Positions 1 through 64,000 of a DNA stretch of 64,000 bases are shown in pieces. Numbering within the stretch: position 1 is the stretch's first letter; each line of letters begins with the position of its first letter. Below the pieces are notes generated by a model that did not search any database, had not been told where the DNA came from, and worked only from the letters and a program-made list of their open reading frames with translations. Both the position numbers and the translations under genes were made by a program. Source of the DNA: Methanococcoides sp. AM1 (GTDB taxonomy: Archaea; Halobacteriota; Methanosarcinia; Methanosarcinales; Methanosarcinaceae). The stretch spans positions 186,001-250,000 of the forward strand of contig NZ_CAAGSW010000005.1 in the NCBI RefSeq assembly GCF_900774055.1, read 5' to 3'.

Positions 1-248
1 ACCCGTCTATTGACAGCATCGTAGAAAAGCTGAAGGAAACGCACCGTGTCATCGCTTTCAATGCAAGCGAAAAGGCAGCAGAGGCCGGAAGCAGACAGGC
101 AATGAACGTTGTTCTTGTCGGAGCTGTCTCCAACTTCCTGCCTATAAAGACAGAAACCCTGCTTGAACGCGTTAAAGAGATGGTTCCTCCAAAGACCATT
201 GACACGAACGTAAAAGCTTTTGAAATGGGAAGAAGCATGGCCGAATAA
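1..248 (+). CDS. iorB: Indolepyruvate:ferredoxin oxidoreductase beta subunit, C-terminal part
   Basis: This is the last ~81 codons of a gene that begins before the window; the frame is open from base 3 to the TAA at 246-248. The visible protein contains NVVLVGAVSNFLP, then a VPPK stretch and a final KAFEMGR. That pattern is typical of the C-terminus of the pyruvate/indolepyruvate ferredoxin oxidoreductase gamma-type domain, as in IorB, where a conserved VPPK and NxxAFExGR close the protein. With IorA it oxidises aryl-2-oxoacids from aromatic amino acids, or works in reverse for aromatic amino acid synthesis in methanogens. The family assignment comes from the tail only, so another oxidoreductase gamma subunit is possible. 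Confidence 0.75.
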   Translation, partial: PSIDSIVEKLKETHRVIAFNASEKAAEAGSRQAMNVVLVGAVSNFLPIKTETLLERVKEMVPPKTIDTNVKAFEMGRSMAE

Positions 249-286
249 GACCATACTTCAATTTCTTTTTGTTTTCAAGACCAGAG

Positions 287-1126
287 ATGTACACCATCAG
301 GACAGAAGATTTCGACCTGGATTATACGCTTGACTGCGGTCAGGTGTTCCGCTGGGATAAGGACGGAGACTTGTGGACAGGCGTGGTCAACGGTACCGTT
401 GCCCGCATAAGCCAGAACCCTGATACAGGTGAACTTCTGGTCGATTCATCTCTTGATGAGGAATTCTTTTATCATTACTTCAAGCTCGACGACGACCTGC
501 CGGCAATTTTCGAGCAAATCAACAAGGACGAGCACATGGATATCGCGATCAATAAATATCGCGGACTACGCCTGATCCGCCAGGATCCCTGGGAATGCCT
601 GATCTCCTACATGCTTGCCACCGCTTCGAACATCCCGAGGATAAAGAAGAACATATCCATGCTTTCAGCAATGTTCGGAGAAGAACTGGAAGAGGGACTC
701 TACAGCTTCCCGAAACCAGAAGACCTTGCAGCAACCTGCTGTGATGAACTTTGCGAATGCAAGATGGGATTCAGAACAGCCAGAATAATCAAAGCAGCGA
801 ATGTTGTTGTCACCGGAGACATTGTCCTTAATGAACTGTTCAGGCTTGAATATCAGGCTGCAAAGAAGGAGCTGATGTCACTGGAGGGTATCGGTGAGAA
901 GGTCGCAGACTGCATCCTGCTGTTCGCATTCGATAAGATGGAAGGCTTCCCTGTGGATACCCATGTGGAGAAGATCGTCAGAACCTACTACGGCGATGAC
1001 CCGTTCTTTGAAGGCAAAGCCACCAAGACAAAAATAGGAAACTGGGGCAGGCACTATTTCGGGAAGTACTGCGGCTATGCCCAGCAATATCTGTTCTACC
1101 AGAAGCGGCTTGAGGGGCTTATCTAA
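287..1126 (+). CDS. ogg: 8-oxoguanine DNA glycosylase/AP lyase, Ogg family
   Basis: A 279-residue HhH-GPD base-excision repair enzyme. The N-terminal LDCGQVFRW (residues 15-23) matches the start of the eukaryotic-type OGG1 fold. The helix-hairpin-helix LEGIGEKVADC begins near residue 199 and carries the Schiff-base lysine (about Lys205); the catalytic aspartate is in PVDTHV (about Asp224). It removes 8-oxoguanine opposite C and nicks the abasic site. I chose ATG 287; a TTG at 269 would add six residues, and neither has a clear ribosome binding site. It follows iorB by 38 bases on the same strand. There is no FeS cluster loop, unlike nth at 15.4 kb. Confidence 0.88.
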   Translation: MYTIRTEDFDLDYTLDCGQVFRWDKDGDLWTGVVNGTVARISQNPDTGELLVDSSLDEEFFYHYFKLDDDLPAIFEQINKDEHMDIAINKYRGLRLIRQDPWECLISYMLATASNIPRIKKNISMLSAMFGEELEEGLYSFPKPEDLAATCCDELCECKMGFRTARIIKAANVVVTGDIVLNELFRLEYQAAKKELMSLEGIGEKVADCILLFAFDKMEGFPVDTHVEKIVRTYYGDDPFFEGKATKTKIGNWGRHYFGKYCGYAQQYLFYQKRLEGLI

Positions 1127-1637
1127 TTCTACTCAGCATATCATTCCACGCTGTTCAAATACTTTGGTTAAAAAATATCCCAATTCTTAAGGCTTGGTGT
1201 ACTATTCTAAACAAAAACGAGAAGGTACGAATGCCTCCTCCTGTATAACAAGTCGGGGATATATACAAAGAAAAATATGGCAACGGGGTTTTGTATGTAT
1301 AACACACGACCACAATTCAAACATCTGAGAAAAAACCGAACTCCCAATATTTACTGCTGACATGAACTGAAGTTAAATAATTAAAAAGTGAATTATTAAT
1401 TAATTTCTAGAATACTTGGTTTGCATACCATCAAGATTTAACTAAAGGATAAGCTTGATATCTTTATTCTTTTCTTTTTTATAAAAAAACCAAGAGCAAT
1501 AAAAACAATTTCTGATACGATTCTTGTACGAAAATTAAAGATTTATGTAGAAATTGATAATGAAATGAAGAAAACAATAGCAATAGGAAGAATTTCTTGT
1601 ATGAGCTTTATACGAAAGATAAAGAAAATGATAGAAA
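1127..1637. other. AT-rich intergenic region with a tRNA-3'-end-like scrap
   Basis: No convincing gene lies here. The sequence is AT-rich, with oligo-A and oligo-T runs around 1470-1510 that may serve as terminator and promoter material. At about 1219-1265 a stretch resembles a decayed copy of a tRNA T-arm and acceptor end followed by a GTCGGGGATATA tail; the same tail occurs at 37152-37165. Nothing else could be supported. Confidence 0.5.
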
Positions 1638-2105
1638 ATGAAACAAGGTATTCTAAGTAATAATATTTATATATTGGTAATTAAAGCCTTACTTATGCCC
1701 GTTTGGTTAAAGACTTTACTCAAAAGCTTGGATGATAACCTGGATGAAAAGACAAAAATTACAATCATGAAGGCATGTGGTGAAAATTGTCCATTCACTC
1801 ACCTCACAGATGAACGATTGTTAGCAATCAAGGATGCTTCCAATGATGAACATGATTTTTTGGAAAAGTTGTCTCAACAATGGCGAGTCAAAATAGAGGG
1901 TAATGATGTCTATGTTGTCTTTGACAAATGTTATTGCCCTCTTGTCAACGAGAATATTGATGATGCTTCAGCAACTCTCTGTTATTGTACTCTGGGAAAT
2001 CTAAAAAAGAAGTTCAGAATAGGACTAAATAGAGATATAGATGTCTTGATGGAGAAAACAGTTATTTCCGGAGATGATGAATGCCGATTTAAAATACTTA
2101 TATAA
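1638..2105 (+). CDS. Cysteine-rich protein with V4R-like C-terminal end, function unknown
   Basis: A 155-residue soluble protein. Paired cysteines occur as CGENC, YCP and CYC, and the C-terminal ending SGDDECRFKI resembles the closing segment of V4R (4-vinyl reductase) domains and related small-molecule or metal-binding proteins. A link to the uncharacterised DUF6144 group is possible but unproven. The first ~20 residues are hydrophobic and poorly conserved-looking, so the internal ATG at 1692 (MPVWLKTLL) may be the real start; no strong ribosome binding site marks either. It stands alone between two AT-rich spacers. A sensor or redox role would fit the cysteines but is only inferred. Confidence 0.6.
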   Translation: MKQGILSNNIYILVIKALLMPVWLKTLLKSLDDNLDEKTKITIMKACGENCPFTHLTDERLLAIKDASNDEHDFLEKLSQQWRVKIEGNDVYVVFDKCYCPLVNENIDDASATLCYCTLGNLKKKFRIGLNRDIDVLMEKTVISGDDECRFKILI

Positions 2106-2378
2106 AATGTTCATCTCTTCAGCACCGCAATGATAATGAGAAAACAGCAGTGAATCAGATGTAGAAACCCCATAATAAAGGAAGTCGACTTTAATCGGAA
2201 TACGAAGGAGATGAGGAAGATATTATAGATAATGTCATAATGATATTTCCCCTATATTTTTCCATATAAACATCCATCCCACGTTTCCAACCTTTCTCTA
2301 CTAGAGGTTGTAAAAGCATTAGACATTGAGAAGAGTAAGAATTATTAAAGTCAAAAAAGAAAAATCAGACCTATTCGG

Positions 2379-2876
2379 TCACTGGACCTTAGCCTGAATT
2401 TCCTTTGCAAATTCCTTTGCTTTCTGAAGATGGGATTCATCAGGCTGTCCTTTTGCGGCTGGACCCAACGCAGCAAATGCCTTCATCTCAGGGTCATCGG
2501 ACTTTTCGAGCATATCAAGAACGTGCTGTGCAATTTCACCCTGACACTCAAATGTACCAAGTAAATTACCCTTGGCTGCGATATCCTTTAATGATCCAGT
2601 CCATGATTTAATGGCCTCAAATCCTTCAGGAACACCATGAGTCATGAAGAATGCTATGCCCTTACCAGCTACATTCTCTTTTACGAATTTTGAAACATTC
2701 TCCGGAACATTGAATTGTAATACAGGAAAACCTACGAAGACAAGGTCATAACCTTCAAAGTTGGTTAGATCCTTAATATCTTTGATGTCCTTTTCACCAG
2801 CAATTTCATCATAAATAGCTTCTGCGATCTTCTTTGTATTTCCTGTCTGTGTCATATATGCTACTAATGTTTTCAT
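2379..2876 (-). CDS. Flavodoxin
   Basis: A 165-residue single-domain flavodoxin. The N-terminal strand LVAYMTQTGNTKKIAEAI holds the FMN phosphate-binding T-x-T-G-N-T loop (about residues 8-13). The middle part, DLVFVGFPV and AFFMTHG, supplies the loops that cover the isoalloxazine ring. It would shuttle electrons as a low-potential carrier when iron is short. The start at 2876 is set by a GGTGGGAG ribosome binding site seven bases upstream; the longer frame from 2918 adds 14 unlikely residues. It is divergent from a ferredoxin gene 250 bases away, so the two alternative electron carriers share an upstream region. Confidence 0.9.
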   Translation of the reverse strand: MKTLVAYMTQTGNTKKIAEAIYDEIAGEKDIKDIKDLTNFEGYDLVFVGFPVLQFNVPENVSKFVKENVAGKGIAFFMTHGVPEGFEAIKSWTGSLKDIAAKGNLLGTFECQGEIAQHVLDMLEKSDDPEMKAFAALGPAAKGQPDESHLQKAKEFAKEIQAKVQ

Positions 2877-3125
2877 GAACTCCCACCTTATAATTGATAT
2901 AAAAGGTAGGCTGTACAAATTTATAAAGATGAGGGTTGATAAAATGTACCAACATTAAATAAGTACAGAAAAAAGTAATCGTTTTGATAATTTCTTCGGT
3001 TCAGATAATATTGAACAAAACTTGTATTGATATTCGATGCATTTTTATCAAATATTATTTAATAAGTATATTGTAAAATTTGCAACTAATGCAAGTTAAA
3101 TCAACTTGAATGGGAGAGAATAACA

Positions 3126-3302
3126 ATGGTAGCGATAGTTAACAGGGACGAATGTGTAGGATGCGGAGTATGTGTAGATGATTGCCCAGCCGAAGCAATT
3201 ACAATGGACGAAGAAAACATCGCTGTAGTAGATGCTGGTAAATGTACTGAATGTGGTATATGTGTGGACTCCTGTCCATCCGAAGCAATTTCAATGGAAT
3301 AA
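3126..3302 (+). CDS. 2[4Fe-4S] ferredoxin, 58 residues
   Basis: A short gene for a clostridial-type ferredoxin. Two CxxCxxCxxxCP cluster motifs are visible, [14 protein letters not shown] (residues 9-22) and [13 protein letters not shown] (residues 39-51), each followed by an EAI segment; the halves are near-duplicates of each other. It is a soluble low-potential electron carrier for methanogenic redox enzymes. A GGGAGA stretch precedes the ATG and an AT-rich TATA-like element lies about 70 bases upstream. A strong hairpin overlapping the stop codon ends the transcript. Confidence 0.95.
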
Positions 3303-3334
3303 ACAAGTTTATTCCATTTGTCTTTCTATTTTTC
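3293..3334 (+). terminator. Intrinsic-type terminator of the ferredoxin gene
   Basis: A perfect 11-base-pair inverted repeat (3293-3303 with 3308-3318) with a four-base CAAG loop is followed by a T-rich tract. It includes the ferredoxin stop codon. Confidence 0.7.
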
Positions 3335-3385
3335 ATATTCGGCATAAGGCAGGCCAATGATCGTCTTCCTCAACAGATCAGATCA
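3326..3385 (-). pseudogene. Scrap of a gene related to the fragments at 39.1-40.2 kb
   Basis: On the minus strand 17 codons read DLLRKTIIGLPYAEYEK and then stop; a stop also lies just upstream in frame. The peptide and its DNA (about 80 percent by eye) match the end of the open frame at 39920-40156, which reads DLLRKKIIEMSYTEWKK. It is therefore a leftover of the same gene family, too short to function. It sits directly after the ferredoxin terminator. Confidence 0.5.
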
Positions 3386-3469
3386 ACACCAACTTTTAAT
3401 GTTAATATAACATTGACATATATTGTATTTTATTATTTTTCTAAAGTGCGTTGACAGGAGATGTTATTT

Positions 3470-3622
3470 GTGTCGAGAAATATGTGTACATGGAAAAAAG
3501 ATGACATCAGAGACAGGGAAGATGAATTCAAAGAACTTGTCACAGGTGCAAAATTCTACTGCAAAAACTGTGGAAGGGCATCAAACGATATGAAGTACCT
3601 TTGCAGACCTGGAAAACTCTAA
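3470..3622 (+). CDS. 50-residue four-cysteine protein, possible zinc ribbon
   Basis: A short frame starting with GTG at 3470, nine bases after a good AGGAG ribosome binding site; an ATG at 3482 is the alternative. The product has a charged N-terminal half, then FYCKNCGRAS and YLCRPGK, giving cysteines at about 6, 31, 34 and 45. CxxC plus two more cysteines suggests a small zinc-binding or redox protein. I do not recognise a named family, but the good ribosome binding site and cysteine pattern argue for a real gene. Confidence 0.6.
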   Translation: MSRNMCTWKKDDIRDREDEFKELVTGAKFYCKNCGRASNDMKYLCRPGKL

Positions 3623-3754
3623 AGCGATCCTGGAGCACATTATCAATATGATCGTGATTTCCTAAGGGTTATTTCTCCATGTCTGTGACATCATTTTGAT
3701 TGCGTGCTTGATTTCAATTTTTCAACACTACCACGACCTCATCACAGAGGACTC

Positions 3755-5101
3755 TCAGAGCCATCCATTGAGGAAACTTCGCAATCCTTCATCCTTCAGA
3801 CCAATGATCTGTTCACCCTCAAGAACTGTGAAACCTTCCCTTACGCTCTTTGAGATATGTTTTCCAAGAGAACATCCGCCAACTTCTGACTCCAGAAATA
3901 CAACTGCATCGGTATATTTGCGAGGGATCTCAGCAACATAGAACCCATCCTGAATTGTCAGGGAGTAAGCATCCGGATTATCAACATATTTTGACCTGAA
4001 TGCCTCGGCATGAGCTCGCACCCATACAGGTGGCCCCCTGTGCCTTTTCACATCCGGCAGGGTCTTTGACAACAGTTCCAGGAATACAACCGAATCCTCA
4101 CCACTCCATTTACCGGCCTTCAGAACGGTAAATTCATTCTTCTCAAGCATTGGTACGATGGAATGCTCCATCTTCGCAAATTGCGGATAGAAAATATCAT
4201 CCACAACATCAGGTGTCTTGAAAACAATAGCTATCAATGAGGTAACACGTGTTTTCATCCTGTCTAGCAACTCTGCGTCAGAGATTGGAGGTTCTGCAGA
4301 AGCGAAGAACATGCTTTCATCGGGAGTGTCAAGGAAGCTCCTGGAAACATCGATGAACGTGCAGAACTTGTCCAAGGACAGTGCAGCAGCCACATTCCTT
4401 CTTGGGTCTGTGGGATCAATAACAACAAGAGGGTCCTCGAATTTTTGGGCACCGTGTTCCATGAGATCTAGAAGCAGACCCGGACGCCATTCACAAGCAG
4501 CCTCCAGCACTTTTTCGAAAGAACCGTAGTTGATCACCAGAAGCTCTGTGAGATAACCTGAGAAACCTTCGGTCTTGAGCTCGGAGCCATAGACACCTGT
4601 GCCTTTCATGAACTGCTTGAGCAACAGTACATCGTCCTCGCGACCATTGAGATGAGCCTTTATGAACTCATTATGGAAAGGTGTCCTGTCAACTGCGGAG
4701 AGGATGCATGATGCACTGGAAACACTGTAACATGGAACAAGGTCAACATCAAAGCCACTGTACCTCATCTTGACATAAGGATGCTCTGCATAGTGCTCAT
4801 CCCACTCCTGTGCCTCTTTTGCTATCTGCCGACCAACGGACAGACCATAGCTTTCAAGGTCCTCGCGGCTTGTGGTGTCAGGGAACATGATGAATATATC
4901 AAGGTCATGGGTTCCGGATATCCAGGTACCTCGGGCAGCCGAGCCTACAAGCTGGGTCTTTACACCGGTCAGGCCGACCTTGAAGGTAATGCAATCGATC
5001 TTGTACATCAGTTCATCAGCAACTTTGGTCAGACGTGCCCTTTCTTCATCTGATGGCTTGATCTTATCCAAAATTCTGTTTTTGATATCTTCCATGTTCA
5101 T
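3755..5101 (-). CDS. cca: CCA-adding enzyme (tRNA nucleotidyltransferase, archaeal class I)
   Basis: A 448-residue enzyme that builds and repairs the CCA end of tRNA from CTP and ATP. The class I nucleotidyltransferase signature GSAARGTW...HDLDIF spans residues 53-70, with metal-binding aspartates 66 and 68; the third carboxylate lies in VDLVPCY further on. Length and domain order match archaeal CCA enzymes. MEDIK (ATG at 5095) is an alternative start two codons in. It is needed here because the tRNA-Arg gene at 55.4 kb does not encode CCA. It is a single-gene unit convergent with the small genes upstream. Confidence 0.95.
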   Translation of the reverse strand: MNMEDIKNRILDKIKPSDEERARLTKVADELMYKIDCITFKVGLTGVKTQLVGSAARGTWISGTHDLDIFIMFPDTTSREDLESYGLSVGRQIAKEAQEWDEHYAEHPYVKMRYSGFDVDLVPCYSVSSASCILSAVDRTPFHNEFIKAHLNGREDDVLLLKQFMKGTGVYGSELKTEGFSGYLTELLVINYGSFEKVLEAACEWRPGLLLDLMEHGAQKFEDPLVVIDPTDPRRNVAAALSLDKFCTFIDVSRSFLDTPDESMFFASAEPPISDAELLDRMKTRVTSLIAIVFKTPDVVDDIFYPQFAKMEHSIVPMLEKNEFTVLKAGKWSGEDSVVFLELLSKTLPDVKRHRGPPVWVRAHAEAFRSKYVDNPDAYSLTIQDGFYVAEIPRKYTDAVVFLESEVGGCSLGKHISKSVREGFTVLEGEQIIGLKDEGLRSFLNGWL

Positions 5102-5466
5102 TCTCTCGATGATAGTCCTTGTACGTACTACTCCTCAAAAGTATAAAACCATTTGAGATGAACGATCCGGGATCCGGATCCATTCGGTCTTTAATGCTCT
5201 ATTCGGGTATTGGATTTGCCAAAACATGCTTTGTCCGAAAATTGATTCAAATAGATGCAAGGTTGATGACTTTTTCCCAGAGAGATTGTCAAGCCAAGAT
5301 CACAACCAGTTGACAAAAGTCCTTTAGCTCCCACTCTTATATTCTATATTTTTTGAGCAAATGCGGCTATGGTTCAACCCCTACATTCACACAGTTACCA
5401 TATTTGCGCGATGTCTTAATATACAACTTAATTGAAATATATTGACAATGTTGGATGTGGGGACAA
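5102..5466. other. Intergenic region between divergent cca and the beta-helix gene
   Basis: About 360 bases without a convincing gene. It must hold the promoters of both divergent neighbours. A TTAATATAC element near 5417 is a plausible TATA box for the plus-strand gene. No repeat or RNA gene was recognised. Confidence 0.4.
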
Positions 5467-6900
5467 ATGCGAATGAAATCATATAAAATACACTATATTG
5501 CAATAACAATTATCTTTTTGATAGTAACATCGAATAGTGTAGCAGCGAGTACAATTATTGTCGACGATAGTGGAAATGAAGATTATACTACCATTCAGGC
5601 AGCCGTCAACGCATCAAACAATGGTGATACAGTTCTTGTTTATCCTGGAAGATATTCAGAAAACGTTGATGTGGACAAGGAGTTAGCGATAATCGCAAAA
5701 ACTCAAAATCCAGATGATACGACTGTTCAAGCTAATGATCTAAATGATCCTGTATTTCATGTAACTGCAAATAACGTGACAATCAGTGGATTTAATGTGA
5801 CAGGTGCTAATGGCACTGAAAAAAACAGTCCTGCCTATGGCATATATCTTGATGGAAGACATGAATTTGTTATCGCTAATGATGACGAAGTCCAGGGTTG
5901 TATCATTACTAACAATAGATTGTTCAACAATAGCATAGGTGTCTTTTTGGAGGACTCCAGCAATAATGTACTGAGTAATAACACTGCTTCAGGCAACAAT
6001 TTTGCCATCTTTTTTGGGAGTTCCAACAGCATTAAGCTGAGTAAAAATGATTTGGTGAACAACTATGGAGGCATTGCGATGCTTGGAGGCACTAATAACA
6101 CATTAAACAATAACAACATTTCGAACAACAGTTATGGTATTATTTTGGACATTTATAGCAACGACAATACGTTTAGCAATAACATAGCTTCAGACAACGA
6201 ACATGGTATCTACATTAGAGGCTCCGCAAATCTCACGCTTATAAATAACACTGCAAGCTTCAACAAACGTGACGGAATCTACCTTGATCGTTCTCACTAC
6301 AACGTGCTGGAAGGCAACACAGCAAATTCAAACGGTGAACATGGAATTTATCTTAATGATTTTTCCTGGGGCAATTATCTGGGAAACAACACTGCTTCGA
6401 ATAATGAGCACGGAATCATGTTGTATTATTACAGCGACCATAACTCATTGATCAATAATACTGCAAACTCGAACGAACAATATGGCATCTATCTGAATGA
6501 AACCAGTAACAACAGTATCGAGGGAAACACTGCAAACTCGAATAAAATGCATGGAATATACCTGAAATCTTCCACCTTCAACACGATCATTAATAATACT
6601 GCAAATTTCAATGGCTATCATGGTATCGATCTTAATCAATCCAATAACAAAACTGTGAATACCGATATCATAACACATGATTTCAAATATTGCAAGTTCC
6701 TTGAAGATTCCAGCAATAACAATACCGTGAGTGGAAATCATCTATTCGACAATGGCAAAGGTCTCGTTGCAAATGTTTCTGAAAATAACATCGGCATCAA
6801 CTACATCAACGATAGGGGAATTACCGAGATGCCTTTTATCGGTTCCGTGCTGACATTGATCATATTGGGAATTGCATTTATGTTTATGAGAAAAGAATGA
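5467..6900 (+). CDS. Secreted NosD-like right-handed beta-helix surface protein
   Basis: A ~477-residue extracytoplasmic protein. It has a signal peptide (basic start, then IAITIIFLIVTSNSVAA), followed by a copper-binding NosD/PbH1-like domain opening with DYTTIQAAVNASNNGDTV. Then come a dozen or more ~24-residue repeats rich in Asn (NNTAS...HGIYL), which stack as parallel beta-helix coils. A C-terminal hydrophobic segment with a basic tail (residues ~455-478) anchors it. That tail lacks the PGF motif usual for archaeosortase substrates; it begins TEMPFIG. The frame also opens at 5455, but ATG 5467 gives a better signal peptide. It probably belongs to the cell surface, with a binding or polysaccharide-related role. 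Confidence 0.8.
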   Translation: MRMKSYKIHYIAITIIFLIVTSNSVAASTIIVDDSGNEDYTTIQAAVNASNNGDTVLVYPGRYSENVDVDKELAIIAKTQNPDDTTVQANDLNDPVFHVTANNVTISGFNVTGANGTEKNSPAYGIYLDGRHEFVIANDDEVQGCIITNNRLFNNSIGVFLEDSSNNVLSNNTASGNNFAIFFGSSNSIKLSKNDLVNNYGGIAMLGGTNNTLNNNNISNNSYGIILDIYSNDNTFSNNIASDNEHGIYIRGSANLTLINNTASFNKRDGIYLDRSHYNVLEGNTANSNGEHGIYLNDFSWGNYLGNNTASNNEHGIMLYYYSDHNSLINNTANSNEQYGIYLNETSNNSIEGNTANSNKMHGIYLKSSTFNTIINNTANFNGYHGIDLNQSNNKTVNTDIITHDFKYCKFLEDSSNNNTVSGNHLFDNGKGLVANVSENNIGINYINDRGITEMPFIGSVLTLIILGIAFMFMRKE

Positions 6901-7105
6901 GATTCAACAGGCTTAATAAAAAGACTGTTGAGAGGGTAAGAGTCAAAGCAGCCAATACAGATAACCATTTATACAGTTTGAAACTATATTTCAATGTACT
7001 TTCAGAAGAAAAATACCATTCGGAGGCTCAGGGGGAACACCGGAAATATCGGGGAGCCAGTTCCGGAATGGAAACACAATCGATCACTACGGAGGAGTCT
7101 CTAAA

Positions 7106-7636
7106 ATGATAAGTGAAAGGATGACAGATGCGCTTAACACACAGATCAACAAGGAAATGTATTCCGCATATCTTTACATGGCAATGTCAGCTCACAGTTC
7201 TAACGTCGGGCTAAACGGATTTGCGAACTGGTTCATGGTCCAGTATCAGGAAGAAATGTTACACACCATGAAGCTCTACAACTATGTTAGCGATCAGGGA
7301 GCACCTGTCAAACTCATGCAAATCGATGAACCACCACAGGAGTTCGGCACTGCACTTGACATGCTTTATGCAACCCTTGAACATGAGCAGTTCATCACAA
7401 AATCCATCAATGATCTAGTGGACCTTGCCATCGAAGAGAAGGACCATGCAACCCACATCTTCCTCCAGTGGTACATCACCGAGCAGATCGAGGAAGAAGG
7501 CAATGACAATGAGATCATCGACAAGCTCAAACTTGCAGGAGAAGAAGGAAATGGCCTGTTCATTATAGACAAGGAACTCTCTGCAAGGGTATTCAACCCG
7601 CCTGCAGCAGTAACCGACTGGACACAGATCAGGTGA
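7106..7636 (+). CDS. ftn: Ferritin (FtnA type)
   Basis: A 176-residue non-heme ferritin that stores iron as a 24-mer and oxidises Fe(II). All ferroxidase ligands are in place with the numbering of bacterial FtnA: Glu17, Glu50, His53, Glu94 and Gln127. A GGAGG ribosome binding site lies eight bases before the ATG. The stop overlaps the next frame, so the CMD-family gene downstream is probably co-transcribed. In an anaerobe it limits Fenton chemistry on oxygen exposure and stores iron for FeS enzymes. The ~200 bases upstream hold an open frame but no supportable gene. Confidence 0.95.
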   Translation: MISERMTDALNTQINKEMYSAYLYMAMSAHSSNVGLNGFANWFMVQYQEEMLHTMKLYNYVSDQGAPVKLMQIDEPPQEFGTALDMLYATLEHEQFITKSINDLVDLAIEEKDHATHIFLQWYITEQIEEEGNDNEIIDKLKLAGEEGNGLFIIDKELSARVFNPPAAVTDWTQIR

Positions 7637-7641
7637 TATCA

Positions 7642-8001
7642 ATGACAGGAAATACAGAAGAAATAAAGCAGGTCAAAGGCTCCATGCCAAAGGCTATCAA
7701 GATGGCAAAGGAAATGGACGATGACTTCGGTCAGGGACTTGCAGGATTCTACAAGGCCATCTGGAAGGACAGGGAAGACGGCCTTTCAATGAAGAACAAG
7801 CACCTTATCGTCTTTGCCATAGCATGTTCAAAGAACAACACCAACAGTGCAAAGAAGATCCTTGTGAAACTCAAGAAACACGGTGCTACAAGGGCAGAGG
7901 TCCTGGACGCAATGATGATGGCAGCATGGACTGGCGGTATCCAGAACTTTACTGACATCAGCACTGACGTGCTGCCTGAAATGGATAAACTTGGATACTA
8001 A
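7642..8001 (+). CDS. Carboxymuconolactone decarboxylase-family protein without the CxxC site
   Basis: A 119-residue small all-helical protein of the CMD/AhpD fold: the LIVFAIACSKNN segment (about 55-66) and the GATRAEVLDAMMMAAWTGG helix (about 80-98) are typical. AhpD-type peroxidases have CxxC-x-H in the first of these; here only one cysteine remains, so a thiol peroxidase role is doubtful. I start it at ATG 7642, six bases after AGGTGA; a GTG at 7633 overlaps the ferritin stop. Coupling to ferritin suggests a role in oxidative or iron stress. A hairpin terminator follows at once. Confidence 0.8.
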   Translation: MTGNTEEIKQVKGSMPKAIKMAKEMDDDFGQGLAGFYKAIWKDREDGLSMKNKHLIVFAIACSKNNTNSAKKILVKLKKHGATRAEVLDAMMMAAWTGGIQNFTDISTDVLPEMDKLGY

Positions 8002-8030
8002 GACCTGATCCGGGTCTTAACTTCTTTTTT
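8000..8030 (+). terminator. Terminator after the ferritin operon
   Basis: A six-base-pair hairpin (AAGACC with GGTCTT, 8000-8005 and 8013-8018) is followed by a T-rich run ending at 8030, directly behind the CMD-family stop codon. Confidence 0.6.
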
Positions 8031-8113
8031 AATTAGTAGTCTCAGTAAAACTAAGCTGCAGAATGAAGTTTTACGAAAATAAATGATAAAAACAAAAACA
8101 GAAGAGCGAAAGC

Positions 8114-9316
8114 TCACTCTTCGTCGTAATAACCGATCTCTTCTTTTGTCAGGTAGCATGCAGGGTCATCTGCCCAGACATTGCCGTAGACAGCCTCTGC
8201 CCGTACACGGAAATTGCCGTTGCAGACATCGAACCATTTGCACTTTGCACACCTGTCGGCATTTGCCTTTATGAGTGGCTTCCTGTCCTTGAGACCTGCC
8301 ATAAGGTCATCGTCAAGGTCTGTCCAGATCTCACTGAACTTCCTGTCCTTCACGTTTCCGAAGCTGTAGTGTCTCCAGAACTGATCAGGGTGTACTGAAC
8401 CATCCCATGAAACACAGCCAAAGCCGATACCTGTGGAATTACCACGGTTCATCTGCAGGAGCTCATATACCTCATCTGCACGCTCGGGGTTCTCTTCTGC
8501 CAGTCTCATGTAGATGTACGGACCGTCGCAGTGGTTGTCCACTGTCAGGACCTCAACAGGCATTCCCTTTTCATGAAGCTCCTTCGTGCGGTCCATGATC
8601 AGGTCAACCGTCTTGCGGCTGTCCTCCAGTGAAAGGTCCTCATCGATGATCTTAGTACCCCTTCCGGCATACACCAGATGGTAGAAACAGATACGTGGGA
8701 TGTTCTCTTCCTCGAGCATATCGAAGATCGCAGGAATGTCAGCCACATTTTGCTTGTTGATGGTAAAACGCAGTCCCACCTTGATGCTTTCTCTCTGGCA
8801 ATTGCGAAGACCTGTCATTGCAGCATCGAAAGCACCTTTCATGCCACGGAACTTGTCATTTGTCTCACGCACACCGTCAATGGAGATTCCCACATATGAA
8901 AGACCGATCTCCTTGAGCGTCTTTGCCATTTTTTCGTCGATAAGCGTACCGTTGGTGGAGATCACCGCACGCATTCCCTTGGAGATAGCATACTCGGCCA
9001 GTTCAGGAAGGTCCTTGCGCATCAGCGGTTCGCCGCCTGAGAAAAGTATCACAGGTGAGCCGAACTCAGAAAGATCGTCGATCAGTTCCTTGCCCTGCTC
9101 GGTGGTCAGCTCATCCTTGAACTCGATGTCCTTTGCGTGTGCATAGCAGTGAACACAGCGAAGGTTGCAGCGCCTGGTCATGTTCCAGACGACAACAGGC
9201 TTCTTGTCCTTTGCGAATTGCAGCAGGTGTGACGGAAGTCGTTTTGAATCCCGCCCGTAACGAAGGGCGTCTGATGGTTCAACAGTTCCGCAATAGAGTT
9301 TTGAGATTCCTATCAT
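8114..9316 (-). CDS. ahbC: 12,18-didecarboxysiroheme deacetylase (radical SAM, AhbC)
   Basis: A 400-residue radical SAM enzyme. The N-terminus GISKLYCGTVEPSDALRYG is a signature of the AhbC/NirJ2 group; the SAM cluster motif is C50-x3-C54-x2-C57 (CNLRCVHC). A C-terminal SPASM/twitch region has further cysteines (CVSWDG, CAKCKWFDVC). AhbC removes the acetate side chains of didecarboxysiroheme to give Fe-coproporphyrin III on the siroheme route to heme b. The start follows an AGGAGG ribosome binding site. It is last in a minus-strand group after cobA and hemD, which make the upstream siroheme precursors. Heme here would serve methanogen cytochromes. Confidence 0.9.
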   Translation of the reverse strand: MIGISKLYCGTVEPSDALRYGRDSKRLPSHLLQFAKDKKPVVVWNMTRRCNLRCVHCYAHAKDIEFKDELTTEQGKELIDDLSEFGSPVILFSGGEPLMRKDLPELAEYAISKGMRAVISTNGTLIDEKMAKTLKEIGLSYVGISIDGVRETNDKFRGMKGAFDAAMTGLRNCQRESIKVGLRFTINKQNVADIPAIFDMLEEENIPRICFYHLVYAGRGTKIIDEDLSLEDSRKTVDLIMDRTKELHEKGMPVEVLTVDNHCDGPYIYMRLAEENPERADEVYELLQMNRGNSTGIGFGCVSWDGSVHPDQFWRHYSFGNVKDRKFSEIWTDLDDDLMAGLKDRKPLIKANADRCAKCKWFDVCNGNFRVRAEAVYGNVWADDPACYLTKEEIGYYDEE

Positions 9317-9371
9317 TGTGATCCTCCTGCAATATTAGTAAAATATCAAATTTTCCGTTTTTCATTTTAAT

Positions 9372-10175
9372 TTAGTTGTTCTCAACTGCTTCCTTTGCAA
9401 CCCTGAGAATCTCTTTGAAAGTGTATTCATCCGGTGTGACGTTCACTTCAACACCATGTTCCTTCAACGTATTGGCTGTAGGAATACCAATTGCAGCCAC
9501 CAGTGAATCGGCAAGCACTTGCCTTATCTCGTCGCCTGCACCCATTGCTGCTGCCTGGTCGAAGAAACTACGCACCATCATGGAACTTGTAAATGCAAAC
9601 ACATCGATCTCTTTGTTGAGACTTCTGGTAATAAGCTCCTCCTGCAATGGTCCTTTAGGCATTGTCAGGGTATAGACCTTTGTCTCAAGAACGTTCGCAC
9701 CACAATCCCTGAGTCCGGATATCAGCAACGTTGAACCGTAAGCGCTCCTTGCAGTATCTATGTTCTTACCCTTGACGTCAGGACAGAGGAACTCAACAAG
9801 TCCTTCTGAACTGTAAACACCAGGCATCCCCATAACTTCGATACCAAGCTTTTCCAGTTGCTTCCGAGTTGTTGGACCAATAGCGATAACTTTGGTTATG
9901 TTGAGCGCTTCGATGAAATCATCACGCTTTTCCTCAGCAATCTTCTCCAGAGTGAAATCAATTCCATTAGCACTTGTAAATATCACATAATCGGAAACGC
10001 CGGAGAATACGTTCTCTGCAAAAGTGCCAAAGTACTCATCCTCCATAGCCTCAAGCTCGATCATGGGAACGGCCACTACCTCAAAACCAAAGGATTCCGC
10101 AAGTTTCCGGGAACCTTCAACGTATCCCTGAGGCCTCATGATTGCAATAACAGGCTTACGATCAGTTGCATCCAT
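9372..10175 (-). CDS. hemD: Uroporphyrinogen-III synthase
   Basis: A ~267-residue HemD. It shows the two-domain pattern of the family: IAIMRPQGYVEGSRKLAESFGFE at the start, YVIFTSANGIDF in the first domain, and VFAFTSSMMVRSFFDQ and VAAIGIPTANTLKEHG in the second. It closes and flips ring D of hydroxymethylbilane. I prefer ATG 10175, preceded by GAGATG; a TTG at 10196 would add seven residues. It lies 65 bases downstream of cobA and 55 bases upstream of ahbC on the same strand, so the three form a siroheme/heme operon. hemA, hemB and hemC are not in this window. Confidence 0.88.
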   Translation of the reverse strand: MDATDRKPVIAIMRPQGYVEGSRKLAESFGFEVVAVPMIELEAMEDEYFGTFAENVFSGVSDYVIFTSANGIDFTLEKIAEEKRDDFIEALNITKVIAIGPTTRKQLEKLGIEVMGMPGVYSSEGLVEFLCPDVKGKNIDTARSAYGSTLLISGLRDCGANVLETKVYTLTMPKGPLQEELITRSLNKEIDVFAFTSSMMVRSFFDQAAAMGAGDEIRQVLADSLVAAIGIPTANTLKEHGVEVNVTPDEYTFKEILRVAKEAVENN

Positions 10176-10240
10176 ATGAACATCTCTTAAATCCAAACAT
10201 CAATTATTAATTTACTATCAGATAGCAATCCACAAACTCT

Positions 10241-10993
10241 TTAGATCTGGGAACCCAGTATCTCATGGAGCTTGACAACATCACCAATTACTGTGAGTGC
10301 CGGCGCTTTTACATTCTGGTCCTTTGAGATCTGTGCGATGGTACCAACTGTGCCGATGGTCACGCGCTGGTCAGGACGTGTTCCCCTCTCGACCATTGCA
10401 ACAGGTGTCTTTGGGTCCTTCCCGAATTTCATGAGCTCGTTCATGTTGCGTTCAAGCATCTTGACCCCCATGAAGATAACGATCGTTCCGCCAAAAGCTG
10501 CAAGTGTCTCCCAGTCAAGAGCTGTCTCTTCCTTAGTAGGGTCCTCGTGTCCTGTGATAAAGGTCACCATTGAAGCATGATCCCTGTGGGTTACCGGGAT
10601 ACCTGCATAAGCAGTAGCAGCCAGTGCGGATGTAATGCCAGGCACTACTTCGAACTCAATACCTGCCTCGACAAGTTCTTCAGCTTCTTCTCCACCACGG
10701 CCGAACATGTACGGATCTCCGCCTTTAAGACGGACTACCATCTTGCCTTCCTTTGCCTTCTCAACGATCACATCGTTGATCTCGCTCTGGGTCAGTGTGT
10801 GATCGCCTGCATGCTTGCCTGCATCTACCTTCTCAGCTGCCTCCGGCATGGTATCCAGGATCTGCTTTCCCGGAAGCTGGTCATACACAATGACATCAGC
10901 TGTATCCATAAGCCTGCGAGCCTTCACGGTCATCAGTTCAGGGTCACCGGGACCTGAGCCTACAAGATATACTTTTCCGTATTTTTGAGCCAT
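10241..10993 (-). CDS. cobA: Uroporphyrinogen-III C-methyltransferase (SUMT)
   Basis: A ~250-residue SAM-dependent methylase making precorrin-2, the branch point to siroheme, heme (Ahb route), cobamides and F430. The motifs VGSGPGDPELMTVKA (near the start), VVRLKGGDPYMFGRGGEE and VPGITSALA are diagnostic. ATG 10993 gives the usual MAQKYGKVYLVG start; a TTG at 11011 gives a longer form. It leads the cobA-hemD-ahbC group. It is the single-domain form, without a fused CysG dehydrogenase/chelatase. Confidence 0.93.
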   Translation of the reverse strand: MAQKYGKVYLVGSGPGDPELMTVKARRLMDTADVIVYDQLPGKQILDTMPEAAEKVDAGKHAGDHTLTQSEINDVIVEKAKEGKMVVRLKGGDPYMFGRGGEEAEELVEAGIEFEVVPGITSALAATAYAGIPVTHRDHASMVTFITGHEDPTKEETALDWETLAAFGGTIVIFMGVKMLERNMNELMKFGKDPKTPVAMVERGTRPDQRVTIGTVGTIAQISKDQNVKAPALTVIGDVVKLHEILGSQI

Positions 10994-11147
10994 ATTACCA
11001 GATATCCTCAATTTCTATTTTGCTGATGGTAAGAACCTGATACAATAAATAGATTGATATGCTATTCTTTCGGGATTGTAAAGATATGATCAGAACAAAA
11101 GTTCTTCAGCTTTTGAAAATAGCATAATGTGAAGAAAAAGACCTATT

Positions 11148-11185
11148 GAAAAGAAAGAAAAGATTACCCAATGAAAATTGAGTAA
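11148..11185 (-). terminator. Terminator after the DUF1699 gene
   Basis: On the minus strand a nine-base-pair hairpin (11177-11185 with 11164-11172, including one G-T pair) is followed by a T/C-rich run, just past the DUF1699 stop codon. Confidence 0.5.
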
Positions 11186-11195
11186 CATGACGCGA

Positions 11196-11594
11196 TCAGC
11201 TTTTATCCAGAATATATAGAAGCATTTCCTTGTTCAGTTTCCCCTCACGTGAAAGCTTCGCAGCAATATCATCATCTGCAATTCCTTCCAATTTCATTTC
11301 TTTGATCTTCTCAATGATCGCAGGTGAGATGCTGTAGTACTCATTAATATCCTTCCTGTGCCCCCAAACATCGCCTTCAACAAGCTTTATGCCCTGCATT
11401 TCCAGAAACATTTCTATGGATTTGGAAACAGTCCTACGGTATGATGTAGGTATCTGGATAACTTCTACATCCTTGCATCTTTTTATGAGATTGAAGATAT
11501 CCTCGTTCGATGGCCTGAATGCAAGGTGGATCACTTTTTCGCCGGCGTCAAGGTTTAGAATTTCATCTCTTTTGCTTACGACTCTAATTTTCAT
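11196..11594 (-). CDS. DUF1699 family protein
   Basis: A 132-residue protein I recognise as DUF1699, a family of unknown function known mainly from Methanosarcinales. It has a short alpha/beta N-terminal part (MKIRVVSKRDEIL, VIHLAFRPSNEDI), a middle PTSYRRTVSKSIEMFL segment and a C-terminal part resembling a small helical domain (DDDIAAKLSREGKLNKEML). No catalytic motif is visible. The conserved RRTVSKSIE helix could suit nucleic-acid contact, but that is a guess. It is a single-gene unit with its own hairpin terminator. Confidence 0.8.
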   Translation of the reverse strand: MKIRVVSKRDEILNLDAGEKVIHLAFRPSNEDIFNLIKRCKDVEVIQIPTSYRRTVSKSIEMFLEMQGIKLVEGDVWGHRKDINEYYSISPAIIEKIKEMKLEGIADDDIAAKLSREGKLNKEMLLYILDKS

Positions 11595-11698
11595 AGGAAC
11601 ACCCCATTATATTCAAACAGTTAAACATAACTTATCAAATTAATTATTAATAAGTGACCTATTAAATAATTGACGACTGAAAAGTTCTTTAGGAACTA

Positions 11699-12979
11699 TC
11701 AGTCATTGAGGCGAAGTTTCACAGAATCAGCATGTGCCTGAAGTCCTTCTTTTTCAGCAAGAGATATTATCGTATCCCCTATCGAGCTTAAGCCTTCCTT
11801 TGTTATCTTCTGTATAGTAGAGTACTTCAGGAAGTGGTGGATGTTCAGACCGGAGTATATCTTAGGGTAGCCGGCGGTGGGAAGCACGTGGTTCGTACCT
11901 GATGCATAATCACCTGCTGCCACAGGAGCATAATTGCCAACAAAGATGGAACCTGCATTCTCGATCCTCTCAAGCACAGCGTCGTCATCCCTCACCATGA
12001 TCTCGAGGTGCTCCGGTGCGAAGTCATTGGAAATAGAGATACACTCATCCATTGTATCGGTCACAATAATAGCTGCATTCTCAAGGGATGAATCCACGAT
12101 CTCTTTACGGACAGCTGCATCTGCCTGCTTTTTGACCTCATCGTTCGTCTGCTCCGCAAGGGAAGAAGATGTTGTCACAAGCACTGAAACAGACTTTGGA
12201 TCATGCTCTGCCTGTGCAAGAATATCGGATGCGATCATAGCAGCATCCGCAGAATCATCTGCAATGATAAGAACTTCACTTGGACCTGCCGGAAAATCGA
12301 TCTCTGCTTTATCACGCACCATCATCTTGGCAACGGTAACAAAGACATTTCCGGGTCCTACGATCTTATCGATCTTCAAAACAGATTCGGTACCATAGGC
12401 CATTGCTGCAATTGCCTGGACACCGCCCACCTTGTAAATGTGATCTGCACCTGCAACTTTAGCTGCTGCAAGTGTAAGCGGATTGATCTTGCCATCAGGA
12501 CCCGGTGGTGTGCACATGACAACGCTCTTGACCCCAGCCACCTTTGCAGGAATGATGGTCATAAGTGCAGTGGAAGGATAGGAAGCCCTGCCCCCAGGCA
12601 CGTAAGCACCAACCGATGCAAGAGGTGTGGCCATCTGGCCAAGCTTGATGCCAGGAGAAGGTTCGATGAACCATGTCTTCTGAGGAAGTTGTGCTGCATG
12701 GAAGTTCCTGATGTTCTCTGCTGCGATCCCAAGATGCCTTATAAGTTCGGCATCGACAAGCCCCATTGCCTCTTCGATCTCTTCAGGGGTCACTTCTATA
12801 TCCTGAATGTCTGCCCTGTCGAACTTCTTCGTGTACTCACGCAGGCCATCGTCACCTTTTTCCTGCACATCCTTGAGTATTGATGAAACGGTATCTGTTA
12901 CGTCCATCAGCTCTCCTGTGCGGTTAAGAAGCTTATCCATCTCTTCTTCGGTGACATCGGATAGGTGTTTATACAGCAT
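11699..12979 (-). CDS. hisD: Histidinol dehydrogenase
   Basis: A 426-residue zinc enzyme that oxidises L-histidinol to histidine in two NAD-dependent steps. Visible motifs include [44 protein letters not shown] and [10 protein letters not shown], the last two carrying catalytic and metal-binding residues. Length is normal for HisD. No other his gene is adjacent, as is common in methanogens where his genes are scattered. It follows hel308 on the same strand, with 82 bases between them. Confidence 0.97.
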
Positions 12980-13061
12980 ATGATCATCTCATTATTAAGG
13001 TCAGAAAGGACAAAAACTGCATCTGGTCGCAGGTTTACGTCCTGATCAAATTATTTTAACA

Positions 13062-15281
13062 TTACTGGAAATCACTGAATGTTTTCTGGTCTTTGTCCAG
13101 TAATGTATCTAGAGTATTTGAATTTATAGGTGCGCTCTTATCCACCTGTTTCCTGACACGAACGCCTATGTTCGAAAGGATATTTGCAGCCACATTAGGA
13201 CCAACAAGCTTCGATAATACTGAATGATCGGCCTTTTTAAGTTCTGCAAGGGATACAAATCCGGCTTTGTAGAGCTTACGTGCACGGACACGTCCAACGC
13301 CCCTGATACCTACAAGCTCCATGAGCTCCGGACTGGCACCGTAATGTATCCTCTTCTCAAGTCCGCGTGCATAGGCAGAATATTTCACTCCGATCAGTTC
13401 CGCCAGTTTCGTGGTAGCATGCATAAGCCACTCTGCCGTATCTGCAAGAGCATGGATATCCCCTTCACCTACGTTGAAGTGCTGCGTGATGTCGTCTGCA
13501 GGGATCTCACTGATCCATTCGTCCAGCAACATTGCAGTCTTTACTTCCCCAAGGAACCACTCATAATCAACTTCCTTGAACTGATTCGGAACCTCAATGA
13601 AATCATCACTATGCGACATCACAAAATCATTGATCTTTACATAATCACCGCTTCGCATGTACAATTGCCTCATGTCAGGTGTACTGCATATTAAATGGAG
13701 AAGCGTAAGATCAGTAACATTGACAGCCTTTTTCAACCCATCCACGATCTTTGCCCCGGACATAGGATCGATATAAAGCATCGAAATAAGCTTTCCGAGC
13801 TGGGTCGAGCTTAAAGAGATCGAGGCCGATGTTTCGTTCTTCCCGATCATTTCATTCTCAGCCAGGAATTCGATGCAATCGTCAATAACATCCTCAAGGC
13901 TCCAGGTATCCTGCTGGAAAGCAAAGAACGTCGCACCCATGAATTCCATCAGCTCAGCCCTGTCAGATGCAAATCCGTTCACAATGGTAGAAAGAACGTG
14001 TGTCCTCAGGGCATTTTCAGTCCCAAGTTTCGACCAGATATCTTCTGCATCAGCTTCCACATAGTTTTCCAGCAACTGCTCAAATTCTGCATATTCCTTA
14101 GCAAGCAGCACCGATTCCCCGTAAGGATCGAGATGTGGACGACCTGCCCTTCCTGCCATCTGCTTATATTCAAGCACAGGGATCGGCTGCATGCCGAAAT
14201 TTGAATCGAACCTGCGATAGTTCCTGATGATGACCCTCCTTGCAGGAAGGTTCAGGCCGGCTGCCAGTGTCGGGGTACTGGAGATAACTTTGATCAGGTT
14301 CTGCCTGAAACCGTCTTCCACGATCTTCCTGTGGGATGAGTTCAGACCCGCGTGGTGGAAAGCAACACCTTTCCTTATACAATTTGCAAGCACCTTTGCA
14401 GTATCGGTCTCACCGGCGGATTCCACCTCGTCCGCCATCTGAGCAAGTTTCCCGCGAACATCATTGTCAAGCAATTTCACAACCTTGTTCGAGGACGATT
14501 TTGCAAATCCCGTACAATTGCGACGGCTGCTCTCAAAAACAAGGCATTGTCCGCCTTCAATGATGGTATCAAGCACAAGATTTGTGGCATTATCCTTATC
14601 CCGGCGTTCTATCTTCTTCTGCTTTCCCAGGAAATTGATAGCCTCACCAAAGAAAACCCCCTCATGCAGATCAGTAGGTCGCCATTCGCTTAAGACAAGA
14701 CCTGCATCAAGCCAGTCTGCCATCTCACGGGCATTTCCTACGGTAGCTGAAAGCGCGATGATCTGAGACTCCGGATTCAGACGCATAAGTTTGGTTATCG
14801 TGACCTCAAGGGTAGGACCCCTGTTCTTTGAATCAAGCAGGTGGATCTCATCCACAACAATGGTGTTAACCTCTTCCATCCACGAGGTCCCATTGCGAAG
14901 CAGTGAATCGGTCTTTTCAGAAGTTGCTACAATGATATCGTTAGAGCCAAGCCATTCATCCCTGGAATCAAAATCACCTGTTGATATGCCGACCTTGATA
15001 CCAAAAGGTGCAAGCTCCCTGAACCGGTCGAACTTCTCAGACGCAAGTGCACGAAGTGGAACTATGTATAATGCTTTCCCACCGTTACGAATAGCCTTGA
15101 GCATTGCAAGCTCTGCCAGAAGTGTCTTTCCGGAAGCTGTGGGTATCGCAGCAAGAAGGTTCTTTCTTTCAAGCAGGCCATTATCGACAGCTTCAGCCTG
15201 TGGAGGATAAAGCTCCTTTATACCGGAATCTTCGTAGAAACGGATTATATCATCAGGAATATCAAGCTCTCTTATCAGCAT
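13062..15281 (-). CDS. hel308: ATP-dependent DNA helicase Hel308 (Hjm)
   Basis: A 739-residue archaeal superfamily 2 DNA helicase that unwinds lagging strands at stalled forks. Walker A is [11 protein letters not shown] (about 46-56), the DEIH box is VDEIHLLD, motif III is SATVGN, and motif VI is [10 protein letters not shown] winged helix and ratchet domain follow, then a C-terminal helix-hairpin-helix ([18 protein letters not shown]-like). The length is that of Hel308. It is divergent from nth, another repair gene, across 113 bases. The very C-terminus ([10 protein letters not shown]...) is a low-complexity tail that could hold a PCNA or RPA contact; I see no perfect PIP box. Confidence 0.95.
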
Positions 15282-15397
15282 GGGAATTTCACATCACATT
15301 ACAGCGATTGTTTCAGTATCGTATAAGTAATTTATTAAAACTAGCTGAGGACCATCTGCTACAAAGGGTTAAATAATCCGGGATTTTACACTATTTG

Positions 15398-16009
15398 ATG
15401 TACGTCGATGAGATCATATCCCGCCTAAAGAAATTGTACCCGAAAGGCTATTTCCATATCAACCGAGACCCATATTATCTTCTTATTTCCACGGTATTGT
15501 CCCAGCGTACCCGGGACGAGGTGACCATCCCGACGACCCAGAAGCTCTTTTCTGTTTTCGACACCCCTAAGAAGATGGCAACCGCCGACGTGGATGAACT
15601 TCGGGAACTGATAAGAGAAGTGGGTTTCTATAATGTCAAATCACAGCGCCTGATAGAGATCTCACGCGTGCTCCTGGATGAATATGAGGGAGTAGTTCCT
15701 GACGATATCGACAACCTTGTTAAGCTCCCGGGAGTTGGCAGGAAAACAGCTAATTGTGTACTCACCTATGCTTTTGACAAAGATGCCATAGCTGTCGATA
15801 CTCACGTACATCGCATATCCAACAGGATGGGACTCGTTGAAACAGATACTCCTGAAGAAACAGAGATCGAGCTTGAAAAGGTGGTGGAGAAGGATATGTG
15901 GAAGGATATAAACGGGCTGATGGTACTTTTCGGCAAGAGTATCTGTCGTCCGGTGTCTCCGAAGTGTGATGTATGTATAATGAATGATATTTGTCCGAAG
16001 CTGATCTGA
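15398..16009 (+). CDS. nth: Endonuclease III
   Basis: A 203-residue bifunctional DNA glycosylase/AP lyase for oxidised pyrimidines. The helix-hairpin-helix LPGVGRKTAN holds the catalytic lysine and VDTHVHR the aspartate. A C-terminal [4Fe-4S] loop is complete, C-x6-C-x2-C-x5-C (CRPVSPKCDVCIMNDIC). ATG 15398 is preferred over the TTG at 15395. The short upstream spacer has a TTAAATAAT stretch about 25 bases before the start, so the mRNA may be leaderless. It shares a divergent promoter region with hel308. Confidence 0.96.
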   Translation: MYVDEIISRLKKLYPKGYFHINRDPYYLLISTVLSQRTRDEVTIPTTQKLFSVFDTPKKMATADVDELRELIREVGFYNVKSQRLIEISRVLLDEYEGVVPDDIDNLVKLPGVGRKTANCVLTYAFDKDAIAVDTHVHRISNRMGLVETDTPEETEIELEKVVEKDMWKDINGLMVLFGKSICRPVSPKCDVCIMNDICPKLI

Positions 16010-16084
16010 TGTTTACCTAATATTGACTTTACATTGACCGAATGTTGATCTGAAGTTATGAACCTTATGCAGGAACAACAGAGG

Positions 16085-16606
16085 TCATTCAAATGTAAAA
16101 GGTTCACCATTTATCAAAAGCTGTTTTAGCACAGCTGAACAACCCGGACCAACTGAAACAATAACTGAGGTGCTTTTCACCTGCTCCTGTATTGGAACGC
16201 CCTCAGATTCAGGTACAAAGTAGCTTTCAATACCCCATCTAACGTTCAGTGTATCATCATAGCTACTTGTTACCACTCCTTTTATGCAGACATCTTCATC
16301 ACTGACATCAGGTTTTCTATGGCTTACCGAATCTATGGTCCAGTATTTTTCTTTTTCCGAAAGGCTGGCGTATACTGACTCACCAATCATAAATTCGTGA
16401 TCATAAGGAGTATTGTCAAGATCAATTGTTGAGATGTCATACCTCAGGTTCACATAATCCCCCCGGAAAATATCTCTGGGATCCACAGGTGCAGTCTTTA
16501 ATAAAATGTCCTGTCCAAGGCTTAACGTGATCATTTTAGGCAGGAAGATCAATGTGAGAATGATCAAGGAATAGGCCATAAGCAAAAGGAATCTTCTTGA
16601 ATTCAT
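16085..16606 (-). CDS. GDYXXLXY-motif membrane protein
   Basis: A 173-residue protein with one N-terminal transmembrane helix (residues 7-30) and an outside domain containing the family hallmark RGDYVNLRY (about residues 48-56). These proteins are nearly always encoded next to a DUF2157 membrane protein, as here: its ATG overlaps the stop of the DUF2157 gene by four bases, so translation is coupled. The function of the pair is unknown; a cell-envelope role is inferred from topology. Confidence 0.85.
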   Translation of the reverse strand: MNSRRFLLLMAYSLIILTLIFLPKMITLSLGQDILLKTAPVDPRDIFRGDYVNLRYDISTIDLDNTPYDHEFMIGESVYASLSEKEKYWTIDSVSHRKPDVSDEDVCIKGVVTSSYDDTLNVRWGIESYFVPESEGVPIQEQVKSTSVIVSVGPGCSAVLKQLLINGEPFTFE

Positions 16607-17889
16607 GAGAGATCAAACTCCTTTATCTCGCTTATAATGAAACGTCTCTTGTTTTCCATATACCAGCCAAGTGTTATGAGAATCAGACCTCCGGCAATGA
16701 AGGCAAGAGACCTTGGCAACAGCTCGTAAAGCGTTGTAAAATACAGGTGCAGCACACCCAGCACAAAGAAGAACATCCCGATATTGACGAACGGTACTGT
16801 AGCTTTATAATATCCGATCAGGATGCTGCCAATGGATAGTACAAAGAATATCAGGTTGAAAAATATGAATAATATTGTAGCTATTTGTGGATCTATTCGA
16901 GTGTAGGTGTAACCATACTCTGTAACCGATGTTGTAAATGAATCGATGAAAAAGGTCAACAACCATGCACCTATCCACCCTGAAAATGCCAGTGCAAGTA
17001 CGATGAGCTCGTATTTTGTATTCTTGACCTTTTGGTACATTGAAATGTTCGATATCAAAAAGATAACTGATGTTACTGCAAATAACAGGAAGAACAACTG
17101 GACCTGCCAGTTTACCGGCGTGAGCCGTGTCAAGATGTCCCTGTATGGTGTTTCTAAACTAAAATAGAAGTATGAGATTAGGATGAAGAATAGACCAAAG
17201 CCCTGATGGATGATCCTGAAATGAGCATATTTTTCAAATTTCAGATGCAGTTGCCCAAGACCATAGAGATTGATACCTAATAGCAGATACAGCATAAATA
17301 TCTCGAAACTGCTTTGTACCAGGTACCTGGCCTGTGAGATATAGAACGTTGTCCAGAGAACAAATGTGACTATATTCAATGATATAATAATTGAAGACCT
17401 GAAAGCATAACCGAACGGAAGTATTGCTAGGAACCACACCAGTAAAAGCCAGTGAGTATTTGCGTTCACGTTGAATATCTGAGCAGTCAGGAAAATTGTA
17501 GCACCAACGAACAACGAAGCAAGGAAAAGCAATGCTTCACCCATTAAAGGGTATGTTCTCCTGTTAAATTTTAATTCCCAGCCAACAAAATAGGTCCCAT
17601 ACGTTGTACCAAGCAGAAGTACCATTTTTGCAATATTAGGAATCCTTTGCCAGTTCGATGCAACAAATAGTATTGCTCCGATACCGATCAGGAAGGCACC
17701 CAATATTGAGATTACTGTTACAAGCTTTGATGTGTCCTTCTTCTTGTTGAGGTTTTCATTGCTGGAAGGTGCCTCAGCCAGCCCATATCTTGACAGGATC
17801 AGCTTTGCCTGATGATCGTCAATTATTCCTTCACTGCTCCAGTCTTCGACCTCTTCTCGGAGCCAAGCCTTATGATCATCTTCCCCCAT
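16603..17889 (-). CDS. DUF2157 multi-spanning membrane protein
   Basis: A 428-residue membrane protein. A ~45-residue cytoplasmic N-terminal domain (WLREEVEDWSSEGIIDDHQAKLIL) typical of DUF2157 is followed by about a dozen transmembrane helices. I start it at ATG 17889; the frame runs to 17970, but those 27 residues are not typical of the family. There is no ribosome binding site, while a TTAAATATC element lies ~35 bases upstream, which suggests a very short leader. It is translationally coupled to the GDYXXLXY gene. No catalytic motif is seen. Confidence 0.85.
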   Translation of the reverse strand: MGEDDHKAWLREEVEDWSSEGIIDDHQAKLILSRYGLAEAPSSNENLNKKKDTSKLVTVISILGAFLIGIGAILFVASNWQRIPNIAKMVLLLGTTYGTYFVGWELKFNRRTYPLMGEALLFLASLFVGATIFLTAQIFNVNANTHWLLLVWFLAILPFGYAFRSSIIISLNIVTFVLWTTFYISQARYLVQSSFEIFMLYLLLGINLYGLGQLHLKFEKYAHFRIIHQGFGLFFILISYFYFSLETPYRDILTRLTPVNWQVQLFFLLFAVTSVIFLISNISMYQKVKNTKYELIVLALAFSGWIGAWLLTFFIDSFTTSVTEYGYTYTRIDPQIATILFIFFNLIFFVLSIGSILIGYYKATVPFVNIGMFFFVLGVLHLYFTTLYELLPRSLAFIAGGLILITLGWYMENKRRFIISEIKEFDLS

Positions 17890-18029
17890 TGCAATACTAT
17901 TAAAGAATTTATGGATATTTAATGTTTTTGTTACGATGTTGGGATGGATAAAGAAATTGATCAAAAGCAAGAATTAGAGTAATCAAAAATGACATGAGAA
18001 ATACAAAGTCAACAAAAAAGCAGGATTGA

Positions 18030-18070
18030 GCAAAATAAAAAGAAAGTAAAGGAACACGGCTGTTAAGCCG
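18030..18070 (-). terminator. Terminator after trpB2
   Basis: On the minus strand a short GC hairpin (CGGCT-TAAC-AGCCG, 18070-18057) is followed by a T-rich tract containing several T runs. Confidence 0.5.
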
Positions 18071-18080
18071 CTTTCCCGGA

Positions 18081-19385
18081 TCAGTCGTTGCTAAGTTCAC
18101 CGCTGAAGTACTTGTCGTAAGAGTACATGTCGAAGTGACCGTGTCCGCTAAGGCAGAACAGGATGGTCTTCTCTTCTCCGGTCTGCTTGCACTTGAGAGC
18201 CTCATCGATAGCGCATTTGATAGCGTGGGTGGACTCTGGTGCAGGTGGAATGCCTTCACTGCGGGCGAACATGACGCCTGCTTCGAATACCTCTACCTGA
18301 TGATAGCTGGTAGCTTCCATAAGTTTATCTGCGGTCAACTGGCTGATTATAGGTGAGCAGCCGTGGTATCTCAAGCCGCCTGCATGGATGGCAGGTGGAA
18401 TGAACTCGTATCCTAGTGAATACATCTTAAGGAGGGGGGTCAGTTTTGCCATGTCACCATAGTCATACTGGAACTTGCCGTCACAAAGGGTCGGACAGGC
18501 AGAAGGTTCCACAGCGATGATGCGTGGATCATGGGTTCCTTCGATCTTATCCCTCATGTATGGAAGGCTGATACCTGCAAGGTTACTTCCGCCACCACAG
18601 CAACCGATAACTATGTCAGGATATTCCTCGACCTTGTCGAGCTGCTGCTGGGCTTCAAGACCTATGACGGTCTGGTGTAACATAACGTGGTTGAGCACAC
18701 TGCCAAGAGCATATTTGGTATTATCGTGCTTCACAGCATCCTCTACAGCTTCTCCGATAGCGATACCAAGACTGCCTGTTGTGTCCGGGTATTTCTCAAG
18801 CATGTGACGTCCAAACTCAGTATCAGGACTTGGTGAAGGCACTACCTGTGCACCCCACAGGTTGATCAGTGATTTCCTGTATGGTTTTTGCTCGAAGCTG
18901 GAGCGTACCATATAGACCTTACATTCGATATCAAAAAAATTACAGCTAAGTGAAAGTGCACTGCCCCACTGACCAGCTCCGGTCTCGGTGGTTATCCTCT
19001 CGGTGCCTTCTTTCATATTATAGTAAGCCTGTGCCACAGAAGTATTTGGTTTGTGACTGCCTGCAGGACTGACTCCTTCATATTTGTAGTAGATCTTTGC
19101 AGGAGTGTCAAGCATTTTTTCAAGCCTGTGTGCGCGGAACAGAGGAGCAGGTCTCCAGAGTTTGTATATTTCAAGAACCTCTTTTGGAATGTCAATGTAT
19201 TTCTCACTGCTCATTTCCTGTTTAATGAGCTCCATCGGGAAAAGAGGAGCAAGGTTTTCTGGTGCCAGTGGCTCATTATTTGCAGGATTAAGTGGAGGAG
19301 CCAATGGAGTGGGCATATCCGGAAGGATATTATACCATTTTTTTGGCATCTCGTTTTCATCAAGTAGGATCTTAGTCTGTTCCAT
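18081..19385 (-). CDS. trpB2: Tryptophan synthase beta chain, TrpB2 type
   Basis: A 434-residue PLP enzyme that joins indole and serine. The PLP lysine is Lys112 in GSHKPNTS, and the phosphate-binding loop is [10 protein letters not shown]. The N-terminal extension ([11 protein letters not shown]) and [13 protein letters not shown] mark the TrpB2 subgroup, which lacks the usual TrpA contact residues and is often encoded away from the trp operon, as here. It may salvage indole or work with low TrpA dependence. A hairpin terminator follows; the 250 bases upstream have a TATA-like TTAAATTATG and no other gene. Confidence 0.93.
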
Positions 19386-19635
19386 AGATATTCCTCATAT
19401 AATGCACAAATAAGTACTATGATGTAGATTAAATTATGATATATAGGTGTTGTGTTCTAAAATGACAAGATATTCTAAAAGTTGCCTTCCTGATACCTAA
19501 AAGCACCACAGTAAAGAGAGCACTGAAGGCATTAGCTGAAACATTGAGAAAAAGTAAATTGTTTACCTGAAGTTATCGACCTGAACCCGCATCATGATCC
19601 ATAGTTGGATATTATGATTGGATATTGATTGGATA

Positions 19636-20202
19636 TTATGGCTTACATCCAAGAGATATCCGTTCTTCAGGAGAAAGTGACAGATAAAAATCAATTATCT
19701 GAAAATCATTGAATTCATTTTCATGCAATGAATCAAAGAACCTGTCAAGAGTGTGAATTGTCTTTTTATCCATTGGCTCTGTGGAAGCAAGTTTTTGCGC
19801 CTCTCTTTCCAGACCGATCTTGCTCAGGCTTGAAGTTATGCGTTCGATCGCCTCATTGTCATGTTTGATAAAATCCAGTCTGATCCTGTCAAGGTCACCA
19901 TATCCGGGATTCATGCTGAAATCAGAACCATTGGAACTACTAAATTCCATTTCCCTGCAGTCCTTTGCGGTTATATCTGAATAAAGATTATTATACCTTC
20001 GGGTCAGGTCATTGTGCTTTTCGAGATACCAGGCCCAAAAACCATTGGAATTATTGTGGTTAGTCATCTCCTGATAGACCTCTAGCTGTCTGGATTTAGC
20101 ATTTTCAACGATCCATTCCTTGCGCCACTTATTGAACTCCTCTTTAGAGCCGGTGTCTAACCTGGCAACATGATCCACTGTAAGACTGTTCGAATTAATC
20201 AT
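19636..20202 (-). CDS. Hypothetical 188-residue charged protein
   Basis: A soluble, highly charged, mostly helical protein. I recognise no family. Notable stretches are EEFNKWRKEWIVENAK, an FWAWYLEKHNDLTRRYNNLY segment rich in aromatics, and a C-terminal DFYLSLSPEERISLG. There is no signal peptide, membrane helix or cysteine pair apart from two single cysteines. It is monocistronic with AT-rich flanks, which with its odd composition suggests an accessory gene. The ATG at 20202 lies in an AT-rich context without a strong ribosome binding site. Confidence 0.55.
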   Translation of the reverse strand: MINSNSLTVDHVARLDTGSKEEFNKWRKEWIVENAKSRQLEVYQEMTNHNNSNGFWAWYLEKHNDLTRRYNNLYSDITAKDCREMEFSSSNGSDFSMNPGYGDLDRIRLDFIKHDNEAIERITSSLSKIGLEREAQKLASTEPMDKKTIHTLDRFFDSLHENEFNDFQIIDFYLSLSPEERISLGCKP

Positions 20203-20644
20203 TCAATACCACCTATGTAACCACATGTCCTGAATTCTCTATAAAGATCTCACAGACAAGTGCAATTAATCCTTGAATGACAACAACCAAACCGCTAAAT
20301 TACGGTCTGTTTCATCCCTCTCTTGTGAACCCATACCAAAGATATGGCTTCCTTAAAAACATTAGCAGTTTCATATTTAAGCTTATCTGCACTCAAGTTA
20401 ATAGTAATCATAATTATGAGTAGTTGTAGAGGCTGTGTAACCAAATTCAAAAAGAAGAGAAATCCGGAAAAGAAGTTGCTTGATACTGATTTATTCAATA
20501 TGAACCTATAAATATCATCAAATACTATAATCAGCGATTAATAACAGGAATAAGTTAGGCATATTTTTACCAGACCACGGAAAAGTTATTCATTCTAAGG
20601 TCATCTGACATTAACCACCTAACATCATACAACAGGGGAATATC
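20203..20644. other. Long leader/intergenic region before HMG-CoA reductase
   Basis: About 440 bases. A minus-strand open frame of 67 codons exists (20295-20498), but it has no ribosome binding site or family resemblance. The last 60 bases are AT-rich and should hold the reductase promoter. I see no RNA gene. Confidence 0.4.
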
Positions 20645-21889
20645 ATGGCATCAAACACCGAACCCACATTTAGCGAAGAGGAATTGATTGAGAAGGTCGT
20701 ATCAGGAGAGATCCCTCTAAGGAAGATCGATGCATACACGGATAAAGACACTGCGATCAGGTTGAGAAAATGTGCGATCGAGAAGATGGAAGATGTCCAA
20801 TTCGAACATATTCAGAACTATACAATTGATGCTGAGTCAGTTACAAAGAGAAATATCGAAAATATGATAGGTGCTGTGCAGATCCCACTTGGAATTGCAG
20901 GCGCTATAAAAGTGAACGGCGAATATGCTAATGATGAGTTCATGCTTCCACTTGCCACCACCGAAGGAGCACTTGTTGCAAGTACCAACCGCGGATGTTC
21001 AGCCATTACAGCATCCGGCGGTGCCAATGTAAGGATATTTCAGGACCAGATGACACGTGCACCTGTTTTCAAGATGGATAATGTGGTACATGCAAGAAAA
21101 TTCGTTGACTGGATAAGGAAACCTGATATATTTGAACAGATGAAGGAAAAGGCTGCCGGAACAACGCGCTTCGGTGAACTTCTCAGCGTTGAGCCATATG
21201 TTACAGGAAACACAGTTTTCTTAAGGTTCGCCTATGACACAAAGGATGCAATGGGAATGAACATGGTCACCATTGCCACCGATGCAATACTCAACCTCAT
21301 CTCCGATGAGTTCGGAGCTTATCCAATATCCCTTTCAGGAAACATGTGTACTGATAAGAAGCCTGCAGCCATCAATAACATCCTTGGAAGGGGAAAGACA
21401 GTTGCAGCGGATGTAACAATTCCAAAAGCGCTTGTCGGGAAGAAACTGAAAACCACTCCGGAGATGATGGAAGAGGTAAACTACAGGAAGAACCTGCTTG
21501 GTTCTGCAAGAGCAGGAGCACTTGGATTCAATGCACATGCCGCCAACATCGTAGCAGCACTATACCTTGCATGCGGACAGGATGCAGCTCACGTTGTGGA
21601 GGGTAGTACCGCAATCACAACAATGGAAGTAAATGGATATGGAGACCTATATTGTTCAGTTACCATGCCATCAGTGCAGGTCGGCACAGTTGGAGGAGGA
21701 ACAAGTATCGGCACACAGAGAGATTGCCTGAACCTGCTGGGAGTTGCAGGTGCCGGCAAAGTTCCGGGTGAGAACTCAAAGAAACTGGCAGAAATTGTAG
21801 CAGCAGCGGTGCTTGCAGGCGAGATATCACTGATAGGTGCACAGGCTGCCGGACATCTGGCAAGAGCTCATGCCGAGCTCGGCAGATGA
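20645..21889 (+). CDS. hmgA: Hydroxymethylglutaryl-CoA reductase (NADPH, class I)
   Basis: A 414-residue enzyme making mevalonate for archaeal isoprenoid lipids. Class I signatures are ENMIGAVQIPLGIAG, ATTEGALVAS with the catalytic Glu, DAMGMNM, a CTDKKPA lysine, GQDAAH with the aspartate, GTVGGGTSIGTQ and the C-terminal AGHLARAHAEL carrying the catalytic His. It lacks the membrane domain of eukaryotic enzymes, as usual in archaea. An AGGGGAA ribosome binding site precedes the ATG. It is monocistronic; the product feeds the pathway that also needs the prenyl reductase at 32.1 kb. Confidence 0.97.
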   Translation: MASNTEPTFSEEELIEKVVSGEIPLRKIDAYTDKDTAIRLRKCAIEKMEDVQFEHIQNYTIDAESVTKRNIENMIGAVQIPLGIAGAIKVNGEYANDEFMLPLATTEGALVASTNRGCSAITASGGANVRIFQDQMTRAPVFKMDNVVHARKFVDWIRKPDIFEQMKEKAAGTTRFGELLSVEPYVTGNTVFLRFAYDTKDAMGMNMVTIATDAILNLISDEFGAYPISLSGNMCTDKKPAAINNILGRGKTVAADVTIPKALVGKKLKTTPEMMEEVNYRKNLLGSARAGALGFNAHAANIVAALYLACGQDAAHVVEGSTAITTMEVNGYGDLYCSVTMPSVQVGTVGGGTSIGTQRDCLNLLGVAGAGKVPGENSKKLAEIVAAAVLAGEISLIGAQAAGHLARAHAELGR

Positions 21890-21986
21890 ACTTTTTTTAA
21901 TATTAAATAAAAAATAACTTGACCGGATCATAAATTAATATCACCATATTAAATTATGATTTGGCTTTGATCTTTAGTTTTGATCT

Positions 21987-23672
21987 TTAACTCCTTTGAG
22001 CAAGATAAATACTCTCGATACGCTCAAGGGTCTCGGCTTCTTCAGGGGACTTGTCTTCCCTGACATTCACAAGCCTTGGGAACCTCAACGCATACCCGGA
22101 TTCATAATTAGTGCTTTTCTGGATCTCCTCGAAGGCAACCTCGAACACTAATTCTGGTTTTAGTTCGATCTCCCTTCCGGATTCAACAACGATCTGATCA
22201 GACAGAAGTTCAGTCAGTTCTGCAAGTTGCTCATCTGAAAAACCGGTAGCTACCTTTCCTATTGGAAGGAAAGTACCTGCATCCGGATCAAAGCATGCCA
22301 GTGCATAGGAACCAATAAGGTTTGCACGCCTTCCATAACCCCATTCCGCACCAATGACCACAAGGTCGAGAGTTTCCATGAGAGGTTTCTTCTTTAACCA
22401 GTTCTTGCCTCTTTTGCCGGGGGAATATGGTGCACCCGGATTCTTGATCATGACACCTTCATGCCCTGCTGCCAGTGCTGCAGAATATATCTCGTTCACC
22501 TTTTCCACATCATCGGTAAGCACCTGATAATCAACTTTAATACGATCTGTGTTTTCCACACAACCGACCAAAACATCCCGCCTGTCGGAAAGTGGCATAT
22601 CTATGAGAACCTCACCATTAAGATAGAGGATCTCAAAAAGATTCAATATCAGTGGAATCTCACGTACGGTGGTCTCGACATCATACTTTCTCCTGAAGCG
22701 CTTAAGGATATCCTGAAATGCACGTGGATCACCCTTCTCATCCACAGCAATAGCTTCACCCTCAAGAATTGCAGAATCTGCTTTTACATTCTCTTTCACA
22801 GCTTCAACGATATCTGGCAATGAACCTGTAACATTCTCAAGACGTCTTGAAAAGATGTTGATGTTGTCCCCATCCTTGTGTATCTGCACCCTGGCACCAT
22901 CGAACTTCCATTCAACGGCCACAACACCAAGGTCATTAATAGCAGTTTCAATATTTGGTGTGACCTGTGCCAGCATCATCTTGATCGGGCGGTTCAGTTC
23001 CATACCAAGCTTTGAAACAGCCTCCAAACCACCTTCTTTTGCAGCAATTGCCACAAGACCTAGATCATTGGTCAGCATAAAGCCACGTTCAATATCCCCC
23101 GCAGGCACTCCGAATGCTTTGGAGATGGCATCCCTTACGATACCTTCACCAACACCAATTCGAAGATCTTCTATTGCCAGCCTTGCGAGATACCGAGCCT
23201 CCTCCGGAGTTGCTGAATTAAAAAGATATTGCAGGTTCTTTACCTTGGTTGTTTGTGAACCTTTACCGGTAGTATCTGATATGTTGTTGAACCTTTCAAA
23301 TACTTCCATAATAGAAAGAGATGGAGTATCATCCATAAAAGAAGAAAATGTTGCCTGGTTCCGGGTCTCTTTTTTTAATGCTGCAATTGCAGTCTCCCCG
23401 ATATCCCCGGTATTTCGTACGAGTGTCTCGATCTCTTTCTGCGAGAGACCTGAGGATCTGGATAAAGCTGCGTAAAGAAGACTCGGACCAACTCCAAGCT
23501 GTTCGGTGCTCCATGCAGGGAAGACATCACCCATAACAAAATGAACAACAACCGGAAGTTCTTCACCGGATACTGAATGTAACATCTCAGAGACGATGTC
23601 CGTCATATCCAGTGAACCGGCAGTATGTTCTATTTTTTTACATACATCAGCGAATTCTTTGAAATCGGTCAT
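21987..23672 (-). CDS. ligB: ATP-dependent DNA ligase (archaeal LigB/LigI type)
   Basis: A 561-residue replicative ligase. The adenylation lysine is Lys256 in [11 protein letters not shown] (KxDG motif I). Other nucleotidyltransferase motifs are visible: the ILEGEAIA motif III region, EGVMIKNP (motif IV) and WLKKKP (motif V). A ~220-residue N-terminal DNA-binding domain precedes them. The start at 23672 follows AGGAAG; the frame continues to 23747 but that extra 25 residues is not ligase-like. It is 46 bases downstream of hom on the same strand, probably co-transcribed. Confidence 0.96.
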
Positions 23673-23718
23673 GATAACTTCCTGTAAATATTCTCCAATA
23701 GCAGCATGTAAAGAGACT

Positions 23719-24714
23719 TTATTCCCTGTAAATGGATATGACATCACTCAATATCGCACTTGCAGTCTCAATTGAACCTGCACCCCTTCCGGCAACTGTG
23801 ACAGTGCCTGCAAGATCGGTGCGTACTGATGCAACATTAAGTGTCCCACCAACTGCCAGCGGATGGGAAGCCGGCACAAGACGTGGAGATACCCGGAGAC
23901 GATCCTTCCTGACCTCTCCAATGAGCTTGATCACGTAGCCCTCGTCATAAGCAAGAGCAAGTGATTCAGGTGTGATCTTGGTAATACCGGTGACCTCGAC
24001 ATCCTGGAAAGTGGCATTCTGCCCGAAGATGGAATTTGAAAGAATTACAAGCTTGCAGGCGGCATCGATGCCCTCTACGTCATAAGTGGGATCGGTCTCA
24101 GCAATACCCAATTCCTTGGATTCGGCTAGCATCTGCTCATATGATGCTTTTTCTTCCATCATACGTGTAAGTATGTAATTGCAGGTACCATTAAGAATAC
24201 CTTCAATGCTCTGGATCTCGTTACCGGCAAGTGTACCTTTTATAAGATTGATGATAGGCATTGCACCGCCTACGGTAGCCTCGAACATGAACTTGCAGTC
24301 TGCTTCACTGGCAGCCTTCATAAGCTCCTGGTATTTCAGTGTAAGAGGACCTTTGTTAGAGGTCACGACATCCCTGCCATTCTCAAATGCAGCAAGCATA
24401 TTGACCAGTCCGGTACCTCCGGTCTCAATATCGGTAGGTGTCGTCTCGATGACAAGATCATGGTCAACGTTCCTGATCACGTATTCACCGGTGAGGTCTT
24501 CAACAGCCACTGTACCGGTTTCGTTTTTCCTTGCAAGAGCAGCATTAAGATCGATACCCTCAGTGTTGACCTCAGCTCCCCTTGAATCGGCTATTGCCAC
24601 TACATCAAGGTCGATACCAAGAGACTTTAGTTCATCATCCTTTTGCAGAATGACCTCTGCAACACCCCGTCCCACTGAACCAAATCCAATAATGGATGCG
24701 CGTACTTTTCTCAT
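23719..24714 (-). CDS. hom: Homoserine dehydrogenase
   Basis: A 331-residue enzyme reducing aspartate semialdehyde to homoserine for threonine and methionine. It has an N-terminal Rossmann motif ([14 protein letters not shown]), the [11 protein letters not shown] region, GGAMPIINL, and the [14 protein letters not shown] signature with catalytic residues. It is the short form with no C-terminal ACT domain. The ACT function is instead supplied by a separate gene 13 bases upstream. AAGGTGAT before the ATG at 24714 sets the start. Confidence 0.95.
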
Positions 24715-24727
24715 TGAAATATCACCT

Positions 24728-25234
24728 TTATGCAACTTCAGCCTCAATCGGCTCTATGACCAGCAGGTCTTTTTTCTCTGCCACTTCTTTTAAGACAGCC
24801 ATTGCTTCATGAAGCTCTTTCCTGCCAACAGCATCTATCTTCAGGGAAGCGGATGAACGCTTGTCGATATGAGGCATTGAAAGACATATATCCACAACTT
24901 CTGCAAAGCCTGTCTTGTCAATAGTGTCTATAGTGTCCTGTATATCGGTATGTACAATATGACCTATCAGGATGACAGCACCATGTTCCATAAAGCGCTT
25001 TTCATCAACCCTGGCAACACCGATACCGTTCTCTTCAAGACGTGAAATAATAAGATCGAGGTTCTCAGGTTCCACCTCGAACACAAGCTGAACAGGAATA
25101 GTACTTCTTGGTGTTCGTTCTTCATGGTGGTGTACGATGGACTTCAGGTTCCCCTTTAGCTCTGAGATCGGATTCAGAGCCAGAAGCAACTGTCCGGGAG
25201 CATCTTTCAGTTCGATATCCATTGAAACTCTCAT
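24728..25234 (-). CDS. ACT-domain protein paired with homoserine dehydrogenase
   Basis: A 168-residue protein with an N-terminal ACT domain ([20 protein letters not shown], then a beta-alpha-beta pattern) and a second alpha/beta half that looks like a degenerate ACT repeat. It lies 13 bases upstream of hom. Such stand-alone ACT proteins are thought to bind an amino acid, such as threonine, and regulate the partner enzyme; that is inferred from context. The AGAGGG stretch before ATG 25234 is a fair ribosome binding site. Confidence 0.85.
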
Positions 25235-25342
25235 GTGTTCCCTCTTAGTTATTTCTCATATAAATGTATTGATAAGAAAAGTCCACGGACTTAGTATAAT
25301 AAAGATGACTTCACGAAAACACGATGGGAAAATTATCAGCGA

Positions 25343-26233
25343 TCAACGCTGTTCATCGGGTATTATTATGATGTTACCCCTTCCCTTCTTGAACTTCTCC
25401 ACAAGTCCCCGGTTCTCAAGATCTGAAACTATCAGGCTTACCTTTGCTTCAGAATAGCTCAGTTTTGAACGCAGTTCCTTCTGGGTGATCCGACCACCAC
25501 TGGAACTGATGATGTCAAGAACTTCCTGCAGGTCCGAAGGCAATGATGTCTTTTCCTCCACTTCAGAGAAATCAGGTGCATCCGGTTTCAATTCTTCTGT
25601 ATCATCATTTTCATCAGTTTCATCTGATACACCGGCAATGAACTCACTGTTAGTTTCAATGGTTGCCTCTTTTACCATATCTTCCATAACAATAATTTGC
25701 TCCCCTTCACCCTCCTCTTTCTTTCCGTTCTTCTTTGAGAAGAGATAAAGACCACTTCCGGCTATCAAAAGAATAATAAGAACTGCAACATAATATAGTG
25801 TATTATCACCTGCTCCATTTTCAATTGCTTCGGAATCAGCTTCCAATGAAGTAGTAATGTTCAAAAGATCAGGATCTTCGGTAAGATCACTATCATATGA
25901 AGGAAGAAGTATCAGGTCTATAATGTAGTCACCATCATCACTGATGGTAATAGTTTCCTGCGTAGAGGCTGTAAGCGTGTTGTTCTCGTAATAAGTTGCT
26001 GTGATCAGGTATTCACCCGGAGCAAGATTCATGGAATACACACCATATTTCGCTACGATGGACTGTGGCGGCGTGGTGTTCACTTCAATGATTACATTCT
26101 CCATCAGCTGGAAAGTATCCCATTCATAGATGGCACCATGAATCGTGGCTGTTCCTTCGGCACTTACCGGAACTGCTGAAAAGAAGCATGACAAGATACA
26201 TACGCTGAAAACAAATAAGGTTCTGATCTTCAC
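25343..26233 (-). CDS. Membrane-anchored winged-helix regulator with an outside sensor domain
   Basis: A 296-residue protein. A signal peptide (residues 1-25) is followed by an outside beta-sandwich like carboxypeptidase regulatory/PEGA-type folds (TIHGAIYEWDTFQLMENVIIEV...APGEYLITATY, to about 115). A transmembrane helix (about 145-165), an acidic linker, and a C-terminal MarR/DUF7343-type winged helix follow (LQEVLDIISSSGGRITQKELRSKLSYSEAKVSLIVSDLENRGLV condensed). Topology puts the DNA-binding part inside. It is divergent from a secreted acidic protein and lipoprotein, which may be its targets. I am sure of the architecture, not of the signal or targets. Confidence 0.8.
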   Translation of the reverse strand: MKIRTLFVFSVCILSCFFSAVPVSAEGTATIHGAIYEWDTFQLMENVIIEVNTTPPQSIVAKYGVYSMNLAPGEYLITATYYENNTLTASTQETITISDDGDYIIDLILLPSYDSDLTEDPDLLNITTSLEADSEAIENGAGDNTLYYVAVLIILLIAGSGLYLFSKKNGKKEEGEGEQIIVMEDMVKEATIETNSEFIAGVSDETDENDDTEELKPDAPDFSEVEEKTSLPSDLQEVLDIISSSGGRITQKELRSKLSYSEAKVSLIVSDLENRGLVEKFKKGRGNIIIIPDEQR

Positions 26234-26599
26234 AGTGTAGTATTATGGCAGGCAACTATTATAGTTTATTGTTGCTCTTGAATCCAGTTTCAGATCGTTT
26301 TAATCACTAATACCAGATGTCTCAATGCGAGCCACATATTGTTGGCAAGCAGACCAGAGAGAAATGCAATAAATTACAGAGAAACCTCTTTAAAGTTTTA
26401 ATTAGAAATTAAAAGCTTTCAAACACTTAATTTTGACAAATATACCATCATCAAGCTTTATTACAAATATTATGCTTGAAAACTGCCTTGACCTACATTA
26501 ATGTTATGACCTGTACTATCAAGTTCTAAAGTAAGTTTATATTCAAATATCCCGAATATTGTTTTGTAAGTTTATTCCATAACAATGGAGGAATCCTAA
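26234..26599. other. Divergent promoter region
   Basis: About 365 AT-rich bases separate the membrane winged-helix gene from the secreted protein gene. A TTTATATTC element near 26537 is a likely TATA box for the rightward gene, close to an imperfect inverted repeat (CAAATATCCCGAATATTG, 26544-26561) that could be an operator. No gene is seen. Confidence 0.45.
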
Positions 26600-27955
26600 A
26601 TGAAAAGAGGAACGATGAAAAGTTTTGCAATTATCGCTGCTGTGCTAATGGTGGTCAGTCTTCTGCCCATCAGTGCACTTGCAACCAATGGGGATGGGTT
26701 TGAGACTGCTCCGGGGCAATTGAAGAAGAATCTTACCGATGGGGACTTCGATCCTGTACAGGACAGGGACAGGTCAAGGACGAATTTCCAGGAAGCTAAG
26801 AACGACTACAATAAAATGACATCTGAATTCCAGAATGTCAAGAGCCAGCAGGCAAGAGGCCAGCTTACTTCTGAGGAAATGATCAATACATCCAGAGATT
26901 ACCTCAATGGAACCATCGATTACATGATCATACGCCTTGATGATATCAAACAAGAAAAACAGAACGATGATGTGAATACGACCATTGATGGTTACATCAC
27001 AGAGCTCGAAGACATCAGGAAAGATGTTGAGGATGCAGAAACAAGAAAGGATCTCTCAGATGCACTGAAGGACATCAGGAAGGTCTGGAAGGATGCAATA
27101 AAGGACATAAGAGACTTCACTGCACTGAGAGTTGGAGAACAACTCGATGATCACATTGCCAACTCCAATCGCATATCTGAGCGCCTGCAGAACGAAATAA
27201 AGGAAATGGAGCAGAACGGACAGGATGTCGGAAATCTTCAGGAAATGCTTGATGAGTACAATGAGCTGATAGCTGAAGCTGAATCCCTCCAGGAAGCAGG
27301 AGAGACCGAGGATGCGATCGATAAGACCAAAGAAGCTAACGAGAAGCTAAGAGAACTCCTGCAGGAGATGAAGCAATCCAGAAGAGGTTTTGTGAACATG
27401 GCCGGTGAGGGAGCCCTTAATGCAGACGGTGACGGTACGATCGTTCTTTCCGGACAGCTTAACGTTACCATCAACGCAACAGATGCAATGCTTGTGATCA
27501 AGGACCTTGCAGGAGATGCTGACATCAATGTTACAGGTGAATATGACCTGGTAAATGAAGAAAGAGCAGAGAAAGGAAACCGTGCACTTGTATACCATGA
27601 CTTCACAGGTGACGCAATCATTAACGGATCACGCTTGACCATTATGGTACGCGGAGAGGACATGACGGTCTTCGCAGAAGGATCAGGCAGTGCTTCACTT
27701 TCAGGAGAGGGATCATACCAGATTGGTGAAGGTGGCGAAGCAACTGTAATGGAATTTGCAGGAGAAGCTGCAGAAGCCGAGGATGTTGACGAGGTAGATG
27801 AAGAGAGTGAGGATGAAGAGGAAGAACTAAACGAAGAAGAAGAAGAAGAAGCTGAGGAAGAAGACGAAGACGAAGACAACTCAGATGGTAATGAAACAGA
27901 AGGAAATACCTCAGGCGAAAATAATAGCTTCAATGACACTGAAGAGGTACTATAA
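26600..27955 (+). CDS. Secreted acidic coiled-coil protein
   Basis: A 451-residue exported protein. A signal peptide (residues 1-28, ending ISALA) leads into a long helical region (about 55-255) of heptad-like DIRKDVED, LQNEIKEMEQ and EANEKLRELLQEM segments. A beta-rich domain follows (about 260-390), with phrases such as GTIVLSGQLNVTINATDA. The tail (390-451) is almost all Glu, Asp and Asn and contains NxS/T sites. GGAGGA before the ATG sets the start. Its stop overlaps the ATG of a lipoprotein gene by one base. No family is recognised; a surface or calcium-binding structural role is conceivable. Confidence 0.75.
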   Translation: MKRGTMKSFAIIAAVLMVVSLLPISALATNGDGFETAPGQLKKNLTDGDFDPVQDRDRSRTNFQEAKNDYNKMTSEFQNVKSQQARGQLTSEEMINTSRDYLNGTIDYMIIRLDDIKQEKQNDDVNTTIDGYITELEDIRKDVEDAETRKDLSDALKDIRKVWKDAIKDIRDFTALRVGEQLDDHIANSNRISERLQNEIKEMEQNGQDVGNLQEMLDEYNELIAEAESLQEAGETEDAIDKTKEANEKLRELLQEMKQSRRGFVNMAGEGALNADGDGTIVLSGQLNVTINATDAMLVIKDLAGDADINVTGEYDLVNEERAEKGNRALVYHDFTGDAIINGSRLTIMVRGEDMTVFAEGSGSASLSGEGSYQIGEGGEATVMEFAGEAAEAEDVDEVDEESEDEEEELNEEEEEEAEEEDEDEDNSDGNETEGNTSGENNSFNDTEEVL

Positions 27956-28206
27956 TGGTAAGCTTTAAGAACATTGGAATTATCGCCATCCTTCTGATCG
28001 GACTTACTTTCTCAGGCTGTATAGGTGATCAGGCTGCAGATGATACGGTTGATGAGGAAGCACCAACTGCAGATGAGATCCTCGCAGAAGAAGGCGTTGG
28101 TCTGACCGATTCCGAGATAGAGGACCTCGAAAGTGATCTTGATGAACTGGAAGCCACACTTTCAGAACTGGACGAGGATGATAATTTAACCATAGAAGAG
28201 GTCTGA
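27955..28206 (+). CDS. Small acidic lipoprotein
   Basis: An 83-residue protein with a signal peptide ending in a lipobox (LTFSGC, cysteine at residue 21), followed by a very acidic, probably helical tail (EIEDLESDLDELEATLSELDED). It would be anchored outside by a lipid on the cysteine. It starts at the TAATG overlap with the secreted acidic protein, so the two are translated together and probably work together. Both are highly acidic. A strong hairpin terminator begins at its stop codon. Confidence 0.75.
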   Translation: MVSFKNIGIIAILLIGLTFSGCIGDQAADDTVDEEAPTADEILAEEGVGLTDSEIEDLESDLDELEATLSELDEDDNLTIEEV

Positions 28207-28236
28207 ACGAGTAAAAGTTCAGACTTATTTTTTTTT
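28201..28236 (+). terminator. Terminator of the secreted protein/lipoprotein operon
   Basis: A perfect eight-base-pair hairpin (28201-28208 with 28217-28224) is followed by a run of T residues, the classic intrinsic form. Confidence 0.75.
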
Positions 28237-28249
28237 GTCTTTTTTATTT

Positions 28250-28360
28250 TTATCTTACACAAACCAATCCAGCCAACAATATTGTGAAAAGGAACAATAT
28301 TGCAAAGCCCAGTATTGTATAGATCGTTTTTGTATTATTTCCAGAACTTCTTTTAATCAT
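28250..28360 (-). CDS. Possible 36-residue single-span membrane protein
   Basis: A short minus-strand frame starts at ATG 28360, eight bases after an AAGGT ribosome binding site. The product has a polar, basic start (MIKRSSGNNTKT) and one long hydrophobic helix (YTILGFAILFLFTILLAGLV), then a short CVR end. It lies convergent to the lipoprotein operon, beyond that operon's terminator. Size, start signal and helix make a small membrane peptide plausible, but no homolog was recognised. Confidence 0.4.
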   Translation of the reverse strand: MIKRSSGNNTKTIYTILGFAILFLFTILLAGLVCVR

Positions 28361-28587
28361 GAACATACCTTGTAATTATTTTGTTTTTGTAAAGAGGTAC
28401 AACTTCATAAAACTAATGCCATAATTGGATACAAATTCTACATAATACATAATTTAATTATAAATGATTGGACAGTTACATTTATATAGAATTACAATTC
28501 AATGGATTACCGGGTGTGTGTGGATAAATTGAAATGGCAGTTGATCCGATCAACTAAAACAAAATCCACCCCAAAATGAGGTAGAAA

Positions 28588-29445
28588 ATGAAGAATATGT
28601 TTAAGACCACATTATTGCTGGCATCCCTGACAGGACTTCTGGTCATTGTAGGTCGTCTTATTGGCGGCACTACCGGTATGTTCATAGCTTTTGCTTTTGC
28701 GATCGTGCTGAACTTTGGTAGTTACTGGTACAGTGACAAGATAGTACTAAAGATGTATCATGCAAAAGAGGTCACTGAATCTGAAAGTCCGAAACTTTAT
28801 GAGATCGTCCGCAAGCTTGCAATGCGTGCAGACCTCCCAATGCCCAAAGTTTACATTGTGGAAACATCCATGCCAAATGCATTTGCAACCGGAAGAGACC
28901 CAAAACATGCAGCAGTTGCAGCCACCACAGGCATCCTTAATCTTCTGACACCGGAAGAGATCGAAGGCGTACTGGCTCACGAGCTTGCACATGTAAAGAA
29001 CCGTGACACACTTATCAGTGCAATTGCAGCAACTATTGCAGGTGTAATCACAATGCTTGCAACATGGGCAAGATGGGCTGCTATTTTCGGTGGTATCGGA
29101 GGCAGGGATGACAATGGAGGAAGCAATATAGTAGGATTCATTGCACTCGCAATTGTGGCACCACTCGCTGCGACCATAATACAGCTTGCAATATCCCGGT
29201 CACGTGAGTTTGCAGCTGATGCAGAAGGAGCACGTATATCACAGAAACCATGGGCACTTGCAAGCGCACTCTCCAAACTTGAGTCTGGTGCTCAGAACTA
29301 CCACCCACGCAGGAACGACGTGCAGCCATCCCAAAATACGGCACATATGTTTATCGTCAATCCCCTGAGAGGTAGCAGACTGATGAAGCTTTTCAGGACA
29401 CATCCATCCACAGAAGAAAGGATCCATCGTTTGAACTCAATGTAA
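28588..29445 (+). CDS. htpX: Membrane zinc metalloprotease HtpX
   Basis: A 285-residue M48B protease for quality control of membrane proteins. Two N-terminal transmembrane helices (about 8-50), the zinc motif HELAH in [12 protein letters not shown], two further helices, and the third ligand in [11 protein letters not shown] are present. The C-terminal [20 protein letters not shown] is typical. A TTTATATAG box about 100 bases upstream implies an untranslated leader of roughly 75 bases; GAGGT precedes the ATG. It is convergent with the DUF488 gene, only five bases apart. Confidence 0.95.
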
Positions 29446-29450
29446 GATAA

Positions 29451-29897
29451 TTAGAACATGAAAAGGTCTGCCTGGCCGGGGTTGGTCAGGTGGATAACTC
29501 TTATTCCACTGGATTCCAGCTCATTTGACAGCTTATACCTGTGACAGTTCTTCGGATTTTTCTCAGCACACATCAGGACAACATCGGAGCCGTTGCTATT
29601 TACTTCTTTTATCTTGCCGATCAGTTTTGTGAAATATTTCCGGAACTCATCCGTTTTGATATAATCAATGTAGCCTTCTTCCCGCAAGCCACCAAGCCCG
29701 GGACAATGAGAATAAGCAATATTGTATTTCGGCAGCACGACCTCGAGGTTCTCTTTATTGAACTCTTCACGTACCGAATGCGGATAGCTGCGAATATCAA
29801 CCAGATAGGAGAGGTCATACTGTTGTAGAATATCGATAAATTCTTCCAGTGACCTGTTTCCATATCCAATGGTATAGCATCGGGTATCTTCATCCAT
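29451..29897 (-). CDS. DUF488 family protein
   Basis: A 148-residue protein of the DUF488 family. Typical segments are YTIGYGNRSLEEFIDIL near the start, LVDIRSYPHS, and VLMCAEKNPKNCHRYKLSNEL, in which the cysteine-rich CAEKNPKNCHR loop is the best conserved feature of the family. The function is unknown. It is monocistronic and convergent with htpX. Confidence 0.88.
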   Translation of the reverse strand: MDEDTRCYTIGYGNRSLEEFIDILQQYDLSYLVDIRSYPHSVREEFNKENLEVVLPKYNIAYSHCPGLGGLREEGYIDYIKTDEFRKYFTKLIGKIKEVNSNGSDVVLMCAEKNPKNCHRYKLSNELESSGIRVIHLTNPGQADLFMF

Positions 29898-30075
29898 CGG
29901 GATGACTGAATGGATGTGAAGTTTATTACTTTTTCTGTATACATTATCAGCAAAGCTAATTGTATGGACCGATCGAGAACCTTATTTCTTTCGTGACAAT
30001 TCCCGGATTATTTTTAAATAGATAGCTATATTAGAGGATAATGCTTATTTTAGTGCATTATAGGGAGAATTTGTC

Positions 30076-30729
30076 ATGACGCAGGATGCGGCAATTGGAA
30101 GGATCATAAAAGCTCAGACCATCAGTGATGCATGGTACCGCGGACTCAATGTAATATGGAATCACGGTAAGGTCATTACAGATGAAAGAGGAAGCCAGAT
30201 ACGAGAGTTCATGAACCTGATGGTCGTGATAGATGACCCATACAGGGATGAGATCCCTGCAGATATCGCATGGAACCATGAGAGGCTGGAAGAGTATGCA
30301 AAGCAGCTTATCACCGGTGAAAATGCACAGGATTTCGAATATACATACGGCCAGAGGCTTCGCAACTGGGATGATAAAACAGACCAGATCGCCTATGTAA
30401 TTGAAAAACTGAAGAATAACAGGACAACACGAAGGGCTACAGCCGTTACATGGATCCCAAATATAGACACCCATGTTGATGAAGTACCCTGTATGATACT
30501 TGATGATTTTAAGATCAGGGATGAAAAGGTCCACCTGACAACAGTATTTCGCAGCCACGACTTTGCAGGTGCTTATCCCGCTAATCTCTATGGCCTTTCC
30601 AAGCTGCTTGAATATGTTGCCGAACATGTCGGACTGAAAGCTGGAACCATCACCACGATGAGTATCTCTGCACATATATATGACCATGACTGGGACAAGA
30701 TCGAGAAAATTGTAAAAGGAGTGCAATAA
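30076..30729 (+). CDS. thyA: Archaeal-type thymidylate synthase
   Basis: A 217-residue short ThyA. The active-site cysteine lies in EVPCMIL, followed later by RSHDFAGAYPANLYGL for substrate binding and an SAHIYDHD motif near the end. Archaeal enzymes of this class use tetrahydromethanopterin or related folates to methylate dUMP. GGGAGA precedes the ATG, and a TTTTTAAATA box lies about 60 bases upstream. The stop codon directly abuts the aroA start, so the two are co-transcribed, an unrelated pairing metabolically. Confidence 0.92.
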   Translation: MTQDAAIGRIIKAQTISDAWYRGLNVIWNHGKVITDERGSQIREFMNLMVVIDDPYRDEIPADIAWNHERLEEYAKQLITGENAQDFEYTYGQRLRNWDDKTDQIAYVIEKLKNNRTTRRATAVTWIPNIDTHVDEVPCMILDDFKIRDEKVHLTTVFRSHDFAGAYPANLYGLSKLLEYVAEHVGLKAGTITTMSISAHIYDHDWDKIEKIVKGVQ

Positions 30730-32013
30730 ATGAAAGTAACAGTTGGAAGATCCAGTGTGCATGGTGAAGTATTCGCACCACCTTCAAAGAGCTACACCCA
30801 CAGGGCTATCACCGTAGCTGCCCTTTCAAGAGATGCAATAATCCACAGACCACTGCTATCTGCAGATACACAATCCACTATACGCGCTAGTGAGATGTTC
30901 GGTGCATACATCGAAAAGGAGGGAGAGAACCTTCAGATCAGCGGTGTGGATGGTATTCCGGAAGTCCCCGATGATGTTATCGATGTAGCAAATTCAGGAA
31001 CTACACTCCGATTCATGACCGCCATCTCTGCACTTACCGACGGAACTACTGTGCTTACTGGCGATAATTCAATAAGGTCAAGACCAAATGACCCACTTAT
31101 CAGAGTCCTGAACGACCTTGGTGTTGATGCCTATTCTACCCGTAACAACGGCTGTGCGCCAATTGTGGTTACTGGCGGACTTAAAGGTGCTATCGTCAAG
31201 ATAGACGGGTCCATCAGTTCACAGTTCATATCAGCATTACTACTTGCATGTCCACTTACAAAGAACAGTACGACCCTCTCTATCAAAGGGGAACTAAAAT
31301 CCAAACCTTATATCGATGTCACACTTGATGTTATTGAAAAAGCAGGTGTTGAGATCCTCGTTGAAGATAATCATAACCCTAAGTTCATCATTCCCGGAAA
31401 CCAGAGATACAACCTTAAGGAATACACTGTCCCGGGTGACTTCTCGTCTGCATCCTATCTTCTTGCAGCCGCTGCAATGACAAACTCCACCGTGACCGTC
31501 AAGAACCTGTTCCCTTCGATGCAGGGAGACATAGCTATCATAAACATACTGAAAGAGATGGGTACAAACATCAGCTGGGATATGGAAGCAGGAACTGTAA
31601 CCGCAAGAGGGGGAGAGCTTCATGGGATCACTATGGATGCAGGTGCCACCCCCGACCTTGTTCCCACAGTTGCTGTCCTTGCTGCCATGGCAAAAGGTGA
31701 TACCATAATAACCAATGCTGAGCATGTGCGCTATAAGGAGACGGACAGGCTTCATGCAATGGCTGTGGAACTTGAGAAAATGGGAATATTTTGCAGGGAA
31801 GAAAAGGACAGACTTACCATAAGAGGAGGGAAATTCACAGGTGCAGAGGTACATGGATGGCACGACCATCGCATCGTAATGGCTTTGACACTTGCAGGAA
31901 TGGTGGCTGGAAATACCACGATCGATACCGCAGAATCCATCTTCATCTCATACCCTAATTTCTTTGATGCAATGCGTTCAATAGGCGCTGACGTTATCCT
32001 TAGTGAACAATGA
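30730..32013 (+). CDS. aroA: 3-phosphoshikimate 1-carboxyvinyltransferase (EPSP synthase)
   Basis: A 427-residue shikimate-pathway enzyme. The N-terminal PPSKSYTHRA binds shikimate phosphate and PEP; NSGTTLRFM, SQFISALLLA and RYKETDRLHAM complete the active site. The length is standard. It begins right after the thyA stop without a spacer and ends in a hairpin terminator that overlaps its stop codon. Together with trpB2 it shows an intact aromatic amino acid route. Confidence 0.96.
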   Translation: MKVTVGRSSVHGEVFAPPSKSYTHRAITVAALSRDAIIHRPLLSADTQSTIRASEMFGAYIEKEGENLQISGVDGIPEVPDDVIDVANSGTTLRFMTAISALTDGTTVLTGDNSIRSRPNDPLIRVLNDLGVDAYSTRNNGCAPIVVTGGLKGAIVKIDGSISSQFISALLLACPLTKNSTTLSIKGELKSKPYIDVTLDVIEKAGVEILVEDNHNPKFIIPGNQRYNLKEYTVPGDFSSASYLLAAAAMTNSTVTVKNLFPSMQGDIAIINILKEMGTNISWDMEAGTVTARGGELHGITMDAGATPDLVPTVAVLAAMAKGDTIITNAEHVRYKETDRLHAMAVELEKMGIFCREEKDRLTIRGGKFTGAEVHGWHDHRIVMALTLAGMVAGNTTIDTAESIFISYPNFFDAMRSIGADVILSEQ

Positions 32014-32041
32014 AAAAGATCCATTGTTCATTTTATTATTT
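32005..32041 (+). terminator. Terminator of thyA-aroA
   Basis: An eight-base-pair hairpin (GAACAATG with CATTGTTC, 32005-32012 and 32022-32029) is followed by a T-rich tract. Confidence 0.65.
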
Positions 32042-32061
32042 TTACTTTTAGAGTTGTTCCC

Positions 32062-33261
32062 ATGATCTATGATGTTGTTGTGATCGGAGCCGGACCAACA
32101 GGATCCACAGCTGCACGCTATGCTGCCAAATACGGTGCAAAGGTACTCATGATCGAGGAACACTCATCTATCGGCACGCCCGTGGAGTGCACCGGACTAT
32201 TAAGTACACGTGCTGTAGCTGAATGTGATATAGCACCTGATGATGATTTCGTATTGAACAGTGTACGTGGTGCCTTTGTCTATTCGCCAAATGGGACCTG
32301 TCTTCCTATAGACGGCAGGAAGACAAAGGCATATGTTGTTTCAAGAAAGATGTTTGACCGAAACCTTGTTTCAATGGCAGTGGATTCCGGTGCAGAACTG
32401 ATTCTAAAAGGGCGTGTGACAGGGCTTCTGGAGAAGGATGGAATTCAGGTCCTTTCAGTAATGCATATGGGAAGACCGATCACCATAAAGGCAAGGGTTG
32501 TCATCGGAGCAGACGGTGTAAAGAGCAATATTGCCAGATATGCAGGTCTAGGAAGAGTTGACAGGATCCTGTCAGGAGTACAGATAGAAGCACCCTATCG
32601 ATCAAAAGACGATGATTTTGTAGAGCTTTTCGTTGGATCGAATGCACCTGGTTTTTTTGCATGGACCGTACCTGTCACCGAGAACATATCAAGAATAGGA
32701 CTTGCCGTTGAACCAGGCAACGAACAAAATGCAATAAACTACCTCAAAGGAGTTATTTCTTCGAACCCGCACGTTTCCAGCAGAAATTCCCGGTGTATGC
32801 TTGATCTTGTGGTTGGTGGCATCCCTATAGGCCCCCTTAAGAGAACTTACAGCAATGGCATTCTCATTGCAGGAGATGCTGCAGGACAAGTAAAACCAAC
32901 ATCAGGAGGTGGTATATACACAGGAGCTGCCTGTGCAAAGATCGCAGGTGAAGTTGCAGCAAATGCCGCACTTGATGGAGATGTTTCCGGAGAGAGGCTC
33001 AGTTCATACGAAAAACGATGGCAGGCCGAACTTGGCCGCGAACTTGGAATCGGAATGAAGATCCATGATTTCGTCGGCGGACTAAACGATGATCAGCTAG
33101 ATGAACTAATAGCATCGATGAATAATCCTGCCATACTTGAAATGATCACAAAGTATGGAGATATGGACCATCCCTCGATATTGATCAAAAAATTATTGAA
33201 TCCAATGAACTCAAGGCACCTGATCGGTGTTTTCAGGACTTTTGCAAAAGCGATACTGTGA
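32062..33261 (+). CDS. Geranylgeranyl-reductase-family flavoprotein
   Basis: A 399-residue FAD enzyme. The Rossmann dinucleotide motif is VIGAGPTGSTAARYAAKYGAKV (residues 6-27), followed by a TPVECTGLLS loop and a second FAD motif, GDAAGQVKPTSGGGIYTGA (about 273-291). The CxG in the ECTGL loop is typical of archaeal geranylgeranyl reductases that saturate the double bonds of archaeal membrane lipids. Several paralogs exist in methanogens, so the exact substrate is uncertain. It follows the aroA terminator by 20 bases. Confidence 0.87.
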   Translation: MIYDVVVIGAGPTGSTAARYAAKYGAKVLMIEEHSSIGTPVECTGLLSTRAVAECDIAPDDDFVLNSVRGAFVYSPNGTCLPIDGRKTKAYVVSRKMFDRNLVSMAVDSGAELILKGRVTGLLEKDGIQVLSVMHMGRPITIKARVVIGADGVKSNIARYAGLGRVDRILSGVQIEAPYRSKDDDFVELFVGSNAPGFFAWTVPVTENISRIGLAVEPGNEQNAINYLKGVISSNPHVSSRNSRCMLDLVVGGIPIGPLKRTYSNGILIAGDAAGQVKPTSGGGIYTGAACAKIAGEVAANAALDGDVSGERLSSYEKRWQAELGRELGIGMKIHDFVGGLNDDQLDELIASMNNPAILEMITKYGDMDHPSILIKKLLNPMNSRHLIGVFRTFAKAIL

Positions 33262-33290
33262 CCTTTTTTGCATAGCAGTTATTTTACTTT

Positions 33291-33794
33291 TCAGTATATG
33301 CTAACCCCTTTAACACCTTGAAGAGCCAGGATGTCACTAACCAGTTCACCAGGGATCTTTGAGTCGGTGATGATAGTCAGTTTTGCTTCACTATTAAAAT
33401 GAGGATCATCCGATACTGCCTGTCTGATGCTGAGACCATGATCGGAAATCACTTTTGAAACGTTAGAAAGGATACCTACATTTGCAGCATCATCGGGCGT
33501 GATTATAATGACACCAAGACCAAGGGACGGAGCAACATCACGAAGGAATGGTATTGATTTTACATTCTGGAAAATGTTTTTCAGGAGTTCGTCAGTGAGA
33601 ATGGTATCTGTAGTAGCATCGACTACCCTGCGATCCACGCCTGCTTCCTTTGCAAGTTGTGTATGAGGGATCTCAATTGAGCCGGATGTCACTTTTCCTT
33701 CATCATTTACCTGAAATCCACGTTCAAAAAGGATCTTTATGACCTTTTGCTGTGCAGGATGCTTTTCGAACTTTTTGAGTACTGTGCTCCACAT
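33291..33794 (-). CDS. Predicted amino-acid metabolism regulator with winged helix and ACT domain
   Basis: A 167-residue protein. An N-terminal winged-helix-like region (about 1-75; HPAQQKVIKILFERGFQV, IPHTQLAKEAGVDRRVVDAT) is followed by a conserved linker (FLRDVAPSLGLGVIII) and a C-terminal ACT domain (VGILSNVSKVISDHGLSIRQAVSDDP). This arrangement matches archaeal predicted regulators of amino acid metabolism. I start at MWSTVL (33794); ATG 33803 has a GGGAA stretch nearby and is an alternative. It is divergent from the HMGL-family gene, whose upstream inverted repeats might be its target; this is inference. Confidence 0.85.
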   Translation of the reverse strand: MWSTVLKKFEKHPAQQKVIKILFERGFQVNDEGKVTSGSIEIPHTQLAKEAGVDRRVVDATTDTILTDELLKNIFQNVKSIPFLRDVAPSLGLGVIIITPDDAANVGILSNVSKVISDHGLSIRQAVSDDPHFNSEAKLTIITDSKIPGELVSDILALQGVKGVSIY

Positions 33795-33815
33795 GATTAC
33801 CATCTTGTTTCCCAA

Positions 33816-34124
33816 ATTATAAAGATTTAAGCTCTGATCCAGACAAAAAAGCAGTTAATAAATGTTCCGTTAATAAAGGTACTCCAAAAACTATAGAACC
33901 TGCCTTCTAAATTATTTTAAGGGTTAAAAAGAAAGACATTTTAAGGATAAAGTATTACAGGAGTAAAATCAAAGATAAAACTCAATCAGATAATGATGTT
34001 TTTTACAGACAGGTTCCTATTCAAAAAACGGACTGTTCTCAAACCGTTTTGTCATACGAATATAAAGGACCTGTAATAGCTTTAACCACATATTTCACAG
34101 TCGATTACTCCAAGGAGGTAATTT
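33816..34124. promoter_or_regulatory. Upstream region of the HMGL gene with nested inverted repeats
   Basis: Two nested inverted repeats are visible. The outer arms are ACAGGTTCC (34009-34017) and AGGACCTGT (34066-34074); the inner arms are AAAACGG (34025-34031) and CCGTTTT (34044-34050). They lie beside an AATATAAAG element (34059-34067) that could be the TATA box, so an operator reading is likelier than a leader RNA. A near-perfect AAGGAGGTAATT ribosome binding site precedes the ATG at 34125. Confidence 0.5.
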
Positions 34125-35402
34125 ATGAATATATACAAAACTTATGAGGATCTTCCAAAGATCAAGCTCCCACTGGGACAGGAAGTAAGCATAAGTGACA
34201 GTACCATTCGTGATGGGGCACAGATGCCTGGTATTGTCTTAAAGGCAGATCACAAGCTCAAAATATACGAGTACCTGCATCAGATAGGAATTGAAAAACT
34301 GGAAACATTCGTCTATAATGAGCGTGACAGGAACGCGGTTAAGATGATGTTTGACAGGGGTTATGAATCACCCGAGATCACCGGCTGGGCAAGAGCCGTA
34401 CCTGCAGATATAGACATGGTCCTTGATATTGAAGAAATTGAAGAAACGGGGGTCTTGATGTCAGTCTCTGATGCACATGTCATAGACAAGATGGGACTCC
34501 CCAACAGGGAAGCAGCAGAAGAGAAGTACCTGAACGCACTCCAGTATGCAGTTGACCATGGTCTTCGAACTCGTGCACATATTGAGGATATGACACGAGC
34601 TGACAATACTTATTTCGTGTATCCACTTATTGAAAAGATACTTGAGATAGATCCGAATTGTACGATCCGTCTTTGTGATACGATCGGTTTTGGAGTTCCA
34701 TTTATAGATGTGGATGAACCATTCGGCATACCAGAGATGGTGAAACACTTAAAAGATAATCTTAATGTACAGAACATTGAGACACATTGCCACGATGATT
34801 TTGGCCTGGCAGTTGCCAACTCTATTGCAGGATACTGGCATGGTGCAAACTGGTCCAATGTAACTTTCCTCGGTATTGGTGAAAGGGCTGGAAATGCAGA
34901 AATGGAGAAATTGTTGCTTTTCCTTAGCCGTCGTGTTGAAGGCTTTGACAAATATAACCTTGAATGTCTTACAGAGTTTGCAAAATTCATGCAGAAGGAA
35001 ATTGGTATCAGGATACCAAGGAACAAATCTGTCGTAGGGAAAAATGTTTTTGCCCACGAGTCAGGCATCCACACTGCAGGCGTCATCAAGAACCCATTCA
35101 CCTACGAACCATATCCACCGGAGATCGTAGGCGGAACGAGAGCTTTCCTTATAGGCGATTCATCAGGTATCGAAGTACTTCGTTTCAAAGTACAGGATAC
35201 ACTGAACGAACTTATTGGCGTTCAGATAACCGTCGAAAAGAACGACTCACGCCTGAGATCGATCCAGAACGATATACACACACTTTATGACAAGGAAAAG
35301 CGTGTTTCCTGCATCTCTGATGAAGAGATACAGGCATACGTCGAGAAATATTTCCTCTTCGAGCCTATAATCGAGAAGAACATGGGCAGAAAAACAGCCT
35401 GA
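34125..35402 (+). CDS. HMGL-like synthase (isopropylmalate/homocitrate/citramalate synthase superfamily)
   Basis: A 425-residue TIM-barrel acyltransferase or lyase. Family motifs are SDSTIRDGAQMPG (metal aspartate and catalytic Arg, about 24-36), HCHDDFGLAVANS (metal histidines), GIGERAGNAEME and HESGIHTAG in the C-terminal part. The usual motif DTTLRDGEQ is here DSTIRDGAQ, so it belongs to a divergent branch. It lacks the full LeuA regulatory domain, which makes a plain 2-isopropylmalate synthase unlikely. Substrate cannot be decided by eye. The exceptionally strong ribosome binding site suggests high expression. Confidence 0.8.
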   Translation: MNIYKTYEDLPKIKLPLGQEVSISDSTIRDGAQMPGIVLKADHKLKIYEYLHQIGIEKLETFVYNERDRNAVKMMFDRGYESPEITGWARAVPADIDMVLDIEEIEETGVLMSVSDAHVIDKMGLPNREAAEEKYLNALQYAVDHGLRTRAHIEDMTRADNTYFVYPLIEKILEIDPNCTIRLCDTIGFGVPFIDVDEPFGIPEMVKHLKDNLNVQNIETHCHDDFGLAVANSIAGYWHGANWSNVTFLGIGERAGNAEMEKLLLFLSRRVEGFDKYNLECLTEFAKFMQKEIGIRIPRNKSVVGKNVFAHESGIHTAGVIKNPFTYEPYPPEIVGGTRAFLIGDSSGIEVLRFKVQDTLNELIGVQITVEKNDSRLRSIQNDIHTLYDKEKRVSCISDEEIQAYVEKYFLFEPIIEKNMGRKTA

Positions 35403-35408
35403 AACTTG

Positions 35409-35439
35409 TCCGCTTTTTAGCGGATAAGTATACTTTTTT
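35409..35439 (+). terminator. Terminator after the HMGL-family gene
   Basis: A TCCGCT-TTTT-AGCGGA hairpin (35409-35424) is followed shortly by a run of six T residues. Confidence 0.6.
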
Positions 35440-35531
35440 AAAATATCTGATTTAATATTTGCAATATTGAATTGCCATATTATAACAGAGACCTGGTAAA
35501 AAATGGTCAGGAAAGGATTTTGCTAAAAAAC

Positions 35532-36971
35532 TCACGCATCGTTCGAGTTAACAATAACATCTTCGCCCAGTACTTTTCTTTGTGTTTCACGTTTTGAGTG
35601 TTCAAAGCGTTCCTGCATTGCTGGTTTCTTGCTGCCTACCCATTTATCCATGATCACACAGGTTACAAGATCACCGGTGACATTCACAGATGTACGGCAC
35701 ATATCAAGGATCCTGTCCACACCAATTATAAGTGCTATACCTGCAGTCGGTATTCCAACACTGCTCAGTATCATTGCAAGTATAACTATTCCGACACCAG
35801 GTGTAGAAGGTGTACCGATCGAAGCACCTACCACGGTGATCATAAGCAACAGAAGAGCCCCGAACCCAAGTTCCACGCCAAATACCTGTGCGAGGAAAAC
35901 TGCTGCTATACTCTGGTAAAGAGCTGTTCCATTCATGTTTATAGTTGCACCAAGTGGGATGACAAATTGTGAAATCGAAGGTCTGACACCTAATTTATCC
36001 TCTGCGGTCTTGATGGACAAAGGCATGACAACAGCAGAACTGGATGTTGAGAATGCAAGTAACAGTACGTCCCTTACAGATCTCAGGAAATTAATAGGAC
36101 CTTTTCTTGAAATAATAAAAACTATCATCAGGTAAAAGACAAGTAGTGATAGGAGCCCTAAAAGTACAGTACCCACATAGACCAGCATTCCCATAAGCGC
36201 AGCGATCCCAAGATTCAGCGTGAACTTGCTTATAAGACCAAAAACAGCAAGAGGAGCAAGTAACATGGTCCATCGTACAACTGTCATGCTCACTTCCTGA
36301 AGCGAACCCAACAGATCGAGCAGGGGTTTTGATTGTGTGGGTGACATCGATACCAGAGCCAGACCTATTATGACAGAGAACACAACCACCTGAAGCATCT
36401 GCCCGGTAGCAAGTGATCCAAGCGGATTGGTAGGCAGGATCGTTGTGACCATTCCCGGAACATCTGCAATGCCGGGAGTGATAATAGCATCCTCGCTGAC
36501 CGAAGGCATTTCCGATCCCATTGTGCTCTGGACAAGTTCACTGCTGATATAACTGCCCGGATCTATCATTAAAGCAAGGCTCAGACCGATAATTATGGCA
36601 AGTGCTGTGGTCGCGAGGAAATATGCAACCGTACGCGACCCGATCATTTTGAGCTGCTCCATGTCCTCGCCGGCAGCGATACCCCGGATGATCGATGCAA
36701 AAACAAGAGGAACAACTATCATTTGCAATAGTGCCAAAAATATGTATCCCGGTAACGCCAGCCATTCACCAATTGCATATGAAACATTTTGACCCACCAA
36801 TCCTGCTGATGGTCCAAGTATCAGGCCGACAATGATCCCCAGAAACATCCCGATCAATATCTTGAGCCAGAGGCGGCCCTTAACTAATGACTGCAGCTGG
36901 AAGCTAAGATGCTTCAACGAACGTGGATGTATCACGGAAAGAGGGTCAGGAATGCGGTATCTGTTTGACAT
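35532..36971 (-). CDS. Dicarboxylate/amino acid:cation symporter (DAACS family)
   Basis: A 479-residue membrane transporter. After ~35 polar residues come eight transmembrane helices with two re-entrant loops; the STSSSAVVMPLSI loop (serine-rich HP1), NMNGTALYQ (sodium and substrate site) and the GTPSTPGVGIVIL HP2 loop are the hallmarks of glutamate/aspartate/C4-dicarboxylate symporters. ATG 36971 is preferred over the GTG at 36977. It is convergent with the HMGL-family gene, and both have similar inverted repeats upstream. It probably imports glutamate, aspartate or another dicarboxylate with Na+ or H+. Confidence 0.93.
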   Translation of the reverse strand: MSNRYRIPDPLSVIHPRSLKHLSFQLQSLVKGRLWLKILIGMFLGIIVGLILGPSAGLVGQNVSYAIGEWLALPGYIFLALLQMIVVPLVFASIIRGIAAGEDMEQLKMIGSRTVAYFLATTALAIIIGLSLALMIDPGSYISSELVQSTMGSEMPSVSEDAIITPGIADVPGMVTTILPTNPLGSLATGQMLQVVVFSVIIGLALVSMSPTQSKPLLDLLGSLQEVSMTVVRWTMLLAPLAVFGLISKFTLNLGIAALMGMLVYVGTVLLGLLSLLVFYLMIVFIISRKGPINFLRSVRDVLLLAFSTSSSAVVMPLSIKTAEDKLGVRPSISQFVIPLGATINMNGTALYQSIAAVFLAQVFGVELGFGALLLLMITVVGASIGTPSTPGVGIVILAMILSSVGIPTAGIALIIGVDRILDMCRTSVNVTGDLVTCVIMDKWVGSKKPAMQERFEHSKRETQRKVLGEDVIVNSNDA

Positions 36972-37023
36972 GATCACAAGTTCAATTACGCGTTATGTGG
37001 CTTGAAGTGTTAATTAGATGTGC

Positions 37024-37068
37024 GAACGGTGACCTGCCTTTTCACAGGTCCCTATATAATAGTCGTTC
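37024..37068 (-). promoter_or_regulatory. Symporter promoter with a palindrome downstream of the TATA box
   Basis: On the minus strand an ATTATATAG box (37060-37052) is followed by an inverted repeat GACCTG/CAGGTC (37031-37036 and 37045-37050). The palindrome lies where the transcript should begin, and outer arms GAACG and CGTTC (37024-37028 and 37064-37068) enclose both. This looks like a repressor operator for the symporter gene that starts at 36971. Confidence 0.5.
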
Positions 37069-37099
37069 TGTACGATTTAAAGTCTTTGAACGAAACTTA

Positions 37100-37165
37100 T
37101 ATTGGATTTGTTCGAAGGAATTCGAGGGTTCGAATCCGACCCCCACATAGTAAGTCGGGGATATA
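37100..37165 (+). repeat. tRNA-3'-end-like fragment with a shared downstream tail
   Basis: The stretch GAGGGTTCGAATCC near 37123-37136 looks like a tRNA T-loop, and CCCCCACA follows like an acceptor end, but the T-stem does not pair properly and no 5' half is found. The 14 bases AAGTCGGGGATATA that follow (37152-37165) recur at 1250-1263, with a weaker T-arm-like sequence before them there as well. It may be a decayed attachment site or dispersed repeat. Confidence 0.35.
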
Positions 37166-37373
37166 GGTAACGTGAAAAAACGAAACTCTTCTAAATTTTT
37201 GAGTGTATTCAAGTTCTAATCTTCTCTCCTCACATGCAATGTTATTGAAAAACCATTTTTGGTATGGAAATCCAATTATTATCAATTTTTAAGTTACTTT
37301 CAAGTTATATTTAGAATATCCAAAAATACTAAATAGTGACGACACCCAATTTTTAATGTGGAAGTGGTATGGA

Positions 37374-38099
37374 ATGGCAGAAAGAAAAGAACTATCAAAC
37401 CCTGACAGAAAGACAGCAATAATCGTAGGAATACTGTTCATTATTGCTACTGCATTTCTTTTTATTGGGGAGACATTTTACAAACCAATACTAAGTTCTC
37501 CCAATTATCTGGATATTGCATATCCAAACAGTACACTTGTAATAATTGGAATGCTTCTTGAATTTGTCTGTGTTCTTGCAATACCACTCATCGCCATATT
37601 CCTTTATCCTGTTCTAAGGAGGTATAGTGAAACATTGGCCATTGGATATGTTGTCTTCAGATTCTTTGAAGCGGTTTTATTTGTTGATTCTGAGATCAAC
37701 AAACTCTCACTGATCGGCCTAAGTCAGCAGTACTTAAATAATGAAGTAGTCGATGCTTCATATTTCCATATCATAGGCAGTTCAATTCAACATACGAACG
37801 AGTGGAACTTTTTGATCTATGTAATGATCTTTTGTTTCGGAGCTTTAATGCTCTACTATGTACTATATACCTCCGAACTTGTACCTCGTTTTATATCTGT
37901 CTGGGGATTTGCTGCTGCTTTATTTTTGTTGGCAGGCGCAGTACTGACTCTGGTAGGAGGATCTATTGGATTTTCAGAACTGAATTTTGAACTGATCTTT
38001 GCTCCACCGATCGCTGTGAATGAAATGGTTCTAGCGATATGGTTGATAGTTAAAGGATTCAATTCATCTGCCAAACCCGAAATAAAATCCCGAAGTTGA
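37374..38099 (+). CDS. DUF4386 multi-spanning membrane protein
   Basis: A ~241-residue membrane protein with about seven transmembrane helices. The opening NPDRKTAIIVGILFIIATAFLFIG and the LYPVLRRYSETLAIGYVVFRFFEA stretch are typical of DUF4386, a family of unknown function widespread in bacteria. Homologs in methanogens are sporadic as far as I know, which fits an accessory region. ATG 37356 is an alternative start, but MAERKE at 37374 begins closer to the family's usual N-terminus. It leads a run of three small membrane protein genes on the same strand. Confidence 0.8.
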   Translation: MAERKELSNPDRKTAIIVGILFIIATAFLFIGETFYKPILSSPNYLDIAYPNSTLVIIGMLLEFVCVLAIPLIAIFLYPVLRRYSETLAIGYVVFRFFEAVLFVDSEINKLSLIGLSQQYLNNEVVDASYFHIIGSSIQHTNEWNFLIYVMIFCFGALMLYYVLYTSELVPRFISVWGFAAALFLLAGAVLTLVGGSIGFSELNFELIFAPPIAVNEMVLAIWLIVKGFNSSAKPEIKSRS

Positions 38100-38137
38100 T
38101 TTATTGTAGCATTTGACAAAAAAATAGAGGTGACAAA

Positions 38138-38569
38138 ATGAACTCAGATGAAAATACTCCCACATTCTTAGAAGATGTGAAGATAAATGTGAAGATAAAG
38201 CTTTCAGCATTATGGGCAACTTTAATGTTTTTATATCTGTATTTGGATTTTTTCAAATTGTATGAACCAGGGTCTATAGAGGAAATCCTGGCGGGAAGAG
38301 TATGGGAATTTGAAATTACTCAGGCATGGGCGTTGTCAGCTATGGTACTAATGACAATTCCAAGTCTTATGGTCTTCCTGTCCATGGCATTACCAGCTAA
38401 AGCGAATCGCTTGGCAAACATCATAGTGGGTGCATTATATGTTTTTATTGGGATAGGGACCATGATAGGAGAGGTCTGGTACTTTTATTTATTTGGTCAT
38501 AGCCTAGGAGTTTTGCTTCTTTTGCTAATTGTCTGGTATGCATGGAAATGGCCTAAGCAGGAAGCATGA
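38138..38569 (+). CDS. DUF6326-like small membrane protein, copy 1
   Basis: A 143-residue protein with four transmembrane helices after a polar N-terminus. Segments KIKLSALWATLMFLYLYLDFF, AKANRLANIIVGALY and IVWYAWKWP match the next gene closely in position and sequence, so the two are tandem paralogs. I assign DUF6326 tentatively. AGAGGTGA before the ATG is a good ribosome binding site. It lies 38 bases after the DUF4386 gene and is probably co-transcribed with it. Confidence 0.7.
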   Translation: MNSDENTPTFLEDVKINVKIKLSALWATLMFLYLYLDFFKLYEPGSIEEILAGRVWEFEITQAWALSAMVLMTIPSLMVFLSMALPAKANRLANIIVGALYVFIGIGTMIGEVWYFYLFGHSLGVLLLLLIVWYAWKWPKQEA

Positions 38570-38659
38570 TACGCTTCTATCTTTTTAAACCACTCAGAGT
38601 AAAAGTAGCCATAACTTTAGATCATAATGATCAAATCTAACGAATTAGGAGAAATTGAA

Positions 38660-39052
38660 ATGGATATGAAGGAAAAGCTTTCATTATTGTGGATCTTTGT
38701 ACTATTTAATTATATTTATGCAGATATCACAACATTAATGGATTCTTCGGTACTAACGGAACTAATAACAGGATATGCAGGCGGTCTTCAGATCACCCAA
38801 GGATTTTTGTTGGGGGGAGCAATATTAATGGAGATTCCAATTGCCATGGTTGTTCTGTCCAGGGTATTGAAGTATAAAGCAAATCGCTTGGCAAACATCA
38901 TCGCAGGTACAATAAAAACTGCCGCTGTTTCCTTATCAATGTTTGTTGGAACTCCTGCTCTTTATTATATCTTTTTTGGAACTATAGAAATTGGGTGTAC
39001 CTTACTAATTATCTGGTATGCATGGAAGTGGACTGATGCTGAAGTAAATTAA
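38660..39052 (+). CDS. DUF6326-like small membrane protein, copy 2
   Basis: A 130-residue four-helix membrane protein, paralog of the gene just upstream: both keep a KxKLSxLW start, YxYxD in helix 1, KANRLANIIxG between helices 2 and 3, and IxWYAWKW at the end. The start at ATG 38660 is set by AGGAG eight bases upstream; the frame opens at 38627. Function is unknown. The tandem duplication suggests hetero-oligomer formation or recent expansion. Confidence 0.7.
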   Translation: MDMKEKLSLLWIFVLFNYIYADITTLMDSSVLTELITGYAGGLQITQGFLLGGAILMEIPIAMVVLSRVLKYKANRLANIIAGTIKTAAVSLSMFVGTPALYYIFFGTIEIGCTLLIIWYAWKWTDAEVN

Positions 39053-39134
39053 AGAAATTGAAATAACAAATCTTATTGTTGATTTTAGTTATAGCATTTT
39101 TCTTAAGGAAGGGATAAAAAATCCCTTCTCATTT

Positions 39135-39272
39135 TTAGTTTGAAAACCCTATTATCCAATTTTCCAATCCTTCCCTCACATAAGCATTGAGAGTAAACGG
39201 CTTCTCACTTCTGGCATTCTGCTTCATGTAGTGCAACGTACCTTTGGAGAATGCCATTTTTCCCCATAGCAT
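39135..39272 (-). pseudogene. C-terminal fragment of a broken gene (KGTLHYMKQNAR motif)
   Basis: Forty-five codons read on the minus strand with a strikingly conserved-looking middle: WGKMAFSKGTLHYMKQNAR followed by a PFTLN and VREGLENW ending. A stop lies just upstream in frame. It fits as the continuation of the fragment at 39920-40156, whose end EMSYTEWKK would align before WGKM. Some 650 bases including another gene now separate the parts. From memory, some Cas1 proteins end in a similar SKGTLHY segment; I could not verify this and no CRISPR array is present. Confidence 0.5.
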
Positions 39273-39296
39273 CCTCTAACCTTTGTAAACTAAAGT

Positions 39297-39599
39297 TTAT
39301 TTTTCTAGCAATGAAGTCCCTTCTGCTGCCTCCTCTATTGTCATTATAGGAGAGATCTTTCCAGTATGATGCGTTAACATCGGTGGTTTAAAGAATTCAG
39401 AAATTGCCTTCAAACTATCTGATTCGAGGATGAAATAGAAAATATGCTCGTTAGGGCAAACGTATGCTCCATTTATTTTTATGCCCAGTTTTTCTGCTGA
39501 GCTTCTCATTTCCCCAGCCCATTGCTTCATTTCTTCCTTGTATTCTTCTCTTCCAAAACACTGTTCAGGTGTATGCTCAAGGCTAATCATAAATAACAT
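39297..39599 (-). CDS. Small protein resembling ferredoxin-fold DUF3303-type proteins
   Basis: A 100-residue protein. It starts MLFMISLEHTPEQC, has a central helix (EEMKQWAGEMRSSAEKLGIKI), a strand pair (GAYVCPNEHIFYFILESDS) and ends with PPMLTHHTGKISPIMTIEEA. The pattern suggests a dimeric alpha-beta barrel as in DUF3303 or EthD-like proteins, but the assignment is weak. A GGGGG-containing ribosome binding site lies just before the ATG and a TTTTAAATA box about 45 bases upstream, so it appears expressed. It is inserted between two pieces of a broken gene. Confidence 0.6.
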   Translation of the reverse strand: MLFMISLEHTPEQCFGREEYKEEMKQWAGEMRSSAEKLGIKINGAYVCPNEHIFYFILESDSLKAISEFFKPPMLTHHTGKISPIMTIEEAAEGTSLLEK

Positions 39600-39919
39600 T
39601 CTTTATAACCCCCAATAACATCAAGCAGGATTAGTATTTAAAATATTGGTAATAGTGGTCTCTGCAAGAATATACTTCTAAATTTAGCTTTACAGAATAC
39701 CTATTTCCGATCTCAGAAATGACAACTGATAGGTGGATGGACAAAGTTTATTGTTGATTTTTTAGGTAAATTGTCTCAACAAAAAACTTCCCACGCCTTT
39801 TTATCAAGTCAATGTTAATTATTTTAGTAGAATGTACATAGTACTAACCTGTGCAAGAGGCTTGATAACATCCCTTATAGTCTTTGATGCACAGTTTATG
39901 GCGATATCAACATAATCAA
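39600..39919. other. Intergenic remnant region
   Basis: Besides the promoter of the small gene to its left, I see only AT-rich sequence and a 41-codon minus-strand frame (39819-39944) without start signals. It probably contains decayed coding sequence. Confidence 0.35.
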
Positions 39920-40156
39920 TTAGCTCAAATGAATCTTCTTCCATTCGGTATAGGACATTTCAATGATTTTCTTCCTCAACAGATCAGTATCATCCCTCTC
40001 AAATACATAAACAGGATTCATGAACTTATGCTTGATCAGAAAACAGCATGACCTAAAAATAAGGTCTTTTTCGTCAAATTCGAAACTCAAATAACGGTGC
40101 AATCCGCTAAAGAAGTGTAAAAGAAAAGAATAGTGTAAAGGATCCGCAGATCCCAT
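39920..40156 (-). pseudogene. Fragment of the same broken gene (upstream part)
   Basis: An open minus-strand frame of 78 codons ending DLLRKKIIEMSYTEWKKIHLS then stop. The last third resembles the scrap at 3.3 kb and would join naturally to the WGKMAFSKGTLHY fragment at 39.1 kb. There is no ribosome binding site before its ATG, and the start is probably arbitrary. It is best read as part of a decayed gene. The upstream half (LHYSFLLHFFSGLHRYL) matches nothing I know. Confidence 0.45.
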
Positions 40157-40210
40157 ACACTCAAAGTCCCATTCTCGCCAGAGTCGGGATTATTTACGTA
40201 TAATATTGTT

Positions 40211-40366
40211 TTACAGTTTTGCAATGATAGCATCGGTCATTCCGCTAAGGGATGCATCTCCACCCATATCGTAGGTAAGATACTTGCCTTCTCCAATGAC
40301 ATCCTCTGTTGCCTTGAAGATAGCATCTGTCTTCCCAACCCAAGCAGAAGCGGAAGCTTTAGCTCC
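40211..40366 (-). pseudogene. 3' remnant of the native isocitrate dehydrogenase gene
   Basis: The minus strand reads 51 codons, including AWVGKTDAIFKATEDVIGEGKYLTYDMGGDASLSGM in overlapping pieces, and stops at 40211. The YLTYDMGG motif and its distance from the stop are those of the C-terminus of the isocitrate/isopropylmalate dehydrogenase superfamily. An in-frame stop precedes it. The matching N-terminal part lies at 43580-43919. Everything between belongs to inserted DNA, and roughly 200 central codons of the native gene are missing. Confidence 0.8.
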
Positions 40367-40392
40367 CTAATCACATTGCTTATTTAGATACT

Positions 40393-40420
40393 AAAAAGCC
40401 CCGGTCGAAACCGGGGCTTT
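40393..40420 (-). terminator. Strong bacterial-style intrinsic terminator of icd
   Basis: A perfect ten-base-pair GC-rich hairpin (40395-40404 with 40411-40420, loop TCGAAA) is followed on the minus strand by a T run. It lies 20 bases past the icd stop and just before the native-gene remnant, so it marks one end of the inserted segment. Confidence 0.85.
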
Positions 40421-40441
40421 CCTTTTGTTTCCACAATAAAA

Positions 40442-42688
<2,247 letters not shown>

Positions 42689-42717
42689 TTAATAACATTT
42701 TATCGAAGCGAAGCGCT

Positions 42718-42948
42718 TTATTCTATATAAAGAGACCCCATCCCTTTTTTACCCAGGAATTCGTCATTTTGCACAATGATCTCTTCGCGGCTCATTGTCA
42801 TCTCCGGCCAACCTGTTATTTTCTGGTTTTTATAGGGTGTCCATTGAGCTTTTTCATGAAGTGTCTCTTCGGTAAGTAATTTCTCTTTTTCGGGATCGAA
42901 GATAACAAGATCGGCATCTTTACCGACTATAATATCCCCTTGTTCTCT
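42718..42948 (-). pseudogene. 3' fragment of a bacterial hydantoinase/dihydropyrimidinase gene
   Basis: The minus strand reads ~75 codons: GDIIVGKDADLVIFDPEK, then a WTPYKNQKITGWPEMTM segment and NDEFLGKKGMGSLYIE before the stop. This is the C-terminal end of cyclic amidohydrolases such as D-hydantoinase, dihydropyrimidinase or allantoinase, where GxDADLVxFDP and a final GxGxF are conserved. The catalytic barrel is absent. It ends 50 bases before the icd start, so it is probably the donor's upstream neighbour carried along by chance. Its other edge, near 42940, is a sharp join to unrelated coding sequence. Confidence 0.8.
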
Positions 42949-43462
42949 TTAGTTGATGTAAACTTGAATGAATGAGCATCACCCATCTTTTTTATGATAA
43001 TGGGAGGATTAAATCTGTTCTCTGAAAGAGTGAAGGTGAAACCTCCCTTATTCTTCCCTCTTGAATCTCCAACTTTTTTTGAGATCCTGCTTATGTCAAA
43101 AGGGAGGTTGAAACCAACACAAAGGGTTTCTAGCTCAAACACTTCTGGATAAAATACCTCATCAATAAACTCATTTAGAAGGTAAAGGGAGATCTCATTT
43201 TTCTTGCATAACTTAAAAAAGCCTCTTTTTCTTTTTCAGCGAGCATTGAAGGATCATAGAATAACCCCTCATGTTGAATGAAACCTTCATGATAGATCTG
43301 GAAAGAACCTATCTTGAAATTCTGGTATTGATCTATTGTTGTTTCAGTATCAAAGACCAATACCCTATCATGCCTTAATGGATCTTCTCTTGGTTTGAAG
43401 AAGGAGTTACTTGTAGACCCTTCAACCTTCTGAGTATATCCCCTTACAGCGATCTTAGACAT
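42940..43462 (-). pseudogene. Truncated, frameshifted DnaQ-like exonuclease gene
   Basis: Starting at ATG 43462 the product reads MSKIAVRGYTQ, then RVLVFDTETTIDQYQNFKIGSF (an ExoI motif of DEDD 3'-5' exonucleases, DxE), and after a frameshift near 43193 in an A-rich run continues as EVFELETLCVGFNLPFDISRISKKVG, where GFNLPFDIS is the ExoII-like motif. It is cut off at the join with the hydantoinase fragment. Such proteins occur on plasmids and mobile elements. Its start overlaps the stop of another gene fragment upstream. It cannot be functional as it stands. Confidence 0.65.
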
Positions 43463-43577
43463 CTTCCCCCAGCTCCCATCCAAGAGTGATCAAACGCTGT
43501 CCTAGTTCCTTTAACAAAGCTCCAATTGAAATGATATTGTAAGCTCTCTTGTTCTGAGAAGATGTTTTGCTAGATCT
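43455..43577 (-). pseudogene. C-terminal fragment of an unknown gene upstream of the exonuclease
   Basis: The last ~40 codons of a gene read SSKTSSQNKRAYNIISIGALLKE, then GQRLITLGWELGEDV and stop, with the stop overlapping the exonuclease ATG (ATGTCTAA). The overlap shows the two were once a coupled operon. The frame appears longer to 43811, but that part is antisense to the isocitrate dehydrogenase remnant and not real. The family is not recognised. Confidence 0.45.
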
Positions 43578-43579
43578 TA

Positions 43580-43919
43580 TTTTAGCCGAGTGGTGGGTTG
43601 GTGTTAGGGAAGGTCTTGACAGGACGGACGTTTGCATAAAGGTTGTATTTCTGCCTGATGGATACTGCCACACTTCTTGGGGAACCTGCTCCGCCAGGTG
43701 TTGTGGTAGGACCCTTGTAACATGCATCTGCTTCGTCAAGGATAGCACATGTCTCATCAGGAACAAGGGAAGTTCCACCGTTCTTCTCCCACCATTCTGC
43801 TCCTGCTTCACATTTCACGAACTCGACATTTGTGCCAACGGCCTCTGCCACTTTAAGCATAGCATCTACGAGTTCCGGTCCGACTCCATCTCCTTCAATT
43901 ACTGCTCAGTTTTGCTCAT
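43580..43919 (-). pseudogene. 5' remnant of the native isocitrate dehydrogenase gene
   Basis: From ATG 43919 the reading frame is broken after five codons by a one-base loss; in the next frame it continues AVIEGDGVGPELVDAMLK, then GTSLVPDETCAILDEADACYKGPTTTPGG in pieces, SPRSVAVSIRQKYNLYANVRPVK and FPNTNPPLG, where it stops at the junction. EGDGVGPE, GPTTTPGG, and SxRxxxxLYANxRP are signatures of NAD/NADP isocitrate and isopropylmalate dehydrogenases. The SPRSVAVSIRQKYNLYAN form fits isocitrate dehydrogenase best. The gene's end is at 40211-40366. Confidence 0.85.
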
Positions 43920-44093
43920 ATTATTGATTCCATTTTGTCGTTTAGAATAGTATAAAGGTTAAGTTAATTGTGTTATCATGTAACACATCGTCTGGATGCT
44001 TCTTAATCCCACATAGTATATATAAGGTATGGGAAATCAAAAACCTCCAAATCCTCGCAAAAAATGCAAGATTGGAAAGCCGGAACATAAGGG

Positions 44094-46436
44094 TCAAACT
44101 ATTGAAGTGTCCACAGTATGTATCGATGGTAATTCTATTACAAAAGAAACACCTTTTGGCGCGTTATCCTTTACAGATATGCCACCATGGTATCTTTCGA
44201 TTGTCTTTTTGACAATATAAAGTCCAAGACCCGTATTACCAGTGTCACCATACTTGAATCCTTCATCAAAAATGTACGATTTGACCTCATCGGGTATCCC
44301 GACACCATTATCCTTGAAACATATCTTACAATTGGTCTGATCATCTTCTATGATTACCTGAATGCTATCTGCTTTGCCATGTACCTGTGCATTCCTAATC
44401 AGATTCTCGATAACCGAAGGCAGGGCATTATCCGCCATGATGAGGGCATTGCCCTCTATCGAACTCTCAATATCGAAATGTCTGAATGCAGATTCAATAA
44501 GATCGTGGATGTGATAAGGCAGAAGTTCCTGATCATCCCGGAAGAATTGATATTCCATATCCTTCATGTTCTTGATCGTTTCCACACTCCTGTATGCAGA
44601 ATTGTGTGCCATTTCAAGGAACTTTGCATCTTTTTTGATATTATATAGCTCGATAGCATTTATCTCTACGTTCAGGTTATTTGCAACATCATGCCTCAGG
44701 ATCTTGTTCATCACCTTCAGGGTATCTGTAAGATCCTGCTGGCGTTTCTTAGATTCAAGGATCTCCTGGTACCTCCTGATGTTAGAAACAACAAGAGAGG
44801 AAGCATTTGAAATTATAATCGCTGTATTCAGATAATCACTTATATTCCCAGGATAGGACAATCCTTTGACTTCAACAGTCCCCATGACCCCGATATTACT
44901 TTTGATCTTCAGTAGGAAGCTATCCCGGTTCTCGTTTATCAGGTATTTTTTGTCGATATCCAGGAAATCCCTGTTCAGCTCATTATCCGGATCAGAACTT
45001 GTAGAAAATTCCGATTGAACAAGTCCATCTTTCAATGATATGTAACTGACCTTTTCCGGTGCAAACAGGATATAGTACATTTGGGTTATTTTCTCTGCGA
45101 CTTCTTTCTCATTTTTAAGTTCAACAAGTTCTTTTATGACCTCAATGGACATGGAACAGGAAGCCACCTTCTCTGTTGCTTCTTTTATTCTCCGGGCCTT
45201 ACTAACGCAGTCATGTTCAAGAACAATGTTCTCCAGCCTCATCTTTATTAGATCAGTATCCACAAGAATCGTCCTGAAGGGTTTTTCCGAGATCTTAGAA
45301 AGTGCCTCTATATTCTTTGAACTATCTTCATAGAATCCGGTCTCAAGATGAAGGATGGAGGAATATGACATGTCAATGTACTTTCTGATCCTTTCCCCGT
45401 TTAATCTTCTCTTATATTTTTCTTTAATAAGATCGACATATTCAGGCGAAACAAATTTAATAAAACTCTTACCGGTTATTTCTTCATAAGAATATCCAGA
45501 CATTTCCTGCATCGTTTTGTTCGCATATTTAATCACATCGCCTTGAAGGATAATTATGCCATCATTTCCATTTTCCACAAGAGTTGAGTACTTTTTTTCA
45601 CTCTCATAAAGCTTAATTTCAGCCTTCTTGCGGTTAGTTATATCTAGTGCAGTAAACGTAACCCCTTGCGAGAGATCGTCAGGGTTGATAGGCGATGAAC
45701 TAAGAAGAATATCAATGACCTTGCCATCTTTTCTTTGCCATTGTGTTTCTACTGTGCCAACCCCACATTTTTCGATCTGAGCATATTTTTCTTTACCCAC
45801 ATATTCATATTCATCATCACTAGGATAAAGGATCCTTGCACTCTGACCAACCAGTTCAGCCCTTGAATACCCTGTTATTTCGCAGACCAGATCATTGACA
45901 TGTTTTAGCACCCGGTTCTGGACAACGCCTATTCCTGTAGGTGCAGCCCTAAAAATACTCTGGAGCTCTGAATCCCTTTCTCGAAGTTCCTCCTCTGCTC
46001 GCTTTCGGTCATTTATATCTATATGTTGTAAAAGAACATGTGTAGGATAACTTCGCGAAAGAGGTGTGACCTTCATCAAGAACCAGTAGACCTCATCAGG
46101 ACCTTGGTATTGATATTCACTTTTAAAAATATCATTGGTCCCATTTATGACATCAGTTATACCTTTTGTTGCAGCAGAAGCATCAGTTGAATAATTGCCA
46201 TTTAATTCATCGCATACTTTCAAGTAATTAGTACCTTCACTGTATTTCCCCGGATCAAGACCATTGTCTTTAGCAAACTGTTTCCAACTTTGATTCGTAT
46301 AAATGATCAGGCCATCGGGAGAGATGATTGCAACATTTTCATCCCACATATCAAACAAACAGGTTGTTTTTAAAATATCTTCAAACCCAGATGGATAAGT
46401 GTTAATTCCTGATGAATTTTGGTCGTATTTTGTCAT
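44094..46436 (-). CDS. Multi-PAS sensor histidine kinase
   Basis: A 780-residue cytoplasmic signalling kinase. Three PAS domains are recognisable (roughly 20-125, 150-270 and 280-385), followed by a ~180-residue middle region that may be GAF-like. A phosphoacceptor segment (LRHDVANNLNVEINAIELY, about 580) follows, with the His of the archaeal LRHD type, then a HATPase domain with NLIRNAQVHG, DNGVGIPDE and GDTGNTGLGLYIVKK. The frame extends nine codons upstream, but MTKYDQ is the likelier start. No response regulator lies nearby, so its partner is unknown. It begins the conserved region to the right of the icd island. Confidence 0.9.
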   Translation of the reverse strand: MTKYDQNSSGINTYPSGFEDILKTTCLFDMWDENVAIISPDGLIIYTNQSWKQFAKDNGLDPGKYSEGTNYLKVCDELNGNYSTDASAATKGITDVINGTNDIFKSEYQYQGPDEVYWFLMKVTPLSRSYPTHVLLQHIDINDRKRAEEELRERDSELQSIFRAAPTGIGVVQNRVLKHVNDLVCEITGYSRAELVGQSARILYPSDDEYEYVGKEKYAQIEKCGVGTVETQWQRKDGKVIDILLSSSPINPDDLSQGVTFTALDITNRKKAEIKLYESEKKYSTLVENGNDGIIILQGDVIKYANKTMQEMSGYSYEEITGKSFIKFVSPEYVDLIKEKYKRRLNGERIRKYIDMSYSSILHLETGFYEDSSKNIEALSKISEKPFRTILVDTDLIKMRLENIVLEHDCVSKARRIKEATEKVASCSMSIEVIKELVELKNEKEVAEKITQMYYILFAPEKVSYISLKDGLVQSEFSTSSDPDNELNRDFLDIDKKYLINENRDSFLLKIKSNIGVMGTVEVKGLSYPGNISDYLNTAIIISNASSLVVSNIRRYQEILESKKRQQDLTDTLKVMNKILRHDVANNLNVEINAIELYNIKKDAKFLEMAHNSAYRSVETIKNMKDMEYQFFRDDQELLPYHIHDLIESAFRHFDIESSIEGNALIMADNALPSVIENLIRNAQVHGKADSIQVIIEDDQTNCKICFKDNGVGIPDEVKSYIFDEGFKYGDTGNTGLGLYIVKKTIERYHGGISVKDNAPKGVSFVIELPSIHTVDTSIV

Positions 46437-46734
46437 TGGCCACCAAACAAACATAATTGGCAATAAAGGGCATAAGCATGAATTTAATCGTTATATATAA
46501 ATTGATCTAGAATATAAAATTAACTATATACAAATCGTATGAAATTGTATGAATCGTATAACATTGTAGAAAGAAGATGATTTCCTGACAAATTTGATGG
46601 AACTACAAAACTAAATCAATTCGTCTGCCCTGTTTTTTCAAAACCTTCCAAACATATTGAGAACATTTTCCCGATAAAAGTACCAATGCTTAAAAGACAG
46701 TAACATTATCTGCTTTTACTACATCTATTAACAC

Positions 46735-47583
46735 ATGAACACATCACCAAAAATCCCCATCACCGATGAGCACATGCACATCGACCCCCGTGCAAAAGGG
46801 CTGAAAGCTGTCAAAGAGTTCCAGAATGCAGGGGGAACTCACATAATCCTGGTTACCAAACCAACGTGGACAATCGGAGTGGAAGTAACAAGACCAGAGG
46901 ACTACAGGATCGTCTTCGATGAGACCGTCGACCTTGCCAGACAGATCAACGAGACCGGCGTGAAGGCCTTCCCGGTACTTGGTGTGCATCCGGCTGAGAT
47001 CACCAAACTGACCGAACGCATGGAACTTGACAGAGCTGTTGAGCTTATGAAGAGCGGTCTTGAGATCGCTGCAAAGTACGTCGATGAAGGCCTTGCTGTA
47101 GGATTAAAGAGTGGGCGGCCTCACTATCCTGTCTCAGAGGAGATATGGGATGTATCCAATACCATCATGGAGCATGGATTTATGCTCGCAAAGGACCACG
47201 ACTGTGCGATCCAGCTGCACACAGAAAGTGTTGAGGAACCGGAACTGATCGATATTACAGAAAGAGCAAAGAGAACAGGCATCCAGCTGAATAAGGTGGT
47301 CAAACATTACGCACCCCCTCTTGTGAACGTTTGCGAGAAGCTTGGTATCTTCCCGGGAGTGCTTGCAGGCAAAGGAGCCATAGAACAGGCTCTCGAAGAA
47401 GGAACACGGTTCATGATGGAGACCGATTATATCGATGATCCTGACAGACCGGGGGCTGTACTGGGACCAAAGACAATACCCCGAAGGACGTTGAAACTTG
47501 TGGAAGAGCATGGAGAAGAGCCTTTCTGGAAAATTCACAAGGAGAATGTCGAAGAGGTCTATGAGGTAGAGATCGAGCTGTGA
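46735..47583 (+). CDS. TatD-related metal-dependent hydrolase (archaeal)
   Basis: A 282-residue amidohydrolase-fold protein. The metal motif DEHMHID is at residues 11-17, with further ligands in LGVHPAE, QLHTES, KHYAP and METDYIDD. This set matches the archaeal TatD-related family, thought to be DNases or other phosphoesterases. There is little leader: a TATA-like stretch lies ~30 bases upstream, so it may be leaderless. It is convergent with the superoxide reductase gene. Confidence 0.85.
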   Translation: MNTSPKIPITDEHMHIDPRAKGLKAVKEFQNAGGTHIILVTKPTWTIGVEVTRPEDYRIVFDETVDLARQINETGVKAFPVLGVHPAEITKLTERMELDRAVELMKSGLEIAAKYVDEGLAVGLKSGRPHYPVSEEIWDVSNTIMEHGFMLAKDHDCAIQLHTESVEEPELIDITERAKRTGIQLNKVVKHYAPPLVNVCEKLGIFPGVLAGKGAIEQALEEGTRFMMETDYIDDPDRPGAVLGPKTIPRRTLKLVEEHGEEPFWKIHKENVEEVYEVEIEL

Positions 47584-47633
47584 AGCTTGAATATTAGGTA
47601 TTAAGTATTAAATCCCAAACTTTTTTTTAATTT

Positions 47634-48062
47634 TTAAACCCCGAAACCTTCCTGCAGACACTTTTCCCTTCTACATCCGGCTGTTAACCTTAGCTCCTCG
47701 CGTATCTCGATGCAATTCTGCCACACTCCGTGGACGTTGCAGTATGCAATGGCACAGAATTCCCGGTACTTTCCAAAATTTACCAATCCGAACACAACAT
47801 CCGGTTTTACTCCCGGACCGAAGGTTGCCCTTCCAATGGTGACAGTGTCCATCATCTTGGTGCGACCATACAGTTCAATGTATTTGATATGATGTTCCGG
47901 AGTGTTCGGATGTTTCACGTTTTCCCCCACAACAACACGGATGTATTCCTTCCCTGTATTGTCGTAATTCCTGAGGACCTCGATAGTGGGGATGTGCCTT
48001 TCTTTTGAACGGTCATCGACATTGTTTGTGTCTTCTGATCTTATGATTTCACTAAATTCCAT
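47634..48062 (-). CDS. sor: Superoxide reductase (neelaredoxin type)
   Basis: A 142-residue non-heme iron enzyme reducing superoxide to peroxide without making oxygen. It is the class II form with only the catalytic domain. The iron ligands are in RHIPTIEV, HPNTPEHHIKYIELYG and YCNVHGVW (the Cys and last His). AGGTGAG before ATG 48062 sets the start; the frame opens to 48131. The last 20 residues add two unusual cysteines (AGCRREKCLQEG) beyond the normal end. With ferritin and flavodoxin elsewhere in the window it gives defence against air. Confidence 0.92.
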   Translation of the reverse strand: MEFSEIIRSEDTNNVDDRSKERHIPTIEVLRNYDNTGKEYIRVVVGENVKHPNTPEHHIKYIELYGRTKMMDTVTIGRATFGPGVKPDVVFGLVNFGKYREFCAIAYCNVHGVWQNCIEIREELRLTAGCRREKCLQEGFGV

Positions 48063-48158
48063 GATCTCACCTGCTGGTTGTTGTGTTGTATTTTTTGGAT
48101 GAAGGGATATATGAAGGTGATTGCTGGCCACTGGGAATTACAAGCCCTACTCGTAAAT

Positions 48159-49412
48159 TCAGATTCTCTTTTTTCTTTCAAGAGAAAAGGTCATGGCTAA
48201 CATGAGCACTGCAATAACTACACTAAATCCGGGTGTTTTTTCTGGAGGAGATTCTGGCACAGATGCTAATGTTGATGCAGGTCTAGATACCAGTTCTTCA
48301 TCAAGAACAATTACTGATATTGCTAATATGTCGCCCTTTATTGCTGTCGAAACAATTTTGTCCCCTTTTGGTGACCACTGAAGCATCAAACCTTCACCAA
48401 TTCGAATCTGGTCAGTTCCGTCACTGTTCATGATCCAGATTTCATATTCTCCAATGCTCCCGGAATTGAAAACAATTTTACTTCCATCAGGCGACCAGTC
48501 TGAATAAGACTGTGATACAAAATACTCGGAATTATTGGTAAGAGGTTTTTTATTACTACCATCAGCATCCATTACCCATATGTTGGATGTATAATTTTCA
48601 TGATCAACCTTTGCATAAACTATTTTTGTACCATCAGGGGACCAGTCAATATTGTAAGCAGATCCGTCTACAAGTTGTGTTTTATCGGATCCGTCTTTGT
48701 TCATTACCCAGATTCCACCATTGCCGGATTCATTTGATACAAAAGCTATTTTTCCCCCATCTGGTCGCCATGTTGCCCCGATATTATCTTTTCCACTGGT
48801 GGTGAGCTTTAGATTATTACTACCATCGTGATCGACAATCCAGATATCGTAATCTTTAGAGACTTTAGAAATGTTGAATATTGGTTCTTTTTTGCTATTT
48901 ATTTCTACGGATTCCCAAACATTCCTGTTTTCAGAAGATGCAGAAACATAAACAATCTGTGAACTGTCTGGACTCCACGAAATGCCCCATCTGCCCGTCA
49001 ATCCAAGCAAATTGTTTTCAAGATGTGCTCCGTGAGTTAATTGTTTCTTATTTGAACCGTTGACATTCATGATCCAAAGCTCATGATTACCTGTGGTGTT
49101 TGAAATGAACAGGAATTGTGTTCCATCGGGAGATAAAGGATTATTAAATCCAAGTCCGAGTATAGTATCTCCAGACGCGAGCTGAGTTTTGTTACTTCCA
49201 TCAGCATCCATCATCCAAAAATCTACAACCCAATCTCCTGACGTTATGGTTTCGAGATCCGATGAAGTGTAAATGATCTTGTCCCCATCAGGAGACCATT
49301 GAGGGAATCCGATGGATTCGGTGTCATTGGTAAGTTGCAATATTTCACTTGCATCAACAATGTTGATTGTGAAAAAACAAAGAAAGAAGATCAAGAGGAG
49401 TTTTGTTTTCAT
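48159..49412 (-). CDS. Surface TolB-like beta-propeller with PGF-CTERM tail
   Basis: A ~417-residue exported protein. A signal peptide (MKTKLLLIFFLCFFTINIVDA) is followed by about seven TolB/WD40-like blades, each with a WSPDGxKIxxxS core and an IWxMNxDGSNKxxLT strand. The tail has a linker rich in Ser and Pro, then TPGF, a hydrophobic helix and basic RKKR. That is a PGF-CTERM signal, cleaved by archaeosortase A and replaced by a lipid anchor. It would sit on the S-layer face. Ligand unknown. ATG 49412 is chosen for the signal peptide. Confidence 0.85.
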   Translation of the reverse strand: MKTKLLLIFFLCFFTINIVDASEILQLTNDTESIGFPQWSPDGDKIIYTSSDLETITSGDWVVDFWMMDADGSNKTQLASGDTILGLGFNNPLSPDGTQFLFISNTTGNHELWIMNVNGSNKKQLTHGAHLENNLLGLTGRWGISWSPDSSQIVYVSASSENRNVWESVEINSKKEPIFNISKVSKDYDIWIVDHDGSNNLKLTTSGKDNIGATWRPDGGKIAFVSNESGNGGIWVMNKDGSDKTQLVDGSAYNIDWSPDGTKIVYAKVDHENYTSNIWVMDADGSNKKPLTNNSEYFVSQSYSDWSPDGSKIVFNSGSIGEYEIWIMNSDGTDQIRIGEGLMLQWSPKGDKIVSTAIKGDILAISVIVLDEELVSRPASTLASVPESPPEKTPGFSVVIAVLMLAMTFSLERKKRI

Positions 49413-49914
49413 AGCTTCATATCCAAGAGATAATTCTTTGAATGTCATTTTATAGATTTAACTAAGAATTTGTATAGTTACACGTATAAATTAGGATAAC
49501 AACTGATATTATTTTAAATGATATGATGCAAATTATGAATTTAAGAACTGTTCCCGAGATGCTAAAGCAGAATTGATATTGTCATCAATAACACAACATA
49601 ACACGAATTAGAATTACATGATTTTTCCATACTGAGCTTTATTTTATAGAATTGATAGTTGCATTTATTGTAAAAAGTATGAAAAGAACTTTGATTAATA
49701 TATTCTGAAAACTACATCCAGGGAAAAATGAAAAAATAAACTTAAAAACATTGCTACATGATATACTGAAAAGTGAGAACATACTCAGGCGTACAACTGT
49801 CGAATCAAATTCCGGTAATATTTCACCTCAATAGCAAACCTTTAATCCTCTCACTCAAATATCTCAAATATCTCAAACCCCAACTTATCCTAAAAACACT
49901 ACCTTCCAGAAACC
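49413..49914. other. AT-rich divergent intergenic region
   Basis: About 500 bases between the beta-propeller gene and uvrA. It contains several TATA-like stretches and a CTCAAATATCTCAAATATCTCAAA direct repeat (49853-49876) shortly before uvrA. No gene or RNA is supported. Confidence 0.4.
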
Positions 49915-52740
49915 ATGTCCCTCAAAAATATAATAGTCAAAGGTGCCAAGGAGCACAACCTGAAGAACATCGATCTCGTCCTTCCCCGTGACAAACTGAT
50001 AGTCATTACAGGACTCAGCGGTTCCGGTAAATCATCCCTTGCATTCGATACCATATATGCAGAAGGGCAGAGGCGATATGTTGAATCGCTCTCAGCTTAT
50101 GCAAGGCAGTTCCTGGGGCTGATGGAAAAGCCGGATGTTGAGTACATAGAAGGACTTTCTCCTGCAATCTCCATCGAACAGAAGACCACCAGCAAGAATC
50201 CCCGTTCCACAGTGGGAACGGTTACCGAGATCTATGATTACCTGAGGCTGCTCTATGCTAGAATAGGCATCAGGCATTGCCCTAAATGTGGGAAGGTCAT
50301 CGAGCCACAAAGTGTTGACCAGATCGTTGACAGCATTATGAAAATAGAGGAAGGCTCAAAGGTTCACATCCTTGCACCCCTTGTGCGTGAACGAAAAGGA
50401 GAGTACAAGAAGTTACTCACAGACCTGAGGGGAGAAGGATTTGCACGAGCAAGGGTGGATGGCGAGATCGTTGAACTGGATGATGCTGAGACCATCGAAC
50501 TGGGACGCTACTACAAACACAACATCGAAGTGGTGGTAGACCGACTTGTCATCAAGAAAGGAATGGAAGAAAGATTATCGGATTCCGTGGAAACCGCACT
50601 TGAGAAAAGTGGCGGGACATTGATGGTACATGTGCTTGACGGCGAAGAGATGGTATTCAGTGAAAATCTGGCATGTACGGACTGTGGAATTGGTTTTGAG
50701 GAGATGGAACCTTCTGCATTCTCATTTAACAGCCCGCAGGGTGCCTGTGAAGAATGCCACGGACTTGGCACTTCAATGGAGTTCGACCCCGAACTTATCG
50801 TCCCTGACCCCACCCTTACATTGAGGGAAGGTGCAGTTGAGACCTGGAACAAGAAGGACGGTTACTACATGCAGGCACTGGAGTCCGTGGGGAAGCGCTT
50901 CGGATTCTCACTTGACGTGCCCTTCGAGGAACTTGAACAGGAGCACAAGGACATAATCTTCAACGGTACTAACGAAATGATCGATTTCGTGCATGTCGGT
51001 AAGAACGGTGGCATGTGGAGGCACAAGGGACGCTTCCGGGGAGTCATCTCCAACATATCAAAGACATATGATAATACTGAATCAGAGAACACAAAGGACA
51101 GGCTCAGGAAGTACATCACCACCAAACCCTGTACGACCTGTAAAGGTAATAGGCTAAAACCTGCAAGCCTGGCTGTGAGCATCAATGAAAGCAACATCAT
51201 TGAGGTCACGCAAATGTCTGTGGAAACTGCATTGCATTTCTTTGAAGAACTTGAGCCAACCCTCACACCTCGTGAATATTCCATTGCAAGGCTGATCCTC
51301 AAGGAAATAAAGGCAAGACTTGGCTTCCTTATGGACGTCGGGCTTGATTATCTTACATTGAGCCGATCGGCAGCAACCCTTTCAGGAGGAGAAGCACAAC
51401 GGATCAGGCTTGCAACACAGATCGGTTCCAGCCTTATGGGCGTGCTGTATATTCTGGATGAACCCAGCATAGGGCTACACCAGAGAGACAATCTCAGACT
51501 TATCAATACATTGAAACATCTTCGTGATATCGGCAACACAGTAGTTGTCGTGGAGCACGATGAAGAGACGATAATGAACTCAGACCATGTGGTTGACATG
51601 GGACCGGGAGCCGGAATCCATGGTGGAGACATCGTGGCAGAAGGTACGCCTGAAGAGATCATGGAACATCCGGATTCACTTACCGGGCAGTACATGAGCG
51701 GGAAACTTGAGATAGCAGTCCCAAAGAAAAGGCGCAAGCCCACAGGCAAACTAATCCTCAGGGGTGCATCACAGAACAACCTCAAAGGTATCGATGTGGA
51801 ATTCCCGCTCGGGGTCATGGCATGCGTCACAGGTGTATCAGGTTCAGGAAAGAGCACACTCATCAACGAGACCCTCAACAAGGTGCTTGCCCAGAAATTG
51901 CATCGTGCAAGAGACAGACCGGGCAAATACAAGGATATAAAGGGTCTTGACCTGATCGACAAGGTCATCACCATAGACCAGTCACCTATCGGAAGGACAC
52001 CGCGATCCAATCCGGCCACATATACCAACCTGTTCACACCCATAAGAGAACTCTTTGCACAGACAAAGATGTCAAAGTCCCGCGGATACAAGCCTGGAAG
52101 GTTCAGCTTCAATGTGCGCGGAGGCAGGTGTGAGACCTGTTCAGGTGACGGTATCATAACAATTGAAATGCACTTCCTACCTGACGTTTATGTGCCCTGT
52201 GAGGTCTGTCACGGGAAGCGATACAACCGTGAGACCCTTGAGGTCACCTACAAGGACAAGACCATCGCTGATGTGCTTGCCATGACCGTGGAGGAAGCAC
52301 TGGAATTCTTTGAGAACATACCAAAGATAAATAAAAAGCTCCAGACCCTCTACGACGTTGGTCTTGGTTACATCAAACTTGGCCAGTCGTCGACAACCCT
52401 CTCAGGAGGAGAGGCACAGCGTGTGAAACTCGCAACGGAGCTTAGCAGGCGTTCTACCGGAAAGACGGTTCATATCCTCGATGAGCCAACAACAGGATTG
52501 CACTTTGACGATGTGAACAAGTTACTTGACGTGCTCCAGCGACTTGTGGATGCAGGCAATACGGTCATTGTCATAGAACACAACCTTGACGTTATCAAGA
52601 CAGCAGACTGGGTGATAGATCTGGGTCCTGAAGGTGGAGAACGTGGTGGCAATATTATTGCAAAAGGCACACCCGAGAAAATAGCAAAGAGCAAAGTATC
52701 CTATACAGGAGAATTCCTGAAAAGAGTACTCAAAAAATAA
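49915..52740 (+). CDS. uvrA: Excinuclease ABC subunit A
   Basis: A 941-residue DNA damage recognition ATPase. It has two ABC modules: the first with Walker [14 protein letters not shown] (about 33-45) and signature [12 protein letters not shown], the second with [13 protein letters not shown] and [12 protein letters not shown]. Zinc-binding CxxC pairs are seen at CPKCGK, CTDCG, CTTCKG and CETCSGDG. It works with UvrB and UvrC, which are not in this window. Bacterial Uvr genes occur in mesophilic methanogens and are considered acquired from bacteria. No ribosome binding site is evident, so the mRNA may be leaderless. Confidence 0.97.
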
Positions 52741-52794
52741 GTTGAAAGACTAAAAGTGATTCAAAAAGTAAAGAGTTTGGAAACTTAAAGGGTT

Positions 52795-52826
52795 AAAAAA
52801 GATATCTGACCGGAACGTCAGATATC
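52795..52826 (-). terminator. Terminator between uvrA and fmdE, minus strand
   Basis: A perfect ten-base-pair hairpin (52826-52817 with 52810-52801) is followed on the minus strand by six T residues. It contains the fmdE-family stop codon; without a T run on the plus strand it is mainly a leftward terminator. Confidence 0.75.
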
Positions 52827-53402
52827 ATGACCTTCAAAGCAGGAAAGACAGACCATATTCCCATCTTTTACGCGAAGGCGTGTTTCCATTGTTTCCTCGC
52901 CGCATTCTGCACATGCTATGGAACGATATACCATTGCCTTTTCAGGCGGTTCGACCTCAACTCTTGTTGCAGTGAACAACTCATCAGCCGGAATGTCAAG
53001 AATTGCAAGACCTCTTTCAGCATGCCTTTTCTTGAACTCTTCCTGTTCCTCATCTGTAGCAGTGCCATTTCTTACTTTGGGGAAAAGTTCATTGTAACGT
53101 GGATCTTCCCGGCGCTGGCGCGGATTGATCGAAATACGAAGTGCTTCGCGCTCTCCCCTTTTGAAGAAAGTATAAACGTGCTTGCCAAGGTCTTTGAATA
53201 CAAGGTTTCCTTTTCCAAAGGTGCAGCCGTTGATCACCTGAATGGCATCCACGCTGCATGACTTGTTCTCAACGACAACCACAAGTTCCTCGTCCTCAGA
53301 GCGATCCTTGAACTGCTCGGCTGCATAGGTTGCAACCCTGTAACCAATAACAAGTCCGGGGCACAGGTGCCCATGGAACTTAACTGCATCTTCCAGTTCC
53401 AT
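52818..53402 (-). CDS. fmdE: FmdE-family protein
   Basis: A 194-residue protein. The N-terminal FHGHLCPGLVIGYR (residues 9-22) is the FmdE hallmark, its His and Cys being thought to bind metal or a cofactor; VDAIQVINGCTFGKGNL follows. The C-terminus is a zinc ribbon (CAECGEE...CLSCF). FmdE co-purified with molybdenum formylmethanofuran dehydrogenase in methanogens, but many paralogs lack fmd neighbours, as here, so its exact role is open. It lies nine bases downstream of purB and is likely co-transcribed. Confidence 0.88.
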   Translation of the reverse strand: MELEDAVKFHGHLCPGLVIGYRVATYAAEQFKDRSEDEELVVVVENKSCSVDAIQVINGCTFGKGNLVFKDLGKHVYTFFKRGEREALRISINPRQRREDPRYNELFPKVRNGTATDEEQEEFKKRHAERGLAILDIPADELFTATRVEVEPPEKAMVYRSIACAECGEETMETRLRVKDGNMVCLSCFEGHDI

Positions 53403-53411
53403 GATCTCACC

Positions 53412-54752
53412 TTAGAACTGGCTTCTGATCTTTGCAGCTACGTTCTCGACCTGCTCCACAGCGGTACCGATGTACCGGTCAGGGTTCACGAGGTCTGTGA
53501 TATCGGATTCACTTAAGTATTGTGTAACTTCCGGCTTGCCAAGAAGAACATCCTTAAGGTGCATTCCTGATTCGTGTGCCTCCATTGCTGAGCTTCGGAC
53601 GATCTCATGAGCTTCCTGCCTGCCGACACCACGTTTTGCAAGCTCGATCATGACAGACTCACCCATGTTAAGACCACGAAGAAGATCAAGGTTCTTACGG
53701 ATGTTCTCAGGATAGAACCTGAGGTTCTCGATAACACCGATAGCCAGTTTGAGAAGGTGATCGGTCAGTACACAGCTTTCAGGGAAAACGACCCTTTCAC
53801 ATGAGGAATTTGTAAGGTCACGCTCATCCCAGAGAGTATTGTTAAGCAGTTCAGGTTCGACCATTGAGCGAACGATACGTGCCAGACCACTGATCTGCTC
53901 TGACTTGATAGGGTTCCTCTTGTGAGGCATGGTGGAAGAACCTACCTGTTTCTTGCGGAAGCTTTCCTCGACCTCTGCGATCTCGCTTCTCTGGAGGGTG
54001 CGGATCTCCACAGCGATCTTGTCAAGGGTTGTTACGGTGTTCGCCATCCACATAACGAATTCTGCATGGCGGTCACGCTGGATGATCTGGTTTGAAACGT
54101 CAACACTGCCAAGACCAAGATATTCCATTGCGTACTTCTGTATCTCAATACCGTCCTTGCCGAATGCTGCCTGTGTACCTACAGCTCCGGTCATCTGACC
54201 TACCAGAAGACGTGGTGTGAGCTGTCCCAGACGTTCAAGGTGTCTTGCCATCTCACTTGCCCAGATGGCAAACCTGAGACCGTATGTCGTTGGCACACCG
54301 ATCTGACCATGTGTCCTTCCTGCACAGACAGTGTTCTTGTGTTCTTCTGCCTTTGTAAGCAAGACATCAAGAAGCGTACGTACCTTATCCTCAAGGATAG
54401 CAACAGCATCCATCATCTGAAGAGCAGTAGCTGTATCCAGGATATCGTTAGATGTTGCACCAAAGTGCACCCACTTGGCAGCATCCTCTGTACACTGCTC
54501 GGAGATCGCAAGAACGATGGCCATCATATCATGGTGGATCTCATCTTCTATCTCTGTGACCCTTTCAAGTTTTACCTGATTTATGCTTTTCTCGATCTGT
54601 GCTGCAGCTTCAGCAGGAACTATACCGATCTTTGCTTCAGCCTGTGAAAGTGCTGCTTCGGTCTTTAAGAGCTTTTCAAGGCGATTTGCCTCACTCCAGA
54701 CATATTTCATTTCGTCAGTGCCGTAACGATATTCAATAGGATGGATTGCCAT
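53412..54752 (-). CDS. purB: Adenylosuccinate lyase
   Basis: A 446-residue homotetrameric lyase acting twice in purine synthesis (SAICAR to AICAR, and adenylosuccinate to AMP). Signatures are HFGATSNDILDT, GRTHGQIGVPTTYG with a catalytic His, and the signature loop GSSTMPHKRNP. The length is normal. It precedes the FmdE-family gene with nine bases between them. Confidence 0.97.
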   Translation of the reverse strand: MAIHPIEYRYGTDEMKYVWSEANRLEKLLKTEAALSQAEAKIGIVPAEAAAQIEKSINQVKLERVTEIEDEIHHDMMAIVLAISEQCTEDAAKWVHFGATSNDILDTATALQMMDAVAILEDKVRTLLDVLLTKAEEHKNTVCAGRTHGQIGVPTTYGLRFAIWASEMARHLERLGQLTPRLLVGQMTGAVGTQAAFGKDGIEIQKYAMEYLGLGSVDVSNQIIQRDRHAEFVMWMANTVTTLDKIAVEIRTLQRSEIAEVEESFRKKQVGSSTMPHKRNPIKSEQISGLARIVRSMVEPELLNNTLWDERDLTNSSCERVVFPESCVLTDHLLKLAIGVIENLRFYPENIRKNLDLLRGLNMGESVMIELAKRGVGRQEAHEIVRSSAMEAHESGMHLKDVLLGKPEVTQYLSESDITDLVNPDRYIGTAVEQVENVAAKIRSQF

Positions 54753-54950
54753 ATCTTTTGGTCTCCTTGGATTGTAAAACTAAATTTTACCAATGAACTA
54801 TATGGGCTACATAAACAATAAACCCATAAATAAGCTTTGAGCATGGAATCCTATTCTACCCGAGAATGAGACACTCAAGGACCATCAAGAAGGTAATGTT
54901 TATCTATTGATAGACACCATAAATTATATTATATACAGGGGGAAGTGATC

Positions 54951-55376
54951 GTGGAAAAATTACATGTGTTTCTTGAAAAGCTCGACAACAATGAGTTTAC
55001 GAATAAGGATATAGACTTGCTTCTAAAACAGATGTCAGAAGATGCGAAACAGGGCATCATTGCAATGACAAAGGATGACAGGCAATGGCTAGAAACATAC
55101 GCATTTGGCCTGCAGCAATTTGAAGTGATGTGTAGCAAGGATCCATCAAAAATGAGAGCTGGTGACTGGAGACAGGCTGTTGATGATTTTAGCAAGGTTA
55201 GATTTTTCGTCGATGACATGGAAGAGAGGGATCTGGTTAAAAACGTATTCTGGAATGTAGAAGGAATAGTTACATTCGATATTCCGGATACCATCGGCTA
55301 CAGGAATTTCATTTATTGCAGGATAAAAAGCTATCTTGAGAAACTCTACAATTTTCAAAATGATCCGGATAATTGA
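54951..55376 (+). CDS. Hypothetical 141-residue protein
   Basis: A soluble, mainly helical protein that I do not recognise. It starts with GTG at 54951, directly behind GGGGGAAGTGAT, a good match to the ribosome binding site; GTG 54945 is an alternative. A TAAATTATATTATATAC promoter lies ~30 bases upstream, so expression is likely. Features are KLDNNEFTNKDIDLLLKQM, RQWLETYAFGLQQFEVMC and a C-terminal YRNFIYCRIKSYLEKLY. No signal peptide, membrane helix or catalytic motif is visible. Confidence 0.65.
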   Translation: MEKLHVFLEKLDNNEFTNKDIDLLLKQMSEDAKQGIIAMTKDDRQWLETYAFGLQQFEVMCSKDPSKMRAGDWRQAVDDFSKVRFFVDDMEERDLVKNVFWNVEGIVTFDIPDTIGYRNFIYCRIKSYLEKLYNFQNDPDN

Positions 55377-55431
55377 ATATGAATTGATCAGAAATTAAGT
55401 CATAAATATTCAATTCAAATAGATTATAGAA

Positions 55432-55503
55432 CGGGCCTGCCGGGAATCGAACCCGGGTTCTAAGCTCCGGAGGCTAAAGTGATATCCACTACACTACAGG
55501 CCC
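55432..55503 (-). tRNA. tRNA-Arg (anticodon CCG)
   Basis: The minus strand folds as a complete tRNA. The acceptor arm GGGCCTG pairs with CAGGCCC; the T-arm CCGGG-TTCGATT-CCCGG is perfect; the anticodon loop is CTCCGGA, giving anticodon CCG for Arg codon CGG. The anticodon stem has one T-T mismatch (27-43 arm). CCA is not encoded, there is no intron, and the discriminator base is G. A CATATATT box about 26 bases upstream is the probable promoter. Confidence 0.95.
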
Positions 55504-55873
55504 ATAATATGACTATGAATATATGTTATCGAGTTAGTGACAACAGTAACTGATTGTAGAATAAACCAGTTATTATATTATTGTTTTGGAATTGGGACTT
55601 GACAGATGGACACAAAACACTCATATTTTAGAATACTTCAAGCATCATTAACAAGAATATGATTTAAAGTAAAGGCTTTCCACATAAAAAAAGTTCATTT
55701 TATCAATCAGGCATTAGTTCATTGATATAATATTATTCTTTAAAATATAGTATATTATTGATATAACATTATTTTTGAAAACATATTAATACACATTTCA
55801 ATACATTAAAGCACAAGTATACTTTGAAGGAACTCCAATATTAGTATAAAAACGAACTATTTTACACAAAAAA
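55504..55873. other. AT-rich region with a direct repeat before a histidine kinase
   Basis: About 370 bases, very AT-rich. The segment ATTGATATAATATTATTCTT (55721-55740) recurs with one or two changes 36 bases further on (55757-55776). The two copies lie about 100 bases ahead of the kinase start, where promoter and regulator sites are expected. No gene is seen. Confidence 0.45.
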
Positions 55874-57499
55874 ATGACAGTAAAAAAAGAAATTAAAAGC
55901 TCTGAAAAGATCGAAGATCTGGAACAGACTATCAAAGACCTCAGAGATGAGATCGAACTGGTCACTAGGGAAGCTGGGGAAAAGGAAGAGTCTTATAAGC
56001 TTCATCTTGAGAATCTCAATGATGTCATCTTTAGTGTTGACAAGGTAGGAAACTTTACGTATATAACCTCCGCTATTGAACTTTTTACAGGCTATTTGCC
56101 AGAAGAAGTCATAGGCACATCATTTATGAGATATATACACCCAGAGGATCTTCCAGGTCTGCTTGAAGATATGGACCTGACCCTTAAAGGTGAGCACAAA
56201 CCCTACATGTTCAGAGTTATTGGGAAATCAGGCAAGATAACACATGTACACACTTCTTCAAAAGGAATTGTCAGAAATGGGGAAGTTGTTGGCCTTAATG
56301 GGATCATGGTAAACATCAATCAGCTCAAAAAAGTTGAGCGTGAGTTGATGAAAGAAAAGGAAAAAGCCCAACATTACCTCAATGTTTCCAATGTTATGTT
56401 CGTTGCTCTTGACAGAAACCAGAAAATAACTCTTGTAAATGCGAAAACCGTAGAGATTCTTGGTTATTCTGAGAATGAGTTACTTGGAAGCAACTGGTTT
56501 GATATGGCAATACCTGAGAACGATCATGATAATGTAAAGGGTATATTCAACACTATTATATCAGGTGATATCGATCAATTTCAGTATTACGAGAATGCAA
56601 TTATCACAAGATCGGGTGAAGAAAGAATAATTTCCTGGCATAATTCGACACTTTATGATGATGATGGGAACATCAGCGGAATACTTGCTTCAGGCATCGA
56701 TGTTACTGAAAGGAAGATTGCAGAAAAGACAATGTTGCATGCAAAAATTGAAGCTGAAACTGCAAACCAGGCAAAGACCACATTCATTGCAAACATCAGT
56801 CACGAATTGAGGACACCTCTTAATTCAGTGATAGGGTTCTCAGAAATTCTTCTTGAAAAGAAATTCGGATATATTAATGAAAAGCAAAAAAGATACCTAC
56901 ACAATATATACTCCAGTGGAAAACACCTTCTTGATGTTTTTAATTTAATGCTGGAAGTTTCAAAGATCGAGTCCGAAGTGATTGAACTTAATTATAAGAC
57001 AGTAGAATTAGTCGAATTTGTGGAAAATATCCGGAAACATGTTATCCCAATAGTTCAGGATAAAGAGCAGAGACTGACATTTAATATCAACTCAGATGTC
57101 GAATATATTACAGTCGATCTCGAAAAAGTAGAACAAAGTATTATCCATCTCATTGGCAATGCCAGCAAATTTTCAGAAAATGGTAGCCCCATTATCGTTG
57201 AAATTAAGAATACTGATAAATATCTGGTTTTTGAAGTGTCAGACATTGGAATCGGAATATCAGAGGAAAATATTGATAAACTTTTTAGCCCCTTCACTCA
57301 GATCGATGCATCTTCAACAAGAAGCCATGGGGGAATTGGAATTGGATTATGTCTTGCAAAAAAATACTCAGAATTGCATGGTGGGTCCCTGAATGTAAAA
57401 AGTGAAATCAACGAAGGTAGCACTTTTATTTTTAAGATACCACTAAAACCTGAGATCAATACAGCAATTTTATCTGAAAAAGATAATGAAAAAAAATAA
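55874..57499 (+). CDS. PAS-domain sensor histidine kinase
   Basis: A 541-residue cytoplasmic kinase. A short coiled coil (5-45) leads into two PAS/PAC domains (about 45-155 and 170-285; GNFTYITSAIELFTGYLPEEVIG and QKITLVNAKTVEILGYSENELLG), then a HisKA domain with phosphoacceptor His in ISHELRTPLNS (about 311) and a HATPase domain (LIGNASKFSENG, DIGIGISEENIDKLF, GGIGIGLCLAKKYSE). The HisKA form is the bacterial one, unlike the LRHD type of the kinase at 44-46 kb. There is no response regulator adjacent. It is convergent with a small winged-helix gene. Confidence 0.92.
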   Translation: MTVKKEIKSSEKIEDLEQTIKDLRDEIELVTREAGEKEESYKLHLENLNDVIFSVDKVGNFTYITSAIELFTGYLPEEVIGTSFMRYIHPEDLPGLLEDMDLTLKGEHKPYMFRVIGKSGKITHVHTSSKGIVRNGEVVGLNGIMVNINQLKKVERELMKEKEKAQHYLNVSNVMFVALDRNQKITLVNAKTVEILGYSENELLGSNWFDMAIPENDHDNVKGIFNTIISGDIDQFQYYENAIITRSGEERIISWHNSTLYDDDGNISGILASGIDVTERKIAEKTMLHAKIEAETANQAKTTFIANISHELRTPLNSVIGFSEILLEKKFGYINEKQKRYLHNIYSSGKHLLDVFNLMLEVSKIESEVIELNYKTVELVEFVENIRKHVIPIVQDKEQRLTFNINSDVEYITVDLEKVEQSIIHLIGNASKFSENGSPIIVEIKNTDKYLVFEVSDIGIGISEENIDKLFSPFTQIDASSTRSHGGIGIGLCLAKKYSELHGGSLNVKSEINEGSTFIFKIPLKPEINTAILSEKDNEKK

Positions 57500-57517
57500 A
57501 TTATAAAAAATAAAGGA

Positions 57518-57718
57518 TCATTCCTTTGAAACATCGTAGTAACATCTTTTAGGAGAGTAAACAAGACCCTTTTTCTTCAGTGATGTAATTGTTTTACTAA
57601 CAAGTTTACCGTCCAGACCAGTAGACTCTGCAATATCACCAGGTCTTAAGGATTTGTCAGAGCCTTCCAGAGCATTTAGTACTGCTGATTCATTTTCAGT
57701 TAATGTTTCTTCACTCAT
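57518..57718 (-). CDS. Small winged-helix transcription factor
   Basis: A 66-residue protein made almost only of a winged helix: AVLNALEGSDKSLRPGDIAESTGLDGKLVSKTITSLKKKGLVYSPKRCYY includes helix-turn-helix (DIAESTGLDGKLVSKTI) and the wing. Such minimal regulators are common in Methanosarcinales. It is convergent with the histidine kinase, 18 bases apart. The target is unknown; it may act on its own promoter. Confidence 0.82.
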   Translation of the reverse strand: MSEETLTENESAVLNALEGSDKSLRPGDIAESTGLDGKLVSKTITSLKKKGLVYSPKRCYYDVSKE

Positions 57719-57832
57719 GATATAACCTCACATAGATATGAAATGTGTACGATATAAACATTATCTATAAACAATAAAGTACTGATCAACAAAAGTGGAA
57801 TCAAAAGCCAGTTTAAGATCAAAAATTCAAAA

Positions 57833-57881
57833 ATAATTAAAGAAATGGGGAGGAGAACTGTTACAGATTAAAATCTGTAAC
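57833..57881 (-). terminator. Terminator at the end of the str operon
   Basis: A ten-base-pair inverted repeat (GTTACAGATT with AATCTGTAAC, 57860-57869 and 57872-57881) is followed on the minus strand, after about 15 bases, by a T-rich tract. It lies 36 bases past the S10 stop codon. Confidence 0.55.
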
Positions 57882-57916
57882 ATAGTTCCATGCCATTTTG
57901 ACCAATATCGAAGTAC

Positions 57917-59529
<1,613 letters not shown>

Positions 59530-59659
59530 AATATATTCTCCTTTATTTTTGAGTGTTAGATGTAATATCTATGATTTTGACCTAAATTGTTGTTTCTACT
59601 CTTAAACCTTTCCGAAGGATAGAACATTTCATAACAAAAAGATGGATGAAACATCCACC

Positions 59660-61852
59660 TTACATGCTCATGAAGTCCTGTGCCTGTGGAAGATCCTTCT
59701 TGAGTCCTTTGCGCTCACGGATGCCAGAAACAACTTCAGTGATCATGTTTGTTGGGAGTGGTTCAAAGCCTATGAACTCTGTACTCCACATAGCACGACC
59801 CTCTGTTGCTGATCTGATATCGCCGGCAAACCCGAACAATTCGGACACAGGTGCCTTGGATTCGATGATCGTTGTGTCACCCTCTGATGTCATGTCAATA
59901 ATAACACCACGGCGACCCTGAATTTCCTTTGTAGCTCCACCCATCTGTTCCTGTGGGGTCTGGATGAATACCTTCTGGTATGGCTCAAAGAGTGTATCAT
60001 CTGCCATGAGCATTGCTGCCTGGATTGCCTGCCTGGATGCAGGAATGACCTGTGCAGGACCTCTGTGGACAGCATCCTCGTGGAGCTTTGCGTCCATGAG
60101 CTTTACCTTTACACCCATGCATGGTTCTTTTGAAAGCGGACCTGCTTTCATAACTTCGACGAAACCTTCAAGGACCAGTTCCATTGTCTCGTTCAGGTGC
60201 TGGATACCTTTGGTCATATCAAAGTAAGCATTGCTCTCAAAGATGTCAGCGATCCTCTTTGCTTCATCCTTGTCAAGACCTGCTGCCATAAGCTTCTCCC
60301 TTCTCTCAAGTTCAGGCATTCTCATGGAGATCTCGCCCTCACGGATAAGCTCACGTACTTCAGGCTCAAGTGGCTCGACAACAACATAGAATCTGTTGTG
60401 CCTGTTAGGGGACTTACCTTCAACAGGACCTGCCGTTCCTGTGATGGTCTCACGGTATACCACAATAGGCGGTGTTGTTGAGATCTCTACACCCTTGTCA
60501 CGCTCAATCCTGTGAGCAATGACCTCAAGGTGAAGTTCACCCATACCTGCCATCAGGTGTTCACCGGTCTCTTCATCAAGTGTGATCTTAAGTGTTGGGT
60601 CTTCCTTTGCGACCTGACGCAGAACCTCAACAAGCTTTGGAAGGTCTTTCATGTGCTTTGCTTCCACAGCTACGGTCACTACAGGCTCACTTGCGTGTCT
60701 GATGCTCTCGAATGGAGACATACCTTCGAGAGTGGTTACAGTAGAACCTACCATAGCATCCCTAAGACCTGTAACTGCAGCAATGTTACCTGCAGGGATC
60801 TCATCCACTTCAAGTCTCTCCGGACCCATGAAAACACCAACCTGCTGGATCCTGTTCTGCTTTGCTGCACCTGATACGTAAACTTCCATACCACGTGAAA
60901 GTGAACCACTGAAAAGCCTGCCTGTTGAAACTTCTCCTGCATGTGGGTCCATGGAAATATCAGTTACCATGAATGCAAGATCGCCCTTTGCATCAGCAAC
61001 AGCCATCTGCTTTCCAATACCAGTCTCAAGATCGCCGTGCCAGATGACACCGACCCTGTCTTCCTGAGCATCGATAGGACTTGGAAGGAACCTGATGACC
61101 ATGTCGTTGACAGCTTCGTGGAGCGGACATTTCTCGCCCAGTGATTTCATATCTTCAGCACGGCAGTAGTCAAATACCTCACCAAAGCTGACACCGGTCT
61201 TCTGCATCATAGGAACACTGATAGCCCAGTTGTAAAGAGCTGAACCGAATGCTACTGTACCTTCTGCAGCGTCAACTCTCCAGCCTTCATTGTAGCGCTC
61301 TTCGTTCATACCTTTGATAAGCTTGTTGACGTGGTCAATGAGCTTACCGAGCCTGATCTGCATCTCCTGTGCATCGACCTGCAACTCGTTGATAAGACGG
61401 TCTACCTTGTTAATGAAAAGTACTGGCCTTACGTGCTCTTTAAGTGCCTGTCTCAGAACGGTCTCTGTCTGAGGCATGGTACCTTCCACAGCATCAATGA
61501 CTACAACAGCACCATCTACTGCACGCATAGCACGTGTAACGTCACCACCAAAGTCAACGTGACCTGGTGTGTCGATAAGGTTGATAAGGTACTCTTCATC
61601 CTCGTACTCGTGCACCATTGACACGTTTGCGGAGTCGATCGTAATACCTCTTTCCTGTTCCTCTTCATCAGAGTCCATGAACAACTGGCGACCTGCAAGC
61701 TCCTTGGAGATCATACCAGCGCCTGCAAGAAGATTGTCTGAAAGGGTAGTTTTTCCGTGATCGATGTGAGCAATAATTGCGATGTTCCTGATCATTACCG
61801 GGTTGCTCATCAGCGTTGTTACACGCTCAACCATTTTTTTCCTTCGTCCCAT
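59660..61852 (-). CDS. fusA: Translation elongation factor 2
   Basis: A 730-residue translocase. G1 is [14 protein letters not shown] (near residue 28), G3 DTPGHVDF, G4 NKVDR. The diphthamide histidine lies in [12 protein letters not shown] near residue 600, the site modified in archaeal and eukaryotic EF-2. The N-terminus [11 protein letters not shown] is typical of archaeal EF-2. It lies downstream of S7 and upstream of EF-1A by 130 bases. Confidence 0.98.
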
Positions 61853-61900
61853 AATAAAACCTACAATTGAATCTTTATGAAAAAATAAAGAACAACACGA

Positions 61901-62461
61901 TTAACGTGCTGCCTTTGCGACTCTTTCCTTTCCGTCCTTTCTGTTAATAGAGAAACACTTTGCATCACGGTTGGAAGCTGCGATCAGCTCGGATGCAAGG
62001 CATTCGGATGCAGAGCGCTTTGATTTGAATGCTGCCTGGTTTGAACCCATTGCGATATGCCTCAATGCGCTGTCAATACGCCTCTGTGGTGCAGTATCTA
62101 CTGCTTTTGGTACAGAGATACCACCGTATTTGAGTCTTACAACCTCTTCCCTTGGACCAGCGTTAGCAATAGCTTCCACAAGTACCTGAACAGGGTTCTT
62201 CTGTGTCCTCTTATTGATCACATCAAAAGCATCGTCCACAATACGCATAGCGATCTGCTTCTTACCGGTGTTCTGCGCATTGCGCATCACATTGTTGACA
62301 AGACGCTCAACAATGCATAGATCAGATTTGTTGAACTGCTGCCTTGCGTGCTTACCTGATGTGTGTGGTATGATAACAGGATCAAGATTCACGTATCTCT
62401 TGATACCAGCATCATTCACTTCTACCTCTGAAAGGTCCCATTTTCCGAATAACTTATACAT
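61901..62461 (-). CDS. rps7: Ribosomal protein S7
   Basis: A 186-residue small-subunit head protein of archaeal length. It begins [15 protein letters not shown]; the core [26 protein letters not shown] and the [27 protein letters not shown] stretch are conserved. An AAGGAGATAA ribosome binding site sets the start at 62461. The frame opens 11 codons earlier inside the end of the S12 gene, but that extension is not used. Confidence 0.97.
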
Positions 62462-62465
62462 GGAA

Positions 62466-62894
62466 TTATCTCCTTGGCTTTTCCTTCCTTCCAATGACCA
62501 TTTCTCTCAAGCAGACATTGTTAACTGCAGTGACTTTGAAGCGCACTCCGGGAATATCACCCATTGCACCACCCATGCGGCCACCGATCCTTTCCACGGT
62601 CACTTCATCGTGCTCATCAATGAAATTGATAGCACCGTCACCTGGACAGAATGCTGTTGCCTGACGACCATTCTTGATCAACTGGATCCTTACACATTTC
62701 CTGATAGCAGAGTTAGGCTGTTTTGCCTCGACACCTACCTTTTCAAGCACAATTCCACGACCCTGTGGCGCGCCACCGAGCGGGTCAGATTTAACGTCCA
62801 GACCTAAGGTACGTCTACTGTAGTGGCTGTCTTTCCACCTGGCATCCTTGCGGACCTGTTGAAGTCTGTGAGCTGCATACTTTCCATTTGGCAT
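62466..62894 (-). CDS. rps12: Ribosomal protein S12
   Basis: A 142-residue decoding-site protein. [17 protein letters not shown] and the end of the protein ([13 protein letters not shown]) are diagnostic of the archaeal/eukaryotic S12/S23 form, as is the [22 protein letters not shown] loop. It lies four bases upstream of the S7 start, so the S7 ribosome binding site lies in its last codons, and 68 bases downstream of nusA. Confidence 0.97.
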
Positions 62895-62962
62895 ATATTA
62901 TCCTCCCAATAGTGTTCCGTACATAATGAGTTGAAATTATTAATCATTTGGCGAACGAAAGT

Positions 62963-63388
62963 TCACTCTAAGATCACATCATCGATATCGTGATGGCGAC
63001 TAACTACCATTTTTACTTTTTCAATGTTGCTTCCATTACGTCCGATAGCAAGCCCTTTCTCACTTGCAGATACATCCACATAGGCGACCTTTTTGTCATC
63101 TTCATTGGATATTTTGACGGACTTGATAGACACTGTACCGAAAGCATTCTTTATAAATGTAACCGGCTCATCCGAGTATTCGATAAGTTCTATGTGTTTA
63201 TCAACGGACCTTTTGACCCGATTAATGTTGTCTCCACGTTTCCCAATAGCAGCACCCATGTCACCAGCATTCACGACATAGATGACCCTGCCATCATCGA
63301 TAATACAATCCTTAATTGAAGCGTCGGTCATACTTTCAAACAGCGCAATGTACCTTACACATTCTGTTGAAAGTCTGATCTCGCTCAA
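62963..63388 (-). CDS. nusA: Transcription factor NusA, archaeal (two KH domains)
   Basis: A 141-residue protein consisting of two KH domains, with GAAIGKRGDNINRVKR (about 67-82) and GLAIGRNGSNIEKVKM (about 115-130). This is the short archaeal NusA, lacking the RNA polymerase-binding and S1 domains of bacteria. I choose TTG 63388 as start because GGGAG lies nine bases upstream; a second TTG at 63397 would have no spacing. It sits between L30e and S12 as in other archaeal str operons. Confidence 0.93.
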   Translation of the reverse strand: MSEIRLSTECVRYIALFESMTDASIKDCIIDDGRVIYVVNAGDMGAAIGKRGDNINRVKRSVDKHIELIEYSDEPVTFIKNAFGTVSIKSVKISNEDDKKVAYVDVSASEKGLAIGRNGSNIEKVKMVVSRHHDIDDVILE

Positions 63389-63406
63389 ATAATACAACTC
63401 CCGATC

Positions 63407-63694
63407 TTAAGCTGCTGCAAGTATATCAGATTCTCCTACATCCATTATAGCCATTGCAGCAATAGTGAATGGCTTACCGCATGCAGGACCAAGATCTACA
63501 CCTGTTCCAGTATAGTTAAGGACCGGCACGTTTGTTGCTTCGATCTGTTCCCTCACATGTGCAGGACAATTGGATGCAAGAACTATCATCTTTGCCTCGT
63601 TCTTGACAGCTGCATCAATGGTGCGGTTTGCCCCGATGATAACAGAGCCTGTCCTGATAACTTTGATCAGTGCTTTATCAACATTAATATCCAT
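63407..63694 (-). CDS. rpl30e: Ribosomal protein L30e
   Basis: A 95-residue large-subunit protein of the L7Ae/L30e RNA-binding fold. [34 protein letters not shown] holds the family signature, and [21 protein letters not shown] follows. The gene is between rpoA2 and nusA. Confidence 0.96.
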
Positions 63695-63774
63695 TTTACA
63701 TCAACTCATATATATTGTCAATTTGAGATTTGTATTCTAATAACTGATTCATTATATCTACTTTCTGGTTGTAC

Positions 63775-64000
63775 TTACTCTTCCTCAAGGTTAGCAAGAG
63801 GATTTCTAGCCACCAGATGAACGTCACCTGTACCAAGTTTTATAGGCTGACCAACAATGATGTTCTCAGTAACACCATTAAGCTCATCAATGTCACCGCG
63901 CATTCCTGCATCAAGCAAGTGGTTTACAGTAACCTCGAATGCAGCACGGGCGAAGACACTTGCCTTCTCTCCGGAAATACCATGACGACCGATCTGTTTT
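63775..64000 (-). CDS. rpoA2: RNA polymerase subunit A'' (C-terminal part)
   Basis: The last 75 codons of a gene that continues beyond the window. [46 protein letters not shown] and a final [12 protein letters not shown] are the conserved end of the archaeal A'' subunit, homologous to the C-terminus of bacterial beta-prime. It leads the operon that continues with L30e, nusA, S12, S7, EF-2, EF-1A and S10; about 80 bases separate it from L30e. Confidence 0.95.

Follow-up and report, generated by a model that had tools for sequence, protein, structure and literature searches.

Casposon remnants and a spirochaete-like isocitrate dehydrogenase at the native icd locus of Methanococcoides

How did a bacterial isocitrate dehydrogenase (IDH) come to lie between the two ends of the archaeal icd gene, and what part did the mobile-element debris beside it play? 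The question is raised by a Methanococcoides genome of 2.48 Mb that is 99.9% complete (G000), within the window G000:C5:186001-250000, that is, the whole stretch of 64,000 nucleotides analysed here. Compared genomes are labelled G### and individual DNA stretches from them L###. A preliminary description of the locus had listed an icd start, the tail of an ORF, a frameshifted exonuclease and a hydantoinase tail, and all these parts exist. The features of the window, with the evidence for each, are the following:

43585..43905, minus strand: start of the native archaeal icd, now a pseudogene, codons 6-112 (tblastn, 89.7% aa vs the intact icd of G005)
43479..43589, minus strand: casposon HNH endonuclease gene, end only, covering residues 70-106 (tblastn E=1.2e-9; intact homologue L002:1243-1584 with HNH matches)
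42936..43462, minus strand: start of a casposon PolB gene, residues 1-176, the exonuclease part, with one frameshift at ~43200 (tblastn to an 890-aa PolB, 54-79% aa)
42933..42947, minus strand: sequence common to both sides of the polB/hydantoinase join, GAGAACAAGGGGATA (L003 vs L080)
42721..42948, minus strand: tail of a putative spirochaete-like hydantoinase/dihydropyrimidinase gene (67% aa to L080)
40442..42667, minus strand: intact spirochaete-like monomeric isocitrate dehydrogenase, 741 aa (Pfam IDH PF03971, 1309 bits)
40322..40441, minus strand: 3' flank of the IDH gene, presumably bacterial, including a terminator-like hairpin (common to most IDH-bearing relatives; longer in G008/G009)
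40214..40342, minus strand: end of the native icd, ~codon 292 to 337 (tblastn, 69.6% aa to the G005 icd)
39131..40026, minus strand: 3' end of a casposon cas1, split by other DNA into the pieces 39131-39263 and 39933-40026 (nhmmer E=4e-29 and 7e-19)
37157..37181, minus strand: casposon terminal inverted repeat (TIR) of a separate remnant (TIR profile E=0.0013)

The PolB/exonuclease start at 43462 overlaps the stop of the preceding ORF (ATGTCTAA). The corresponding stretch is a single open frame of 265 aa in G006, so the frameshift at ~43200 is decay within the window genome. The sharp join previously placed at about 42940 is real, as G001 aligns unbroken to window positions 40119-43091 at 97.4%, the join at ~42937 included, and it is therefore not an assembly error. 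The bacterial DNA beyond it is no random join, since it encodes an enzyme for the same reaction as icd and an identical exchange recurs in 27 genomes from two genera. At least two events are needed to build the locus, as had been proposed. The search for terminal repeats at 40.37 and 43.58 kb that had been suggested found none at those two sites, and short imperfect repeats only, away from them. A stretch encoding ASAWVGK near 40.33 kb was rejected as icd because it is part of the IDH 3' flank, and the sole Rfam match (RF02621 at 40376-40440) was taken as chance, with 39.6 of 114 bits, below the family cut-off.

The element behind the debris was identified from its relatives. A DNA search of G000 found two further places, C1:69102-69701 (67%) and C3:283281-283386 (86%). 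At C1 the match falls at the beginning of an intact gene for an 890-aa family-B polymerase (Pfam DNA_pol_B_2, E=3.5e-12); upstream of this gene come an HNH gene of 113 aa, an ORF of 213 aa and an RHH ORF, and a 406-aa Cas1 gene stands in divergent orientation. This Cas1 matches the crystallised M. mazei casposase 6opm over residues 2-404 (E=5.6e-194). HNH and PolB beside Cas1 constitute the family-2 casposon gene block described in 2014 (Krupovic, PMC4046053), whose Cas1, the casposase, has a C-terminal HTH. The 640-bp stretch at icd is an internal scrap of a family-2-type casposon, a known kind of element, and the idea of an undescribed element family is abandoned in view of the intact casposons found, the published gene block and the match to 6opm. 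The ORF tail matches the HNH endonuclease (E=1e-9) and the exonuclease start matches casposon PolB, which bears out the reading as mobile-element debris. What had been called a DnaQ-like exonuclease does belong to an exonuclease, but as the N-terminal part of a DNA polymerase (PolB residues 1-176) and not as a separate gene.

The 88-aa exonuclease start gave 19 further matches (32-95% identity) in 11 of the 60 genomes searched, its own included, and 14 of these 19 sit in open frames of at least 889 aa. Of 17 neighbourhoods examined around PolB matches, 16 contained casposon gene clusters (PolB, HNH, small HTH/RHH) and the remaining one is the icd locus of G006; cas1 is merely a short ORF in L028 and L037. 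The window scrap comprises the HNH end and PolB start only, without cas1 or a target duplication, and no TIRs were found at its edges. Taken alone, the fragment is ordinary debris of a known transposon. It does mark one edge of the icd disruption, where the HNH end abuts icd codon 112, and no casposon gene was found at the three intact-icd loci examined (G005, G070 and G071), which contradicts the exonuclease being a normal chromosomal gene at this position. Elsewhere in the genome, a second broken casposon polB (~residues 141-682) lies at G000:C3:281768-283389 (L003, L183); it begins ~35 codons before the end point of the window polB piece.

By in situ (non-orthologous) gene displacement is meant that a native gene is replaced, at its own locus, by a foreign one. 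The monomeric IDH occurs in 10 of 11 Methanococcoides genomes and in 17 of 27 genomes of a sister genus (g4), presumably Methanolobus; among 60 sampled relatives, representing 25 genera, it was confined to these two (12/60). The sole Methanococcoides without IDH, G005, which we take to be M. burtonii, keeps an intact native icd, as do nine of the ten g4 genomes without IDH; the tenth, G083, has neither gene. G083 is also without the flanking TatD gene, so the locus is either missing from the assembly or lost. None of the 38 genomes has both enzymes together, none has a broken icd without IDH (G083 being without the locus), and all 27 IDH genes are situated in the icd region. The conserved neighbours, to which we assign the names TatD-like hydrolase and Re-citrate synthase, adjoin IDH singly or together in 26 of the 27 loci, and G002 has an icd remnant only, 4.7 kb from IDH. 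G000 holds no other close icd, the nearest being a 338-aa frame with 35% identity. The foreign IDH sits at the native locus and the native icd is destroyed, as in situ displacement implies. Judged by its sequence, the monomeric IDH probably performs the old icd reaction in the cell; that of Methanococcoides methylutens has been characterised (Wang 2020, cited in PMC8287583).

IDH DNA is 93.4-99.6% identical across all 66 pairs of 12 genomes, and the adjacent Re-citrate synthase gene is 71.9-97.6% identical among 10 genomes. Re-citrate synthase groups G005 with G003, G008 and G009 (95.4-96.4%), among which icd is kept in G005 alone. In a tree of 27 IDH genes the two genera are intermixed (support 30 to 100). 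These identity patterns and the mixed tree indicate that the cassette moved between species more than once.

Among the 80 best-matching of 594 relatives, the bacterial IDH nearest to that of the window belongs to a Spirochaetales MAG (L080, 81% aa), followed by those of a Bacteroidota genome (74%) and another spirochaete (71%). In L080 a putative hydantoinase/dihydropyrimidinase gene lies directly upstream of the IDH gene, and its end matches the window tail (67% aa); this same gene order indicates that one spirochaete-like segment brought both the hydantoinase tail and IDH. The IDH 3' flank showed no similarity to the DNA downstream in L080. No IDH was found on viral contigs, and 49 plasmid records carry one, those listed being bacterial and at most 66% identical. 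The polB/hydantoinase join sits where both parent genes encode ENKGD. There, L003 (PolB) and L080 are identical at 15 of 17 bases, which none of 20,000 random registers reached, while L080 compared with two other PolB genes scored 11 and 12 (96 and 16 of 20,000 random registers, respectively). Joining through a common sequence of ~15 bp put spirochaete DNA into a casposon polB; the timing of this step we infer.

The entry of IDH into icd left its clearest record in a g4 genome, G080 (L218), where icd is nearly complete around a 2,577-bp insert that holds IDH; when its two flanks are joined, they can be read as icd without a break. At the left edge icd runs up to CTACGCAAACGTCA and is followed by GGGATATATATAAAGTGAAAAAAGTGTACGC; at the right edge GTTATAGATCCC is followed by CTACGCAAACGTCA and then by icd onward. 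The insert presents a casposon end, a truncated opposite end of about a dozen bases and a perfect 14-bp target duplication at icd codons ~94-99. The repeat itself is 15 bp, one base of which is perhaps common by chance, and it is the sole exact direct repeat of at least 14 bases in the 11-kb locus. Intact casposon TIRs have the form GTAC...TATATCCCC, and five intact casposons, chosen because both of their ends were found, have perfect 14/14 bp duplications bounded by GGGATATA and TATATCCC. Casposases make duplications of 14-15 bp, and in vivo sites in M. mazei have a common CGCA motif (PMC6977970); CTACGCAAACGTCA contains CGCA, two bases further in. Casposon ends and a duplication of casposon length bound the IDH insert in the icd of G080, and the equality of this length with that of the five intact casposons points to a casposon as the agent that most likely put IDH into icd.

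A profile built from 17 TIRs was searched against 32 stretches and gave 11 matches to E 0.5. Upstream of IDH there are two in G080 (E 0.005 and 0.013), two in G013 (0.0004 and 0.08) and one each in G077 and G091 (0.013 each); those at other places are in G003, G004 (two), G010 and the window (37157-37181). None was found in three intact-icd loci, in two stretches beside TatD or in shuffled stretches. G013 has a similar junction of duplication and TIR, GCAAATGTCA then GGGATATATATAACG, with the icd start mostly deleted. By pairwise alignment, TIRs were clear in 4 of 11 elements (G006, G013b, G008a and G008b) and marginal in G005a, while the others showed none; nor did a separate alignment reveal any at G000:C1, which is an intact element. 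It was considered whether the cas1/polB 3' ends, which encode the HTH, might be the TIRs, an idea that arose from cas1 copies, solo and intact, losing similarity at the same codon; it was rejected, as such TIRs as were found lie 0.9-1.8 kb farther out and, on one side in G009, 3.8 kb beyond the cas1/polB 3' end. The element at L025 3959-12391 (G005) has TIRs and a 14-bp duplication.

The other IDH loci retain these parts to different degrees. Casposon HNH-PolB is fused to hydantoinase-IDH in G000 and PolB to hydantoinase-IDH in G001, and G006 retains these pieces apart from an internal deletion; the HNH/PolB piece is found in these 3 of the 27 IDH loci only. Downstream of IDH, 460 bp of 3' flank and icd from codon 224 onward remain in G008 and G009, roughly 210 bp and icd from codon 259 in G013, roughly 290 bp and icd from ~codon 270 in G026, and 120 bp and icd from ~codon 292 in G000, G001, G004 and G006. 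In G007 and G010 the native icd leader is fused to the IDH leader at AAAATG. A TATA-like motif stands 109-365 bp before IDH in 17 of 17 g4 loci and ~80 bp before the intact icd of G071; it was not found at the intact icd loci of G070 and G005. The motif probably marks the old icd promoter region, which IDH may use.

With these results, we consider it somewhat probable that a casposon put the bacterial IDH into icd and that the cassette then spread between species while its debris was trimmed. A fuller history is proposed more tentatively, in which a casposon picked up the spirochaete IDH and transposed it into icd, after which the locus reached 27 or more genomes at the species level in the two genera. 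On the first of these readings, the segment of hydantoinase tail and IDH would have joined into casposon polB via the short common sequence, and would now stand where polB once continued, with the polB start on one side and the right end on the other. The casposon would have entered the archaeal icd with the 14-bp target duplication that is seen in G080, presumably as the same element as in the window; the G080 ends, the HNH-PolB fusion and the IDH segment would then be parts of one element. The foreign IDH would have replaced the native enzyme at its own locus because only an insertion bringing a working IDH would have been tolerable. Afterwards, the cassette would have passed between species of the two genera, probably by recombination in the surrounding homologous DNA on at least one side, and casposon, hydantoinase and icd debris would have been deleted to varying extents, leaving IDH in many genomes close behind the old icd promoter region. 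Several observations run against this reading. The window icd reaches codon 112, past the G080 duplication, and no TIR is present there, so the left edge of the insert in the window is either secondary or a separate insertion; we read this edge (HNH / codon 112) as secondary, and it may have formed when the segment entered this clade, by homologous recombination on one side and illegitimate joining on the other. In addition, the HNH-PolB piece is confined to three genomes, the TIR matches beside IDH are short and weak (E 0.0004-0.08), and the right end in G080 amounts to no more than about a dozen bases. No intact casposon carrying IDH was found, no IDH gene stands outside the icd region, and another casposon remnant is present nearby in the window.

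The order of events could also be the reverse: an empty casposon would have broken icd, and spirochaete DNA with IDH would have recombined into its polB later, restoring the function. Such a history accounts for the same remnants, and a join by common sequence needs no transposition of IDH. Its intermediate, however, would be without IDH, while G000 offers nothing closer to icd than the 338-aa frame and a broken icd without IDH occurs in 0/38 genomes. The lack of another close icd in G000, and of any assembled locus with a broken icd and no IDH, makes viability argue for IDH having been cargo at the insertion, and we regard the reverse order as unlikely. Rather unlikely, too, is that IDH entered icd by illegitimate recombination and that the PolB-HNH piece and the TIRs of the relatives are unrelated, later casposon debris. 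Such fragments are frequent, with 189 Cas1 matches (a few distant Cas1 among them) and 79 PolB matches in the 11 Methanococcoides genomes, counting intact copies; the window contains a separate remnant at a distance of 3 kb (37.16-40.03 kb); the left edge in the window is no casposon end; and the small share of loci with the HNH/PolB piece (3/27) fits the same explanation. Nevertheless, the duplication and ends in G080 bound the whole IDH insert and not an adjoining piece, the duplication has the length seen in five intact casposons, and TIR remnants stand upstream of IDH in G013, G077, G080 and G091. Assembly artefact or contamination, which the sharp joins between unlike sequences might suggest, has a negligible probability given that the separate assemblies G001 and G006 have the pieces, each with its own deletions, and G001 has the exact join.

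The casposon-borne entry that we favour may be compared with known systems. As in family-2 casposons (PMC4046053), the intact relatives carry a C-terminally extended Cas1, HNH, PolB and small DNA-binding ORFs, with TIRs and target duplications, and G005 holds three copies, as reported for M. burtonii. For those three (MetBur-C1 to -C3), the available passages of the 2014 paper report no TIRs (PMC4046053), whereas TIRs were found here in G005. According to the same passages, described casposons sit between genes or at gene ends and the target is spared; the window piece, in contrast, is internal and without ends, and the insertion is inside icd and associated with a metabolic gene from bacteria. 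In M. mazei Go1, mini-casposons transpose with foreign DNA enclosed by their ends (PMC10359463), so that here too such DNA can be moved into a target site, but that system, as there described, is a laboratory construct that moves into a casposon target site and not into a metabolic gene. The M. methylutens enzyme is also a type III IDH in a methanogen, and its citation, in the portion of PMC8287583 available, makes no mention of the locus, icd remnants or casposons.

Unlike the general concept of in situ displacement, the incoming IDH type is unrelated to icd and a transposon scar is present; as the two are unrelated, the first event cannot have been guided by any similarity to icd. A link between casposons and IDH, metabolic cargo or such displacement was not found in the open-access papers searched; the monomeric IDH of M. 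methylutens had already been published. It is an unusual event that a gene of central metabolism should be replaced in place, in association with a casposon, by an unrelated enzyme from bacteria. Research on casposons treats them as the source of CRISPR adaptation; in the present case a casposon scar sits within a gene of central metabolism, beside the replacing enzyme, and if the proposed history is true, a self-synthesising transposon of the CRISPR-ancestor class exchanged a central metabolic enzyme. The relatives form a series of states, from the end and duplication in G080, through the polB join in the window, to the clean promoter-side fusion in G007 and G010, and this series traces the way in which a native enzyme can give place, at its own locus, to an unrelated one. 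Transposon-borne displacement becomes testable in methanogens with genetics.

The casposon remnant at 37.16-40.03 kb is separate and is not needed for the main event. Pieces of the cas1 3' end are scattered in Methanococcoides, and in the window they lie at 39131-39263, 39933-40026 and 3337-3384. In the fetched stretches, 51 of 61 DNA-profile matches to cas1 reach the 3' end, with similarity stopping at one codon and the 5' end varying; the scattered pieces may be non-autonomous copies or else end-anchored remnants. In the window, ~660 bp that include a 100-aa ORF (39297-39599) come between two parts of the cas1 3' end that are otherwise consecutive; these parts are split alike in G004 and lie together in G007. 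At 37119-37181 the TIR stands beside sequence resembling, by eye, a tRNA gene 3' end (GGTTCGAATCC...); ARAGORN found no tRNA there, and a TIR occupies the equivalent position in G010 and G004. Finally, a 112-bp stretch of the window (56739-56850) recurs at 74% identity and in opposite orientation in L031 (14159-14270) and L073 (12310-12421), near the icd loci of G006 and G001.
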